Below are positions 1 through 64,000 of a stretch of DNA of 64,000 nucleotides, piece after piece. Position numbers and translations under genes: made by a program. The notes beneath the pieces were generated by a model. That model was not told the origin of the DNA. It ran no database searches and was given only the letters and a program-made list of their open reading frames with translations. Position 1 is the stretch's first letter; each line of letters begins with the position of its first letter. Source of the stretch: Flectonema sp. DT1601 (Eukaryota > Euglenozoa > Diplonemea > Diplonemida > Diplonemidae). Location: positions 121,001-185,000 of the forward strand of contig OZ025865.1 in assembly GCA_964019425.1 (NCBI GenBank), read 5' to 3'.

Positions 1-402
1 ACAACCACCAAGGGCTGTTTTAGCCTCGGTGTAAACCCAAGCCCGACAAGACACGTTTCCGTGACAGGCTGTGTCGCAGTCATCCTGAGTTGCCACAGCA
101 ACCTGCGACAAATTATATCCAGGCAAGTCAACTCCCTGCTTGATGGCATTTGGTTTCCACTCATTCACTCTGTCGGAGTACACCTGCGGGTAAGAGCTGC
201 CTCCAGCCCAAGCAAACTCAGCCCTCGTAATATTTTCAGGTTCTAAATCTCGAGCTTCTTGCATGACGATAGCCGTACCACTGGTGTTCTTCCAAATACC
301 AACATTCATGAATGTTGTTGATTGCAGAAGCTGAGACAAGTCTGCTGCTGCGACTTCAGAAAGTCCCAAAGTTAGAGAAGCAAAAACTGAATACAGTTTC
401 AT
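1..402 (-). CDS. GH116-like secreted glycosidase, N-terminal part, cut by window edge
   Basis: The reading frame starts at an ATG at 402-400 and stays open for all 134 codons to the left edge. It encodes a hydrophobic signal peptide (about residues 1-19), then the PAN/apple-like cysteine segment (DDCDTAC, CRAWVY) also found in the complete copies at 25604-28507 and 15300-15983, to which it is nearly identical. The catalytic domain would lie outside the window, so whether it is intact cannot be judged. Differences from the paralogues include Arg for Leu after MQEA and Asn for Asp in LPGY(D/N)LSQ. Family assignment rests on the full-length copies. Confidence 0.8.
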   Translation of the reverse strand, partial: MKLYSVFASLTLGLSEVAAADLSQLLQSTTFMNVGIWKNTSGTAIVMQEARDLEPENITRAEFAWAGGSSYPQVYSDRVNEWKPNAIKQGVDLPGYNLSQVAVATQDDCDTACHGNVSCRAWVYTEAKTALGGC

Positions 403-550
403 CTTGTGAATTAGCTGGGAGGAAGGTGTACTTAGGCTAATTGCATTACTTGGATATAAAGGTATAAAGGAGAGCCTGCGAGAGCAGTTAACAAACACGC
501 GAACTGCAGATAATGTGAGAAGAGTCAAATAAAAGATATAAGTAAACCTA
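403..550. other. 5' flank of the GH116 gene, no gene seen
   Basis: This stretch is homologous to the flanks upstream of the GH116 starts at 15984 and 24290 (the TATAAAGG-type segment and the GCGAGAGCAGTTAACAAACACG block). Homology to the other GH116 flanks ends near 545, where the PDZ/retroelement repeat begins, so a duplication junction lies here. I see no coding potential. Confidence 0.6.
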
Positions 551-708
551 TGCTATTGTACCACACATTTGATTTGTTCATCACCTCCGTTCATTACGAT
601 GTTGTTTAACGCCAACACCATGCCTCCTCGAGCTGCTTTACAGCCTGCTGGTGCTGAAAAAATAACTCCTTCTCTGATAACCAAAATAGCAAATGCATCG
701 ACGACCAT
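551..708 (-). pseudogene. PDZ-like mini-gene, 3'-truncated copy
   Basis: This is a truncated copy of the 86-codon PDZ-like ORFs at 2479-2739 and 4597-4857. It starts at the equivalent ATG (MVVDAFA.LVIREG) but loses homology after DEQIKCVVQ because the repeat is cut at about 551. It is related to the N-terminus of the large PDZ protein at 38296-39612 (MPIRVFNHLVVQDG). Two substitutions (Ile for Asn, Phe for Ile) distinguish it from the other copies. Confidence 0.6.
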
Positions 709-759
709 TTCTTGTTTAGTGGGGTAAAAATAACACAAAAAGAAACAAGAGTCTGTTGG

Positions 760-1290
760 AAAATTAATTTTTATTTACAAAATATAAAAATACAAACCAA
801 CAAATCAATAACTTATCAACCCCCTTGTAAATACAACTACCTCACACGAACAACAAAGCTTACGCTGGCTAACCAACTAGCTGCCTACTGCGTAGCTAGT
901 TTACCAAATAAACAAATTTGTTTTACTTTTTTTTTATTCGAATCCTTCAGGAGACATAAAAGCAAAAAACTGATCCACCCAAAAGAAAATACTATACACG
1001 AAAAAAATAAATAAATGACACCTAAAGATGAATAATAAAACTAAACTATCAACAAGACAAAGCTTTTGGTATCTCCAATGCAGGCTCTCCATACGAATTC
1101 GGTGTGGACTTTCGCAAGACATCCGAAGCTTTTGAAAACCTCTGCGACGCAGCCAGTAGAAGAAGAACCTTGCTTCCCAGAAAGAGGTTTCTACCTGTAC
1201 TGCAGCAGGTATTGTAGATGTCCTCAGAAGTCATAATCAAATGTATTTTACATTGGTTCGACATAAAATGATTGATGTCGTAACGTAATT
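760..1290 (-). mobile_element. 3' end of an ingi/L1Tc-like non-LTR retrotransposon (5'-truncated)
   Basis: The minus-strand frame ending in KASDVLRKSTPNSYGEPALEIPKALSC is the same C-terminus that, at 51225-51986, continues from a retroelement zinc-knuckle domain. Here only this tail and an AT-rich 3' UTR remain. The UTR carries a perfect 8-bp stem (AACTAGCT at 875-882 with AGCTAGTT at 894-901). The same module recurs near 2791, 4909, 40050, 44222, 51066 and 52262, so it is a dispersed family of truncated copies. Confidence 0.65.
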
Positions 1291-1774
1291 CTTTAATTTA
1301 ATTCACTTCTTTTCTTTCTTCTTGCGAAGGAGGAGGAGGAGCAGGAGGGGAAAGACGTTTCTTTATTTGATGTAAGTGATGTTTTTATGTATCAAAAAAA
1401 AGGTGTGTAGGGAGAGAAATATAATTTTCTTTTTTTAAAACAATTAATTATACATTAATGTTTGAATTAGTTAAAGACAACTGTTTTTCAACATCTGTCA
1501 AGGATGCCGTGACTTGGTTTGATGCTTTGCTTAGCCTTTTTTGAAGTAACTAGTCAGGTTTCGAAAGAAAAGAAAGAAGGGGAGTGAAAAGGGAATGTTC
1601 CAGTGTAGGTAAAAAACACTCTGCAAATGTAGTAAAAAACTCTGCATTATAAATTAAATGCTCGAATTGAGTTTTAATTAATATCTTTTTTAAAAAAAAT
1701 CGTGTCACCTGAAAAAAAGCAATTCAGGTTTTCTATAACACGGCAAAGTGTTTCTCATATTACCTTCTAAAAGA

Positions 1775-2035
1775 TTACTTCTCAATATAAACATATTGGG
1801 ATGGAAGGCAAAAACCTTCGACGGGATGTAAACTCGATCCCGCCTCCTCAAGCTTCTTCATAACAAACTCTAGCATGTGTGAAGCCTTGGCAACTAAGGT
1901 ATAACCACGTCTCGCGGCCGCCACTACCGCCATGTTGTCCACATGGGCACAGATCTCCATCGGTGTGTTGCCATCTATAACTCGTAGAATACCTCTGCAG
2001 AGAGCAAACATTTGTTTGTGCGCAACCGGAAACAA
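1775..2035 (-). pseudogene. RNase H-like remnant of a DIRS/VIPER-type retroelement
   Basis: The 86-codon frame contains HVDNMAVVAAARRGYT followed by LEFVMKKLEEAGSSLHPVEG and LPSQY. This resembles the VDN...V...G...E...PS.YN pattern of RNase H domains in tyrosine-recombinase retroelements (DIRS, VIPER). That resemblance is from memory of the family and was not computed. No reverse transcriptase or recombinase is next to it. An identical copy lies at 3806-4066. Alternatively it is an unrelated short ORF. Confidence 0.4.
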
Positions 2036-2099
2036 GCCTATAAAGCAATTTGTATTTGTATTTTGTGGGTATATAAATTTTAGTTTATATATTGTCAGT

Positions 2100-2478
2100 T
2101 TTTTTCAAAAAAAAATAGCTTCTTAGTAAACAAGAAAAAACCAAAAAAAAAGAAAAACGAGAACATAATAATAATAATAACGGAGTGAAAGGGTTAAATG
2201 GTTGATTTTGCACAATAATGAAATTGCTTTCATATATAATTGTTGGATCTGACCAAGGAGAAGCAATGGAGAAGCACAGTTCTATCTATACGAGTAGGTA
2301 TCCGTTAAGCACACCAACTATCACATGGGTGGCTCACTAGAAGTTTCTAAATTACGAAATTAATTATTCTACTCCACACCAACACTGATACCGATGTGTC
2401 ACTAGCTGACACAGGAGTCTCAAAGGAACTACTAAACTTCTCTCTGTACTATAAAACAAGACAGTGGATAAACGATGA
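2100..2478. other. Intergenic part of 2-kb repeat, no gene seen
   Basis: AT-rich sequence with A-runs and a (TAA)n stretch near 2170. It includes a 6-bp hairpin (GTGTCA/TGACAC at 2394-2410) and, at 2427-2456, a plus-strand segment partly resembling a kinetoplastid spliced leader. No open frame with family resemblance was found. Confidence 0.5.
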
Positions 2479-2739
2479 TTAGGTGAGACTTTGTCTAAAC
2501 CTGAAGACCCTGATACTTGGGTGTATTACGATTATCCTGCTTCCTCTCAGCAGCATCATTTCAAACTCTTCTCCTTCCACTGCATATTGTACTACACATT
2601 TGATTTGTTCATCACCTCCGTTCATTACGATGTTGTTTAACGCCAACACCATGTCTCCTCGAGCTGCTTTACAGCCTGCTGGTGCTGAAATAATTACTCC
2701 TTCTCTGATGACCAAATTAGCAAAAGCATCGACGACCAT
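2479..2739 (-). CDS. PDZ-like single-domain mini-protein (86 aa)
   Basis: I place the start at the internal ATG (MVVDAFANLVIREG) because it aligns with the start of the large PDZ protein (MPIRVFNHLVVQDG at 39612). An upstream TTG would only add vector-like residues. The product is a PDZ-like fold half: A.GCKAARGDMVLALNNIVMNGGDEQ...EEFEMMLLRGSRIIVIHPS aligns with GSSARAGDLVFGINGRVLKGGDAD...SEIEMVLLRGSEIIIIHPT. The Pro/Gln-rich tail of the parent is absent. The copy at 4597-4857 is identical, which could reflect recent duplication rather than selection. Whether it is expressed is unknown. Confidence 0.5.
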   Translation of the reverse strand: MVVDAFANLVIREGVIISAPAGCKAARGDMVLALNNIVMNGGDEQIKCVVQYAVEGEEFEMMLLRGSRIIVIHPSIRVFRFRQSLT

Positions 2740-2790
2740 TTCTTGTTTAGTGGGGTAAAAATAACACAAAAAGAAACAAGAGTCTGTTGG

Positions 2791-3320
2791 AAAATTAATT
2801 TTTATTTACAAAATATAAAAATACAAACCAACAAATCAATAACTTATCAACCCCCTTGTAAATACAACTACCTCACACGAACAACAAAGCTTACGCTGGC
2901 TAACCAACTAGCTGCCTACTGCGTAGCTAGTTTACCAAATAAACAAATTTGTTTTACTTTTTTTTTATTCGCAACCTTCAGGAGACATAAAAGCAAAAAA
3001 CTGATCCACCCAAAAGAAAATACTATACACGAAAAAAATAAATAAATGACACCTAAAGATGAATAATAAAACTAAACTATCAACAAGACAAAGCTTTTGG
3101 TATCTCCAATGCAGGCTCTCCATACGAATTCGGTGTGGACTTTCGCAAGACATCCGAAGCTTTTGAAAACCTCTGCGACGCAGCCAGTAGAAGAAGAACC
3201 TTGCTTCCCAGAAAGAGGTTTCTACCTGTACTGCAGCAGGTATTGTAGATGTCCTCAGAAGTCATAATCAAATGTATTTTACATTGGTTCGACATAAAAT
3301 GATTGATGTCGTAACGTAAT
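2791..3320 (-). mobile_element. Non-LTR retrotransposon 3' end, second tandem copy
   Basis: Same C-terminal coding tail and 3' UTR as at 760-1290, including the 8-bp stem. It differs by a few substitutions (for example GCAACC for GAATCC near 2971). Confidence 0.6.
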
Positions 3321-3805
3321 TCTTTAATTTAATTCACTTCTTTTCTTTCTTCTTGCGAAGGAGGAGGAGGAGCAGGAGGGGAAAGACGTTTCTTTATTTG
3401 ATGTAAGTGATGTTTTTATGTATCAAAAAAAAGGTGTGTAGGGAGAGAAAAATAATTTTCTTTTTTTAAAACAATTAGTTATACATTAATGTTTGAATTA
3501 GTTAAAGACAACTGTTTTTCAACATCTGTCAAGGATGCCGTGACTTGGAGTGATGCTTTGCTTAGCCTTTTTTGAAGTAACTAGTCAGGTTTCGAAAGAA
3601 AAGAAAGAAGGGGAGTGAAAAGGGAATGTTCCAGTGTAGGTAAAAAACACTCTGCAAATGTAGTAAAAAACTCTGCATTATAAATTAAATGCTCGAATTG
3701 AGTTTTAATTAATATCTTTTTTAAAAAAAATCGTGTCACCTGAAAAAAAGCAATTCAGGTTTTCTATAACACGGCAAAGTGTTTCTCATATTACCTTCTA
3801 AAAGA

Positions 3806-4066
3806 TTACTTCTCAATATAAACATATTGGGATGGAAGGCAAAAACCTTCGACGGGATGTAAACTCGATCCCGCCTCCTCAAGCTTCTTCATAACAAACT
3901 CTAGCATGTGTGAAGCCTTGGCAACTAAGGTATAACCACGTCTCGCGGCCGCCACTACCGCCATGTTGTCCACATGGGCACAGATCTCCATCGGTGTGTT
4001 GCCATCTATAACTCGTAGAATACCTCTGCAGAGAGCAAACATTTGTTTGTGCGCAACCGGAAACAA
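3806..4066 (-). pseudogene. RNase H-like remnant, second copy
   Basis: Identical in protein sequence to 1775-2035; it is part of tandem copy 2. Same tentative DIRS/VIPER-type assignment and the same caveat. Confidence 0.4.
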
Positions 4067-4596
4067 GCCTATAAAGCAAGGGTGTTAACGTTACGCTGCC
4101 ACAATTCTCTTTCGCTCGTAAAACATGTCTTCGAGATGAAAAATAAATAAAAGAAAATACACGCTGGTATAATTTGTATTTTGTGGGTATATAAATTTTA
4201 GTTTATATATTGTCAGTTTTTTTCAAAAAAAAATAGCTTCTTAGTAAACAAGAAAAAACCAAAAAAAAAGAAAAACGAGAACATAATAATAATAATAACG
4301 GAGTGAAAGGGTTAAATGGTTGATTTTGCACAATAATGAAATTGCTTTCATATATAATTGTTGGATCTGACCAAGGAGAAGCAATGGAGAAGCACAGTTC
4401 TATCTATACGAGTAGGTATCCGTTAAGCACACCAACTATCACATGGGTGGCTCACTAGAAGTTTCTAAATTACGAAATTAATTATTCTACTCCACACCAA
4501 CACTGATACCGATGTGTCACTAGCTGACACAGGAGTCTCAAAGGAACTACTAAACTTCTCTCTGTACTATAAAACAAGACAGTGGATAAACGATGA

Positions 4597-4857
4597 TTAG
4601 GTGAGACTTTGTCTAAACCTGAAGACCCTGATACTTGGGTGTATTACGATTATCCTGCTTCCTCTCAGCAGCATCATTTCAAACTCTTCTCCTTCCACTG
4701 CATATTGTACTACACATTTGATTTGTTCATCACCTCCGTTCATTACGATGTTGTTTAACGCCAACACCATGTCTCCTCGAGCTGCTTTACAGCCTGCTGG
4801 TGCTGAAATAATTACTCCTTCTCTGATGACCAAATTAGCAAAAGCATCGACGACCAT
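4597..4857 (-). CDS. PDZ-like mini-protein, identical second copy
   Basis: The protein is identical to that at 2479-2739. It starts at the ATG aligned with the parent PDZ gene and ends at TAA. It belongs to tandem copy 3, whose right part is more diverged, so the identity of this segment suggests recent duplication or gene conversion. Confidence 0.5.
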   Translation of the reverse strand: MVVDAFANLVIREGVIISAPAGCKAARGDMVLALNNIVMNGGDEQIKCVVQYAVEGEEFEMMLLRGSRIIVIHPSIRVFRFRQSLT

Positions 4858-6330
4858 TTCTTGTTTAGTGGGGTAAAAATAACACAAAAAGAAACAAGAG
4901 TCTGTTGGAAAATTAATTTTTATTTACAAAATATAAAAATACAAACCAACAAATCAATAACTTATCAACCCCCTTGTAAATACAACTACCTCACACGAAC
5001 AACAAAGCTTACGCTGGCTAACCAACTAGCTGCCTACTGCGTAGCTAGTTTACCAAATAAACAAATTTGTTTTACTTTTTTTTTATTCGCAACCTTCAGG
5101 AGACATAAAAGCAAAAAACTGATCCACCCAAAAGAAAATACTATACACGAAAAAAATAAATAAATGACACCTAAAGATGAATAATAAAACTAAACTATCA
5201 ACAAGACAAAGCTTTTGGTATCTCTAATGCAGGCTCTCCATACGAATTCGGTGTGGACTTTCGCAAGACATCCGAAGCTTTTGAAAACCTCTGCGACGCA
5301 GCCAGTAGAAGAAGAACCTTGCTTCCCAGAAAGAGGTTTCTACCTGTACTGCAGCAGGTATTGCAGATGTCCTCAGAAGTCATAATCAAATGTATTTTAC
5401 ATTGGTTCGACATAAAATGATTGATGTCGTAACGTAATTCTTTAATATAATTCACTTCTTTTCTTTCTTTATTTGATGTAAGTGATGTTTTTACGTTTAG
5501 TTTAGTTTAGTTAGCAAAATACAAACTGATGACTACGAGGGGTCTGGGTAGCCCGCATCAGTAAGGACCCAATCGCGAAGATTGTAGTTTCATAGTATTG
5601 GCTGGAAGTGATCGACTTCCAGCCTCCACCTTACCCAGAGGCTAACAGGTTGTAAACAACTAAAGAAAATAAAAGAGAAATGATCTGGGATTGGGGGGAA
5701 GGTGAAAAAAATAAAAAATCTTCTTTCTTTCATATAGTACAGTCAGTTTAAGGTCATAACTGCGCCGGACCAATATGTATCAAAAAAAAGGTGTGTAGGG
5801 AGAGAATAATAATTTTCTTTTTTTAAAACAATTAATTATACTGTCGACTAGAAAGAAAGGGGGTTTAATGTTTGAATTTGTTAAATACAACTGTTTGGTA
5901 TCACATTAACACAACGATAATTTATCATCTGTCAAGGATGCAGTGACGTGGTGTGATGCTTTACTTAGCCTTTTTTGAAGTAACTAGTCAGGTTTCGAAA
6001 GAAAAGAAAGAAGGGGAGTGAAAAGGGAATGTTCCAGTGTAGGTAAAAAACACTCTGCAAATGTAGTAAAAAACTCTGCATTATAAATTAAATGGTCGAA
6101 TTGAGTTTTAATTAATATCTTTTTTAAAAAAATCGTGTCACCTGAAAGAAAGCAATTCAGGTTTTCTATAACACGGCAAAGTGTTTCTCATATTACCTTC
6201 TAAAAGATTACTTCTCAATATAAACATCTTGGGATGGAAGGCAAAAAAGAAATGAAAGAAAATACACGCTGGTATAATTTGTATTTTGTGGGTAAATAAG
6301 TTTTATTTTATATATTGTCAGCTAATTGAG
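4702..6330. repeat. Tandem 2-kb repeat, copy 3 (diverged, with insertion)
   Basis: The third unit carries the non-LTR 3' end at about 4909-5455, then a 278-base SINE-like insertion (5496-5773). The remaining homology is more diverged, and the RNase H remnant is missing beyond about 6243. Confidence 0.75.
5496..5773 (-). mobile_element. SINE-like insertion with (CTAAA)n tail and 10-bp hairpin
   Basis: Comparison with the empty site in copy 2 (GATGTTTTTATGTATC near 3409-3424) shows a 278-base insertion flanked by a 4-bp duplication: TATG on the right and TACG, one mutation away, on the left. Its left end is (TTTAG)n, i.e. (CTAAA)n on the minus strand, like a retroposon 3' tail. A perfect hairpin GGCTGGAAGT/ACTTCCAGCC with a 5-base loop lies at 5600-5624. 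No ORF. Copies occur at 40577-40859 and 44697-44974. Confidence 0.6.
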
Positions 6331-7232
6331 AGAAGGCCATAGCCATTGATAAAAAGCTTAGAGAAGTTCGGTTCCCCCAAGGATTTCACTACAAAGAAAC
6401 CTCTGGCTCCTTTCTTTCGGAGGTGTATTGCTTCCTCCACTGCCCAGCCTTGATAAGCTAGGACCTTACACGCCTCTGATATAAAAATGGGAATCAGCTG
6501 TCGGTGGTGGCATTGCGAGAATACCAATCTCTTGTCGAGTGATCAGCTCTTTTTCGGGATTCTGCACAAGTGGCAGCTTGTTGGTTTTGTGTGAGATGAT
6601 CAACGCCGAGCTGCCGCAAAGGCTGTGCCGTAGTCAACCGTGTTGAGTTTAATCACGGCGGTTACAGATAACTCCGGTTGGATCCGTTGCGGGATTGAGA
6701 CGAAGTATCCTCTGTGCTTCTCGGTGAGGAATAGTTGGAGGAGGTGAATTAGGAACACGAATGTTCACCGTCTGTACCTTCGGTCTGCGTAGCTTGGATT
6801 CCCAAACTTGCTTACGGAAATTGCGACAAAGAAAAATGGGGAAGAGGAGAATGGAAAAAGGTTCCTTTCGTGTGTTTTTTTTTTTTCTCATTTCCGTTTA
6901 ATTTGTAATAGTATCATTTTGAAGTAACTTTCGTAGTCTAGGTTTCAAATGAACTAAATCTACTTTTGTTAGTTCCGCATCGAGACGGAGTTCCTCCCTT
7001 CTGAGAATTGTTAGCTCTTCGTGGATTTCTTTTAAATTATTTTGAACTACAGAAAAGGAAAAAAAAAAACAAAAAAAAGAGAAAGAGAAAAAGAGAAATG
7101 GCTTCAACTTAAACTAACACGGAAATTGGGAAACATAAAAACTATTTTATTGTTTTCCCGTCCGAACAAATTTTTTTTCAGTAACTTACAATACTTCAAA
7201 CAAAAATACAAAAAATAAATGACAACCAAGAA
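6300..7232. other. Decayed repeat modules, no intact gene
   Basis: Short minus-strand frames (6318-6527, 6649-6891, 6898-7107) carry no recognisable domain. The block 6528-6830 (GAGTGATCAGCTC...GGATCCGTTGCGGG) recurs at 13980-14280 and partly at 22330-22520, so it is a dispersed module. 7040-7232 is the 3' UTR typical of the Ubl-LRR genes (GGCTTCAACTTAAAC, CCCGTCCGAACAA). Confidence 0.5.
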
Positions 7233-7407
7233 TCAATTCAACACTTTACATTTAACAGACCGTTCAAAGAGAGCTCTATTATTTTGAGGCAGCTGAACAG
7301 TTTTCAGGGCGCTGCAATTATCGAGGAAGCACTCACCAATTTCCATCACATCACTAAGACAGGAAAGGTCAAGAGAAGTGATTTCTGAACAATAATATAA
7401 AAAATTA

Positions 7408-8594
7408 GGAGAATTCTCCGTTGCCTACATAAAAAAAAGTTTTTTCTCCGTTGCCTGCACCCAAAAAGTTTTTTCGCTGTTGTGAACAACTCTTTTTTTT
7501 TTTCGCTTTTGTCTGCTAAACCTCCTTCCAGTGGAGCAGCAGGCGAGGGTGACGCTTGTCAGGAGTGCACTCTCGCTAGGGAAGACACGTCCCAGAGTTG
7601 GTGTCGGAACATTGAACACCGGCACGTTTATGGTCGGGACAGGTGTAACAGTATCCTCAGATGCGATCACAGTTGCAGTCTGCGGGGAGTCCATGTTTCC
7701 AGGCATTTGGTAGTAGGTAGGTAGGTGTTGAGTATTTATTATCTGGAAACGTAGAGTAAAAAAACAAACAAACTATCAAGGGGACCTAGGTCCAGAACAG
7801 CAAGAAAAAAATGAGAATCCCTAAAAACCACCACCAAAATTTATTTTCAGCCACAAAGTTTCCATGAACACCCGCTCACCTTAAGCGCACACGGATGTTG
7901 AGATAACGTTTGTACGATGTTCGTCTGGCTTGACGAGATGAGCAAAGACAAGTACTCACGGAAAGGTTGGGTTTTTCGTCAGGTCTTGATAGTGTTCTCA
8001 GCCTCTGGAAGTTTTACTGAGTGCATGTAAAGAACGGTATGTGTGCAGGGCTGGGTCACCTTACAGAGAACTGTTGTCCACTTACACGTCATTTCAACCG
8101 AATTTCAAAGTCAAGACACCTGCGAGTTACAGACAGCCTGGTCGCAAGCGACACTCCTGTTTCTGACCGGGTTATCAGGGTATCTAACTCATGCAGGCAT
8201 GAGAGCTTTTTTAAGGCTACCTTAAATTATCAAGAGCGCAGTACTGCCCGAAGGGTTCCCGCGTGTCAAGATGCATTTGCATGTACTGAGCAGAAGTTCC
8301 AGAAGGAAGATTACTTTTATCATTTCCCAAGTCATCACATCCTTAACCGTTTGTGTTATTAGCTTTCAATCAATCCATCAGATGAGTATATGGTATCTAA
8401 CTAACCAGGTCGACAGGTGCACAAAGAAAAAAAAAAGGGAAAAAGGTCAGGTGACACACAACAGCGAAAAATAAATATAGGTGGCACACAACAGCGAAAA
8501 AAAAAAAGAAAAAAAAACACAACGGAGAAAAATTCTTTTAGGTGGACTACAACGGAGAAAAATAAAGTTTTGGGGTAGCAACGGAGAATTTTCC
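7408..8594. mobile_element. Mutator-like nonautonomous DNA transposon, 1187 bp
   Basis: It interrupts an LRR coding repeat. Terminal inverted repeats begin GGAGAATTCTCCGTTGC on the left and GGAAAATTCTCCGTTGC on the right (reverse complement). The flanks are AAAAAATTA (7399-7407) and AAAAAGTTA (8595-8603), a 9-bp target duplication with one mismatch, which is the size typical of MULEs. Subterminal CTCCGTTG and CGCTGTTG motifs are repeated several times in each end in inverted orientation. Small plus-strand frames inside (for example 8021-8362) show no transposase features, so it is nonautonomous. Confidence 0.7.
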
Positions 8595-9791
8595 AAAAAG
8601 TTATTTCCAATACTGGTGACACTATTAAGACCGGAAAGGTCAAGAGAAGTGATTTGTGAACAATAACGCAAGAAACTATTTCCAATACTGGTGACACTAC
8701 TAAGACCGGAAAGGTCAAGAGAAGTGATTTGTGAACACTTATACAAAAAACAATCTCCAATACTGGTGACACTACTAAGACAGGAAAGGTCAAGAGAAGT
8801 GATTTTTGAACAATAAGATAAGAAATCATTTTCAATACTGGTGACACTACTAAGACAGGAAAGGTCAAGAGAAGTGATTCGTGAACACTTATACAAAAAA
8901 CAATCTCCAACACTGGTGACACTACTAAGACAGGAAAGGTCAAGAGAAGTGATTCGTGAACAATAACGCAAGAAACTATCTCCAATACTGGTGACACTAC
9001 TAAGACCAGAAAGGTCAAGAGAAGTGATTCGTGAACAATTAAACAAGAAATAATTTCCAATACTGGCGACACTACTAAGACCCGAAAGGTCAAGAGAAGT
9101 GATTTGTGAACACTTATACAAAAAACAATCTCCAACACTGGTGACACTACTAAGACAGGAAAGGTCAAGAGAAGTGATTCGTGAACAATAACGCAAGAAA
9201 CTATCTCCAATACTGGTGACACTACTAAGACCAGAAAGGTCAAGAGAAGTGATTCGTGAACAATTAAACAAGAAATAATTTCCAATACTGGCGACACTAC
9301 TAAGACCCGAAAGGTCAAGAGAAGTGATTTGTGAACAATAACACAAGAAATCATTTCCAATACTGGTGACACTACCAAGACTGGAAAGGTCAAGAGAAGT
9401 GATTTGTGAACAATAATATAAAAAACAATCTCCAATACTGGTGACACTACTAAGACAGGAAAGGTCAAGAGAAGTGATTTTTGAACAATAAGATAAGAAA
9501 TCATTTTCAATACTAGTGACACTACTAAGACAGGAAAGGTCAAGAGAAGTGATTTTTGAACAATAAGATAAGAAATCATTTTCAATACTGGTGACACTAC
9601 TAAGACAGGAAAGGTCAAGAGAAGTGATTCGTGAACACTTATACAAAAAATAATCTCCAACACTGGTGACACTACTAAGACCAGAAAGGTCAAGAGAAGT
9701 GATTTGTGAACAATAACACAAGAAACTATCTCCAATACTGGTGACACTACTAAGACCAGAAAGGTCAAGAGAAGTGATTTGTGAACAATAA

Positions 9792-10483
9792 ATTAACCAG
9801 TGTTTAGGGGTTTGAATCCCATGGATCCCGTCGCTCAGGCGGTCCGGTGGAGAACCGGGTAGGGCACTGTGAACGAGTTGCGGTCCAGGTGGCGTCGGAA
9901 GGCCACCGCACCAACAGATTTGTTTCTTCGCACAACAGTAGCTTGGAGACCGTAAGAGACCCAAGGTGGTTCACAACCGCTCGAACAACTGCGTGTGAAG
10001 GAACAAGATTGAAAAGAAAAGAATATAAGAAAAGAAATGCCACACACAAAAAACGACGTAGTAAAGCAGAGAGGTAGGGGGAGGGATGGCCTCTTTCTCC
10101 ACACATTGCATGGGAGCTCCCCGAGTAACTCGCGGGGCTGATACTGTTAATACATTTCAGGCGACCTGAACTTATAATCCCCCCATGCGTGAAAAGACTA
10201 AACGGGGGAAGTTTGAAGGAAATAGGGGTAAAGGGAAATCATGCCACTAAGGAAAAAATAAAAACCCGGTGGCCCCTGTGAGCTCTGGGTGCCTGAGTAT
10301 CCCGGGCCGGATCACCTGACCTTCTGCTATGTTGTCCTTTTTTTTTAAAGGTTAGGCTACCGGAAAATAAAACGGGGGTAAAAGAATACACAGCAACAAC
10401 AACAATACGTCAGCACTCTAGTTACACACAAGGTGCATCCAGGTAACACCACGAGGAGGCGCGCTATCCGAGTTTCGTTACCC
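9792..10483 (-). mobile_element. Ribozyme-headed short retroposon (SIDER-like), copy a
   Basis: A 692-base insertion in LRR coding DNA, flanked by a 20-base direct duplication (9772-9791 and 10484-10503) that is out of phase with the 69-bp repeat, so it is a genuine target-site duplication. The minus-strand 5' end begins GGGTAACGAAACTCGG and folds like an HDV-type ribozyme. No convincing ORF exists. The family-level analogy is to trypanosomatid L1Tc/SIDER elements, whose 5' ends carry an HDV-like ribozyme. It lacks a poly(A) tail. Confidence 0.65.
10415..10483 (-). ncRNA. HDV-like self-cleaving ribozyme, copy a
   Basis: Counting from 10483 on the minus strand, P1 pairs GGGUAAC (1-7) with GUUACCU (37-43), including the G1-U wobble characteristic of HDV ribozymes. 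P3 is GCC/GGU closing loop UCCUCGU, matching the HDV L3 consensus. GG follows P1 as expected for P1.1. A short P4 is followed by CUGA, which fits the C-N-R-A pattern of the catalytic strand. P2 would pair GAUA(G)CG with CGUAUUG. The P4 and P2 assignments are the weakest part. Confidence 0.55.
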
Positions 10484-10578
10484 AAGTGATTTGTGAACAA
10501 TAACACAAGAAACTATCTCCAATACTGGCGACACTACTAAAACCCGAAAGGTCAAGAGAAGTGATTTGTGAACAATAA
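10484..10578 (-). pseudogene. LRR gene fragment between the two retroposons
   Basis: About 1.3 LRR units (CSQITSLDLSGFSSVASIGDSFL) trapped between the two retroposon copies. The 787-bp period (692-bp retroposon plus 95 bp of LRR) shows a tandem duplication of retroposon plus neighbouring LRR DNA by unequal exchange. Confidence 0.7.
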
Positions 10579-11270
10579 ATTAACCAGTGTTTAGGGGTTT
10601 GAATCCCATGGATCCCGTCGCTCAGGCGGTCCGGTGGAGAACCGGGTAGGGCACTGTGAACGAGTTGCGGTCCAGGTGGCGTCGGAAGGCCACCGCACCA
10701 ACAGATTTGTTTCTTCGCACAACAGTAGCTTGGAGACCGTAAGAGACCCAAGGTGGTTCACAACCGCTCGAACAACTGCGTGTGAAGGAACAAGATTGAA
10801 AAGAAAAGAATATAAGAAAAGAAATGCCACACACAAAAAACGACGTAGTAAAGCAGAGAGGTAGGGGGAGGGATGGCCTCTTTCTCCACACATTGCATGG
10901 GAGCTCCCCGAGTAACTCGCGGGGCTGATACTGTTAATACATTTCAGGCGACCTGAACTTATAATCCCCCCATGCGTGAAAAGACTAAACGGGGGAAGTT
11001 TGAAGGAAATGGGGGTAAAGGGAAATCATGCCACTAAGGAAAAAATAAAAACCCGGTGGCCCCTGTGAGCTCTGGGTGCCTGAGTATCCCGGGCCGGATC
11101 ACCTGACCTTCTGCTATGTTGTCCTTTTTTTTTTTTAAAGGTTAGGCTACCGGAAAATAAAACGGGGGTAAAAGAATACACAGCAACAACAATACGTCAG
11201 CACTCTAGTTACACACAAGGTGCATCCAGGTAACACCACGAGGAGGCGCGCTATCCGAGTTTCGTTACCC
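10579..11270 (-). mobile_element. Ribozyme-headed short retroposon, copy b
   Basis: Same length (692) as copy a and nearly identical, differing by one AAC unit, a T-run length change and a substitution near 11011. It is flanked by the same 20-base duplication (10559-10578 and 11271-11290). The 5' end is at 11270 on the minus strand. Confidence 0.65.
11202..11270 (-). ncRNA. HDV-like ribozyme, copy b
   Basis: Identical core to the copy ending at 10483: same P1, P3 with UCCUCGU loop, and following GG. Same confidence limits for P4 and P2. Confidence 0.5.
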
Positions 11271-12244
11271 AAGTGATTTGTGAACAATAACACAAGAAAT
11301 CATTTCCAATACTGGTGACACTACCAAGACTGGAAAGGTCAAGAGAAGTGATTTGTGAACAATAATATAAAAAATAATCTCCAATACTGGTGACACTATT
11401 AAGACCTGAAAGGTCAAGAGAAGTGATTTGTGTACAACAAGACAAGAAATAATTTCCAATACTGGTGACACTACTAAAACCTGAAAGGTCAAGAGAAGTG
11501 ATTTGTGAACAATAACACAAGAAATCATTTCCAATACTGGTAACACTACCAAGACTGGAAAGGTCAAGAGAAGTGATTTGTGAACAATAATATAAAAAAT
11601 AATCTCCAATACTGGTGACACTATTAAGACCTGAAAGGTCAAGAGAAGTGATTTGTGTACAACAAGACAAGAAATAATTTCCAATACTGGTGACACTACT
11701 AAAACCTGAAAGGTCAAGAGAAGTGATTTGTGAACAATTATACAAAAACCAATCTCCAATAGCAGTAACCTGTGAGGTGACCGTGCTATTGCAAGTTGAA
11801 TGGCGGAATGAAATCCGTTCGGCATCTGAAGGAAGCAACCCCTTGTTAATAAAGAGGCAACCATCCACCGAGAATGTGGGAGTGTCCAGACATAAATCAT
11901 CCGTAATGTGGTCTCTGATCCAAAGAAGCAGCTTCTCCCTTTTTCTATCATCAACAAACCAACATTTACCGAAGATCCGAACCAGCTTCTCCCATATTTC
12001 CAACTCGCTGTTTGCACCCACTCCATGATCTGCTAGCCGATCACTGTCGCAAAGGGCATCGCCAGCGAACGACAGTTCAACTTCCTCCAGATCCACATCC
12101 CACTCACCAGCCGCTGCCGTCAACACGTCGCTCACAACAGAATCAGCACCAACTGTGACTGACACCGCAGGGAATCCTAAATCCGGACACGTCACGAAAA
12201 CTTGCATTGTTGTTATTTTTGCTTCTTATTTTTTTAGTAATCTA

Positions 12245-12262
12245 CTGAAAGAAAAAAATATT
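12245..12262 (-). promoter_or_regulatory. Predicted 3' splice acceptor upstream of Ubl-LRR gene
   Basis: On the minus strand TATTTTTTTCTTTCAG precedes the ATG by about 38 bases. The same tract and spacing occur upstream of the LRR genes ending at 43396, 47801 and 56724. Because the genes have no introns, spliced-leader addition is the likely use; a 5'-UTR cis intron is the alternative. Confidence 0.55.
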
Positions 12263-12264
12263 TA

Positions 12265-13675
12265 TTAATCCTGCTGAAGTGTTCCAAACCGCGGCAACAA
12301 TCGTAATAAGGAAAAACTGAAAAGCAGCTTCCACTCCTGAACAGTGCAACATATTCTGTGGTTGTAATTTCCTATAAAATACTATTACGGCTCTACTCTG
12401 TTTGTGAACACTTCCTTTGAACAGCTACGGATATTAACTTCCCAAGGATAAGAACTAACAAAAGCAACAATAACAACCAAAGCCTTGTTATGAGGAACTG
12501 TTACGGAAACATATTGCACGTGGCCACTAATTATGGTTTTCGTGACCCCCCTTTTAAACTTAAAACAATAAAAAGAACATCAATCAATCCCCAAAATAAT
12601 AAATAGTATATTGATCCAAATGAAAAAGTATTAAAAATTAGTAGTACACTACATAGCGGAATACTCACCTTAAATAAATTAAGGTCGTTATCCAGAATTC
12701 AGTTAGAAAACATGAGGGGTGTTGTAATCCCAACATACATCTAATCCATCCTGGTGACTACATCATGACTCTGGATTACAAAGAAAAGGGGAAGCGGTAG
12801 TTGTTTTTAAAAGTATCGAAGTGTTAATCTACTACTCCCTCTTATGTACGTCTCGTTATCAATTCCTGTGATGAAAGTAAAGTTTATCACCAATCCAATT
12901 AGTTGTTTTTAAAAATATCGAAGTGTTAATCTACTACTCCCTCTTATGTACGTCTCGTTATCAATTCCTGTGAAGGTAAAGTTTATCACCACTGATGATC
13001 AAATTAAAAGAAACTAATTATTTTGCTAAAAAGATGAACCGCTTTTTAGGTTTGGTAATTTGCCTGAACAAAAAAAATGGTGAAGAGGATAATGGAAAAA
13101 GATTCCTCTCGTGTGTTTTTTTTTTTTCTCGTTTCCCTTTAATTTGTAATCGTATCATTTGTCACCAACACTGCACCGAGAGAAATAAAAATAACAATCG
13201 CTGTCGGCGATAATTTTTCATATAACATATTCTTATTGCAGTGTGAATTTTTCACAATATCAATTTTCCCCTTCATCAGACTCTGACCCCACTTTTCTAA
13301 CTCCAACTACTACTGTAAACCATCTCACCCACCCCCCCGCCGGTGTCCCGTCGAACCGAATCGGGCCTGGCACGAGTCTACGCAGCAGTAAGATGCTCCC
13401 TTTCACGGTGTAGATACTTCACAATTCCAGTGTTTGTCTTTACCTTCATTCTTAATTTATACTTCTTTCTCAGGTGCATTTTGTCATGGAAAGCGAATTA
13501 CCAATTGTACCGTACTAGTATTATGTTAAAAATTACTTACCCAGCCCTGATTCTTCCCAGTCATGCTGTAATACTGCGAAAGGGAAAAGGGATTTAAAAG
13601 ATAGCAGATAAGAAAGACGCCATACAAGTTAGGGAGGGAGAACGATGCCACAATAACCTCGCGACACCACGAGGA
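12265..13675. other. Ubl-LRR upstream cassette and unassigned DNA
   Basis: 12265-12790 is the upstream cassette shared with the other LRR genes. A ~90-base direct duplication follows (12798-12890 and 12900-12990, TCGAAGTGTTAATCTACTAC). 13321-13675 contains C-rich DNA and, at 13668-13680, a CCTCCTCGTGG minus-strand motif like the ribozyme L3/P3 but without a matching P1, probably a 5'-truncated relative. No gene seen. Confidence 0.5.
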
Positions 13676-13920
13676 GGTGTGCGCAACCGGCCTTGACCAC
13701 TATAAAATAACTTTCGTTTGATGTATTTTACGAATAAGTTGCAAATAGTTTCCGTCTCGATATCGGCGGAGAAAAGTGCAAAAAAAAAGAGAAATGGCTT
13801 CAACTTAAACTAACACGGAAATTGAGAAACATAAAAACTATTTTATTGTTTTCCCGTCCGAACAATATTTTTTCAATACCTTACAATATTTCAATAGAAA
13901 AAATAAATGACAACCAAGAA

Positions 13921-13974
13921 TCAATTCAACACTTTACATCTAACAGACCGTTCAAAGAGAGCTCTATTATTTTG
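13921..13974 (-). pseudogene. C-terminal scrap of a Ubl-LRR gene
   Basis: Only the last ~18 codons (NRALFERSV.CKVLN-type ending) and the 3' UTR (13676-13920) of an LRR gene remain. Homology stops at 13974, where the module shared with 6528 begins. Confidence 0.6.
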
Positions 13975-13979
13975 ATGCA

Positions 13980-14280
13980 ACCAATCTCTTGTCGAGTGAT
14001 CAGCTCTTTTTCGGGATTCTGCACAAGTGGCAGCTTGTTGGTTCTGTGTGAGATGATCAACGCCGAGCTGCCGCAAAGGCTGTGCCGTAGTCAACCGTGT
14101 TGAGTTTAATCACGGCGGTTACAGATAACTCCGGTTGGATCCGTTGCGGGATTGAGACGAAGTATCCTCTGTGCTTCTCGGTGAGGAATAGTTGGAGGAG
14201 GTCACCGTCTGTACCCTCGGTGTGCGTAGCTTGGATTCCCAAACTTGCTGACCGTCGATTGCGGAAAGATTTGTTTGCTT
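13980..14280. repeat. Dispersed module shared with 6528-6830 and 22330-22520
   Basis: Near-identical block (GAGTGATCAGCTCTTTTTCGG through GGATTCCCAAACTTGCTGAC). It encodes no recognisable protein. It adjoins a further module (14281-14345) ending in the minus-strand frame ADLFTAVTNFYN, also at 15117-15180, 22520-22580, 23420-23480 and 57355-57422. Confidence 0.6.
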
Positions 14281-14360
14281 AGCAAACTAGTTGTAGAAGT
14301 TGGTGACCGCGGTGAAGAGGTCGGCAGTACTTAAAACATCAGAACCTGATGTTTGGGTGC

Positions 14361-14445
14361 ATATTGTACCACACATTTGATTTGTTCATCACCTCCATTC
14401 ATTACGATGTTGTTTAGCGCGAATGAAAGTATTAATGACCATTTG
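14361..14445 (-). pseudogene. PDZ-like mini-gene remnant
   Basis: Residual NGGDEQIKCVVQYA reading of the PDZ mini-gene, without the N-terminal start or the EMMLLRGS strand. It belongs to a module also present at 22590-22745. Confidence 0.5.
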
Positions 14446-14449
14446 TTGA

Positions 14450-14860
14450 AAATTAGAGTCTGATGGGAAATTAATTTTTACTTACAAAATGCAAAAAACA
14501 CTACCAATCTAGAGATGAATAGAAACGGTTAAAGCAACTAACAAAAATGCCAGCCAGCTAAAACATGTCAACCGAATGAATCTTCGTCGTAAAGGCTAGG
14601 GGAGTAAAATGAAGAAAACACTACTCGCAGAGTACTTCTTAAATAGTTTTCTAGGAGAGGGTATCAATGAAATGAGAGATACAAAAGACCACCAAACTAC
14701 TCAGATTTCTATAGAAAGCATTAGTTGATGTAATTGGAATATCCGAATTCTGTTGGAGTGCTGAAGTTGGAACAGTCGATGGATTTTGAAAATTGTTGTC
14801 TAGTCGGGCCATTCATTAGCTCCGACTTTTGTTGCTGCATTTATCCCTGTCGTTCAAGCA
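14450..14860. repeat. Dispersed module shared with 22760-23170 and 57440-57730
   Basis: Contains GCCAGCCAGCTAAAACATGTC and TAGTTTTCTAGGAGAGGG. Three copies in the window. No open frame. It appears to be the 5' part of a decayed gene or element. Confidence 0.5.
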
Positions 14861-14867
14861 GCCTAAG

Positions 14868-15006
14868 CGTCCTTTTCCGCTGCCTGAGACGTTGCTTTCA
14901 ACTGCGGTGTTAGATAGTCTTTAATTAAGTCAGAGACTTGCTGCCGCATCCTTTCTTGCTGAGCCACTTATTTGTTGATGCGGTCCTCCTCGAGTTTTTC
15001 GGTGAC
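14868..15006 (-). pseudogene. Decayed coiled-coil-like ORF fragment
   Basis: The minus-strand frame reads VTEKLEEDRINK, a TAA stop, then VAQQERMRQQVSDLIKDY...KATSQAAEKDA and another stop. The charged heptad-like pattern suggests a coiled coil. The copy at 23171-23312 has the same two stops, so decay preceded duplication. The parent gene was not found in the window. Confidence 0.45.
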
Positions 15007-15299
15007 AAATAGTTAGAGGAGGTGAATTAGGAACACGAATGTTCACCGTCTGTACCTTCGGTGTGCGTAGCTTGGATTCCCAAACTTGCTGACGGTCGAT
15101 TGTGGAAAGATTTGTTTGCTTAGCAAACTAGTTGTAGAAGTTGGTGACCGCGGTGAAGAGGTCGGCAGTACTTAAAACATCAGAACCTGAAGTTTCTGGA
15201 GTCTCAAAGGAACTAATAAACTTCTCTCTGTACTATAAAACAAGACAGTGGATAAGCGATGATTAGGTGAGACTCGCGGGACCAAGTCTTCGGACCGTC

Positions 15300-15983
15300 T
15301 TACACACGGGCAGCGAAGAAGGCGTGCTTTTGCTTCGGAAGTTTCGCAGAACCAGCAAGATTGTTGTTCTCAACAGTCCAGCCAGTGAGAGTTCCGTCGG
15401 CACGAAGTTCGATCGTACCCGTGGCGAGGCCTCCCAAAGGAGGAGCAGACAGCACTCCGACAGCAGGGTGCGCATCGTCCTCACCGTAAGACATTCTCAC
15501 AACACGAGAAGACAACTGAAGGGTTGAGGTGCTCTCAGCAGGAATTCCATTCTTAAGGTAGCAGCAATTACTTCCTTTAGAACAACCACCCATGGCTGTT
15601 ATAGCCTCGGTGTAAACCCAAGCCCGACAAGATACGTTTCCGTGACAGGCTGTGTCGCAGTCATCCTGAGTTGCCACAGCAACCTGCGACAAATCATATC
15701 CAGGCAAGTCAACTCCCTGCTTGATGGCATTTGGTTTCCACTCATTCACTCTGTCGGAGTACACCTGCGGGTAAGAGCTGCCTCCAGCCCAAGCAAACTC
15801 AGCCCTCGTAATGTTTTCAGGTTCTAAATCTAGAGCTTCTTGCATGACGATAGCCGTACCACTGGTGTTCTTCCAAATACCAACATTCATGAATGTTGTT
15901 GATTGCAGAAGCTGAGACAAGTCTGCTGCTGCGACTTCAGAAAGTCCCAAAGTTAGAGAAACGAAAACTGAATACAGTTTCAT
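15300..15983 (-). CDS. Truncated GH116-family protein (signal peptide, PAN domain, start of beta domain)
   Basis: The ATG at 15983-15981 gives a 227-residue product nearly identical to the first 227 residues of the 25604-28507 gene: signal peptide, PAN/apple-like cysteine module (about 95-147), and the GGLATGTIELRADGT motif opening the GH116 N-terminal beta-sandwich. It stops where the full-length genes have CAA (RVQDGPKTW), here TAA, a single C-to-T change. Homology continues about 24 bases past the stop, then joins PDZ-module DNA. It is either a pseudogene or a small secreted PAN protein. A second copy with the same stop lies at 23606-24289. Confidence 0.65.
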   Translation of the reverse strand: MKLYSVFVSLTLGLSEVAAADLSQLLQSTTFMNVGIWKNTSGTAIVMQEALDLEPENITRAEFAWAGGSSYPQVYSDRVNEWKPNAIKQGVDLPGYDLSQVAVATQDDCDTACHGNVSCRAWVYTEAITAMGGCSKGSNCCYLKNGIPAESTSTLQLSSRVVRMSYGEDDAHPAVGVLSAPPLGGLATGTIELRADGTLTGWTVENNNLAGSAKLPKQKHAFFAARV

Positions 15984-16029
15984 CTTGTGAATTAGCTGGG
16001 TGGAAAGTGTACGTTAGGAAAGTTTCACT

Positions 16030-17490
16030 ACGTGGATATAAAGGTATAAAGGAGAGCCTGCGAGAGCAGTTAACAAACACGCGAACTGCAGAAAATGTGA
16101 GTGGAAGAGAGGCAAATAAAAGATATACGTAAAGGAAATACGTGATGGAGGAAGTGAGAACAGCCTTATTTTGCTGCCAAGGGGCCTCTCGAAACATAAC
16201 AAAAAAGAGTTTTTGATTATAAAAATAATCAAATGAATCTTAAATAATAACAAAATGGTGTTTAAGACGGAAGATTAAATCTCAAATAAAACAATACGTT
16301 CATAAAATAAAAAAAAAGTTGTTTAGTATTTTTCATGTAGCTCGTAACTTCAATTAAAACTCAAAACTACATAATAATAATAACAACAGGTATGCTATTT
16401 AAGAGGGCTGCGAAAGCAGCAAACAAACACGTAAGCTACAGATAAAGTGAGCGGAAGAATCAAAAAGAAATACGTGAAGGAGGAAAGTGAGGACAAGATT
16501 TTTCTTTTGCTGCTAAGGTTCCTTTTTTTCGAGAAATAGAAATATCACTGTCGACAGTAAAGACAAACTCAGGATTTTAAAACCCCAGCGATAAGTTTTT
16601 TTTTTTTTTTTATAGCTGCCTTCAGATAATATATAACACTACTTCACTACCTGACCATGCACAATTCTTGTATAAAGGGGTAACTTAATACAGAGTTATC
16701 AAGCCAGCAAACAGGGGAGAACAGAGCAATATCCAAACAACAGCACACTGGTCGAACATTTTTGACTAACAAAAAGTATCAGTTATGCTATTATCTAGAA
16801 AAAGAAAAAAAAACCCAACTCACCCTTAAGAAAAAAAAAAAAAAAAAAACTAAAATACTAGTGTTGTCGGTGATATCGACGACAACAAACAAAAACTCGA
16901 TTTGACTTTAAATATCAATATAACTGATACCAAAAAGCTTTTTAAAAAGAGATTAAGCAAGAACGACAAGGATGAAGCAAGGACGACAACAAACAAAAAA
17001 AAGGAAAGAATTATAATTTACAATTTTGACAAGACGTGAGAAGATGTTTGCTTGTTAACTTTTCTGGGATGTAATCAACTAGCAGACAAAATTACTATCA
17101 CGAAAAAATCAGTAAAAATCTCAATCCTACAATGAGAGAGAGGGGGGGGAAAAAATGAATTTTTTTTTTTGACAATTTGCAAAATAACAAAGTAGTAAAA
17201 CAAAACAAAAAAATTAATATCAAGGTGCTTTTTTTTTGACTTTTAAAATAAATAAATATTTGTAGTTTTGTTAATTAATTCTACTAATCAAAATTATCAA
17301 AAAAAAAAAAAAATCAAAAGAGGAGAGAAAAAAAAGAATAACGTTTGCAATAATAACATAACAGGAAAGCGAACGCCGCAACAGACGCTGAAAGCGAACA
17401 TTACAGGATTGCCAAACACAGAGAGGGGTAGCAACACAATCAAAACTCCTTGAGTCTCCAAATGACAACTACTTAATACTCACAAGAAAC
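16030..17490. other. Intergenic, duplicated at 29450-30860
   Basis: AT- and homopolymer-rich DNA with no convincing gene. 16318-17490 is duplicated upstream of the 30865 gene's 3' end (for example GGTATGCTATTTAAGAGGGCTG at 16389 and 29532). This shows that the blocks around 16.3-22.3 and 29.5-36.6 kb arose by segmental duplication. Confidence 0.6.
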
Positions 17491-20397
17491 TCACCAGGCA
17501 ACCGAAACACAGTTCGGAGCAGAAAGGGTCGCCTTCGGAGCAGACTTACCATTCACTGTGATCGTAACATCAGAGAGGGTTCCCGCAGTGAGGCAAAGCT
17601 TCCACTGCTTCTGGTCGTTGCTGAGCTCACCAACAACATTCGAAATGAACACAGGCAGAGAGTACTCTTCGTTGGTCGCGTACGCAGGGTCGAACGAAAC
17701 AATTCCCTCAGGAAGGTTCACAACCTGCTTCGTCATCGCCAACAAGGTGTGCCAAAGAGTCATGTAGTACCCGTAGTGAGAAGTGAAGTAGTTCGATCCC
17801 GGGAACCTTCCGTAGTTTCCCTTAAGAATACCAGCGGCATTCCAAATATCATTTAAACCAGAGCGGATTCTCTTAAACGGAGCCTCAGTTTCCGACAACG
17901 CGCACTCCACGTCACTACTCGTCTTCGCATTGCGGAGCAACAGAGCACCGTGATCACCGTTGGCCATCATCCAGATGTCTTCATCAGTGTGACCAACTCG
18001 ACCTGACATAATACGGAGTCCGTATTCATCAACGTTCTCCTTCTGCTCAGTCTCCAAGTGCATCTTGAGTCTAGTCTCGTTCACGAGTGTCTCCAAACCA
18101 ACAGTGTACGCCAGCGTCTGTGCATAGAAAGTGTCAGCCATGATGGTCTCGTTTCCACCAAAGTACGCAATGTAAGCACCAAGCTCCTCATTCCACATGA
18201 TGCTCTCAAACGATTCTTGGGAAACCTTGTAAGCGTTGTTGTACTTCTCCGCTCCAGCCGTGTCTCCCATGAACACACACAACTCAGCCATACTTCTCAT
18301 AGCAAGAAGGTGGAATACAGCAGAGTAAGAACAAGTGTCAAAGATATTGATACCAAGCACGTCGTAGGTTGTCTGCAACTTGTACGGCATGTTGTGGAAT
18401 GTCGAGACAGAGATCTGCCAGTCAGCGGCCTTCTTCGCAGTTTGAAACCACTCCTTCACAAAGTCTTGGTCGTTGTTCCATCTCAGAAGCTCCAACAAGT
18501 AAACAATGTACATCGAAGATACGTCAGACATCACTCTTCCACAACCGTGCTCGAATTGAGAGTCAATTGCACCTTTGCAACCACACGCCAACTGCTCATT
18601 GATCATTCCATTCGAATTCTGCGCTTTTCCCCATCCGACCATCTTGCTCTTTGTTGATTCAGGGAACAACATGATGTACGGAATGTGACGCTCACCATCG
18701 TTGTGAACAGAGTCCATGTTCACACAGTCGTAGGCCTCCCATTGTCTCCAACGTCCGTCGTGGAACCACATCGCAGTCCTCATGTGGTGAAGCTGACCAA
18801 TCAACATATCCGACATCCAAACAGGAAGAGTGCTCTTCAGAAGGGGGTTCTGGATAGCAAGCGCATCGCCAACAACATCCGTCAACTCAGACATCAGCTG
18901 CTCAGCAGAGTCCTTTGCTGAAGTGAAAAACTTCGTGTATTGGTTCCCCAGCATTTGGTTCAAGTAGTTGTGGTTTGGGAAGTAGTACCCAAGGACAATC
19001 GTCAAAGTCACCGTCTCTCCAGCTGCCACAGTCTCGTTCACGGAAAGCGAGATCGAGTCGTCCAACGCAACAGTGTTGTCGAGGAACCCGTCAGCGGAAA
19101 ACTGTCCAAACGATTTCTTCGAACCGCTTCCCATCGTCACCTTCCCTCCAGTACCGCACAACGTGTATCCTCCAGACATCGCGGCGTTGCCTCTCTTGTC
19201 CAGACCGACACACTGCGGGCTCTTCTTCGACACAGTCACAGGAGTCCCGCTGTTCACTCCGTCCATGAATGCGTAGTACGGCATCTCCTTGATCAACGAA
19301 CAAGTGTTCTTAACCAACTTCCAACTACCACACGCAGCATCGGCAGTGCACTTCGACATGCAAGCAACCTCAGAACCGGTGCTGAAGGTCGACAACACCG
19401 TACCGTCCCTGTTGATGTTCTCGTTGTACGTCGGCAAGTTGAAAAGAGAAGCCACGTTCACAGACTTCGAACCCTTGTTGGTGAACACCATCGAGAAGGC
19501 AATCGCAGGGTGGTGCGACTTGGTCATGTTGCCAGCAGACAAACGACCGTATCCGAACAGGGAAATGTCGACGTTCGGCTGTGCGGCATCCTTCACCTGC
19601 AGGCGGGTCATCGGTGGTGAACCCCCGAAGTGCATCTCCGACACTCCCGATCCGGAAACGGCTCCCTCAGGTTGTGTCTGAAGGACGCGGGACCAAGTCT
19701 TCGGACCGTCTTGCACACGGGCAGCGAAGAAGGCGTGCTTTTGCTTCGGAAGTTTCACAGAACCAGCAGGATTGTTGTTCTCAACAGTCCACGCAGTGAG
19801 AGTTCCGTCGGCACGAAGTTCGATCGTACCCGTGGCGAGACCTCCCAAAGGAGGAGCAGATCTGATACCGATAGCAGGGTGTGCATCGTCCTCACCGTAA
19901 GACATTCTCACAATACGCGAGGATATTGGCAGAGTTGAGTTTGCCTCAACGGGAATTCCATTTTTTTGGTAACAGCAAGGACCTCCTTTTTTGCACTGCC
20001 CCATGTCCATCGACCCTTTGGTGGAAAATACCCATGCCCGACAATCGACGTTTGCGTGACAAGAGTTGTCGCAATCAGACTGAGTGGACAAAGGAAGTTG
20101 CAACATATCAAATCCCCTTAAATTAACTCCAGGCATGATGGCAGTCGGATTCCACTCATTGACCCTGTCGGAGTATACCTGTGGGATTTCATGCATGTCA
20201 GCCCAAGCATATTCAGCTCTCGTTACATTCTCTGGTTCAAGATACCTTCCCTCTGCCATCACAATTGCAGTCTTGCTAGTGTTTTTCCAGACACCTTCGT
20301 TTAAGAACGATGCAGAAAGTAGCTTCTGCGAGAGATCATCGCCTGCAGCTTGTGATAGTCCTAACCAAAGCCCAGCTACAACTGTCGGTATTTTCAT
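17491..20397 (-). CDS. GH116-family beta-glucosidase/glucosylceramidase-like secreted protein with PAN domains (968 aa)
   Basis: Signal peptide at about residues 1-18, then a PAN/apple-like module at 97-147 (CDNSCHANVDCRAWVF, CC). The GH116 N-terminal beta domain spans about 180-500, starting PPLGGLATGTIELRADG; a second PAN-like insert (CMSKCTADAACGSWK) sits near 345-370. The (alpha/alpha)6 catalytic domain (520-905) includes WEAYDCVN, IMLFPE, TTYDVLG, MADTFYAQ and NLPEGIVSFDP. The family hydrolyses beta-glucosides and glucosylceramide. TTYD (near 679) aligns with the family's acid/base Asp region. The nucleophile Glu region is divergent, so I cannot vouch for activity. No C-terminal anchor is seen, so it is probably secreted or lysosomal. 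Ends at TGA. The twin is 30865-33771. Confidence 0.8.
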   Translation of the reverse strand: MKIPTVVAGLWLGLSQAAGDDLSQKLLSASFLNEGVWKNTSKTAIVMAEGRYLEPENVTRAEYAWADMHEIPQVYSDRVNEWNPTAIMPGVNLRGFDMLQLPLSTQSDCDNSCHANVDCRAWVFSTKGSMDMGQCKKGGPCCYQKNGIPVEANSTLPISSRIVRMSYGEDDAHPAIGIRSAPPLGGLATGTIELRADGTLTAWTVENNNPAGSVKLPKQKHAFFAARVQDGPKTWSRVLQTQPEGAVSGSGVSEMHFGGSPPMTRLQVKDAAQPNVDISLFGYGRLSAGNMTKSHHPAIAFSMVFTNKGSKSVNVASLFNLPTYNENINRDGTVLSTFSTGSEVACMSKCTADAACGSWKLVKNTCSLIKEMPYYAFMDGVNSGTPVTVSKKSPQCVGLDKRGNAAMSGGYTLCGTGGKVTMGSGSKKSFGQFSADGFLDNTVALDDSISLSVNETVAAGETVTLTIVLGYYFPNHNYLNQMLGNQYTKFFTSAKDSAEQLMSELTDVVGDALAIQNPLLKSTLPVWMSDMLIGQLHHMRTAMWFHDGRWRQWEAYDCVNMDSVHNDGERHIPYIMLFPESTKSKMVGWGKAQNSNGMINEQLACGCKGAIDSQFEHGCGRVMSDVSSMYIVYLLELLRWNNDQDFVKEWFQTAKKAADWQISVSTFHNMPYKLQTTYDVLGINIFDTCSYSAVFHLLAMRSMAELCVFMGDTAGAEKYNNAYKVSQESFESIMWNEELGAYIAYFGGNETIMADTFYAQTLAYTVGLETLVNETRLKMHLETEQKENVDEYGLRIMSGRVGHTDEDIWMMANGDHGALLLRNAKTSSDVECALSETEAPFKRIRSGLNDIWNAAGILKGNYGRFPGSNYFTSHYGYYMTLWHTLLAMTKQVVNLPEGIVSFDPAYATNEEYSLPVFISNVVGELSNDQKQWKLCLTAGTLSDVTITVNGKSAPKATLSAPNCVSVAW

Positions 20398-20412
20398 TTT
20401 TTTTGTGTATAA

Positions 20413-20438
20413 CTATGGAGAGGAAATGAAAAGGTTGT
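20413..20438 (-). promoter_or_regulatory. Predicted 3' splice acceptor of the 17491-20397 gene
   Basis: On the minus strand TTTTCATTTCCTCTCCATAG lies 15 bases before the ATG, followed by an A-rich leader (eight A directly before ATG). The identical arrangement precedes the gene ending at 33771. Confidence 0.45.
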
Positions 20439-20459
20439 TAAAATTGCACTACTACAACT

Positions 20460-21049
20460 AAAGACGTGAGTAGAAATCGGCAGGAGGGAAAAAATAATGC
20501 ACATCAAACAAAGGACATTTGTCCATTGCAGAATTCAACATGAAAATGTGACAAAGGAAGTTGATAATGCTAACGACCTTATGTAATTTAATTAAAATAT
20601 TACATTTGTTTCAAAGGCAACAGTTCGAATTGGGTTTTTCACGTTGATATTAAAGAAAAAAAAGAAGGAAAAAGAAAAAAACTTGGTTGGGATGTGAAAA
20701 AGATTAGGAAAAAAGGGAATGCAAAAACACTAATATAAACTCACGAAAAAGAAGGGGAAAAAAGGGGGGAATGTGAAATGTCAATATTCATATATCCAAA
20801 AGTATACTGAGTCACACGTAACTTAGAAATATTAAACAAATTACTACTTGTAGCAAAGATTGTTTCTCAGTAATACGATTGCTAAATTCAAAGTACGCTA
20901 CGTCTGTCCAAAGGGAGCATCATTTTAGTACAGAAAGCAACGTACATCAACGTCAGAATATTCATCTCAAACGCTACCTCGCGCAAACCGAAACGGACGT
21001 CATAGATCCGAACAAGGGATTATGCAAAACCATCACTCACAAATATTTA
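20460..21049. other. Intergenic, no gene seen
   Basis: A-rich DNA homologous to 33836-34040 and 34665-35036; it lacks the 610-base homopolymer-rich segment present in the second block. Confidence 0.55.
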
Positions 21050-22336
21050 GTCATGTAGTACCCGTAGTGGGAAGTGATCCAGTTCGATCCCGGGAACCTT
21101 CCGTAGTTTCCTCTGAGGATACCAGCGGCATTCCAAACATCATTCAAACCCGTGTAAATTCTCTTAAACGGAGCCTCGGTTTCCGACAACGCACGCTCCA
21201 CGTCACTACTCGTCTTCGCATTGCGGAGCAACAAAGCACCGTGATCACCGTTAGCCATCATCCAGATGTCAGGGTCAGTGTAACCTGCACGGCCAGTCAG
21301 AATCTGAAGACCGACACCATCGAAGTTCACTTTCTGCTCAGTCTCCAAGTGCTTCATGAGTCTAGTCTCGTTCACGAGTGTCTCCAAACCAACAGTGTAC
21401 GCCAGCGTCTGTGCATAGAAAGTGTCAGCCATGATGGTCTCGTTTCCACCAAAGTACGCAATGTAAGCACCAAGCTCCTCATTCCACATGATGCTCTCAA
21501 ACGATTCTTGGGAAACCTTCGCAGCGTTGTTGTACTTCTCCGCTCCAGCCGTGTCTCCCATGAACACACACAGCTCAGCCATACTTCTCATAGCAAGAAT
21601 GTGGAATACAGCAGAGTAAGAACAGGTTTCGTACTGGTTCAGGCCGAGCACGTCGTAGGTGGTCTGGAGCCTGTGTGGCATGTTATGGAATGTCGAGACA
21701 GAGATCTGCCAGTCAGCGGCCTTCTTCGCAGTTTGAAACCACTCCTTCACAAAGTCTTGGTCGTTGTTCCATCTCAGAAGCTCCAACAAGTAAACAATGT
21801 ACATCGAAGATACGTCAGACATCACTCTTCCACAACCGTGCTCAAAAAATGGATCTATACGGTGTTCACAACCACACGCCAACTGCTCATGGATCATTCC
21901 ATCATGCTTCTGCGCTTTTCCCCATCCGACCATCTTGTTTTTAGTAGATTCAGGGAACAACATGATGTACGGAATGTGACGCTCGCCGTCGTTGTGAACA
22001 GAGTCCATGTTCACACAGTCGTAGGCCTCCCATTGTCTCCAACGTCCGTCGTGGAACCACATCGCAGTCCTCATGTGGTGAAGCTGACCCAACAACATAT
22101 CCGACATCCAAACAGGAAGAGTGCTCTTCAGAAGGGGGTTCTGGATAACAAGCGCATCGAACAACATCCGTCAACCCAGACATCAGCTGCTCAGCAGAGT
22201 CCGTCGCCGAAGTGAAAAACTTCGTGTATTGGTTCCCCAGCATTTGGTTCAAGTAGTTGTGGTTTGGGAAGTAGTACCCAAGGACAATCGTCAAAGTCAC
22301 CGTCTCTCCAGCTGCCACAGTCTCGTTCACGGAAAC
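21050..22336 (-). pseudogene. GH116 pseudogene, both ends missing
   Basis: It corresponds to roughly residues 450-880 of the full-length proteins and is closest to the gene at 35074-37974 (shared KHDGMIHEQLACGCEHRIDPFFEHGC block). A 2-base deletion (GCATCGAACAAC for GCATCGCCAACAAC near 22160) shifts the frame. The C-terminus is lost by a deletion whose breakpoints share GTCAT with 35036 and 35342 of the paralogue. The N-terminal half is replaced at 22336 by the dispersed 6528-type module. Confidence 0.8.
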
Positions 22337-22339
22337 TCA

Positions 22340-22585
22340 CGGCGGTTACAGATAACTCCGGTTGGATCCGTTGCGGGATTGAGACGAAGTATCCTCTGTG
22401 CTTCTCGGTGAGGAATAGTTAGAGGAGGTGAATTAGGAACACGAATGTTCACCGTCTGTACCTTCGGTGTGCGTAGCTTGGATTCCCAAACTTGCTGACG
22501 GTCGATTGCGGAAAGATTTGTTTGCTTAGCAAACTAGTTGTAGAAGTTGGTGACCGCGGTGAAGAGGTCGGCAGTACTTAAAACA
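22340..22585. repeat. Dispersed modules joined to the GH116 pseudogene
   Basis: Part of the 6528/13980 module followed by the ADLFTAVTNFYN module. No intact gene. Confidence 0.5.
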
Positions 22586-22589
22586 TCAG

Positions 22590-22745
22590 AACCTGATGCT
22601 TGGGTGTATTACGAATATCCTGCTTCCTCTCAGCAGCATCATTTCAAACTCTTCTCCTTCCACTGCATATTGTACTACACATTTGATTTGTTCATCACCT
22701 CCGTTCATTACGATCCCGTTTAGCGCGAATGAAAGTATCAATGAC
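22590..22745 (-). pseudogene. PDZ-like mini-gene remnant
   Basis: The minus-strand frame reads NGIVMNGGDEQIKCVVQYAVEGEEFEMMLLRGS then IHPS, matching residues of the 2479-2739 ORF, but the start and first strands are missing. Confidence 0.55.
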
Positions 22746-23170
22746 CATTTGTTGAAAATTAGAGTCCGATGGGAAATTAATTTTTACTTACAAAATGCAA
22801 AAAACACTACCAATCTAGAGAGGAATAGAAACGGTTAAAGCAACTAACAAAAATGCCAGCCAGCTAAAACATGTCAACCGAATGAATCTTCGTCGTAAAG
22901 GCTAGGGGAGTAAAATGAAGAAAACACTACTCGCAGAGTACTTCTTAAATAGTTTTCTAGGAGAGGGTATCAATGAAATGAGAGATATAAAAGACCACCA
23001 AACTACTCAGATTTCTATAGAAAGCATTAGTTGATGTTATTGGAATATCCGAATTCTGTTGGAGTGCTGAAGTTGGAACAGTCGATGGATTTTGAAAATT
23101 GTTGTCTAGTCGGGCCATTCATTAGCTCCGACATTTGTTGCTGCATTTATCCCTGTCGTTCAAGCAGCCT

Positions 23171-23312
23171 AAGCGTCCTTTTCCGCTGCCTGAGACGTTG
23201 CTTTCAACTGCGGTGTTAGATGGTCTTTAATTAAGTCAGAGACTTGCTGCCGCATCCTTTCTTGCTGAGCCACTTATTTGTTAATGCGGTCCTCCTCGAG
23301 TTCTTCGGTGAC
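23171..23312 (-). pseudogene. Decayed coiled-coil-like ORF fragment, second copy
   Basis: Same reading and same internal TAA stops as 14868-15006, with small differences (TEELEEDRINK, KDHLTPQ). Confidence 0.45.
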
Positions 23313-23605
23313 AAATAGTTAGAGGAGGTGAATTAGGAACACGAATGTTCACCGTCTGTACCTTTGGTGTGCGTAGCTTGGATTCCCAAACTTGCTGACG
23401 GTCGATTGCGGAAAGATTTGTTTGCTTAGCAAACTAGTTGTAGAAGTTGGTGACCGCGGTGAAGAGGTCGGCAGTACTTAAAACATCAGAACCTGAAGTT
23501 TCTGGAGTCTCAAAGGAACTAATAAACTTCTCTCTGTACTATAAAACAAGACAGTGGATAAGCGATGATTAGGTGAGACTCGCGGGACCAAGTCTTCGGA
23601 CCGTC

Positions 23606-24289
23606 TTACACACGGGCAGCGAAGAAGGCGTGCTTTTGCTTCGGAAGTTTCACAGAACCAGCAGGATTGTTGTTCTCAACAGTCCACGCAGTGAGAGTTC
23701 CGTCGGCACGAAGTTCGATCGTACCCGTGGCGAGACCTCCCAAAGGAGGAGCAGACCACACTCCGACAGCAGGGTGCGCATCGTCCTCACCGTAAGACAT
23801 TCTCACAACACGAGAAGACAACTGAAGGGTCGAGGTGATCTCAGCAGGAATTCCATTCTTAAGGTAGCAGCAATTACTTCCTTTAGAACAACCACCCAGG
23901 GCTGTTATAGCCTCGGTGTAAACCCAAGCCCGACAAGATACGTTTCCGTGACAGGCTGTGTCGCAGTCATCCTGAGTTGCCACAGCAACCTGCGACAAAT
24001 CATATCCAGGCAAGTCAACTCCCTGCTTGATGGCATTTGGTTTCCACTCATTCACTCTGTCGGAGTACACCTGCGGGTAAGAGCTGCCTCCAGCCCAAGC
24101 AAACTCAGCCCTCGTAATGTTTTCAGGTTCTAAATCTATAGCTTCTTGCATGACGATAGCCGTACCACTGGTGTTCTTCCAAATACCAACATTCATGAAT
24201 GTTGTTGATTGCAGAAGCTGAGACAAGTCTGCTGCTGCGACTTCAGAAAGTCCCAAAGTTAGAGAAGCGAAAACTGAATACAGTTTCAT
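23606..24289 (-). CDS. Truncated GH116-family protein, second copy (227 aa)
   Basis: Lies exactly 8306 bases from the 15300-15983 copy and has the same TAA at the RV(Q) position, so truncation preceded the duplication of the 14.4-16.2 kb block. Signal peptide, PAN module and the opening of the GH116 beta domain are intact. Minor differences (GVWSAPP, EITSTLQ) distinguish it. It could be a secreted PAN protein or a pseudogene. Confidence 0.65.
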   Translation of the reverse strand: MKLYSVFASLTLGLSEVAAADLSQLLQSTTFMNVGIWKNTSGTAIVMQEAIDLEPENITRAEFAWAGGSSYPQVYSDRVNEWKPNAIKQGVDLPGYDLSQVAVATQDDCDTACHGNVSCRAWVYTEAITALGGCSKGSNCCYLKNGIPAEITSTLQLSSRVVRMSYGEDDAHPAVGVWSAPPLGGLATGTIELRADGTLTAWTVENNNPAGSVKLPKQKHAFFAARV

Positions 24290-24509
24290 CTTGTGAATTA
24301 GCTGGGTGGAAAGTGTACGTTAGGAAAGTTTCACTACGTGGATACAAAGGTATAAAGGAGAGCCTGCGAGAGCAGTTAACAAACACGCGAGCTGCAGATA
24401 ATGTGAGTGGAAGAGAGGCAAATAAAAGAAATACGTAAAGGAAATACGTGATGGAGGAAGTGAGAACAGCCTTATTTTGCTGCCAAGGGGCCTCTCGAAA
24501 CATAACAAA

Positions 24510-25600
24510 AATAAAAAGATCTGTCGCAGTAAGAAAACTAAGGATTCTTAAACCTCGTATAGTCTCTAGCTGCCTTCAGATAAGAGTTTTTGATTATAAA
24601 AATAATCAAATGAATCTTAAATAATAACAAAAAGGTGTTTAAGACGGAAGATTAAATCTCAAATACAACAATACGTTCTACGATAACTGAAATATTTCCT
24701 TGACCCGTCAGTTCGACAGCATAAGGTCGGTGTTTACAACTTGCGAAAGATGCCATCAAAGCAAGTTTGAAATAAACGAAATGCCATCAATCAAACTAAA
24801 GATACACAAAAAACCTAATCAACCAATCATGACTTATGAATAATAAGTGATCCTGCTTAAGATATTATTACCAACAGTTCAGATAATTTTGAAAGTCTTC
24901 CGTCTTAACCACCAAATGAAACGTTTAATTGTCTTGACTGCAATTTACGGGGATGTAAAAACCCGCCAGCAACCAGCCAAAAGGAAAATAGCGAGGCGAT
25001 CGAATTACGCAACTCGCCCGGCTTCTCAAATTTCACAGCGTCGAAATGGCTTCTTCACTTCCTATTACAGAACCTCTGAATGAAGATGAGAAACGTATAA
25101 AAAAAAGAACCAGACAGCAAACCTCTTTCAACGAGTACAAACTGTGGTGGTATTGAAGAATTAAAATAACGTTGATAAAGAAAATGATAAAGAAAGATGG
25201 CTGGTTAAACATTCCATGCGAACAGAAGAAGCCTTGTCTTCGAAATAAAACAAAAACTGGGTTTACGACAGGAGAAATAAATATCAACTGCCCTCTAACC
25301 TCATTCAAATGAAACATTCTTTTTATGAAATAAAAGAATGCCAAAGGACACTTCGTTACTTTCGAATACAAGACTTCTCCCAAAAAGGAACAGGAATGCC
25401 ATCAACACAGTTAGTTACCATCTTTCAATAATAACAAACAAACAGAAAAAAAGACAACGAACCACTTGTACTGGCGGACGTCGTTACACAGAAGAAAGTT
25501 GGAAATCAACTCAATATTAACATTCAACAAGTCACAAATCAATTATATCATAAATGAAGTTCAAAGAACACATCTCATCACTGCATCATATCTCTGCACT
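24510..25600. other. Intergenic, no gene recognised
   Basis: 24585-24670 repeats 16205-16285. The remainder (24680-25560) is unique in the window, AT-rich, with only short frames and no recognisable domain. Confidence 0.5.
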
Positions 25601-25603
25601 TCC

Positions 25604-28507
25604 TCACCAGGCAACCGAAACACAGTTCGGAGCAGAAAGGGTCGCCTTCGGAGCAGACTTACCATTCACTGTGATCGTAACATCAGAGAGGGTTCCCGCA
25701 GTGAGGCAAAGCTTCCACTGCTTCTGGTCGTTGCTGAGCTCACCAACAACACCCGGAATGAACACAGGCAGAGAGTACTCTTCATTGGTCGCGTACGCAG
25801 GGTCGAACGAAACAATTCCCTCAGGAAGGTTCACAACCTGCTTCGTCATCGCCAACAAGGTGTGCCAAAGAGTCATGTAGTACCCGTAGTGGGAAGTGAT
25901 AAAGTTCGATCCCGGAAACCTTCCGTAGTTTCCTCTGAGGACACCAGCGGCATTCCAAACATCATTCAAACCAGTGCGGATTCTCTTGAACGGAGTCTCA
26001 GTTTCCGACAACGCGCGCTCCACGTCACTGCTCGTCTTCGCATTGCGGAGCAACAGAGCACCGTGATCACCGTTAGCCATCATCCAGATGTCAGGGTCAG
26101 TGTGACCTGCACGGCCAGTCAGAATCTGAAGACCGACACCATCGAAGTTCACCTTCTGCTCAGTCTCCAAGTGCTTCAAGAGTCTAGTCTCGTTCACGAG
26201 TGTCTCCAAACCAACAGTGTACGCCAGCGTCTGTGCATAGAAAGTGTCAGCCATGATGGTCTCGTTTCCACCAAAGTACGCAATGTAAGCACCAAGCTCC
26301 TCATTCCACATGATGCTCTCAAACGATTCCTGGGAAACCTTCGCAGCGTTGTTGTACTTCTCCGCTCCAGCCGTGTCTCCCATGAACACACACAGCTCAG
26401 CCATACTTCTCATAGCAAGAATGTGGAATACAGCAGAGTAAGAACAGGTTTCGTACTGGTTCAGGCCGAGCACGTCGTAAGTAGTCTGCAACTTGTACGG
26501 CATGTTGTGGAATGTCGAGACAGAGATCTGCCAGTCAGCGGCCCTCTTCGCAGTTTGAAACCACTCCTTCACAAAGTCTTGGTCGTTGTTCCATCTCAGA
26601 AGCTCCAACAAGTAAACAATGTACATCGAAGATACGTCAGACATCACTCTTCCACAACCGTGCTCGAATTGAGAGTCAATTGCACCTTTGCAACCACACG
26701 CCAACTGCTCATTGATCATTCCATTCGAATTCTGCGCTTTTCCCCATCCGACCATCTTGCTCTTTGTTGATTCAGGGAACAACATGATGTACGGAATGTG
26801 ACGCTCACCATCGTTGTGAACAGAGTCCATGTTCACACAGTCGTAGGCCTCCCATTGTCTCCAACGTCCGTCGTGGAACCACATCGCAGTCCTCATGTGG
26901 TGAAGCTGACCAATCAACATATCCGACATCCAAACAGGAAGAGTGCTCTTCAGAAGGGGGTTCTGGATAGCAAGCGCATCGCCAACAACATCCGTCAACT
27001 CAGACATCAGCTGCTCAGCAGAGTCCTTTGCTGAAGTGAAAAACTTCGTGTATTGGTTCCCCAGCATTTGGTTCAAGTAGTTGTGGTTTGGGAAGTAGTA
27101 CCCAAGGACAATCGTCAAAGTCACCGTCTCTCCAGCTGCCACAGTCTCGTTCACGGAAAGCGAGATCGAGTCGTCCAACGCAACAGTGTTGTCGAGGAAC
27201 CCGTCAGCGGAAAACTGTCCAAACGATTTCTTCGAACCGCTTCCCATCGTCACCTTCCCTCCAGTACCGCACAACGTGTATCCTCCAGACATCGCGGCGT
27301 TGCCTCTCTTGTCCAGACCGACACACTGCGGGCTCTTCTTCGACACAGTCACAGGAGTCCCGCTGTTCACTCCGTCCATGAATGCGTAGTACGGCATCTC
27401 CTTGATCAACGAACAAGTGTTCTTAACCAACTTCCAACTACCACACGCAGCATCGGCAGTGCACTTCGACATGCAAGCAACCTCAGAACCGGTGCTGAAG
27501 GTCGACAACACCGTACCGTCCCTGTTGATGTTCTCGTTGTACGTCGGCAAGTTGAAAAGAGAAGCCACGTTCACAGACTTCGAACCCTTGTTGGTGAACA
27601 CCATCGAGAAGGCAATCGCAGGGTGGTGCGACTTGGTCATGTTGCCAGCAGACAAACGACCGTATCCGAACAAGGAAATGTCGACGTTCGGCTGTGCGGC
27701 ATCCTTCACCTGCAGGCGGGTCATCGGTGGTGAACCCCCGAAGTGCATCTCCGACACTCCCGATCCGGAAACGGCTCCCTCAGGTTGTGTCTGAAGGACG
27801 CGGGACCAAGTCTTCGGACCGTCTTGCACACGGGCAGCGAAGAAGGCGTGCTTTTGCTTCGGAAGTTTCACAGAACCAGCAGGATTGTTGTTCTCAACAG
27901 TCCACGCAGTGAGAGTTCCGTCGGCACGAAGTTCGATCGTACCCGTGGCGAGACCTCCCAAAGGCGGACCAGACCGCACTCCGACAGCAGGGTGCGCATC
28001 GTCCTCACCGTAAGACATTCTCACAACACGAGAGGACAACTGAAGAGTTGTGCTGCTCTCAGCAGGAATTCCATTCTTAAGGTAGCAGCAATTACTTCCT
28101 TTAGAACAACCACCCATGGCTGTTATAGCCTCGGTGTAAACCCAAGCCCGACAAGATACGTTTTCGTGGCAGGCTGTGTCGCAGTCATCCTGAGTTGCCA
28201 CAGCAACCTGCGACAAATCATATCCAGGCAAGTCAACTCCCTGCTTGATGGCATTTGGTTTCCACTCATTCACTCTGTCGGAGTACACCTGCGGGTAAGA
28301 GCTGCCTCCAGCCCAAGCAAACTCAGCCCTCGTAATGTTTTCAGGTTCTAAATCTAGAGCTTCTTGCATGACGATAGCCGTACCACTGGTGTTCTTCCAA
28401 ATACCAACATTCATGAATGTTGTTGATTGCAGAAGCTGAGACAAGTCTGCTGCTGCGACTTCAGAAAGTCCCAAAGTTAGAGAAGCGAAAACTGAATACA
28501 GTTTCAT
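25604..28507 (-). CDS. GH116-family glycosidase-like secreted protein with PAN domains (967 aa)
   Basis: Same architecture as 17491-20397. The N-terminus is of the other subtype (MKLYSVFASLTLGLSEVAAA, ITRAEFAWAGGSSYPQVYSDR), shared with the copies at 1-402, 15300 and 23606. It is a mosaic: the beta domain and the KGAIDSQFEHGC patch match the 17491 gene, while GLNQYETCSY and FDGVGLQILTGRAG match the 21050 pseudogene. This argues for ectopic gene conversion. Conserved catalytic-domain motifs (WEAYDCVN, TTYDVLG, MADTFYAQ, NLPEGIVSFDP) are present. Ends at TGA. Confidence 0.8.
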   Translation of the reverse strand: MKLYSVFASLTLGLSEVAAADLSQLLQSTTFMNVGIWKNTSGTAIVMQEALDLEPENITRAEFAWAGGSSYPQVYSDRVNEWKPNAIKQGVDLPGYDLSQVAVATQDDCDTACHENVSCRAWVYTEAITAMGGCSKGSNCCYLKNGIPAESSTTLQLSSRVVRMSYGEDDAHPAVGVRSGPPLGGLATGTIELRADGTLTAWTVENNNPAGSVKLPKQKHAFFAARVQDGPKTWSRVLQTQPEGAVSGSGVSEMHFGGSPPMTRLQVKDAAQPNVDISLFGYGRLSAGNMTKSHHPAIAFSMVFTNKGSKSVNVASLFNLPTYNENINRDGTVLSTFSTGSEVACMSKCTADAACGSWKLVKNTCSLIKEMPYYAFMDGVNSGTPVTVSKKSPQCVGLDKRGNAAMSGGYTLCGTGGKVTMGSGSKKSFGQFSADGFLDNTVALDDSISLSVNETVAAGETVTLTIVLGYYFPNHNYLNQMLGNQYTKFFTSAKDSAEQLMSELTDVVGDALAIQNPLLKSTLPVWMSDMLIGQLHHMRTAMWFHDGRWRQWEAYDCVNMDSVHNDGERHIPYIMLFPESTKSKMVGWGKAQNSNGMINEQLACGCKGAIDSQFEHGCGRVMSDVSSMYIVYLLELLRWNNDQDFVKEWFQTAKRAADWQISVSTFHNMPYKLQTTYDVLGLNQYETCSYSAVFHILAMRSMAELCVFMGDTAGAEKYNNAAKVSQESFESIMWNEELGAYIAYFGGNETIMADTFYAQTLAYTVGLETLVNETRLLKHLETEQKVNFDGVGLQILTGRAGHTDPDIWMMANGDHGALLLRNAKTSSDVERALSETETPFKRIRTGLNDVWNAAGVLRGNYGRFPGSNFITSHYGYYMTLWHTLLAMTKQVVNLPEGIVSFDPAYATNEEYSLPVFIPGVVGELSNDQKQWKLCLTAGTLSDVTITVNGKSAPKATLSAPNCVSVAW

Positions 28508-28519
28508 CTTGTGAATTAG

Positions 28520-29450
28520 CTGGGTGGTAGGTATACATTAGGAAAATTTCACTACGCTAATATAAATAGGAAAACTAATCATGACCTATTATAAAAGCTA
28601 CTGTTGATCCTAATCGTAAATATATTGTCAGCAACACAGTAGAAAAACGACCTGGAGAAAATAGTTAGCAAAGTTCAGATATGATTACTAGCATAGAGGA
28701 GTTTTGACTAAGAAGGATCAATACCCTGATATCCATATAAGAAGACATAATTTGTATTCCAAGGATAAAGCTTTACACGGATTACATACTTCAATACTTT
28801 TAACTGAGCCTTTGATCTTGTTTGGAAATTTCTGAGGAGGTGAAGTATTATGAGGGTTATAGAACCACTTGCATAGGGCCTAGACGCTGTTAATCTGTAA
28901 TCAGAAAACCACACACAAACGTTTTTTTAGATTTTTCTTAGTCACTGAGACCGATTTAATCTAAATATGATTTAGTTTCAGCGATGCAACAAGAGAAACG
29001 GAAAAGGGAGAAAAAAAATAACACGGAAGGGGAAAAAAAAAAAAAAAAACGGAGAATCGGAACTATGATCTATCAGGTCAATTATATTTCCTTAAATGAA
29101 AATAAATAAAAAAAACCGAAGCCGTTCACCGCTAATTGTCCCAAGCATTAATAGTCGTAAACGGACTATCGAAGGCTTTGAAAAAAAGAAGTACCACAAG
29201 GATTGGTTAACACGAATATTAATACCAGTCTGTAAAAATATAGAACGAGAGGTAGCTTAGAATAAGAACTTTCGTAAAATATAAAACAGAAGTAGAATAC
29301 CATCTTCGTGAGCGCATCATTTTTTTTTTTTTTTTTTTTTCTTCTTCTTGTGGTGCAGTTTCAAACAGAAAAATGGAATAGGTACGTCAGGTAGGGTTTA
29401 CTTTGCAAGAAATGCAAATAAAAAAAAACAAAAAATAAAATAAAAATAAA
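28520..29450. other. Intergenic with a diverged dispersed repeat
   Basis: 28936-29091 (GTCACTGAGACCGATTTAATC...GATCTATCAGGTCAATTA) is related to 53915-54066. The rest shows no gene. Long A and T runs occur at 29032-29050 and 29321-29340. Confidence 0.5.
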
Positions 29451-30591
29451 AATAAAGTTGTTTAGTATTTTTCATGTTGCTCGTAACTTCAATTAAAGTA
29501 AACACAAAACTACATAATAATAATAACAACAGGTATGCTATTTAAGAGGGCTGGGAAAGCAGCAAACAAACACGTAAGCTACAGATAAAGTGAGCGGAAG
29601 AATCAAAAAGAAATACGTGAAGGAGGAAAGTGAGGACAAGATTTTTCTTTTGCTGCTAAGGTTCCTTTTTTTCGAGAAATAGAAATATCACTGTCGACAG
29701 TAAAGACAAACTCAGGATTTTAAAACCCCAGCGATAAGTTTTTTTTTTTTTTTATAGCTGCCTTCAGATAATATATAACACTACTTCACTACCTGACCAT
29801 GCACAATTCTTGTATAAAGGGGTAACTTAATACAGAGTTATCAAGCCAGCAAACAGGGGAGAACAGAGCAATATCCAAACAACAGCACACTGGTCGAACA
29901 TTTTTGACTAACAAAAAGTATCAGTTATGCTATTGTCTAGAAAAAAAAAAAAAACCAACTCACCCTTAAGAAAAAAAAAAAAAAATAAAATAAAATAAAG
30001 TACTAGTGTTGTCGGTGATATCGACGACAACAAACAAAAACTCGATTTGACTTTAAATATCAATATAACTGATACAAAAAAGCTTTTTAAAAAGAGATTA
30101 AGCAAGAACAAACAAAAAAAAGGAAAGAATTATAATTTACAATTTTGACAAGACGTGAGAAGATGTTTGATCACTGTGAGAGACAGACCACTCCACGATA
30201 GATTCACAACAATAACCAGTCATGAACTCAGACACATTATATATATATGTCAAACAAATGGAGTAACAACTACCTCAAAGGAATCAATGATGGTTTTCAT
30301 CGTTCATTTGAGATCCCATTTATTTCAAAACAATTTCAACAAGCATTTATATGCTTCGTAACTTTTCTGGGATGTAATCAACTAGCAGACAAAATTACTA
30401 TCACGAAAAAATCAGTAAAAATCTCAATCCTACAATGAGAGAGAGGGGGGAAAATGAATTTTTTTTTTGACAATTTGCAAAATAACAAAGTAGTAAAACA
30501 AAACAAAAAATTTAATATCAAGGTGCTTTTTTTTTGACTTTAAAAATAAATATTTGTAGTTTTGTTAATTAATTCTACTAATCAAAATTAT

Positions 30592-30633
<42 letters not shown>

Positions 30634-30860
30634 AAAGAGGAGAGAAAAAAAAGAATAACGTTTGCAATAATAACATAACAGGAAAGCGAACGCCGCAACA
30701 GACGCTGAAAGCGAACATTACAGGATTGCCAAACACAGAGAGGGGTAGCAACACAATCAAAACTCCTTGAGTCAGTAACTATCATTTCGATACCTTATTC
30801 GTTCTCATTCGAATGACGAATAGTTATTTCTCCAAATGACAACTACTTAATACTCACAAG
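29451..30860. other. Duplicated intergenic DNA with a 200-base insertion and A38 tract
   Basis: Duplicate of 16310-17490. About 200 bases at 30168-30360 (TGATCACTGTGAGAGACAG...) are absent from the other copy. A run of about 38 A lies at 30593-30630. No convincing gene. Confidence 0.55.
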
Positions 30861-30864
30861 ACAC

Positions 30865-33771
30865 TCACCAGGCAACCGAAACACAGTTCGGAGCAGAAAG
30901 GGTCGCCTTCGGAGCAGACTTACCATTCACTGTGATCGTAACATCAGAGAGGGTTCCCGCAGTGAGGCAAAGCTTCCACTGCTTCTGGTCGTTGCTGAGC
31001 TCACCAACAACATTCGAAATGAACACAGGCAGAGAGTACTCTTCGTTGGTCGCGTACGCAGGGTCGAACGAAACAATTCCCTCAGGAAGGTTCACAACCT
31101 GCTTCGTCATCGCCAACAAGGTGTGCCAAAGAGTCATGTAGTACCCGTAGTGGGAAGTGAAGTAGTTCGATCCCGGGAACCTTCCGTAGTTTCCCTTAAG
31201 AATACCAGCGGCATTCCAAATATCATTTAAACCAGAGCGGATTCTCTTAAACGGAGCCTCAGTTTCCGACAACGCACGCTCCACGTCACTGCTCGTCTTC
31301 GCATTGCGGAGCAACAGAGCACCGTGATCACCGTTAGCCATCATCCAGATGTCTTCATCAGTGTGACCAACTCGACCTGACATAATACGGAGTCCGTATT
31401 CATCAACGTTCTCCTTCTGCTCAGTCTCCAAGTGCATCTTGAGTCTAGTCTCGTTCACGAGTGTCTCCAAACCAACAGTGTACGCCAGCGTCTGTGCATA
31501 GAAAGTGTCAGCCATGATGGTCTCGTTTCCACCAAAGTACGCAATGTAAGCACCAAGCTCCTCATTCCACATGATGCTCTCAAACGATTCTTGGGAAACC
31601 TTGTAAGCGTTGTTGTACTTCTCCGCTCCAGCCGTGTCTCCCATGAACACACACAGCTCAGCCATACTTCTCATAGCAAGAAGGTGGAATACAGCAGAGT
31701 AAGAACAAGTGTCAAAGATATTGATACCAAGCACGTCGTAGGTTGTCTGCAACTTGTACGGCATGTTGTGGAATGTCGCGACAGAGATCTGCCAGTCAGC
31801 GGCCCTCTTCGCAGTTTGAAACCACTCCTTCACAAAGTCTTGGTCGTTGTTCCATCTCAGAAGCTCCAACAAGTAAACAATGTACATCGAAGATACGTCA
31901 GACATCGTTCTTCCACAACCGTGCTCGAAGCCAGAGTCAATTCCATTCCAGCAAGCGCACGCCAACTGCTCATTGATCATTCCATTCGACTTCTGAGCCT
32001 TGCCCCATGCAACCATCTTGTTTTTAGTAGATTCAGGGAACAACATGATGTACGGAATGTGACGCTCACCGTCGTTGTGAACAGAGTCCATGTTCACACA
32101 GTCGTAGGCCTCCCATTGTCTCCAACGTCCGTCGTGGAACCACATCGCAGTCCTCATGTGGTGAAGCTGACCAATCAACATATCCGACATCCAAACAGGA
32201 AGAGTGCTCTTCAGAAGGGGGTTCTGGATAGCAAGCGCATCGCCAACAACATCCGTCAACTCAGACATCAGCTGCTCAGCAGAGTCCTTTGCTGAAGTGA
32301 AAAACTTCGTGTATTGGTTCCCCAGCATTTGGTTCAAGTAGTTGTGGTTTGGGAAGTAGTACCCAAGGACAATCGTCAAAGTCACCGTCTCTCCAGCTGC
32401 CACAGTCTCGTTCACGGAAAGCGAGATCGAGTCGTCCAGCGCAACAGTGTTGTCGAGGAACCCGTCAGCGGAAAACTGTCCAAACGATTTCTTCGAACCG
32501 CTTCCCATCGTCACCTTCCCTCCAGTACCGCACAACGTGTATCCTCCAGACATCGCGGCGTTGCCTCTCTTGTCCAGACCGACACACTGCGGGCTCTTCT
32601 TCGACACAGTCACAGGAGTCCCGCTGTTCACTCCGTCCATGAATGCGTAGTACGGCATCTCCTTGATCAACGAACAAGTGTTCTTAACCAACTTCCAACT
32701 ACCACACGCAGCATCGGCAGTGCACTTCGACATGCAAGCAACTTCCGAACCGGTGCTGAAGGTCGACAACACCGTACCGTCCCTGTTGATGTTCTCGTTG
32801 TACGTCGGCAAGTTGAAAAGAGAAGCCACGTTCACAGACTTCGAACCCTTGTTGGTGAACACCATCGAGAAGGCAATCGCAGGGTGGTGCGACTTGGTCA
32901 TGTTGCCAGCAGACAAACGACCGTATCCGAACAAGGAAATGTCGACGTTCGGCTGTGCGGTATCCTTCACCTGCAGGCGGGTCATCGGTGGTGAACCCCC
33001 GAAGTGCATCTCCGACACTCCCGATCCGGAAACGGCTCCCTCAGGTTGTGTCTGAAGGACGCGGGACCAAGTCTTCGGACCGTCTTGCACACGGGCAGCG
33101 AAGAAGGCGTGCTTTTGCTTCGGAAGTTTCACAGAACCAGCAGGATTGTTGTTCTCAACAGTCCACGCAGTGAGAGTTCCGTCGGCACGAAGTTCGATCG
33201 TACCCGTGGCGAGACCTCCCAAAGGAGGAGCAGATCTGATACCGATAGCAGGGTGTGCATCGTCCTCACCGTAAGACATTCTCACAATACGCGAGGATAT
33301 TGGCAGAGTTGAGTTTGCCTCAACGGGAATTCCATTTTTTTGGTAACAGCAAGGACCTCCTTTTTTGCACTGCCCCATGTCCATCGACCCTTTGGTGGAA
33401 AATACCCATGCCCGACAATCGACGTTTGCGTGACAAGAGTTGTCGCAATCAGACTGAGTGGACAAAGGAAGTTGCAACATATCAAATCCCCTTAAATTAA
33501 CTCCAGGCATGATGGCAGTCGGATTCCACTCATTGACCCTGTCGGAGTATACCTGTGGGATTTCATGCACGTCAGCCCAAGCATATTCAGCTCTCGTTAC
33601 GTTCTCTGGTTCAAGATACCTTCCCTCTGCCATCACAATTGCAGTCTTGCTAGTGTTTTTCCAGACACCTTCGTTTAAGAACGATGCAGAAAGTAGCTTC
33701 TGCGAGAGATCATCGCCTGCAGCTTGTGATAGTCCTAACCAAAGCCCAACTACAACTGTCGGTATTTTCAT
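30865..33771 (-). CDS. GH116-family glycosidase-like secreted protein with PAN domains (968 aa)
   Basis: Near-identical twin of 17491-20397 (same signal peptide, MKIPTVV.GLWLGLSQAAGDD). The differences cluster in one patch around residues 584-625 (NKMVAWGKAQKS, ACACWNGIDSGFEHGCGRT), which is unlike any other copy here. All GH116 landmarks are present: PPLGGLATGTIELRADG, WEAYDCVN, IMLFPE, TTYDVLG, MADTFYAQ, NLPEGIVSFDP. The upstream splice-acceptor-like tract at 33787-33812 is the same as in the twin. Probably functional; substrate unknown. Confidence 0.8.
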   Translation of the reverse strand: MKIPTVVVGLWLGLSQAAGDDLSQKLLSASFLNEGVWKNTSKTAIVMAEGRYLEPENVTRAEYAWADVHEIPQVYSDRVNEWNPTAIMPGVNLRGFDMLQLPLSTQSDCDNSCHANVDCRAWVFSTKGSMDMGQCKKGGPCCYQKNGIPVEANSTLPISSRIVRMSYGEDDAHPAIGIRSAPPLGGLATGTIELRADGTLTAWTVENNNPAGSVKLPKQKHAFFAARVQDGPKTWSRVLQTQPEGAVSGSGVSEMHFGGSPPMTRLQVKDTAQPNVDISLFGYGRLSAGNMTKSHHPAIAFSMVFTNKGSKSVNVASLFNLPTYNENINRDGTVLSTFSTGSEVACMSKCTADAACGSWKLVKNTCSLIKEMPYYAFMDGVNSGTPVTVSKKSPQCVGLDKRGNAAMSGGYTLCGTGGKVTMGSGSKKSFGQFSADGFLDNTVALDDSISLSVNETVAAGETVTLTIVLGYYFPNHNYLNQMLGNQYTKFFTSAKDSAEQLMSELTDVVGDALAIQNPLLKSTLPVWMSDMLIGQLHHMRTAMWFHDGRWRQWEAYDCVNMDSVHNDGERHIPYIMLFPESTKNKMVAWGKAQKSNGMINEQLACACWNGIDSGFEHGCGRTMSDVSSMYIVYLLELLRWNNDQDFVKEWFQTAKRAADWQISVATFHNMPYKLQTTYDVLGINIFDTCSYSAVFHLLAMRSMAELCVFMGDTAGAEKYNNAYKVSQESFESIMWNEELGAYIAYFGGNETIMADTFYAQTLAYTVGLETLVNETRLKMHLETEQKENVDEYGLRIMSGRVGHTDEDIWMMANGDHGALLLRNAKTSSDVERALSETEAPFKRIRSGLNDIWNAAGILKGNYGRFPGSNYFTSHYGYYMTLWHTLLAMTKQVVNLPEGIVSFDPAYATNEEYSLPVFISNVVGELSNDQKQWKLCLTAGTLSDVTITVNGKSAPKATLSAPNCVSVAW

Positions 33772-33786
33772 TTTTTTTGTGTATAA

Positions 33787-33812
33787 CTATGGAGAGGAAA
33801 TGAAAAGGTTGT
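33787..33812 (-). promoter_or_regulatory. Predicted 3' splice acceptor of the 30865-33771 gene
   Basis: TTTTCATTTCCTCTCCATAG on the minus strand, 15 bases before the ATG, as in the twin gene. Confidence 0.45.
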
Positions 33813-33835
33813 TAAAATTGCACTACTACAACTAA

Positions 33836-34159
33836 AGACGTGAGTAGAAATCGGCAGGAGGGAAAAAATAATGCACATCAAACAAAGGACATTTGTCCAT
33901 TGCAGAATTCGACATGAAAATGTGACAAAGGAAGTTGATAATGCTAACGACCTTATGTAATTTAATTAAAATATTACATTTGTTTCAAAGGCAACAGTTC
34001 GAATTGGGTTTTTCACGTTGATATGAAAGAAAAAAAAGAAGGAAAAAGAAAAAAACCACTTAGTGCCATCAAAATAATAATAAATAAAAAAAAAAGTAAC
34101 ATTCCGAGTCGAATTCGTGAAGGAAAAATAAATTTCACGATTACAAAGCAATCTACTAC

Positions 34160-34191
<32 letters not shown>

Positions 34192-35070
34192 TTGGAGGGA
34201 AAAAAAAAAAAAAAAAGATGATGATAGTGGAATGACGTCGACACAGCCAGAACTTTGACTTACTCAAAACACAGATTATTAAAGATCAACATAAGAAAAT
34301 ACTGTCAAATGCTAACCTTTTTAATTATCAAGAATATTTCTTCTCATAGATTTATTCATGGATGGCTTAGATGATGAGATTTCATCCTTCTGTGAATATC
34401 ATTTGTTTGCTTCAAAACATTCAAAAAAAAAAAAAAACGCTTAAACACATTTTTTTAAAATCTGATGTGGTGTTATCATCCAACAAAACAAATTACAAAA
34501 TAGCTTTCGTATCAAGTCTCCACCTATTCATTTATTTATCAAAAAAAAAAAAAAAAAAAAAAAAAAAGGTATTCTATTGCGCTATTGAACAAAAAAAAAA
34601 AAAAAAAAAAAAGACGTTCTTTATCATTAAATTGCGAATATAGAAAACAAGGGAAGAAAGGGATGATTGGGATGTGAAAAAGATGAGGAAAAAAGGGAGT
34701 ACAAAAACACTAATATAAACTCACACGAAAAAGAAGGGAAAAAAAAGGGGGGAATGTGAAATGTCAATATTCATATATCCAAAAGTATACTGAGTCACAC
34801 GTAACTATTAAACAAATTACTACTTGTAGCAAAGATTGTTTCTCAGTAATACGATTGCTAAATTCAAAGTACGCTACGTCTGTCCAAAGGGAGCATCGTT
34901 TCAGTACAGAAAGCAACGTACATCAACGTCAGAATATTCATCTCAAACGCTACCTCGCGCAAACCGAAACGGACGTCGTAGATCCGAACAAGGGATCACG
35001 CAAAACCATCACTCACAAATATTTAGTTTTTTTTGTCATTATAAATCTATTTCTGTTATTTAACTTCTCA
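33836..35070. other. Intergenic with a homopolymer-rich 610-base segment
   Basis: Homologous to 20460-21036 except for an extra segment at about 34054-34664 with A-runs of 13 to 29 bases (34160-34188, 34541-34567, 34591-34612). I see no gene in it. Confidence 0.5.
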
Positions 35071-35073
35071 GAT

Positions 35074-37974
35074 TCACCAGGCAACCGAAACACAGTTCGG
35101 AGCAGAAAGGGTTGCCTTCGGAGCAGACTTACCATTCACTGTGATCGTAACATTAGAGAGGGTTCCCGCAGTGAGGCAAAGCTTCCACTGCTTCTGGTCG
35201 TTGCTGAGCTCACCAATTACATTCGAAATGAACACAGGCAGAGAGTACTCTTCGTTGGTCGCGTACGCAGGGTCGAACGAAACAATTCCCTCAGGAAGGT
35301 TCACAACCTGCTTCGTCATCGCCAACAAGGTGTGCCAAAGAGTCATGTAGTACCCGTAGTGGGAAGTGATCCAGTTCGATCCCGGGAACCTTCCGTAGTT
35401 TCCTCTGAGGATACCAGCGGCATTCCAAACATCATTCAAACCCGTGTAAATTCTCTTAAACGGAGCCTCAGTTTCCGACAACGCACGCTCCACGTCACTA
35501 CTCGTCTTCGCATTGCGGAGCAACAAAGCACCGTGATCACCGTTAGCCATCATCCAGATGTCATGATCAGTATGCCCAGAGCGTCCAGTCAATATCTTGA
35601 GTCCGTTTTTATCAATGTTCACTTTCTGCTCAGTCTCCAAGTGCTTCATGAGTCTAGTCTCGTTCACGAGTGTCTCCAAACCAACAGTGTACGCCAGCGT
35701 CTGTGCATAGAAAGTGTCAGCCATGATGGTCCCGTCTCCACCAAAGTACGCAATGTAAGCACCAAGCTCCTCATTCCACATGATGCTCTCAAACGATTCT
35801 TGGGAAACCTTCGCAGCGTTGTTGTACTTCTCCGCTCCAGCCGTGTCTCCCATGAACACACACAGCTCAGCCATACTTCTCATAGCAAGAATGTGGAATA
35901 CAGCAGAGTAAGAACAGGTTTCGTACTTGTTCAGGCCGAGCACGTCGTAGGTGGTCTGGAGCCTGTGTGGCATGTTGTGGAATGTCGAGACAGAGATCTG
36001 CCAGTCAGCGGCCCTCTTCGCAGTTTGAAACCACTCCTTCACAAAGTCTTGGTCGTTGTTCCATCTCAGAAGCTCCAACAAGTAAACAATGTACATCGAA
36101 GATACGTCAGACATCACTCTTCCACAACCGTGCTCAAAAAATGGATCTATACGGTGTTCACAACCACATGCCAACTGCTCATGGATCATTCCATCATGCT
36201 TCTGCGCTTTTCCCCATCCGACCATCTTGTTTTTAGTAGATTCAGGGAACAACATGATGTACGGAATGTGACGCTCACCGTCGTTGTGAACAGAGTCCAT
36301 GTTCACACAGTCGTAGGCCTCCCATTGTCTCCAACGTCCGTCGTGGAACCACATCGCAGATCTCATGTGGTGAAGCTGACCCAACAACATATCCGACATC
36401 CAAACAGGAAGAGTGCTCTTCAGAAGCGGGTTCTGGATAGCAAGCGCATCGCCAACAACATCCGTCAACCCAGACATCAGCTGCTCAGCAGAGTCCGTCG
36501 CCGAAGTGAAATACTTCGTGTATTGGTTCCCCAGCATTTGGTTCAAGTAGTTGTGGTTTGGGAAGTAGTACCCAAGGACAATCGTCAAAGTCACCGTCTC
36601 GCCAGCTGCCACAGTCTCGTTCACGGAAACTGAGATCGAGTCGTCCAACGCAACAGTGTTGTCGAGGAACCCGTCAGCGGAAAACTGTCCAAACGATTTC
36701 TTCGAACCGCTTCCCATCGTCACCTTCCCTCCAGTACCGCACAACGTGTATCCTCCAGACATCGCGGCGTTGCCTCTCTTGTCCAGACCGACACACTGCG
36801 GGCTCTTCTTCGACACAGTCACAGGAGTCCCGCTGTTCACTCCGTCCATGAATGCGTAGTACGGCATCTCCTTGATCAACGAACAAGTGTTCTTAACCAA
36901 CTTCCAACTACCACACGCAGCATCGGCAGTGCACTTCGACATGCAAGCAACTTCCGAATCGGTGCTGAAGGTCGACAACACCGTACCGTCCCTGTTGATG
37001 TTCTCGTTGTACGTCGGCAAGTTGAAAAGAGAAGCCACGTTCACAGACTTCGAACCCTTGTTGGTGAACACCATCGAGAAGGCAATCGCAGGGTGGTGCG
37101 ACTTGGTCATGTTGCCAGCAGACAAACGACCGTATCCGAACAGGGAAATGTCGACGTTCGGCTGTGCGGCATCCTTCACCTGCAGGCGGGTCATCGGTGG
37201 TGAACCCCCGAAGTGCATCTCCGACACTCCCGATCCGGAAACGGCTCCCTCAGGTTGTGTCTGAAGGACGCGGGACCAAGTCTTCGGACCGTCTTGCACA
37301 CGGGCAGCGAAGAAGGCGTGCTTTTGCTTTGGAAGTTTCGCAGAACCACCAGGGCTGTTGTTCTCAACAGTCCAGCCAGTGAGGGTTCCATCGGCACGAA
37401 GTTCGATCGTACCCGTGGCGAGACCTCCCAAAGGAGGAGCAGATCTGATACCGATAGCAGGGTGTGCATCGTCCTCACCGTAAGACATTCTCACAACACT
37501 AGAAGCCAGAGGAAGTGCCGAGATAACTTCATCTGGAATTCCATTCTTCAAATAGCAGCAGTTACCTCCCCTCTTGCATCCCCCCATATCGTTCGGTGCT
37601 TCAGTAGAGTAAACCCAAGAGCGACAGCCTGCCTTGTCATGGCAAGCATTGTTACAATCATTTTGTGTTGGAACTGGGAGTTGTGACATATCATATCCAG
37701 GCAAGTCGTAGCCCTGCTTGATGGCACTTGGTCTCCACTCATTCACTCTGTCCGAGTACACCTGTGGAGCTTCATGAATATCAGCCCAAGCGTATTCAGT
37801 TGTCGTAACATTCTCTGGTTCAAGGTACATTCCCTCCTGAATAACAATTGCCGTACCGCTTGTGTTCTTCCAAACTCCCTGGTTCAAGAACGTTGCCGAC
37901 TGCAGCAACTTAGACAAACCAATGGGTTGCGCTTGACCCACTGTAAACACTGCCAAGGCAGTGAGAAACTTCAT
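35074..37974 (-). CDS. GH116-family glycosidase-like secreted protein with PAN domains (966 aa)
   Basis: Third N-terminal subtype (MKFLTALAVFTVGQAQPIG signal peptide, then LSKLLQSATFLNQGVWKNTSG). PAN-like module NDCNNACHDKAGCRSWVY with CC, then the almost invariant beta domain. The catalytic domain carries its own variable patches (EHRIDPFFEHGC, GLNKYETCSY, NIDKNGLKILTGRSG). YFGGDGTIMADTFYAQ replaces the Asn-Glu of the other copies. Signal peptide and lack of a C-terminal anchor suggest secretion or a lysosomal location. It is the parent-like copy of the pseudogene at 21050-22336. Confidence 0.8.
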   Translation of the reverse strand: MKFLTALAVFTVGQAQPIGLSKLLQSATFLNQGVWKNTSGTAIVIQEGMYLEPENVTTTEYAWADIHEAPQVYSDRVNEWRPSAIKQGYDLPGYDMSQLPVPTQNDCNNACHDKAGCRSWVYSTEAPNDMGGCKRGGNCCYLKNGIPDEVISALPLASSVVRMSYGEDDAHPAIGIRSAPPLGGLATGTIELRADGTLTGWTVENNSPGGSAKLPKQKHAFFAARVQDGPKTWSRVLQTQPEGAVSGSGVSEMHFGGSPPMTRLQVKDAAQPNVDISLFGYGRLSAGNMTKSHHPAIAFSMVFTNKGSKSVNVASLFNLPTYNENINRDGTVLSTFSTDSEVACMSKCTADAACGSWKLVKNTCSLIKEMPYYAFMDGVNSGTPVTVSKKSPQCVGLDKRGNAAMSGGYTLCGTGGKVTMGSGSKKSFGQFSADGFLDNTVALDDSISVSVNETVAAGETVTLTIVLGYYFPNHNYLNQMLGNQYTKYFTSATDSAEQLMSGLTDVVGDALAIQNPLLKSTLPVWMSDMLLGQLHHMRSAMWFHDGRWRQWEAYDCVNMDSVHNDGERHIPYIMLFPESTKNKMVGWGKAQKHDGMIHEQLACGCEHRIDPFFEHGCGRVMSDVSSMYIVYLLELLRWNNDQDFVKEWFQTAKRAADWQISVSTFHNMPHRLQTTYDVLGLNKYETCSYSAVFHILAMRSMAELCVFMGDTAGAEKYNNAAKVSQESFESIMWNEELGAYIAYFGGDGTIMADTFYAQTLAYTVGLETLVNETRLMKHLETEQKVNIDKNGLKILTGRSGHTDHDIWMMANGDHGALLLRNAKTSSDVERALSETEAPFKRIYTGLNDVWNAAGILRGNYGRFPGSNWITSHYGYYMTLWHTLLAMTKQVVNLPEGIVSFDPAYATNEEYSLPVFISNVIGELSNDQKQWKLCLTAGTLSNVTITVNGKSAPKATLSAPNCVSVAW

Positions 37975-37989
37975 TTTTATTTATTGTTT

Positions 37990-38290
37990 TTTTGAAATAT
38001 AACTGCACGCGAAGGTAAAATCAATCAAACAATCAACAGGTAAAAAACGTAACCAATGCAAATTGATAAGAACAGAACCTGAAACACTAGTTTGTCAAAT
38101 AACACTAAACGATCGCATGTATGCATAATTATTAAATATAGACATATTTATTTTTACTTTGAATTTGGAGCTCATACACAGAAACACCAACAACTATTCA
38201 GAAGAGGGTTAAATGCGACAATCAAAAACAGCCACATAAATGTAGTTTGCTGCTCTCACATGAACCAAACAAACTATTTTCTAAAATGAA
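37990..38290. other. Intergenic, no gene seen
   Basis: AT-rich; contains only short frames without recognisable features. It separates the GH116 cluster from the PDZ gene. Confidence 0.5.
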
Positions 38291-38295
38291 GGTGC

Positions 38296-39612
38296 TCATT
38301 CAAAACGAGGTCCAATAACACCACCTTGCCACTGCATTGCTATTTTTGGTCGTTTTCCTGGAGTAGTTGCCCACTGTTTTTGATCGCCTTTGCTACCGAC
38401 TGATGATGTGACACATTCCGGGGTTCTGACGTCTGACGGGGTTGGAAGGATTGGCTCCTTCTCACGTCGCTTTCTCTCATTAATAACATCTTGTTGGTTG
38501 CCTTGATGTTGATGTTCTGATTGGTCGTGTGGTTGCACATGTTGTTGGTGCTGCTGTTGGTAGTGGGGTGGCGGCGGCTGTTGCTGGTGTTGTTGTTGTT
38601 GTTGCTTGTGGTGTTGTTGTTGGTAGTGAGGCGGTTGTTGCTGCCGTTGGTCGTGTGGTTGCTGCTGTTGCTGTAGTTGTTGCTGAGCTAGATGCTCCTT
38701 TTTCTCTTGCTGCAACATTCGTAACAGCTCCCGCTCTTTTTGCTGATTTTCTTGACGAGTGACCTCCTCCGAAGATAGACTTGGAGGTGGGGGCGGTTTC
38801 TTCATCTGCGGTGGGGGCGGTGGAGGTGGCGCTTGAACAGGAGGTTGAGGAGGTTGTCTCTGGACCGGTAGAGGTGGCTGTCTCTGAGCTGGCGGATGGC
38901 TTGATTGAACTCTAGCAGTTGAGATAGGTTTGCGTGGTGGTGATTCTGAATCATCCGACTCGGACTCCGACGGAGATAAGTCAGCAAAGTCATCTTGCTG
39001 CTTACCATCCACTGGCTTAACGAGTGGTGTTGTATCCACTATTTGTTGCGCTACTTTCGAAGGAGAGAAGCTTGATCGTGCTGCTTGTGGCGGATCGGGC
39101 GGAAGGGGTTTCCCAGGCATAACGCGTACCTGTCTCGATAGAGCTGATTGAGCAGGGGCTTGTTGCATCGCGGCAGGGACCGGGCGAGGTACATGAATAG
39201 GTGGCGGTGCGTATTGCTGCACAGGTCTCATTCCGGGAGCATTGGGGGACCGAGCTGGCACAGGTGGGTGACCACCAGATATATTTGTTGATGAGGCCAA
39301 GCGACCAGATGGTTTCGGTGGCGAAGACGGAGTAGATACCTTGGCAGCAAGTTTAGGAGGTACCGTAAGTTGTTGAACCTCAGCAACGGTTGGATGAATA
39401 ATAATAATTTCACTACCTCTTAATAATACCATTTCTATTTCAGATCCAATTCCTAAGTCTTTCACAGCTTTCAACAAGTCTGCATCTCCACCCTTCAGCA
39501 CCCTCCCGTTAATCCCAAATACCAAATCCCCAGCACGAGCTGATGATCCTGCCGCTGCTTGCTGCACTAAACCATCTTGAACAACTAAGTGATTAAAGAC
39601 TCTAATCGGCAT
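38296..39612 (-). CDS. PDZ-like domain protein with Pro/Gln-rich low-complexity tail (438 aa)
   Basis: Residues 1-80 resemble the core of a PDZ domain (GSSARAGDLVFGINGRVLKGG..ADLLKAVKD, IEMVLLRGSEIIIIHP), but the usual GLGF-type carboxylate-binding loop is short or missing, so it is PDZ-like. About 85-260 is Pro/Ser-rich with a phospho-like DLSPSESESDDSES stretch. This is followed by PPPPPPPQMKKPPPPP, an acidic/basic coil (EEVTRQENQQKERELLRMLQQEKKEHL) and a Gln/His-rich tract (about 310-380). It is probably a scaffold; partners are unknown. It is the likely source of the PDZ mini-genes at 2479 and 4597 and of the remnants at 551, 14361 and 22590. Ends at TGA. Confidence 0.75.
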   Translation of the reverse strand: MPIRVFNHLVVQDGLVQQAAAGSSARAGDLVFGINGRVLKGGDADLLKAVKDLGIGSEIEMVLLRGSEIIIIHPTVAEVQQLTVPPKLAAKVSTPSSPPKPSGRLASSTNISGGHPPVPARSPNAPGMRPVQQYAPPPIHVPRPVPAAMQQAPAQSALSRQVRVMPGKPLPPDPPQAARSSFSPSKVAQQIVDTTPLVKPVDGKQQDDFADLSPSESESDDSESPPRKPISTARVQSSHPPAQRQPPLPVQRQPPQPPVQAPPPPPPPQMKKPPPPPSLSSEEVTRQENQQKERELLRMLQQEKKEHLAQQQLQQQQQPHDQRQQQPPHYQQQHHKQQQQQHQQQPPPPHYQQQHQQHVQPHDQSEHQHQGNQQDVINERKRREKEPILPTPSDVRTPECVTSSVGSKGDQKQWATTPGKRPKIAMQWQGGVIGPRFE

Positions 39613-39639
39613 TTCTTCTCCTTTTTGTTCTCCGACTAG

Positions 39640-40045
39640 ACAATAGTCACAGTACCTTTACGTCTTTTTTATTTGAATGGACAGTTGCCAAAGAAGGGCC
39701 TGTGAGGAAAGGAAATACTGATTATACTATTACCGCTTAACAAAATTAAAAACCTTAATGTCTGCCCACTTGGGTCAACACATTTAGCTGCCTGAACATC
39801 ACTGTGAAAGAATAGGAACTGCTTTTTTTTTTTTTTTTTTTCCCTTACTTTTTCATTTTTTCCTTACACTTTCTGCGACATTTCTTTATTTTTTTTTTTG
39901 ACCTTAGAAAGTAGTATCATCTTTTCGTTGCTCAACTTGTTTTCCTGAGAATCAACGTTCTTCTTTTTCCTTATATCCCCTATCTTTTTTCTCTCTTTTT
40001 TCCTGATTTACTCCGCCATTAAATACATTTTAGGACCATACTACC
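39640..40045. other. Intergenic, T-rich
   Basis: Long T-runs (39823-39841, 39889-39900) and TTTC-rich DNA; no gene. Retroelement debris begins near 40046. Confidence 0.5.
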
Positions 40046-40490
40046 TAACGAACAACAAAGCTTACGCTGACTAACCAACTAGCTGCCTACTGCGTAGCTA
40101 AATCTGTTTTACTTTTTTTTTATTCGCATCCTTCAGGAGACATAAAAGCAAAAAAACTGATCCACCCAAAAGAAAATACTATACACGAAAAAAATAAATA
40201 AATGACACCTAAAGATGAATAATAAAACTAAACTATCAACAAGACAAAGCTTTTGGTATCTCCAATGCAGGCTCTCCATACGAATTCGGTGTGGACTTTC
40301 GCAAGACATCCGAAGCTTTTGAAAACCTCTGCGACGCAGCCAGTAGAAGAAGAACCTTGCTTCCCAGAAAGAGGTTTCTACCTGTACTGCAGCAGGTATT
40401 GTAGATGTCCTCAGAAGTCATAATCAAATGTATTTTACATTGGTTCGACATAAAATGATTGATGTCGTAACGTAATTCTTTAATTTAATT
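40046..40490 (-). mobile_element. Non-LTR retrotransposon 3' end
   Basis: Same tail as 760-1290 (KASDVLRKSTPNSYGEPALEIPKALSC frame at 40236-40340). It lacks part of the UTR. It opens the ~4.1 kb cassette 40.05-43.98 kb, duplicated at 44.2-48.15 kb. Confidence 0.6.
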
Positions 40491-40576
40491 CACTTCTTTT
40501 CTTTCTTCTTGGGAAGGAGGAGGAGGAGCGGGAGGGGAAAGACCTTTCTTTATTTGATGTAAGTGATGTTTTTATG

Positions 40577-40859
40577 TTTAGTTTAGTTTAGTTTAGTTAT
40601 CAAAATACAAACTGATGACTACGAGGGGTCTGGGTAGCCCTCATCAGTAAGGACCCAATCGCGAAGATTGTAGTTTCATAGTATTGGCTGGAAGTGATCG
40701 ACTTCCAGCCTCCACCTTGCCCAGAGGCTAACAGGTTGTAAACAACTAAAGAAAATAAAAGAGAAATGATCTGGGAGTGCGGGGAAGGTGAAAAAAATAA
40801 AAAATCTTCTTTCTTTCATATAGTACAGTCAGTTTAAGGTCATAACTGCGCCGGACCAA
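40577..40859 (-). mobile_element. SINE-like insertion, second copy
   Basis: Flanked by TATG on both sides (40573-40576 and 40860-40863), confirming the target duplication. (TTTAG)4 left end and the hairpin at 40686-40710 are conserved with 5496-5773. Confidence 0.65.
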
Positions 40860-41469
40860 TATGTATCAAAAAAAAAGGTGTGTAGGGAGAGAAAAATAAT
40901 TTTCTTTTTATAAAACAATTAATTATACTGTCGACTAGAAAGAAAGGGGGTTTAATGTTTGAATTTGTTAAATACAACTGTTTTGCATCACATTAACATA
41001 ATGATAATTTATTATCTGTCAAGGATGCAGTGACGTGGTGTGATGCTTCACTTAACCCTTTTTGAAGTAACAGGTTTCGAAAGAAAAGAAAGAAGGGGGG
41101 TGAAAAGGGAATGTTCCGGTAGGTAAAAAACACTCTGCAAATGTAGTAAAAAACTCTGCATTATAAGAAAGGAGGAGGAGCGGGAGGGGAAAGACGTTTC
41201 ATTCCTGAACAGTGCAACAGATTCTGTGGTTGTAATTTCCTATAAAATACTATTACGGCTCTACTCTGTTTGTAAACACTTCCTTTGAACAGCTACGGAT
41301 ATTAACTCACTAATTATGGTTTTTGTGACCACCATCAATCAATCCCCAAAATAATAAATAGTATATTGATCCAAATGAAAAAGTATTAAAAATTAGTAGT
41401 ACACTACATAGCGGAGTACTCACCTTAAATAAATTAAGGTCGTTATCCAGAATTTAGTTAGAAAACATG

Positions 41470-41705
41470 AGGGGGGGTACTTGAGCGGGTACTACCATGT
41501 AGGTGAGCAGTGCAATCTGAAAGGAAGTTGCCTATCCATCGTACAAAGGGAGTCGGTAGTAAAGGTTTTATCCTATCCATAAGTAGGTTGTGGTCTACGT
41601 TGTCGAAAGCCCGATATATCAAAGAGTATAAGCACGGCGGATTGGAGATAGTCGCTTTTAGTTTCGGAGGCTGCGTTGATAAGTACTGCAATATTGGAGG
41701 AGACT
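41470..41705 (-). pseudogene. Reverse transcriptase fragment of a non-LTR element, frameshifted
   Basis: One frame reads SSNIAVLINAASETKSDYLQ then SAVLILFDIS. After a one-base shift the next reads RAFDNVDHNLLMDRIKPLLP then RWIGNFLSDCTAHLHGSTRS. Together they match RT motif A (LIDxSRAFDxVDH) and the following thumb-side region of ingi/L1-type enzymes. The YXDD catalytic motif is not included. A second copy is at 45595-45835. Confidence 0.65.
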
Positions 41706-42112
41706 TACATGAAAAAATAAGAGAAAAAAAAAAAAAAACTTTAAAACATAATTGAGCTGAATAATAAATTGAGACAAGAAGCACACACACAAAAAAGAAT
41801 CGGCAAACTTCACCTTTTTACTTACTCACTCACACTTTTATTTTATTTGTGCGCAACCGGCCTTGACCACTAAAAAATAACTTTCGTTTGATGTATTTTA
41901 CGAATAAGTTGCAAATAGTTTCCGTCCCGATATCGGCGGAGAAAAGGAAAAAAAAAGAGAAATGGCTTCAACTTAAACTAACACGGAAATTGGGAAACAT
42001 AAAAACTATTTTATTGTTTTCCCGTCCGAACAATATTTTTTAGTACCTTACAATACTTCAAACAAAAATACAAAAAATAAATAACAACCAAGAATCAATT
42101 CAACACTTTACA

Positions 42113-43396
42113 TTAAACAGACCGTTCAAAGAGAGCTCTATTATTTTGAGGCAGCTGAACAGTTTTCAGGGCGCTGCAATTATCGAGGAAGCGCTCACCA
42201 ATTTCCATCACATCACTAAGACAGGAAAGGTCAAGAGAAGTGATTTTTAAACACTTAGACAAGAAATCATTTCCAATACTGGTGACACTACTAAGACTGG
42301 AAAGGTCAAGAGAAGTGATTTTTAAACAATTCGACAAGAAATCATTTCCAATACTGGTGACACTACTAAGACCTGAAAGGTCAAGAGAAGTGATTTGTGA
42401 ACAATAAAACAAGAAGTTATATCCAATACTGGTGACACTACTAAGACCTGAAAGGTCAAGAGAAGTGATTTGTGAACAAAACAAGAAATGACTTCCAATA
42501 CTGGTGACACTACTAAGACCTGAAAGGTCAAGAGAAGTGATTTGTGAACAACTACATAAGAAATCACTTCCAATACTGGTGACACTACCAAGACAGGAAA
42601 GGTCAAGAGAAGTGATTTGAACACAATTATACAAGAAACTATTTCCAATACTGGTGACACTACTAAGACCTGAAAGGTCAAGAGAAGTAATTTGAAAACA
42701 CTCGGACAAGAAAAGACTTCCAATACTGGTGACACTACCAAGACAGGAAAGGTCAAGAGAAGTAATTTGAAAACACTCGGACAAGAAAAAAATTCCAATA
42801 CTGGTGACACTACTAAGACAGGAAAGGTCAATAGAAGTGATTTTTAAACACTCACACAAGAAATAATTTCCAATACTGGTGACACTACTAAGACAGGAAA
42901 GGTCAAGAGAAGTGATTTCTGTACAATAACGCAAGAAGTCATCTCCAATAGCAGTAACCTGTGAGATGACCGTGCTATTGCAAGTTGAATGGCGGAATGA
43001 AATCCGTTTGGCATCTGAAGGAAGCAACCCCTTGTTAATAAAGAGGCAACCATCCACCGAGAATGTGGGAGTGTCCAGACATAAATCATCCGTAATGTGG
43101 TCTCTGATCCAAAGAAGCAGCTTCTCCCTTTTTCTATCATCAACAAACCAACATTTACCGAAGATCCGAACCAGCTTCTCCCATATTTCCAACTCGCTGT
43201 TTGCACCCACTCCATGATCTGCTAGCCGATCACTGTCGCAAAGGGCATCACCAGCGAACGACAGTTCAACTTCCTCCAGATCCACATCCCACTCACCAGC
43301 CGCTGCCGTCAACACGTCGCTCACAACAGAATCAGCACCAACTGTGACTGACACCGCGGGGAATCCTAAATCCGGACACGTCACGAAAACTTGCAT
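42113..43396 (-). CDS. Ubiquitin-like/BspA-type LRR protein (427 aa)
   Basis: Residues 1-75 form a ubiquitin-like beta-grasp domain (MQVFVTCPD..., VELSFAGDAL, LADHGVGANSELEIWE). There is no C-terminal Gly-Gly, so it is not a conjugatable modifier. A ~65-residue linker (RIFGKCWFVDDRKREKLLLW) follows, then ten 23-residue LRRs (FLxxCxxITSLDLSxLSSVTSIG) with an invariant Cys, and a cap (VMEIGERFLDNCSALKTVQLPQNN). No signal peptide or membrane segment, so it is probably cytosolic. One repeat is one residue short (HFLFCSQIT). BspA-type LRRs are typically ligand- or surface-binding; here the partner is unknown. Confidence 0.75.
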   Translation of the reverse strand: MQVFVTCPDLGFPAVSVTVGADSVVSDVLTAAAGEWDVDLEEVELSFAGDALCDSDRLADHGVGANSELEIWEKLVRIFGKCWFVDDRKREKLLLWIRDHITDDLCLDTPTFSVDGCLFINKGLLPSDAKRISFRHSTCNSTVISQVTAIGDDFLRYCTEITSLDLSCLSSVTSIGNYFLCECLKITSIDLSCLSSVTSIGIFFLSECFQITSLDLSCLGSVTSIGSLFLSECFQITSLDLSGLSSVTSIGNSFLYNCVQITSLDLSCLGSVTSIGSDFLCSCSQITSLDLSGLSSVTSIGSHFLFCSQITSLDLSGLSSVTSIGYNFLFYCSQITSLDLSGLSSVTSIGNDFLSNCLKITSLDLSSLSSVTSIGNDFLSKCLKITSLDLSCLSDVMEIGERFLDNCSALKTVQLPQNNRALFERSV

Positions 43397-43433
43397 TGTT
43401 GTTATTTTTGCTTCTTATTTTTTTAGTAATCTA

Positions 43434-43452
43434 CTGAAAGAAAAAAAGATTT
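43434..43452 (-). promoter_or_regulatory. Predicted 3' splice acceptor of Ubl-LRR gene
   Basis: CTTTTTTTCTTTCAG on the minus strand about 38 bases before the ATG at 43396; conserved in all four family members. Confidence 0.55.
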
Positions 43453-43996
43453 ATTAATCCTGCTGAAGTGTTCCAAACCGCGGCAACAATCGTAAAGTAA
43501 TAATAAGGAAAAACTGAAAAGCAGCTTCCATTCCTGAACAGTGCAACATATTCTGTGGTTGTAATTTCCTATAAAATACTATTACGGCTCTACTCTGTTT
43601 GTCAACACTTCCTTTGAACAGCTACGGATATTAACTTCCCAAGGATAAGAACTAACAAAAGCAACAATAACAACCAAAGCCTTGTTATGAGGAACTGTTA
43701 CGGAAACATATTGCACGTGGCCACTAATTATGGTTTTTGTGACTCCCCCCCCTTTTTAACTTAAAACAATAAAAAGAACATCAATCAATCCCCAAAATAA
43801 TAAATAGTATATTGATCCAAATGAAAAAGTATTAAAAATTAGTAGTACACTACATAGCAGAGCACTCACCTTAAATAAATTAAGGTCGTTATCCAAAATT
43901 CAGTTAGAAAACATGAGGGGGGTTGTAATCCCAACATACATCTAATCCATCCTGGTGACTACATCATGACTCTGGATTACAAAGAAAAGGGGAAGC

Positions 43997-44222
43997 TTAC
44001 ACTGATGCCACAAAGTCAAACTTGACCACTGTTAAGGGAATAGCAGAAGCCGCTGCTCTGTTGGCGAGAGAATCGGCCATTTCATTTCCGATGATCCCAC
44101 AGTGTGAGGGGACAAATTGTAGGGTGATCGGACGCAGGAGCAGCGATATTCTCCTAAATAATTCGGCATTAGTCGCTGAATGTTGCTTCAGATGACCACG
44201 CTCAAGACTTCGAAGTGCAGAC
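43997..44222 (-). pseudogene. RNase H fragment of a non-LTR retrotransposon
   Basis: Frame reads CQSALRSLERGHLKQHSATN then LQFVPSHCGIIGNEMADSLA and NRAAASAI. The PSHCGxxGNExADxLA signature is typical of the RNase H domain in ingi/L1Tc-type and related non-LTR elements. The N-terminal catalytic residues are lost at the junction with a 3' UTR module at 44222. Copies at 50842-51065 and 52050-52262. Confidence 0.7.
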
Positions 44223-44625
44223 TGACAATATAAAAATACAAACCAACAAATCAATAACTTATCAACCCCCTTGTAAATACAACTACCTCACACGAACAAC
44301 AAAACTTACGCTGGCTAACCAACTAGCTGCCTACTGCGTAGCTAAAGATCACCTAAAGATGAATAATAAAACTAAACTATCAACAAGACAAAGCTTTTGG
44401 TATCTCCAATGCAGGCTCTCCATACGAATTCGGTGTGGACTTTCGCAAGACATCCGAAGCTTTTGAAAACCTCTGCGACGCAGCCAGTAGAAGAAGAACC
44501 TTGCTTCCCAGAAAGAGGTTTCTACCTGTACTGCAGCAGGTATTGTAGATGTCCTCAGAAGTCATAATCAAATGTATTTTACATTGGTTCGACATAAAAT
44601 GATTGATGTCGTAACGTAATTCTTT
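44222..44625 (-). mobile_element. Non-LTR retrotransposon 3' end
   Basis: Same module as 760-1290, here fused directly to the RNase H scrap. An internal deletion (TAGCTAAAGATCACC) removes part of the UTR; the same deletion recurs at 51180. Confidence 0.6.
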
Positions 44626-44696
44626 AATTTAATTCACTTCTTTTCTTTCTTCTTGGGAAGGAGGAGGAGGAGCAGGAGGGGAAAGACGTTTCTTTA

Positions 44697-44974
44697 TTTA
44701 GTTTAGTTTAGTTAGCAAAATACAAACTGATGACTACGAGGGGTCTGGGTAGCCCGCATCAGTAAGGACCCAATCGCGAAGATTGTAGTTTCATAGTATT
44801 GGCTGGAAGTGATCGACTTCCAGCCTCCACCTTACCCAGAGGCTAACAGGTTGTAAACAACAAAAGAAAATAAAAGAGAAATGATCTGGGAGTGCGGGGA
44901 AGGTGAAAAAAATAAAAAATCTTCTTTCTTTCATATAGTACAGTCAGTTTAAGGTCATAACTGCGCCGGACCAA
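44697..44974 (-). mobile_element. SINE-like insertion, third copy
   Basis: Same (TTTAG)n end, same perfect 10-bp hairpin (44801-44825). The left flank is deleted relative to 40577, so it was copied with the cassette rather than inserted independently. Confidence 0.6.
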
Positions 44975-45594
44975 TATGTATCAAAAAAAAAGGTGTGTAG
45001 GGAGAGAAAAATAATTTTCTTTTTATAAAACAATTAATTATACTGTTGACTAGAAAGAAAGGGGGTTTAATGTTTGAATTTGTTAAATACAACTGTTTTG
45101 CATCACATTAACACAATGATAATTTATCATCTGTCAAGGATGCAGTGACGTGGTGTGATGCTTTACTTAACCCTTTTTGAAGTAACAGGTTTCGAAAGAA
45201 AAGAAAGAAGAGGGGTGAAAAGGGAATGTTCCGGTAGGTAAAAAACACTCTGCAAATGTAGTAAAAAACTCTGCATTATAAGAAAGGAGGAGGAGCGGGA
45301 GGGGAAAGACGTTTCATTCCTGAACAGTGCAACATATTCTGTGGTTGTAATTTCCTATAAAATACTATTACTGCTCTACTCTGTTTGTAAACACTTCCTT
45401 TGAACAGCTACGGATATTAACTCACTAATTATGGTTTTTGTGACCACCATCAATCAATCCCCAAAATAATAAATAGTATATTGATCCAAATGAAAAAGTA
45501 TTAAAAATTAGTAGTACACCACATAGCGGAGTACTCACCTTAAATAAATTAAGGTCGTTATCCAGAATTTAGTTAGAAAACATGAGGGGGGGGT

Positions 45595-45835
45595 ACTTGA
45601 GCGGGTACTACCATGTAGGTGAGCAGTGCGATCTGAAAGGAAGTTGCCTATCCATCGTACAAAGGGAGTCGGTAGTAAAGGTTTTATCCTATCCATAAGT
45701 AGGTTGTGATCTACGTTGTCGAAAGCCCGATATATCAAAGAGTATAAGCACGGCGGATTGGAGATAGTCGCTTTTAGTTTCGGAGGCTGCGTTGATTAGT
45801 ACTGCAATATTGGAGGAGACTTACATGAAAAAATA
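45595..45835 (-). pseudogene. Reverse transcriptase fragment, second copy
   Basis: RAFDNVDHNLLMDRIKPLLP and WIGNFLSDRTAHL as at 41470-41705, with the same frame break upstream. Part of the duplicated cassette. Confidence 0.65.
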
Positions 45836-46228
45836 AGAGAAAAAAAAAAAAAAACTTTAAAACATAATTGAGCTGAATAATAAATTGAGACAAGAAGCAC
45901 ACACACAAAAAAGAATCGGCAAACTTCACCTTTTTACTTACTCACTCACACTTTTATTTTATTTGTGCGCAACCGGCCTTGACCACTAAAAAATAACTTT
46001 CGTTTGATGTATTTTACGAATAAGTTGCAAATAGTTTCCGTCCCGATATCGGCGGAGAAAAGAGAAAAAAAAGAGAAATGGCTTCAACTTAAACTAACAC
46101 GGAAATTGGGAAACATAAAAACTATTTTATTGTTTTCCCGTCCGAACAATATTTTTTAGTACCTTACAATACTTCAAACAAAAATACAAAAAATAAATAA
46201 CAACCAAGAATCAATTCAACACTTTACA

Positions 46229-47801
46229 TTAAACAGACCGTTCAAAGAGAGCTCTATTATTTTGAGGCAGCTGAATAGTTTTCAGGGCGCTGCAATTATC
46301 GAGGAAGCGCTCACCAATTTCCATCACAGGAAAGGTCAAGAGAAGTGATTTGTAAACAATTAGACAAGAAATAATTTCCAATACTGGTGACACTACTAAG
46401 ACCTGAAAGGTCAAGAGAAGTGATTTGTGAACAACTACATAAGAAACCATTTCCAATACTGGTGACACTACTAAGACAGGAAAGGTCAAGAGAAGTGATT
46501 TTTAAACACTTAGACAAGAAATAATTTCCAATACTGGTGACACTACTAAGACCTGAAAGGTCAAGAGAAGTGATTTTCAAACACTTAGACAAGAAATCAT
46601 TTCCAATACTGGTGACACTACTAAGACCTGAAAGGTCAAGAGAAGTGATTTGTGAACAACTACATAAGAAACCATTTCCAATACTGGTGACACTACCAAG
46701 ACAGGAAAGGTCAAGAGAAGTGATTTGTGAACAATAAAACAAGAAATCATTTCCAATACTGGTGACACTACTAAGACCTGAAAGGTCAAGAGAAGTGACT
46801 TGTGAACAAAACAAGAAATGACTTCCAATACTGGTGACACTACTAAGATCTGAAAGGTCAAGAGAAGTGATTTGAAAACAATTATACAAGAAAGTATTTC
46901 CAATACTGGTGACACTATTAAGACTGGAAAGGTCAAGAGAAGTGATTTTAAAACAATTATACAAGAAAGTATTTCCAATACTGGTGACACTACTAAGACC
47001 TGAAAGGTCAAGAGAAGTGATTTTAAAACACTCACACAAGAAATAATTTCCAATACTGGTGACACTACTAAGACAGGAAAGGTCAAGAGAAGTGATTTTT
47101 AAACACTCACACAAGAAATAATTTCCAATACTGGTGACACTACTAAGACAGGAAAGGTCAAGAGAAGTGATTTTTAAACACTCACACAAGAAATAATTTC
47201 CAATACTGGTGACACTACTAAGACAGGAAAGGTCAAGAGAAGTGATTTTTAAACACTCACACAAGAAATAATTTCCAATACTGGTGACACTACTAAGACA
47301 GGAAAGGTCAAGAGAAGTGATTTCTGTACAATAACGCAAGAAGTCATCTCCAATAGCAGTAACCTGTGAGATGAACGTGCTATTGCAAGTTGAATGGCGG
47401 AATGAAATCCGTTTGGCATCTGAAGGAAGCAACCCCTTGTCAATAGTGAGGCAACCATCCACCGAGAATGTGGGAGTGTCCAGACATAAATCATCCGTAA
47501 TGTGGTCTCTGATCCAAAGAAGCAGCTTTTCCCTTTTTCTATCATCAACAAACCAACATTTACCGAAGATCCGAACCAGCTTCTCCCATATTTCCAACTC
47601 GCTGTTTGCACCCACTCCATGATCTGCTAGCCGATCACTGTCGCAAAGGGCATCACCAGCGAACGACAGTTCAACTTCCTCCAGATCCACATCCCACTCA
47701 CCAGCCGCTGCCGTCAACACGTCGCTCACAACAGAATCAGTACCAACTGTGACTGACACCGCAGGGAATCCTAAATCCGGACACGTCACGAAAACTTGCA
47801 T
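46229..47801 (-). CDS. Ubiquitin-like/BspA-type LRR protein with frameshifted C-terminus
   Basis: Ubl domain, linker and about fourteen 23-residue LRRs are intact (496-residue frame 46311-47801). An 11-base deletion relative to the paralogue (TCACTAAGACA missing after CCATCACA near 46327) shifts the frame in the last repeat. The natural product ends ...DLSCDGNW, and the cap VMEIGERFLDNCSALK...ERSV is left in another frame (46229-46325). It may be functional without the cap, or a young pseudogene. Four adjacent repeats near the N-terminus are almost identical at DNA level, so repeat number is expanding. Confidence 0.7.
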
Positions 47802-47838
47802 TGTTGTTATTTTTGCTTCTTATTTTTTTAGTAATCTA

Positions 47839-47857
47839 CTGAAAGAAAAAAAGATTT
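47839..47857 (-). promoter_or_regulatory. Predicted 3' splice acceptor of Ubl-LRR gene
   Basis: CTTTTTTTCTTTCAG on the minus strand, same position relative to the ATG as in the sister genes. Confidence 0.55.
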
Positions 47858-48336
47858 ATTAATCTTGCTGAAGTGTTCCAAACCGCGGCAACAATCGTAA
47901 AGTAATAATAAGGAAAAACTGAAAAGCAGCTTCCATTCCTGAACAGTGCAACATATTCTGTGGTTGTAATTTCCTATAAAATACTATTACGGCTCTGCTC
48001 TGTTTGTGAACACTTCCTTTGAACAGCTACGGATATTAACTTCCCAAGGATAAGAACTAACAAAAGCAACAATAACAACCAAAGCCTTGTTATGAGGAAC
48101 TGTTACGGAAACATATTGCACGTGGCCACCAATTATGGTTTTCGTGACCCTTTTTAACTTAACCCTTACACCACCGGAGCTGATATATTAGTCTGAAAAA
48201 AAAATTTTTTTTTTGCTAAGTTAAAATTTTGCATTTCTGAGTACAACGATTTCACGGGGGAGGTATTGTTGCGATGTCTTTTATGTTCCTTACGTGTTGC
48301 GCCGCAATAGTTTTTATTAAATGGTAAATTTTCCAT

Positions 48337-48960
48337 TTGCTAAAGCTGGCCAAAATCAACTTGGGAAATATGTCGGTCCACAGTTCTGATGAGGATGCAA
48401 CAGTATTTGTTAATCCATCGTCGGTGTGCTCCGATTCGTCACTTGACGAAGTATCTGACCCCAAATGGGGAGGGGAGGTAACAAGGGTTACCAAGAATAA
48501 AAACACGTCTCCAAGAAACGTTAAAGATTAGAGTTGCACACAAGTCGGAGCTGCAGGTTTTTGAGTTTTTCTTCGGATAATCAGTTTTCCAGTTGATGAA
48601 GAAAAACTCTGAGGTCTATGCCTCACCAAGGGGAAGAAAATTTAAAACCAGTACGCAAGAGCGAAGGGCCTTTGTTGGCACAACACTACTGACGCGCCTC
48701 CCAATAAAATCTAACCTGGGGATTCCTGGGGTTTGAATGACATGCTGTTGACCCCCCTGTTGTTCTTTCCGCAAGTGTTTTCACGTAATCGCTTTGCCGA
48801 AATACAGAACTTACACTTCTCTGCGATATTACCTGCTCCCGAGCATGAGGATCCGAAGTGGAGACGTGTATTTTGAATTCCTTTATCCTGATGCGACGTG
48901 GGCATGGTGGAATTTGGACGGATAGTAGTGAATCTGGCTGGAGAAGCAAGAGATTCTTAT
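48337..48960 (+). pseudogene. piggyBac transposase N-terminal remnant with stops
   Basis: An open 64-codon frame has acidic SDEDATVFVNPSS and SDSSLDEVSDPK, as at piggyBac transposase N-termini. After stops and shifts, QVFEFFF, MKKNSEVYAS and TQERRAFVGTTLLTRLPIKSN resemble the conserved DDE_Tnp_1_7 region. Catalytic aspartates cannot be placed with confidence. Clearly nonfunctional. Confidence 0.55.
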
Positions 48961-49004
48961 CCTTCAAATTGGCTTTGTTTTGGGCAGCTTAAAGGTACAT
49001 TTAA

Positions 49005-49130
49005 ACGTACCAGCCTCAAGCCAGCTTAGGGACACTACCCCGGAAAGATGGAAAAGGCTCGTCAGAGCGCAGTTCGCGCAAAGCGCGCACAATCACTAGA
49101 TTACTGTGAGCGATGCAACCAAGCGGGGGG
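49005..49130 (+). pseudogene. piggyBac transposase C-terminal scrap, first copy
   Basis: RLKPA.GHYPGKMEKARQSAVR then LDYCERCNQA, broken after CNQA by a G-run (GCGGGGGGGAC) where the second copy continues LCAYPYF. Confidence 0.55.
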
Positions 49131-49539
49131 GACTTGGATAAATAAATCAAGGTTAACACGCAACAAATTAGACATGAATCATTATAACTGGATTCTGTCC
49201 ACACAAAATCGCATGCTTTAAATAAACTACCAGTGGGAAAAACTGGGGGGGTACCTTTTCTCTTCGCGAACAAGTACAGTGATGGAAAGATGCAAAGAAC
49301 TTTGAAAAGAGGGTTAAAAATCCCTGAAACCGGTGAGTGGTAAGAGTACGAGATCCGTTCAAAACTTCATGATTCTCCTCATCAGTCCTATCATTAAGTT
49401 GTCTGGTCGTATTCGACGCGCCTACATGCTGGGTGCCGTGAGCTTGCTCAGGCCCTGGTTCTGCAGTTTCTCTTTTTGAAAAAACAGTAAAGTTTTGGAC
49501 CCGCTGTTTTGGGGGTTCTTACGGTGGTGTAAGGGTTAA

Positions 49540-49664
49540 GGTCGTTATCCAGAATTCAGTTAGAAAACATGAGGGGTGTTGTAATCCCAACATACATCTA
49601 ATCCATCCTGGTGACTACATCATGACTCTGGATTACAAAGAAAAGGGGAAGCTTACACTGATGC
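49540..49664. repeat. Host cassette segment trapped between two piggyBac ends
   Basis: GGTCGTTATCCAGAATTCAG through GGGGAAGCTTACACTGATGC matches 43880-44010 and 50725-50850, i.e. the LRR upstream cassette, not transposon DNA. Confidence 0.7.
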
Positions 49665-49726
49665 TAGAAGAGCCGATTCTCTTTTCTATCATCTCCGCTC
49701 TGGTACATTTAAACGTACCAGAGCGG

Positions 49727-50094
49727 CACCAACACTATTAATAACACCATCAGTACCGCCTTCTCCACAATCAGTATCAATCCCTGATCGCCTCAAGCCA
49801 GCTTTGGGACACTACCCCGGAAAGATGGAAAAGGCTCGTCGATGTGCAGTTCGCGCAAAGCGCGCACAGTCACTAAATTACTGTGAGCGATGCAACCAAG
49901 CGCTTTGTGCTTACCCATATTTCAAAAGGTATCACATCCTCCAAAACTACAAAATTCCTTGTGATGTTCCTAAACCGCCAACTTCCCAAAAATCCAGTAT
50001 GCCAGACTGGTGGGGTAAAGAGGTGGAAGTTTATAGATCCAGCCCAACACGGTCTGATCTGAGTAGCTGCACTGTTACTAATGAAGTTCCATGA
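49727..50094 (+). pseudogene. piggyBac transposase C-terminal zinc-finger fragment
   Basis: The frame reads APTLLITPSVPPSPQ, then IPDRLKPALGHYPGKMEKAR, RCAVRAKRAQSLNYCERC and NQALCAYPYFKRYH. This follows the C-terminal cysteine-rich finger of piggyBac transposases, which targets transposon ends. Two metal-ligand positions look lost (CAVR for CxxC, YPYF for xPCF). No catalytic domain is attached. Confidence 0.7.
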
Positions 50095-50591
50095 TCTGGG
50101 ATCGATGTTATTTATATTTTTCGAGCTTATCAACCCCGATGCGGTAATCCTCCTGTGTGTCTGAACCTGCTGTGGGTTGTTTGTGTATTTTCCGCTACCA
50201 CAGAGGGCTTTTACAAGCTCAAAAAACAGGGAAAAAATCTGATTTTTCGATTTAATATCGGCCGTGATTTGGCATTCTCTTTACTTGGGCTCCCTCTGAC
50301 ATGATGTTGCGCAGAAACATCATCCCTTTCAAAATACGGGAAGGGAATAACATGCAGCTGCTATGAATGGAAACCGTTGAGTACGTTATTGCGACACTGC
50401 CGACTTTGTTAGTTCTGCTGAATGTGCAACAACGCACCAAGGTACGCACCGTTAGGTGTGTGTGGGTGACAGGTGCTATTGACCCGTAGGAGTAGTTGTG
50501 TCCAGTTTGGTACATAGGTTTTCTGGGGGGGTACCTTTTCTCTTTTTGAAAAAACAGTAAATTTTTGGACCCGTTGTTTTGGGGGTTCTTA
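50095..50591. other. 3' untranslated part of the second piggyBac copy
   Basis: No ORF. The right end shares GGGGGGTACCTTTTCTC, TGAAAAAACAGTAAA and GGACCCG with the first copy (49241-49505), so these are subterminal transposon sequences. Confidence 0.55.
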
Positions 50592-50841
50592 CGGTAGTGT
50601 AAGGGTTAAAACAATATAAAAAACATCAATCAATCCCCAAAATAATAAATAGTATATTGATCCAAATGAAAAAGTATTAAAAATTAGTAGTACACTACAT
50701 AGCGGAGCACTCACCTTAAATAAATTAAGGTCGTTATCCAGAATTCAGTTAGAAAACATGAGGGGTGTTGTAATCCCAACATACATCTAATCCATCCTGG
50801 TGACTACATCATGACTCTGGATTACAAAGAAAAGGGGAAGC

Positions 50842-51065
50842 TTACACTGATGCCACAAAGTCAAACTTGACCATTGTTAAGGGAATAGCAGAAGCCGCTG
50901 CTCTGTTGGCGAGAGAATCGGCCATTTCATTTCCGATGATCCCACAGTGTGAGGGGACAAATTGTAGGGTGATCGGACGCAGGAGCAGCGATATTCTCCT
51001 AAATAATTCGGCATTAGTCGCTGAATGTTGCTTCAGATGACCACGCTCAAGACTTCGAAGTGCAG
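50842..51065 (-). pseudogene. RNase H fragment of non-LTR element
   Basis: Same PSHCGIIGNEMADSLANR fragment as 43997-44222, joined to a 3' UTR module at 51066. Confidence 0.65.
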
Positions 51066-52262
51066 ACTGACAATATAAAAATACAAACCAACAAATCAAT
51101 AACTTATCAACCCCCTTGTAAATACAACTACCTCACACGAACAACAAAACTTACGCTGGCTAACCAACTAGCTGCCTACTGCGTAGCTAAAGATCACCTA
51201 AAGATGAATAATAAAACTAAACTATCAACAAGACAAAGCTTTTGGTATCTCCAATGCAGGCTCTCCATACGAATTCGGTGTGGACTTTCGCAAGACATCC
51301 GAAGCTTTTGAAAACCTCTGCGACGCAGCCAGTAGAAGAAGAACCTTGCTTCCCAGAAAGAGGTTTCTAGATCTTTCTGGATCGATCCGCGTAAATCTAG
51401 AAGACCTAATCTTCTCCAGGAATGAATTAAAATATTTGTTTTTATTTTTATCCGAATTCAAGAAACAGTATAACTCCAAGTCCCACAAATGGTCGTAGAC
51501 TTTTTCAATTTCATTTGCGTTATAAACTTCTGAGATCAGTTTTCTGACTACCTCCTTACACTTCGAATCAAGTGTGGAAACAGTGGAATGAACGGACAAA
51601 CATTTGACAAGGCGCTGTCGAGGGACCGCTAGACGTAACGGGAAGCTGTCGTGTAGACTCCGGAGGTCATTCAAGAGCGATATGAGAGCCAACTGGTTTT
51701 CAGTAGCGAAAAACTTGTGTAGATGTTGACCCACATCCTCATCCTGATCATTAAATACCATCTGTGGGAAGTGAATATGAACAAACATCTTAGTCTCCGG
51801 ACATTTCGATAGTAAATGGTGAGTATCTGTATCTCTTTTATTACAGAAGAGACAGTTTGATAATCCCTTTCTTGGTTGCTTCACAAGCGGCAGTCCTGAG
51901 GCGGGCGATTTGCATTTCTCCCTCACGGTTAAGATCTGGATGGAAGCGTTGAGCACCTCTGCCGATAGTTGATAAAGAGTGCACATGTGATGTACTGCGC
52001 TGCTCGTACCAGTTTCTTCGGATTTTATGATTCACTGAACATTGGGTCATCCTGTAGTCAAACTTGACCATTGTTAAGGGAATAGCAGAAGCCGCTGCTC
52101 TGTTGGCGAGAGAATCGGCCATTTCATTTCCGATGATCCCACAGTGTGAGGGGACAAATTGTAGGGTGATCGGACGCAGGAGCAGCGATATTCTCCTAAA
52201 TAATTCGGCATTAGTCGCTGAATGTTGCTTCAGATGACCACGCTCAAGACTTCGAAGTGCAG
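51066..52262 (-). mobile_element. Longest non-LTR retrotransposon remnant (RNase H, zinc knuckle, C-terminus)
   Basis: Read on the minus strand from 52262: the RNase H domain (SALRSLERGHLKQH, FVPSHCGIIGNEMADSLANR), then a linker (RRNWYEQRSTSHVHSLSTIG, REGEMQIARLRTA). After a frameshift near 51850 comes a CCHC-like motif CLFCNKRDTDTHHLLSKCP and a helical C-terminus ending PNSYGEPALEIPKALSC (stop near 51225). This order (RNase H then C..C....H....C) is the usual 3' half of ingi/L1Tc-clade ORFs. The parent RT fragments are at 41470 and 45595. Nonfunctional. Confidence 0.7.
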
Positions 52263-52780
52263 ACTGACAATATAAAAATACAAACCAACAAATCAATAAC
52301 TTATCAACCCCCTTGTAAATACAACTACCTCACACGAACAACAAAGCTTACGCTGGCTAACCAACTAGCTGCCTACTGCGTAGCTAGTTTACCAAATAAA
52401 CAAATTTGTTTTACTTTTTTTTTATTCGAATCCTTCAGGAGACATAAAAGCAATAACTGATCCACCCAAAAGAAAATACTCTACACGAAAAAAATAAATA
52501 AATGACACCTAAAGATGAATAATGAAATTAAACTATCAACAAGACAAAGCTTTTGGTATCTCCAATGCAGGCTCTCCATACGAATTCGGTGTGGACTTTC
52601 GCAAGACATCCGAAGCTTTTGAAAACCTCTGCGACGCAGCCAGTAGAAGAAGACCAGAAAGAGGTTTCTACCTGTACTGCAGCAGGTATTGTAGATGTCC
52701 TCAGAAGTCATAATCAAATGTATTTTACATTGGTTCGACATTAATGATTGATGTCGTAACGTAATTCTTTAATTTAATTC
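52262..52780 (-). mobile_element. Non-LTR retrotransposon 3' end, full UTR
   Basis: Same as 760-1290 including the 8-bp stem. A short deletion (AGAAGACCAGAAAGAGG) removes part of the coding tail. Confidence 0.6.
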
Positions 52781-52784
52781 ACTT

Positions 52785-54480
52785 CTTTTCTTTCTTCTTG
52801 GGAAGGAGGAGGAGGAGCGGGAGGGGAAAGACGTTTCTTTATTTGATGTAAGTGATGTTTTTATGTATCAAACAACAGGTGTGTAGGGAGAGAAATATAA
52901 TTTATTTTTTTAAAACAATTAATTATACAGTTGACTAGAAAAAAAGGGGTAAGACTGTTTGATTAGGTTCATACGAATATAAATCTCTTGTATTGTATCA
53001 GAGCTCAATAATAAAATTAAAAAACTCATGACACAAGTGACTAAAATGTTAATACAGGCTAACACTCTGCAATTGACGTACTTGCTCTACATTATAATCA
53101 ATGTTTCTAACTTATCTGCATAGATGTCTCTTTTTCCGTGTTGTCATTCAGTGCAGTACGGAATCGAGTTATACAATTACGAATTAATCGTGAGCCCTGG
53201 GAAACCAAAACCAGGGTATAATGTAATACGGCAGAGTGTAGGTTTCGCCTATAGTCTCGTCAAGAAAAAAACAATCTTTATAAAAAAATAAAAATGAACA
53301 TTTCTTTGTAAAATTCTTTATATAAAAAAGTTGTTAGCAACAATTTCGTAGCACACTACTAGCGGAGCACTCACCTTAAATAAATTAAAGTAATAATGTC
53401 TAAAATAAGTTGGAATAACATGAGGGGGTTACATAGTTCAATATTAATGTTGGAGGCATCAACGGGTCTAGAGTGAGAGAATTTTAATGGCAAAGTCCAG
53501 AGTGGGGAGGTTTTACCTAAATAATACCATCTTCTGTGTCCTTCTAAGTTCTATGCGAGAACTACTAGAGAATTGTCCTTCACTGGAATAGGGGGACCTC
53601 AATGCTAATCACCTGTAACTTCTGGTTACAGGAATGTACTTTTTTTACAAACAAAAAACAGAATAAACGTAAGGCATATAGATTCTTATTATTTTTGAAT
53701 CCCGCGGATTACAATATTAATTTTTTTTCTCCAAATGTCTTTTATTTAAATGCAAATGGTTAACCTCAGGAGCAAACCCTGATTTATGTATGGTTTTCAA
53801 ATTCCATAATTCTGAGTCTGTAATTTTTTTTCTTTCTGCGACATAATTTCTACTAAGAGCGTAAGGGGGGAACATGCCTCTAGATTCAAAGGTTTAAAGA
53901 ATAAAGTGTTTTTCGCAGTCGCTGAGAACGATTTAACCTAAAATTAAGAAGTTGGTATGGATTTCAGCGACACAACTAGAGAAAAGGAAAAGGGAGAAAA
54001 ACTCGGAGGGCTAAACGGAGAACGGAATTGCGAACTGTGATCTATCGGGTCAATCATATTTCTTACCATACAAAAAAGTGTGGATGCAAAAAATAAAAAT
54101 TACACTAATAAAGGAAGAGAAAAAGTGGAACCAAAAGCCTTATCTATCAATCACTTACTAGCATCATCGGGTTCCAAAAATCCCATAGGTTACTTGTGTT
54201 CCCTTTATGAGCAAAAACTCACCCCAACTAGTAAGCAACACCAGTAAGGTGCCTCTGCGAAAGAGACGTTCTTTATCTACCTCAGGGATTACGTCGCAGG
54301 AGGAGACTTATATGAAAAAAAGAAGAGAAAAAAAAAGAGGAAAAAACTTTAAAACATAATTGAGCTGAATAGCTAGTATCAATAATTGAACTGAATAGCT
54401 AGCTATAATAGAATAATAAATTGAGACAAGAAGCACACACAAAAAAGAGTCGGCAAACTTCACTTTTTTACTTACTCACT
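52785..54480. other. Intergenic, mostly unique, no gene recognised
   Basis: 52785-52945 is still repeat DNA. 53915-54066 is a diverged copy of 28936-29091. 54290-54480 is the LRR 3' flank shared with 41690-41860 and 45820-45970. The remaining ~1 kb (52950-53910) has only short frames. Confidence 0.5.
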
Positions 54481-54744
54481 CACACTTTTATTTTATTTGT
54501 GCGCAACCGGCCTTGACCACTAAAAAATAACTTTCGTTTGATGTATTTTACGAATAAGTTGCAAATAGTTTCCGTCCCGATATCGGCGGAGAAAAGGAAA
54601 AAAAAAGAGAAATGGCTTCAACTTAAACTAACACGGAAATTGGGAAACATAAAAACTATTTTATTGTTTTCCCGTCCGAACAATATTTTTTAGTACCTTA
54701 CAATACTTCAAACAAAAATACAAAAAATAAATGACAACCAAGAA

Positions 54745-56724
54745 TCAATTCAACACTTTACATTTAACAAACCGTTCAAAGAGAGCTCCATTATTTTGAG
54801 GCAGCTGAACAGTTTTCAGGGCGCTGCAATTATCGAGGAAGCACTCACCAATTTCCATCACATCACTAAGACAGGAAAGGTCAAGAGAAGTGATTTGTGA
54901 ACAATAAAACAAGAAATTATATCCAATACTGGTGACACTACTAAGACCTGAAAGGTCAAGAGAAGTGATTTTTAAACACTCAGACAAGAAATAATTTCCA
55001 ATACTGGTGACACTACTAAGACCTGAAAGGTCAAGAGAAGTGATTTTTAAACACTCACACAAGAAATAATTTCCAATACTGGTGACACTACTAAGACCTG
55101 AAAGGTCAAGAGAAGTAATTTCTGAACACCCACGCAAGAAATCATTTCCAATACTGGTGACACTACTAAGACAGGAAAGGTCAAGAGAAGTAATTTCTGA
55201 ACATTTAAACAAGAAATCATTTCCAATACTGGTGACACTACTAAGATCTGAAAGGTCAAGAGAAGTAATTTTTAAACACTCAGACAAGAAATCATTTCCA
55301 ATACTGGTGACACTACTAAGACCTGAAAGGTCAAGAGAAGTGATTTTTAAACACTCACACAAGAAATAATTTCCAATACTGGTGACACTACTAAGACCTG
55401 AAAGGTCAAGAGAAGTGATTTCTGAACATTTAAACAAGAAATCATTTCCAATACTGGTGACACTACTAAGACCTGAAAGGTCAAGAGAAGTGATTTTTAA
55501 ACACTCACACAAGAAATAATTTCCAATACTGGTGACACTACTAAGACCTGAAAGGTCAAGAGAAGTAATTTCTGAACATTTAAACAAGAAATAATTTCCA
55601 ATACTGGTGACACTACTAAGACCTGAAAGGTCAAGAGAAGTAATTTTTAAACACTCAGACAAGAAATAATTTCCAATACTGGTGACACTACTAAGACCTG
55701 AAAGGTCAAGAGAAGTGATTTCTGAACATTTAAACAAGAAATCATTTCCAATACTGGTGACACTACTAAGACCTGAAAGGTCAAGAGAAGTAATTTCTGA
55801 ACATTTAAACAAGAAATCATTTCCAATACTGGTGAAACTACTAAGACCTGAAAGGTCAAGAGAAGTAATTTCTGAACACTCAGACAAGAAATAATTTCCA
55901 ATACTGGTGACACTACTAAGACTGGAAAGGTCAAGAGAAGTGATTTTTAAACAATAACGCAAGAAAAAACTTCCAATACTGGTGACACTACTAAGACCTG
56001 AAAGGTCAAGAGAAGTGATTTTTAAACAATAACGCAAGAAAAAATTTCCAATACTGGTGACACTACTAAGACCTGAAAGGTCAAGAGAAGTGATTTCTGA
56101 ACACTCACACAAGAAAAGATTTCCAATACTGGTGACACTACTAAAACCTGAAAGGTCAAGAGAAGTGATTTGTGAACAATAACGCAAGAAAAGATTTCCA
56201 ATACTGGTGACACTACTAAGACAGGAAAGGTCAAGAGAAGTGATTTCTGTACAATTACACAAGAAGTCAGCTCCAATAGCAGTAACCTGTGAGATGACCG
56301 TGCTATTGCAATTTGAGTGGCGGAATGAAATCCGTTTGGCATCTGAAGGAAGCAACCCCTTGTCAATAGTGAGGCAACCATCCACCGTGAATGTGGGAGT
56401 GTCCAGACATAAATCATCCGTAATGTGGTCTCTGATCCAAAGAAGCAGCTTCTCCCTTTTTCTATCATCAACAAACCAACATTTACCGAAGATCCGAACC
56501 AGCTTCTCCCATATTTCCAACTCGCTGTTTGCACCCACTCCATGATCTGCTAGCCGATCACTGTCGCAAAGGGCATCACCAGCGAACGACAGTTCAACTT
56601 CCTCCAGATCCACATCCCACTCACCAGCCGCTGCCGTCAACACGTCGCTCACAACAGAATCAGCACCAACTGTGACTGACACCGCAGGGAATCCTAAATC
56701 CGGACACGTCACGAAAACTTGCAT
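54745..56724 (-). CDS. Ubiquitin-like/BspA-type LRR protein, longest intact copy (659 aa)
   Basis: Ubl domain (1-75), linker (to about 140), nineteen 23-residue LRRs with consensus FLxxCxxITSLDLSGLSSVTSIGN, then the cap DVMEIGECFLDNCSALKTVQLPQNN. The C-terminus extends to FVKCKVLN because the TAA used at 42113 is absent. Repeats alternate between two types (FLFKCSEITS and FLCECLKITS) at nearly fixed 69-bp spacing, showing recent tandem amplification. No signal peptide or membrane span. The intact frame across 659 codons in such a repetitive gene argues for selection on function. Confidence 0.8.
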   Translation of the reverse strand: MQVFVTCPDLGFPAVSVTVGADSVVSDVLTAAAGEWDVDLEEVELSFAGDALCDSDRLADHGVGANSELEIWEKLVRIFGKCWFVDDRKREKLLLWIRDHITDDLCLDTPTFTVDGCLTIDKGLLPSDAKRISFRHSNCNSTVISQVTAIGADFLCNCTEITSLDLSCLSSVTSIGNLFLRYCSQITSLDLSGFSSVTSIGNLFLCECSEITSLDLSGLSSVTSIGNFFLRYCLKITSLDLSGLSSVTSIGSFFLRYCLKITSLDLSSLSSVTSIGNYFLSECSEITSLDLSGLSSFTSIGNDFLFKCSEITSLDLSGLSSVTSIGNDFLFKCSEITSLDLSGLSSVTSIGNYFLSECLKITSLDLSGLSSVTSIGNYFLFKCSEITSLDLSGLSSVTSIGNYFLCECLKITSLDLSGLSSVTSIGNDFLFKCSEITSLDLSGLSSVTSIGNYFLCECLKITSLDLSGLSSVTSIGNDFLSECLKITSLDLSDLSSVTSIGNDFLFKCSEITSLDLSCLSSVTSIGNDFLRGCSEITSLDLSGLSSVTSIGNYFLCECLKITSLDLSGLSSVTSIGNYFLSECLKITSLDLSGLSSVTSIGYNFLFYCSQITSLDLSCLSDVMEIGECFLDNCSALKTVQLPQNNGALFERFVKCKVLN

Positions 56725-56762
56725 TGTTGTTATTTTTGCTTCTTATTTTTTTAAGTAATCTA

Positions 56763-56781
56763 CTGAAAGAAAAAAAGATTT
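56763..56781 (-). promoter_or_regulatory. Predicted 3' splice acceptor of Ubl-LRR gene
   Basis: CTTTTTTTCTTTCAG on the minus strand about 38 bases before the ATG; same as in the three sister genes. Confidence 0.55.
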
Positions 56782-56784
56782 ATT

Positions 56785-57820
56785 AATCTTGCTGAAGTGT
56801 TCCAAACCGCGGCAACAATCGTAAAGTAATAATAAGGAAAAACTGAAAAGCAGCTTCCATTCCTGAACAGTGCAACATATTCTGTGGTTGTAATTTCCTA
56901 TAAAATACTATTACGGCTCTACTCTGTTTGTGAACACTTCCTTTGAACAGCTACGGATATTAACTTCCCAAGGATAAGAACTAACAAAAGCAACAATAAC
57001 AACCAAAGCCTTGTTATGAGGAACTGTTACGGAAACATATTGCACGTGGCCACTAATTATGGTTTTTGTGACCCCCCTTTTAACTTAAAACAATATAAAA
57101 AAACATCAATCAATCCCCAAAATAATAAATAGTATATTGATCCAAATGAAAAAGTATTAAAAATTAGTAGTACACTACGTAGCGGAGCACTCACCTTAAA
57201 TAAATTAAGGTCGTTATCCAGAATTCAGTTAGAAAACATGAGGGGTGTTGTAATCCCAACATACATCTAATCCATCCTGGTGACTACATCATGACTCTGG
57301 ATTACAAAGAAAAGGGGAAGCTTACACTGATGTCACAAACTTGGTGTCCGTTGATTGCGGAAAGATTTGTTTGCTTAGCAAACTAGTTGTAGAAGTTGGT
57401 GACCGCGGTGAAGAGGTCGGCACATTTTTTTTGGAAAAAAAGAGCCTGATGAGAAATTAATTTTTACTTACAAACTGTAAAAACACAACCAACAAATCAA
57501 TTACGTATCAACCCCTTGTTACAGGTCTCGTTCTAGAGAGGAATAGAAACGATTAAAGCAACTAACAAAAATGCCAGCCAGCTAAAACATGTCAACCGAA
57601 TGAATCTTCGTCGTAAAGGCTAGGGGAGTAAAATGAAGAAAACACTACTCGCAGAGTACTTCTTAAATAGTTTTCTAGGAGAGGGTATCAATGAAATGAG
57701 AGATACAAAAGACCACCAAACTACTCGGAGTTGTTAATTCACGAAAAAAAATGAGAGTACGGATCAAAATCAATATTAGAATATTGCTGAAGGCTGAGGA
57801 ACTACAAATCTGATGAACAG
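56785..57820. repeat. LRR upstream cassette followed by dispersed modules
   Basis: 56785-57330 repeats the upstream cassette of the other LRR genes. 57355-57422 is the ADLFTAVTNFYN module and 57440-57730 the GCCAGCCAGC module shared with 14450 and 22760. It ends abruptly at about 57727, where unique DNA begins. Confidence 0.65.
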
Positions 57821-57827
57821 AATCAAA

Positions 57828-58277
57828 TTAGTCAGCTCTTCCTTTAACATAATTGCGGTAAAACCTTTGGATTCTTGAAGCAGCAGCTCCTGTGTTTATT
57901 CGAAGTCGTAACTGGTGTGCTCTGAACGCCCTCTGAATAGTTATTGATGACCTTCTGGCTACCAATCCTCTTCTAAGAAGATGTCCTCTAACTCTAGTTT
58001 GAATGAGATTCGCTGCTCGTTGGAAATGTTGGTGCTCATCGTAGGTACAGACTTCTGAACGTACTACGTGGATCTCTTCACCAGCTTCTATTCCGTAGCT
58101 CATCACTGCTTTTGTATCTTTCATCTCATCTCCGTTGTACTCGAGTGTGATCAGGTGCATTGCTAGCCCAACCTCTTCACATATCAACGACTTTACATAT
58201 CTCACAGAGCTGTGCATCTGAATAACTATTTCAAATTGCTGACCATCAGGTGTAAGTGCAAATAACGGTATCGGCAT
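57828..58277 (-). CDS. Ubiquitin-like domain protein with three IQ motifs (149 aa)
   Basis: Residues 1-75 look like a ubiquitin-like fold (MPIPLFALTPDGQQFEIVIQ, LEYNGDEMKDTKAVMSYGIE, EEIHVV). They are followed by IQ-type calmodulin-binding repeats: IQTRVRGHLLRRG (about 92-104), IQRAFRAHQLRLR (about 114-126) and IQRFYRNYVKGR (about 137-148). IQ motifs bind calmodulin or EF-hand light chains, so a calcium-linked scaffold is plausible, perhaps cytoskeletal or flagellar (inference). Single copy here, unlike its neighbours. Ends at TGA or TAA just left of 57828; start ATG at 58277-58275. Confidence 0.7.
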   Translation of the reverse strand: MPIPLFALTPDGQQFEIVIQMHSSVRYVKSLICEEVGLAMHLITLEYNGDEMKDTKAVMSYGIEAGEEIHVVRSEVCTYDEHQHFQRAANLIQTRVRGHLLRRGLVARRSSITIQRAFRAHQLRLRINTGAAASRIQRFYRNYVKGRAD

Positions 58278-58289
58278 TATTTGAAATGG

Positions 58290-58940
58290 AGGTGTGAATC
58301 TTAAATTATAAAAAAATTTAAAAAAAAAAAAAAAATCTCAATAAAAAAAAAACAACGCAGAATCTTTTTTTATTTTCTTTTTTCTTTTTTTTTTTTGCAT
58401 AATACCAACTAACTTACCGAAGATTTTTTTTTTTTTTTATTATTCTAGTTTTTTTCGTTCTTTTTGTTTGTTTGTTTTCATCCTTTTGTATCTTTAGTAT
58501 TTTTTTTTCTTAATCACAAAATAACTGAATAAAAGGACTGATATCTATCCTTCAGACGTGCAGTCAATTTGGAAGATAAAACACAATTAGACGGTCGTTT
58601 ACTAACCGTTCTATACCTTGCAGCACTGTGTCACGCCGCCTTGTCACTACTGTTGGAAGCTAGAATATGAAAAAAGAACAGGAGAAGAAGAAAAATGAAA
58701 AAAGAAGAAAAAACTTTAAAACGTAATTGAGCTGAATAATAAATTGAGACAAGAAGCACACACACAAAAAAAAAAGAAAAAAAAAGTAGCAATTATTTTT
58801 AGCTACCTTAACATGTCGAAGTAGGAAGTCTGTAGATGCGACCCCAAACTATCTTCCTCTCTCTTCATTATAATGACAGAAATGTTGTTTTTTTTTTTTT
58901 TTTTTTTTTAATATAAAACATGTGTAATAATAAACACTAA
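58290..58940. other. Intergenic, homopolymer-rich
   Basis: T-runs at 58366-58440 and 58884-58908, A-run at 58321-58334. 58700-58770 resembles the LRR 3' flank (TTGAGCTGAATAATAAATTGAG). No gene. Confidence 0.5.
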
Positions 58941-58945
58941 CGAGA

Positions 58946-59321
58946 TTAGAATCCAAACTCATCTTGTGTTTTGTACTTCTTCACAATGACAACAGACACA
59001 GCTGTAAGAACACCCCCAGAAAGTGATAAAACTGTAGCTCCAACATTTATATATTCTTGGTGATTGAGAACCATCGTTAAACAAGGGCCCGATATGGCGA
59101 ACATCCCCAATACGAAGTTTCCAAGTACCCGAAATCCGTTTCCTTCACCGTAGTCTGATTCTTTACCATCACATAGAAATAGTGGAAGAGGAGTAAACAG
59201 ATAAAATCCCATCATATACAATGGATGTGCGGAATGGTTGGTTGTACACGCCAAGACCTGAAGTAGAAGCGCCACTGCAACTAAAAACGCTGCTCCAAGG
59301 AGACCTTGTTGGCCGATTTCT

Positions 59322-59326
<5 letters not shown>
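58946..59326 (-). CDS. Vps55/OB-RGRP-like four-helix membrane protein (126 aa)
   Basis: Four hydrophobic segments (about 8-28, 34-52, 65-85, 93-113) with a polar loop between the second and third. The second segment PLYMMGFYLFTPLPLFLC matches the FYxLxPxPxxx signature of the Vps55/leptin receptor overlapping transcript family, which acts in endosome-to-vacuole/lysosome trafficking with Vps68. The length (126) fits the family (about 120-140). The C-terminus is charged (KKYKTQDEFGF). Ends at TAG. On the coding strand the ATG directly follows 27 consecutive A residues. Confidence 0.7.

Positions 59327-59353
<27 letters not shown>
59327..59353 (-). promoter_or_regulatory. A27 leader directly before the Vps55-like ATG
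   Basis: Twenty-seven consecutive A on the coding strand abut the start codon. Shorter A-runs (8) abut the ATG of the GH116 genes ending at 20397 and 33771. It may serve translation initiation or be a slippage-expanded homopolymer. Confidence 0.4.
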
Positions 59354-59358
<5 letters not shown>

Positions 59359-59359
59359 C

Positions 59360-60140
59360 AATAAATAAAGAAATTCTCTCTGAGTTTATATAAAAAATAA
59401 TAAATAACTACACACACAAGCTTTTATAATATTTTTAGTGTCTTAAATACAAAAAATGATATTCGTCTGCCATGTATTATTTCATTCCCTGTTGATGTAA
59501 ATAAAATAGTTATTCTCGATTCAAATAGTCTTTTTTTTTCATTTTTTTTTTTTTTTTTTTTTTAAAAACTCTCGTCTCATCGACAACAGAAAATTATAAT
59601 AAAAAACAAGCAGCGGGTTGGGGGTTAAGTTTCGCCTTTTAGAGTCTTCCTGCGCATGAAACTCGTCAAATACGAATATAAATTTGCTACTACTCCACTA
59701 TTTTGTTGTTTTATTGTTCTTTTAACAAAGGCACTATTCCTTACCTTCCCCCCAACCGCCAGGAGCATTCACCCGAGAAAAAAAAATAATTTAAGAAAAG
59801 GGGGGGAAATAGAGAGAGAGAGAGAGAGGGGAAAAAAAAAATTGCATTTGTTGTGAGTTTTTAAAATATATCCACTTTTAGGGGGAAACAAAAAAAAAAA
59901 AATAAATAAAAATAAAGAGATTTTAATTTTCACCATGAGCACAGCTGTTGTTTATCTCGTAGGGAATGACACATTTTTTTAATAATCCAGATAAGTGAGG
60001 AACGTTATCACCTTAAAGTGCTCTATTCGCCATGAAATCCAAGCGATGAATTCATCATTTTTTATTTTTTTTTTTTCCTCTGAAAAACAGAGTATATATA
60101 TTACTGACCAATTAAAAAAGAAAAAAAAATTTAAAAAAAG
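59360..60140. other. Non-coding, start of the structured region
   Basis: AT-rich with T- and A-runs and a GA microsatellite (59812-59828). Includes the long-range stem 59613-59759. No protein gene seen; frames here are short and composed of homopolymers. Confidence 0.5.
59613..59759 (+). other. Long-range G-arm/C-arm inverted repeat
   Basis: GCGG(G)TTGGGGG at 59613-59624 pairs with CCCCCAACCGC at 59749-59759, eleven base pairs with one bulged G, enclosing 124 bases. The polarity is opposite to the eight C9 hairpins that follow. Confidence 0.45.
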
Positions 60141-60147
60141 TTAAAAA

Positions 60148-60200
60148 CCCCCCCCCTCCACCGTGACCGGCTACACGGCTCAGTCGGGTTGAGGGGGAGG
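60148..60200 (+). ncRNA. C9 hairpin 1 of the structured array
   Basis: C9 at 60148-60156. CCCCC-U-C (60152-60158) pairs with GAGGGGG (60191-60197); two outer C-G pairs follow beyond a C.A mismatch. Inner stem CCGTG/CACGG. Strand of transcription unknown; on the minus strand it is followed by T-rich tracts. Confidence 0.5.
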
Positions 60201-60707
60201 AGTGAAGCTGAGCTACTTATATATAAATTCCATACAGAGAACAACAGTAGTGCAAAAACTTTCGTCTATCTTGGTATTATTAGAATTAAATCCCCTGTCA
60301 AAAAAACAGGTCATGGAAAAATATCACACCCCGAGTGGTAACTTTTGCACAAACTTTCAATGCAATTGAAAAGAAAAAAAGATAACTTTTTTTTTTTTTT
60401 TTTTTAAAGGGAAAAAAACGATCGCTGAATAAAAAGCTAACTAATTACCCTGTCGACAAAGAGAGAGAGAGAGGAAGAGAGGAATACTAGCCTTACATGC
60501 AATGCTGTCGTCGGAAAGAAGGAAATGCAAGCAAACACCTATACGGTTTTCGGTGACCGGGGCTAGTCATTTTTTTTTTTTTTTTTTTTTTTCCATATGC
60601 AAAGCTCAGGCGCTATTTTTTTTCACTTAAAAAGGAAAATGTTACAAACGGAAAAATAAAAAAGAGTGAAGGGAAAAAAAAAAAAAAAAAAGAAAAAAAA
60701 CGGAAAT

Positions 60708-60756
60708 CCCCCCCCCACTTCCTTATCAAAAGCATTGGACTATTGATAAGTGGGGG
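60708..60756 (+). ncRNA. C9 hairpin 2
   Basis: C9 at 60708-60716. CCCCCACUU (60712-60720) pairs perfectly with AAGUGGGGG (60748-60756), then AUCAA (60725-60729) with UUGAU (60743-60747), giving 14 pairs with one 4-base bulge. Confidence 0.55.
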
Positions 60757-60780
60757 ACGGTGCTGGAAGATGTGAATCTC

Positions 60781-60936
60781 TCACTTCCGAAGTGGGACTC
60801 TTAAAAGGGGTGCTCATTGCCACACGCGTTTCCGAAACTAAGCTGTGGAGGCCCAACGGGGGATTGTTGAATCCCCCATTCGGGCCAACCTCAAAAAGAC
60901 GGTTTTTTGGCTTGCGCAAGCAGAACCTTCTTTTTT
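60781..60936 (+). ncRNA. Three further stems downstream of hairpin 2, ending in a T6 tract
   Basis: CACUU/AAGUG (60782-60794). GGCCC..GGGGGAUU/AAUCCCCC..GGGCC (60850-60886, 13 pairs, loop GTTG). AAAAAGA.GGUU/AACC.UCUUUUU (60893-60935) enclosing the palindrome GCTTGCGCAAGC (60910-60921). With hairpin 2 these give a compact four-stem ~230-base unit terminated by TTTTTT (60931-60936), as expected for an RNA polymerase III transcript. No homology recognised. Confidence 0.45.
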
Positions 60937-61286
60937 ATTATGCAATAGCTACGGAGAAAAAAAAAGACAATTCCTTATTTTTTTTTTTTTAAAGTAAAAA
61001 GAATTGAACACAGAACACTACTTCTCTCTTCATATTTTTTTTCTCCCTATTCTTTTTTTTTTTTTTGCCCCTATGGGTTTCTTTTTTTTTTTTGTCTTTC
61101 TCCTTCTCACTTTAAAAGAAAAGAAAGCACAGGCAAAAAAAAATGAAGAGGGCAGCAAATATGAGCAAAACAACAGACTACCACCTATGTAATAGTAAAA
61201 ATAGAATGTTGGCAGTATACTCACAATCAAACACGAAACATTTTCAATGAAAATAATAAAATTTTAAAAAAAAAAAAAAAAGTAAA

Positions 61287-61341
61287 CCCCCCCCCGCTAC
61301 CTTAACGAGATCTGAAATAGTACATTAAGAATTGGCGGGGG
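61287..61341 (+). ncRNA. C9 hairpin 3
   Basis: C9 at 61287-61295. CCCCCGC (61291-61297) pairs with GCGGGGG (61335-61341). Inner CUUAA (61301-61305) pairs with UUAAG (61325-61329). Carries the GCUACC motif after C9. Confidence 0.5.
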
Positions 61342-61516
61342 AAGGAGATTGAAAAAGTGGAACATATCAGAGATGGTTTCCCAACAGATCTACCAAAAGC
61401 AACTAGCCATCAGTGTGGCCAATCGCTCTTAAGATGACACTGCCTGTTGTACAAAACGTTGGAACAACCTCCTAGTCAGAATAAGAAACAAAAGAAACAG
61501 AAAATCTGTTTTCAAG

Positions 61517-61545
61517 GTTGTCTACTGTTAAACAAAGTAGACGAC
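61517..61545. ncRNA. Perfect 10-bp hairpin downstream of hairpin 3
   Basis: GUUGUCUACU pairs with AGUAGACGAC (one G-U), nine-base loop. Another short hairpin (GCATT/AATGC) lies near 61578-61591. Confidence 0.4.
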
Positions 61546-61710
61546 CCTCCAAACAGCACTATCTAGAAAACGCTGCTTGCATTTTTTAATGCTCGCAACC
61601 CAAAACATTTATTGAAAAAAAAAAAAAAAAAAAAAATCAAAAAAAAAAAAAAAGTTAGTAAAAGGAAAAAAAAAAAGGTTAAATTGGCTTAAGCCGAAAA
61701 AAAATTCGAA

Positions 61711-61765
61711 CCCCCCCCCGCTACCTATACAGTAAGCAATAAATGCTCACTGCTAGTGACGGGGG
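61711..61765 (+). ncRNA. C9 hairpin 4
   Basis: C9 at 61711-61719. CCCCCG (61715-61720) pairs with CGGGGG (61760-61765), UAC (61722-61724) with GUG (61756-61758) across a C.A mismatch. Inner CAGU/ACUG (61730-61733, 61749-61752) and GCA/UGC complete a long helix. Confidence 0.55.
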
Positions 61766-61774
61766 AGGGGTGAG

Positions 61775-61882
61775 GATACAAAATGGTTTGTATCATAAAC
61801 ATGAAACATGTCGTGAACATACGTAACTTTTCACAAATTAATAAAAACAAAAACAATTTTATTGAATTGACATAACAGTCAA
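61775..61882. ncRNA. Two perfect hairpins following hairpin 4
   Basis: GATACAAA/TTTGTATC with a 4-base loop (61775-61794) and TTGAC/GTCAA (61867-61882), then a T-run at 61895-61911. This again looks like a structured transcript followed by a T-tract. Confidence 0.4.
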
Positions 61883-62231
61883 TAACCAACATTTCTTTTT
61901 TTTTTTTTTTTTCGTAGCAAAAAGAAGACACGGCAAACGACCTAACTTCAAAAAAATCAAATAAAATGAAATAAATTCATTTAATGTTACCAGAAGTTAA
62001 CGTCCTTTACCCAGCGCCTTCTTTTTTTTTGTTTGTTGAAAATACCAAAGGGAAAAGATACGGAGAATAACCAATAATTACAAAAACAGTAATTTTGTTT
62101 CTCGCTAACCTAAACAGTTTTTTGACAACAACGAACGAAGACACACACAACATCACTAACGAGAAAAGAAATAAAAAAAAAAATCTCAGAAAGATGTCTA
62201 GGGTAGATAAACCTCACTTCATAAACTAGTA

Positions 62232-62437
62232 GAGGAGGCTCATACCTCCTCCTCCTCTTCTTTTTTTTTTTTTTTTTTTTTCAGAAGAGAGGTTAACGAA
62301 AGGTAAAATAGAGTTAGTATTCCACCTTCGCTCCTACCGCAAACACGATACTTGAGAACAAACTCACTTTAAATAGAAAACAGAAATGCTTGGAACTAAC
62401 TTCACTACTTCAAAAAGGCTGCATTAGATTTGCAGCC
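62232..62437. ncRNA. Further hairpins between C9 elements 4 and 5
   Basis: GAGGAGG/CCTCCTC (62232-62251) followed by a T-run, and GGCTGCA/TGCAGCC (62417-62437) followed by A9. No C9 tract is attached to either. Confidence 0.4.
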
Positions 62438-62506
62438 AAAAAAAAAGGAGTTCAATTTTTTTTTGGTTTATTTTTTTCGTAGTCCCTTGTGGCTATTTTC
62501 AGTAGT

Positions 62507-62540
<34 letters not shown>

Positions 62541-62547
62541 ATTTTTT

Positions 62548-62598
62548 CCCCCCCCCGCTACCATAAGCAAGAACGAATTCCCACATAAGTGACGGGGG
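62548..62598 (+). ncRNA. C9 hairpin 5
   Basis: C9 at 62548-62556. CCCCCG pairs with CGGGGG (62593-62598), UAC (62559-62561) with GUG (62589-62591), with the same C.A mismatch as hairpins 4 and 7. Confidence 0.55.
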
Positions 62599-62807
62599 AG
62601 GGTAAGCATGAGTACATAGCAATTCATCAAGAGTTTGACTACACAGTACATGAACAGTGCAGCATCACACAAGGAACCACATGTAAATCACAACCACACC
62701 CGCAAAACAAGTTCCATCCTGACTCACAGAAAAAAATCAGACCGATTTCAGTGAAAGAGAAGAAACTAAATAACAAATAAAAGAAATAAAAATAAAAAAT
62801 GAAAAAA

Positions 62808-62866
62808 CCCCCCCCCTCCTTTCTGCAAAAACAGGTTTAAAACCCTTTTTGAGAACGAGGGTGGGG
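62808..62866 (+). ncRNA. C9 hairpin 6
   Basis: C9 at 62808-62816. CCCCCCCCUC (62809-62818) pairs with GAGGGUGGGG (62857-62866) with one C.U mismatch. UC follows C9, as in hairpins 1 and 8. Confidence 0.5.
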
Positions 62867-63088
62867 ATGAGGATGGAAGTTAGGGTGCGAGGTAAAAAAC
62901 ACACCTTCGTCTTTTAAAATATAACCTGTTAAGGTTGAGACTTTTTTTTTATTTATATATAATGTTGTTTTTTTTTTTCGTCTTACTCTTACTGCTAAAA
63001 GCTTAAAACGAAAACCTCACAAATGTCCATTCTAACGAACAAGAAAAGGTTTCTTTTTTTTTTTCTTTTTTTTTTTAGAAATATTTTT

Positions 63089-63149
63089 CCCCCCCCCGCT
63101 ACCCTTTGCAAAGTCAAATAAATGACATTTGGAAAGTGACGGGAGGGGG
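63089..63149 (+). ncRNA. C9 hairpin 7
   Basis: C9 at 63089-63097, exactly spanning the outer pairs CCCCC/GGGGG (63145-63149), a C.A mismatch and CCCG/CGGG. UAC/GUG (63100-63102, 63136-63138), then inner CAAA/UUUG and GUCA/UGAC. The longest helix of the family. Confidence 0.55.
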
Positions 63150-63265
63150 TGGATGGTTTGAGAAGGAAAAAAAAAAAAAAAAAAAAAATTCATTCTAGTG
63201 CATAAGAAAATGAAAATGCATAAGAAAATTATGGTGAGAAAAAAAATAAAAAGATACAAAAAAAA

Positions 63266-63299
63266 CCCCCCCCCTCAACTAGAAAAGTTGGGGAGGGGG
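63266..63299 (+). ncRNA. C9 hairpin 8
   Basis: C9 at 63266-63274. CCCCC/GGGGG, C.A mismatch, CC/GG, U.G, then CAACU/AGUUG (63276-63280, 63286-63290) with a 5-base loop. The most compact member. On the minus strand it is immediately followed by T9. Confidence 0.55.
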
Positions 63300-63321
63300 A
63301 GCGGAATGGTACAGGCTTGCT

Positions 63322-63356
63322 CATCTACATACCGCATGGGTGCGCATATGGAGATG
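63322..63356. ncRNA. Long imperfect hairpin after C9 hairpin 8
   Basis: CATCT/AGATG, CATA/TATG and CGCA/TGCG with loop TGGG form a continuous helix with small internal loops. A T-run follows at 63440-63458 on the plus strand. Confidence 0.4.
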
Positions 63357-63586
63357 ACCAGTCTCTACTTAACAAAATTAATTCCCATTTAGGAAACCAA
63401 CGTCCGTTCATAGCATACGCAAAACGACCGATTTTTCTTCTTTTTTTTTTTTTTTTTTAGTTCTTTCTTACTAATTCAGTTTAGTATATTTATATAATGC
63501 TTTTTTTTTTGTTTTTGTTTTTTTAAATCTCTCAGCGTAGAAGGTAATATTGGATTTCAAGGTATTTTGGGGAAAAAGTTTTTGTT

Positions 63587-63619
63587 CACCGCGAGCAGAG
63601 ACGTACTCTGCTCGTGGTG
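63587..63619. other. Strong 13-bp hairpin near the right edge
   Basis: CACC.CGAGCAGAG (63587-63600) pairs with CTCTGCTCG.GGTG (63606-63619) around loop ACGTA. It lacks a C9 tract. The surrounding 63360-64000 is T-run-rich DNA with no gene. Confidence 0.45.
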
Positions 63620-64000
63620 CTCATGTGAATTAAATTTATTTAGGAGGGGGGTACTCTGCAGTAAGTGTTAGTGAGGTAGTTAGTAATTTTTTGAAAAAAT
63701 ATAAAATCACCTTCTACGCTTATTAAAAGGATGTTAATAAGTTTTTTTTCCTTCTTTTTTTTTTTTTTTTTTTTTTTGTCTCTCTTTTTTTTCCAAACGA
63801 TGTTGCCAGTAGAGTAACAGTTGTAATTTTCTGACATATTCTATTTGTGTAATTTTAATATTAGTGATGACAAAAAAAAAATTTTTTTTTTATTAATTTT
63901 CTGTCTGCTGTATTTCTCAAAAATTTTCGTTCCGTTTTATTCATTTTTCTTTTTTTTTTTTTTTTTGTATGTGCATCATTTTTTTGGGCTTTTAATTTGT

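Follow-up and report, generated by a model that had tools for sequence, protein, structure and literature searches.

The window analysed here, a stretch of 64,000 nucleotides from Flectonema sp. DT1601, contains a row of eight hairpins (e1 to e8) spread over 3.2 kb. The spliced-leader (SL) RNA of the genome is diplonemid-like. On the plus strand, all eight open with a tract of exactly nine C (C9), at positions 60148, 60708, 61287, 61711, 62548, 62808, 63089 and 63266, as the original prediction had stated, and each tract is matched by a downstream G-rich arm to form a hairpin (8/8). Read on the minus strand, each element has an arm rich in C and U, then a variable loop and finally an arm of nine G (G9). 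The recognised host genes on either side of the array also lie on the minus strand, that is, in the sense in which the hairpins are read, and protein genes here are presumably transcribed by Pol II. The next gene downstream in this sense, 0.82 kb past e1, encodes a Vps55 family protein of 126 aa (58946..59326, minus strand). No ATG-started frame of at least 100 aa is present in the region of 59.4–64.0 kb. As the recognised genes on both sides are on the minus strand, a transcription boundary, one of the options first raised for the array, is unsupported in the form of a strand switch.

Composition of the array and its counterpart

Exact C9 runs number 508 on the plus strand and 561 on the minus strand of the 89.5 Mb genome, the former corresponding to an expectation of approximately 0.018 per 3.1 kb of one strand. 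The window contains 19 C8 matches, 16 of which come from the array tracts; shuffled sequences gave a mean of 0.35 and a maximum of 3. No other C or G run of at least six in the window reaches nine. Across the genome, only 508 of the 3572 C9 windows on the plus strand are exact-nine runs, so most such windows sit in longer runs and the fixed nine of the array differs from the genome default. The A and T homopolymers near the array vary in length. At 59748–59806 lies a similar but weaker element, its runs six and seven long.

The coordinates of the individual elements all refer to the minus strand. Hairpin e1 (60148..60204), with its C/T-rich arm, loop and G9 arm, is followed directly by a T-rich tract of T5, T7 and T9 (60118..60147). 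Hairpin e2 (60708..60763) has an A-T pair adjoining G9 and an inner stem of 6 bp, and its T-tract (60674..60707) comprises T8 at +7 and then T18. The sequence GCTACC follows C9 in four of the eight, namely e3, e4, e5 and e7. In e3 (61287..61347) it appears as GGTAGC ahead of G9 on the minus strand, with T16 at +5 (61266..61286); e4 (61711..61771) is the most stable of all (−41.6 kcal/mol), with T8 at +6 (61697..61710); e5 (62548..62604) is followed by T30 at +10 (62508..62547); and e7 (63089..63151) is alone among the eight in being followed by A-tracts instead of a T-tract. Hairpin e6 (62808..62870) has a single A opposite G9, and T6 occurs both at 0 and at +8 (62794..62807). The shortest, e8 (63266..63302), measures 37 nt with a 5-nt loop and has T8 right after G9 (63258..63265). 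The basal arms are kept throughout, and the loops differ and are too diverged to align, even within the GCTACC subfamily. Between elements, the flanks match only in T-rich tracts and over short lengths, the best match outside T spanning 16 nt (e1/e4, E 0.15); the strong matches there represent overlapping DNA. As the flanks share little beyond the T-tracts, what is kept as a unit is the hairpin.

A second cluster, on contig C30, holds three copies (f1 to f3) in gene sense with run lengths of 9, 10 and 9, and the recognised genes there are likewise co-directional with the hairpin sense. These hairpins, together with e8, measure 36–47 nt. The length of nine held to be fixed is thus strict at the array (8/8) yet not absolute, given the single C10 among the three. 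Further copies anticipated at gene-cluster boundaries were encountered this once; they are not general, and they do not lie at a strand switch.

The genome inventory consists of pattern searches. Among the matches listed, 100 out of 508 for one pattern and 100 out of 121 for another, there was no third cluster, though a further small one could have escaped. Whole-pattern counts, forward plus reverse against reversed-pattern controls, were 6/8, 4/4, 20/117, 121/364 and 10/20; one pattern gave 508 against 275, with the matches listed belonging mostly to a dispersed C/G-run repeat. The signal of the inventory is the clustering combined with the hairpin match, as the whole-pattern counts are mostly no higher than those of the controls. 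Among the 83 matches listed for the 3.3-kb stretch, the only long one is the stretch itself, so no second copy of it was found there; the others, judged by query ranges, cover A- or T-rich tracts.

Strand sense, pairing and T-tracts

The hairpins are more stable on the minus strand in 8/8 cases, with folding energies of −25.5 to −41.6 kcal/mol, and all three hairpins of the second cluster are also more stable in gene sense. On the plus strand, the fold z-score is −0.22 for e6 and about −2 for four others. This asymmetry accompanies the interruptions of the C arm, which are nearly all C to U and retain pairing with G as a G-U wobble on the minus strand. Across the 11 elements of both clusters, with the register fitted by script, 97 of the 99 letters opposite G9 are C or T. 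An unbroken run of nine or ten G is present in 11/11 and the opposite nine letters are interrupted in 11/11, although the elements were located by their C9 run, whereby relatives with a broken run would escape and the unbroken G9 is partly a product of ascertainment. The inner pairs beside G9 covary: with the register re-chosen, the observed pairing was reached by 1 of 4000 reshufflings for the 11 elements; when only the eight window elements were considered, 53 of 4000 reached it. The nine G may be held fixed because a G-to-A change breaks a pair, while the opposite arm can change from C to U and stay paired. Tolerance of wobble accounts for the intact G arm only, leaving the exact nine unexplained.

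Apical loops fold better than mononucleotide shuffles in e2, e4 and e8 (≤0.7%) and are borderline in e6 (5%) and e7 (7%); those of e1, e3, e5 and f1–f3 are not better folded than such shuffles. Unusually folded windows number 11/77 in sense and 9/77 in antisense at the array and 2/25 at the second cluster, while six controls ranged from 0/32 and 0/62 up to 6/76 in sense. Folding as such is therefore raised on both strands at the array and hardly at C30.

A run of at least six T begins within 10 nt past G9 in seven of the eight elements, against a background of 0.111 (binomial P 1.5e-6). A-runs occupy the matching place in 1/8, and T-runs just ahead of the hairpin are found in 0/8. The mean T content over the 40 nt past G9 is 25.9, compared with 14.7. 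In the second cluster, a T-run follows only one of three hairpins. When the region was scanned for generic terminators with a loop limit of 8 nt, which shuts out most elements, 5 sites were returned, compared with 4.0 in shuffles; one lies inside e5 and none corresponds to a whole element.

Known families and small-RNA genes

At gathering score, Rfam gave no match in the 64 kb. The 34 matches within 59.4–64.0 kb all fall below their gathering scores, those to miRNA families far below, and the stretches holding the second cluster gave none. MicroRNA precursors were rejected, with e8 and f1–f3 at only 36–47 nt and no Rfam support, and tRNA genes were likewise rejected as an explanation. The Pol III B-box consensus is GGTTCGANTCC-like; a B-box gene was discarded, the sole match in the array being one with two mismatches at the edge of e4. 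Five A-box matches with two mismatches in the stretch are of no clear weight. The U1 and U5 genes elsewhere in the genome each have one B-box-like match with a single mismatch upstream. Base-pairing with SL RNA or U1 was set aside, as exact complements do not exceed 10 nt. S. specki reportedly has a U1 snRNA variant whose 5′ end carries a C stretch. Such a variant was rejected here: the window holds no U1, and there are four U1 matches elsewhere in the genome, of which the two inspected both have ACATACCTG at the 5′ end. Among the titles listed, searches of open-access papers brought up nothing of the form of the array.

The 3′ ends of this genome's own U1, U5 and 5S genes resemble the elements in having a stem at or near the end and T4–T9 within 0–4 nt, a likeness judged by eye, with only U1 folded and no chance control. 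Their stems differ in lacking G9, and the B-box-like site upstream of U1 and U5 is not found at the array. The SL RNA gene of this genome has T7 too.

The array as a possible row of 3′-end signals

Bacterial intrinsic terminators consist of a hairpin followed by a T-tract. It is tentatively proposed, from the sequence, that all eight form stem-loops in a minus-strand RNA and act as 3′-end signals of this hairpin and T-tract type, a reading we favour while granting it somewhat less than an even chance. Minus-strand terminators are the best supported of the options first raised, through the stability in 8/8, the G-U wobbles and the T-tracts in 7/8. In a nascent RNA from the minus strand, a stable stem would form between the C/U-rich and G9 arms. 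The U run within 10 nt past the stem (7/8) could then cause the polymerase to pause and release, or define a small RNA's 3′ end. The tandem row might serve as a fail-safe terminator island within co-directional genes; alternatively, a number of short non-coding RNA genes could have their 3′ ends there. Sequence anatomy, strand asymmetry, pairing and the T-tract excess are observed; from them, we infer minus-strand transcription of the region, its ending there and the acting polymerase. Objections to such a terminator are the missing T-run of e7, the 1/3 of the second cluster, the array's want of a B-box other than the two-mismatch match at the e4 edge and, as protein genes here are presumably Pol II transcribed, the poor release of Pol II at such signals in yeast.

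In yeast, an RNA hairpin at a T-tract, or 7 nt ahead of it, enhances release of Pol III, whereas a hairpin with a T-tract releases Pol II poorly, according to PMC9278858, which also terms the strict hairpin model highly controversial. PMC7615648 presents Pol II as able to stop at T-tracts, and PMC12366685 states that Pol I termination requires a hairpin. The array is similar to the bacterial and Pol III terminators, the latter as outlined in PMC9278858, in its G+C-rich hairpin, G-rich 3′ arm and T-run in sense within 0–10 nt (7/8). It differs in being nuclear and eukaryotic, with eight elements strung along 3.2 kb, a homopolymeric arm of nine, often long loops and two clusters seen. The combination of hairpin and T-rich sequence is also shared with the Pol I terminators of PMC12366685, whereas the window gave no rRNA gene that reaches its Rfam gathering score.

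The elements could instead be stem-loops of a long non-coding precursor that serve in RNA processing or protein binding, with an RNase III type nuclease or an RNA-binding protein recognising the C/U-G9 stem; we consider this possible, if rather unlikely. Small RNAs would be cut out or protected, as in polycistronic snoRNA clusters, and the T-tracts would be incidental to an AT-rich stretch. Basal arms kept beside differing loops would suit such recognition, as would the hairpin being the kept unit between dissimilar flanks. Strongly folded stretches also lie between hairpins, at 60840–60949 (z −5.5 minus, −4.1 plus), 61920–62029 (z −8.4 minus, −4.8 plus) and 61480–61589, the last folding more strongly on the plus strand (z −5.7 versus −3.4 minus). 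However, the T-tract placement is far from chance, no Rfam family reaches gathering score in the window, and C-box-like RTGATGA occurs once on the minus strand in 4.3 kb, outside the hairpins. H/ACA or Dicer-type substrates are typically longer than the 36–47 nt of the second-cluster hairpins.

An effect at the level of DNA is distinctly improbable. The C9/G9 palindromes would then be a cluster of binding sites or of cruciform or G-rich structures, marking, for example, transcription start or chromatin, with RNA folding as a by-product. The G run intact in 11/11 opposite letters interrupted in 11/11 would agree with this, the intact run being partly ascertainment, and C-rich blocks also precede the C30 hairpins. 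The bias of the interruptions from C to T, however, is that expected for wobble in a minus-strand RNA, and the inner pairs compensate and the T-tract lies on one side. Slightly less probable again are non-functional copies of one hairpin made by local duplication, their fixed length reflecting recent origin. GCTACC in four elements and clustering at only two places, among the matches listed, would be expected of such copies, whereas the arms are alike beside loops too diverged to align, the flanks match in just T-rich tracts and short stretches (16 nt at best outside T), and the nearby A and T homopolymers vary; the T-tract and pairing statistics also speak against them. Insertion with shared flanks was rejected on the same flank matches.

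It is very improbable that the elements belong to the dispersed C/G-run repeat (C9–11 AA C8 AA G8 A) or are noncanonical introns whose ends pair. Both of these have pairing C/G-rich parts, in the introns the mutually pairing ends described for hemistasiid diplonemids (PMC12621601). The repeat, however, scores at most 19.3 bits with the hairpin model, against 33–53 for the elements that belong to it, and differs in inner sequence. The elements lie outside protein genes and interrupt no ATG-started frame of at least 100 aa, although they might still fall between non-coding exons, and the one nearby intron inspected, in NAA15, starts GCATGT by frame and ends ACACAG (GC-AG), with no paired C/G ends.

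To return to the terminator reading, only two clusters among the matches listed show the form, which is thus not the general terminator of the gene runs of this genome. It is a more doubtful suggestion that the array is a nuclear terminator island, in which a eukaryote strings bacterial-style intrinsic terminators on a fixed nine-G arm within co-directional genes, or ends a small-RNA family, at few genomic places. If the elements end small RNAs, these would form an RNA gene family absent from Rfam. A natural row of eight hairpin and T-tract elements with one invariant arm would make testable both the disputed role of the hairpin in eukaryotic termination and the manner in which the long, co-directional runs of diplonemid genes begin and end.

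The C9 hairpins and their strand

The array of hairpins e1 to e8 (60148..63302) is real, statistically strong and unusual. It had been predicted to hold eight C9 tracts, each exactly nine long and all on the plus strand, and a listing of runs bears this out at every position. Genome-wide, exact C9 runs number 508 on the plus strand and 561 on the minus strand, so that eight within 3.1 kb lie far beyond chance. The length of nine is not a selection effect, since, the C9 tracts apart, C or G runs of at least five in 59700-63400 are few and shorter: the G5 arms, one further G5, one G5/C5 pair, and runs of six and seven at 59748 and 59800. A weak look-alike hairpin occupies 59748-59806, with C6 and G7 on the plus strand and no T's following on the minus strand. 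All four genomic occurrences of CCCCCCCCCGCTACC fall inside the array.

Read on the minus strand, each element consists of a C/U-rich arm, a partly paired loop and then G9. All eight fold better on this strand, in part because the C arm contains T's. Over these eight and three like hairpins on contig C30 (f1-f3), the letters opposite G9 are 76 C, 21 T, 1 A and 1 G (n=99) in the best-fitting register, which was fitted by script and which in f2 differs from the minimum-energy fold with its A at that place. The C/U arm thus changes C to U yet stays paired, and the G arm is constant. The pair adjoining G9 in e1-e7 is T-A, A-T or G-C. When the inner 3′ arms were swapped and the register re-chosen, the observed pairing was reached in 1/4000 exchanges over 11 elements, in 53/4000 for the window's eight alone, and in 6/4000 for one member of the GCTACC subfamily (e3, e4, e5, e7) with seven others.

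A one-sided order of hairpin and then T-tract is visible on the minus strand and masked by plus-strand reading. In all elements except e7 (7/8), a run of at least six T's begins no more than 10 nt past G9, against a background of 0.111 in the stretch; the binomial P of 1.5e-6 is a guide value, as the cut-offs were set after inspection. A-runs take the same position in one element of eight, and T-runs immediately ahead of the hairpin in none.

Genomic setting of the array

The genome comprises 89.5 Mb in 92 contigs, and the window corresponds to C86:121001-185000. A whole-genome pattern search for the kinetoplastid/diplonemid spliced-leader core gave 729 occurrences, and its reversed control 2. 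Of the 100 matches listed, a large share lie in tandem arrays with units of ~610-623 bp. The unit inspected reads AACCAACGATTCTAAAGCTACAGTTTCTGTACTTTATTG and then GT, a leader of diplonemid type. One tandem unit of ~623 bp holds both the SL RNA and 5S rRNA genes (C16:1432300-1433400).

The original prediction placed the array upstream of a cluster with every gene on the minus strand. Among the subset of frames tested on contig C86, those with Pfam families are on the minus strand on either side of the array, with one plus-strand exception. In sense direction, Vps55 begins 0.82 kb beyond e1. The window also holds a ubiquitin-like gene and BspA-like LRR genes, the latter around tandem GH116/PAN genes of ~967 aa (17491-37974); two of these were tested and both carry PAN and GH116 domains, and a shorter frame carries the GH116 catalytic part. 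To the right of the array lie a radial-spoke-like protein, parts of DnaJ and NAA15, and exonuclease, ankyrin, PPPDE, kinase and other frames. The exception is a mobile gene, a DDE transposase (DDE_Tnp_1_7) ~29 kb right of the window (8655-10001 of locus L015). Four other plus-strand frames of at least 150 aa tested on C86 had no Pfam family. A near-perfect 14-bp hairpin, CACCGCGAGCAGAG/CTCTGCTCGTGGTG, which pairs better on the plus strand, lies at the right-hand end of the gene-free stretch examined (~63588-63620).

The NAA15 gene has an intron (minus strand, ~6014-6146 of locus L014) with a poly(A) tract ahead of its CAG 3′ end; its first bases are GC by reading frame. For Diplonema japonicum a poly(A) tract at the same place is reported (PMC12621601), and Diplonema papillatum has long same-direction gene runs that are likely co-transcribed (PMC10161547).

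A second cluster and the search for further members

Three like hairpins, f1-f3, with runs of C9, C10 and C9 lie at C30:1050717-1051268. Here the C-strand is minus and all ATG-started frames of at least 150 aa in the 33.7 kb examined are on plus (KRR1, a racemase, WD40 and lipase among their families), so that the G-run is again in gene sense. The cluster sits in a gene-poor stretch, with the next frame ~0.8 kb on. All three hairpins fold better in sense, and a T-run follows the G-run in one. At a distance of 4.6 kb the same strand carries one more C9, with only a weak hairpin. Apart from this cluster on C30, no other appeared among the matches listed, and the fixed length of nine holds for 8/8 in the window but not for the C10.

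The pattern C9..GGGWGGGG occurs at four places (the three on C30 and e8), and C9..GGGGGAGG at six, three of them in the array and one on C30. C8..GGGWGGG gave 20 matches, with nine places outside both clusters and none close to another; C9-A-not-A..G5 occurs at eight places, among them e2 and a single site on C30. For C9-K..G5, the 100 of 121 matches listed (up to contig C65) showed no clustering other than a dispersed repeat. A covariance model run over 265,173 bases, many of them in loci chosen for their runs, scored the 11 members at 33-53 bits, high by construction, and nothing else above 26.0. The dispersed repeat is palindromic, its core being C9-11 AA C8 AA G8 A, and it makes up most of the 100 of 508 matches listed in one further pattern search. 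In locus L042 (2000-3150) it adjoins CTTGGCGGAACGCAAG and resembles a mobile-element end.

A possible role at transcript 3′ ends

The classical intrinsic terminator is a G+C-rich hairpin followed by T's, and the array has this known anatomy of hairpin and T-tract. The literature searched held no description of it in such a setting and form. In the U1, U5 and 5S genes of this genome, with ends judged by eye and folding done for U1 only, the gene ends in or just past a stem that T's follow after 0-4 nt; the array is similar, with T's close behind a stem. Published studies describe related precedents: yeast Pol III stops at T-tracts, where a hairpin at the tract or 7 nt ahead aids weak T4 and long T12 and gives no benefit at T6 or from 18 nt away (PMC9278858); Pol II halts at T-tracts in vitro (PMC7615648); and Pol I requires a hairpin (PMC12366685). 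From these precedents and gene ends, the elements are therefore read, tentatively, as putative 3′-end signals of minus-strand transcription.

Against termination, T-runs are missing from most of the second cluster. Stretches between the hairpins are strongly folded too, and this would agree equally with a role in RNA processing: for instance, a long hairpin between e4 and e5 (~61914-62022, minus, -41 kcal/mol) has G-U pairs on the minus strand and a folding z at 61920-62029 of -8.4 on minus and -4.8 on plus, with no Rfam match at gathering score. For a general terminator the form is too rare, and a generic terminator scan was not raised in the array region. The array shows no Pol III genes of the U1 and U5 kind, since its only B-box match has two mismatches, whereas U1 and U5 each have a B-box-like AGTTCGATTCC ~86-89 nt upstream (start to start). 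The U1 and U5 snRNA genes lie ~0.8 kb apart on contig C11 (locus L063).

As 3′-end signals, the tandem hairpins would act either as a fail-safe terminator of minus-strand transcription or as the ends of short RNAs.
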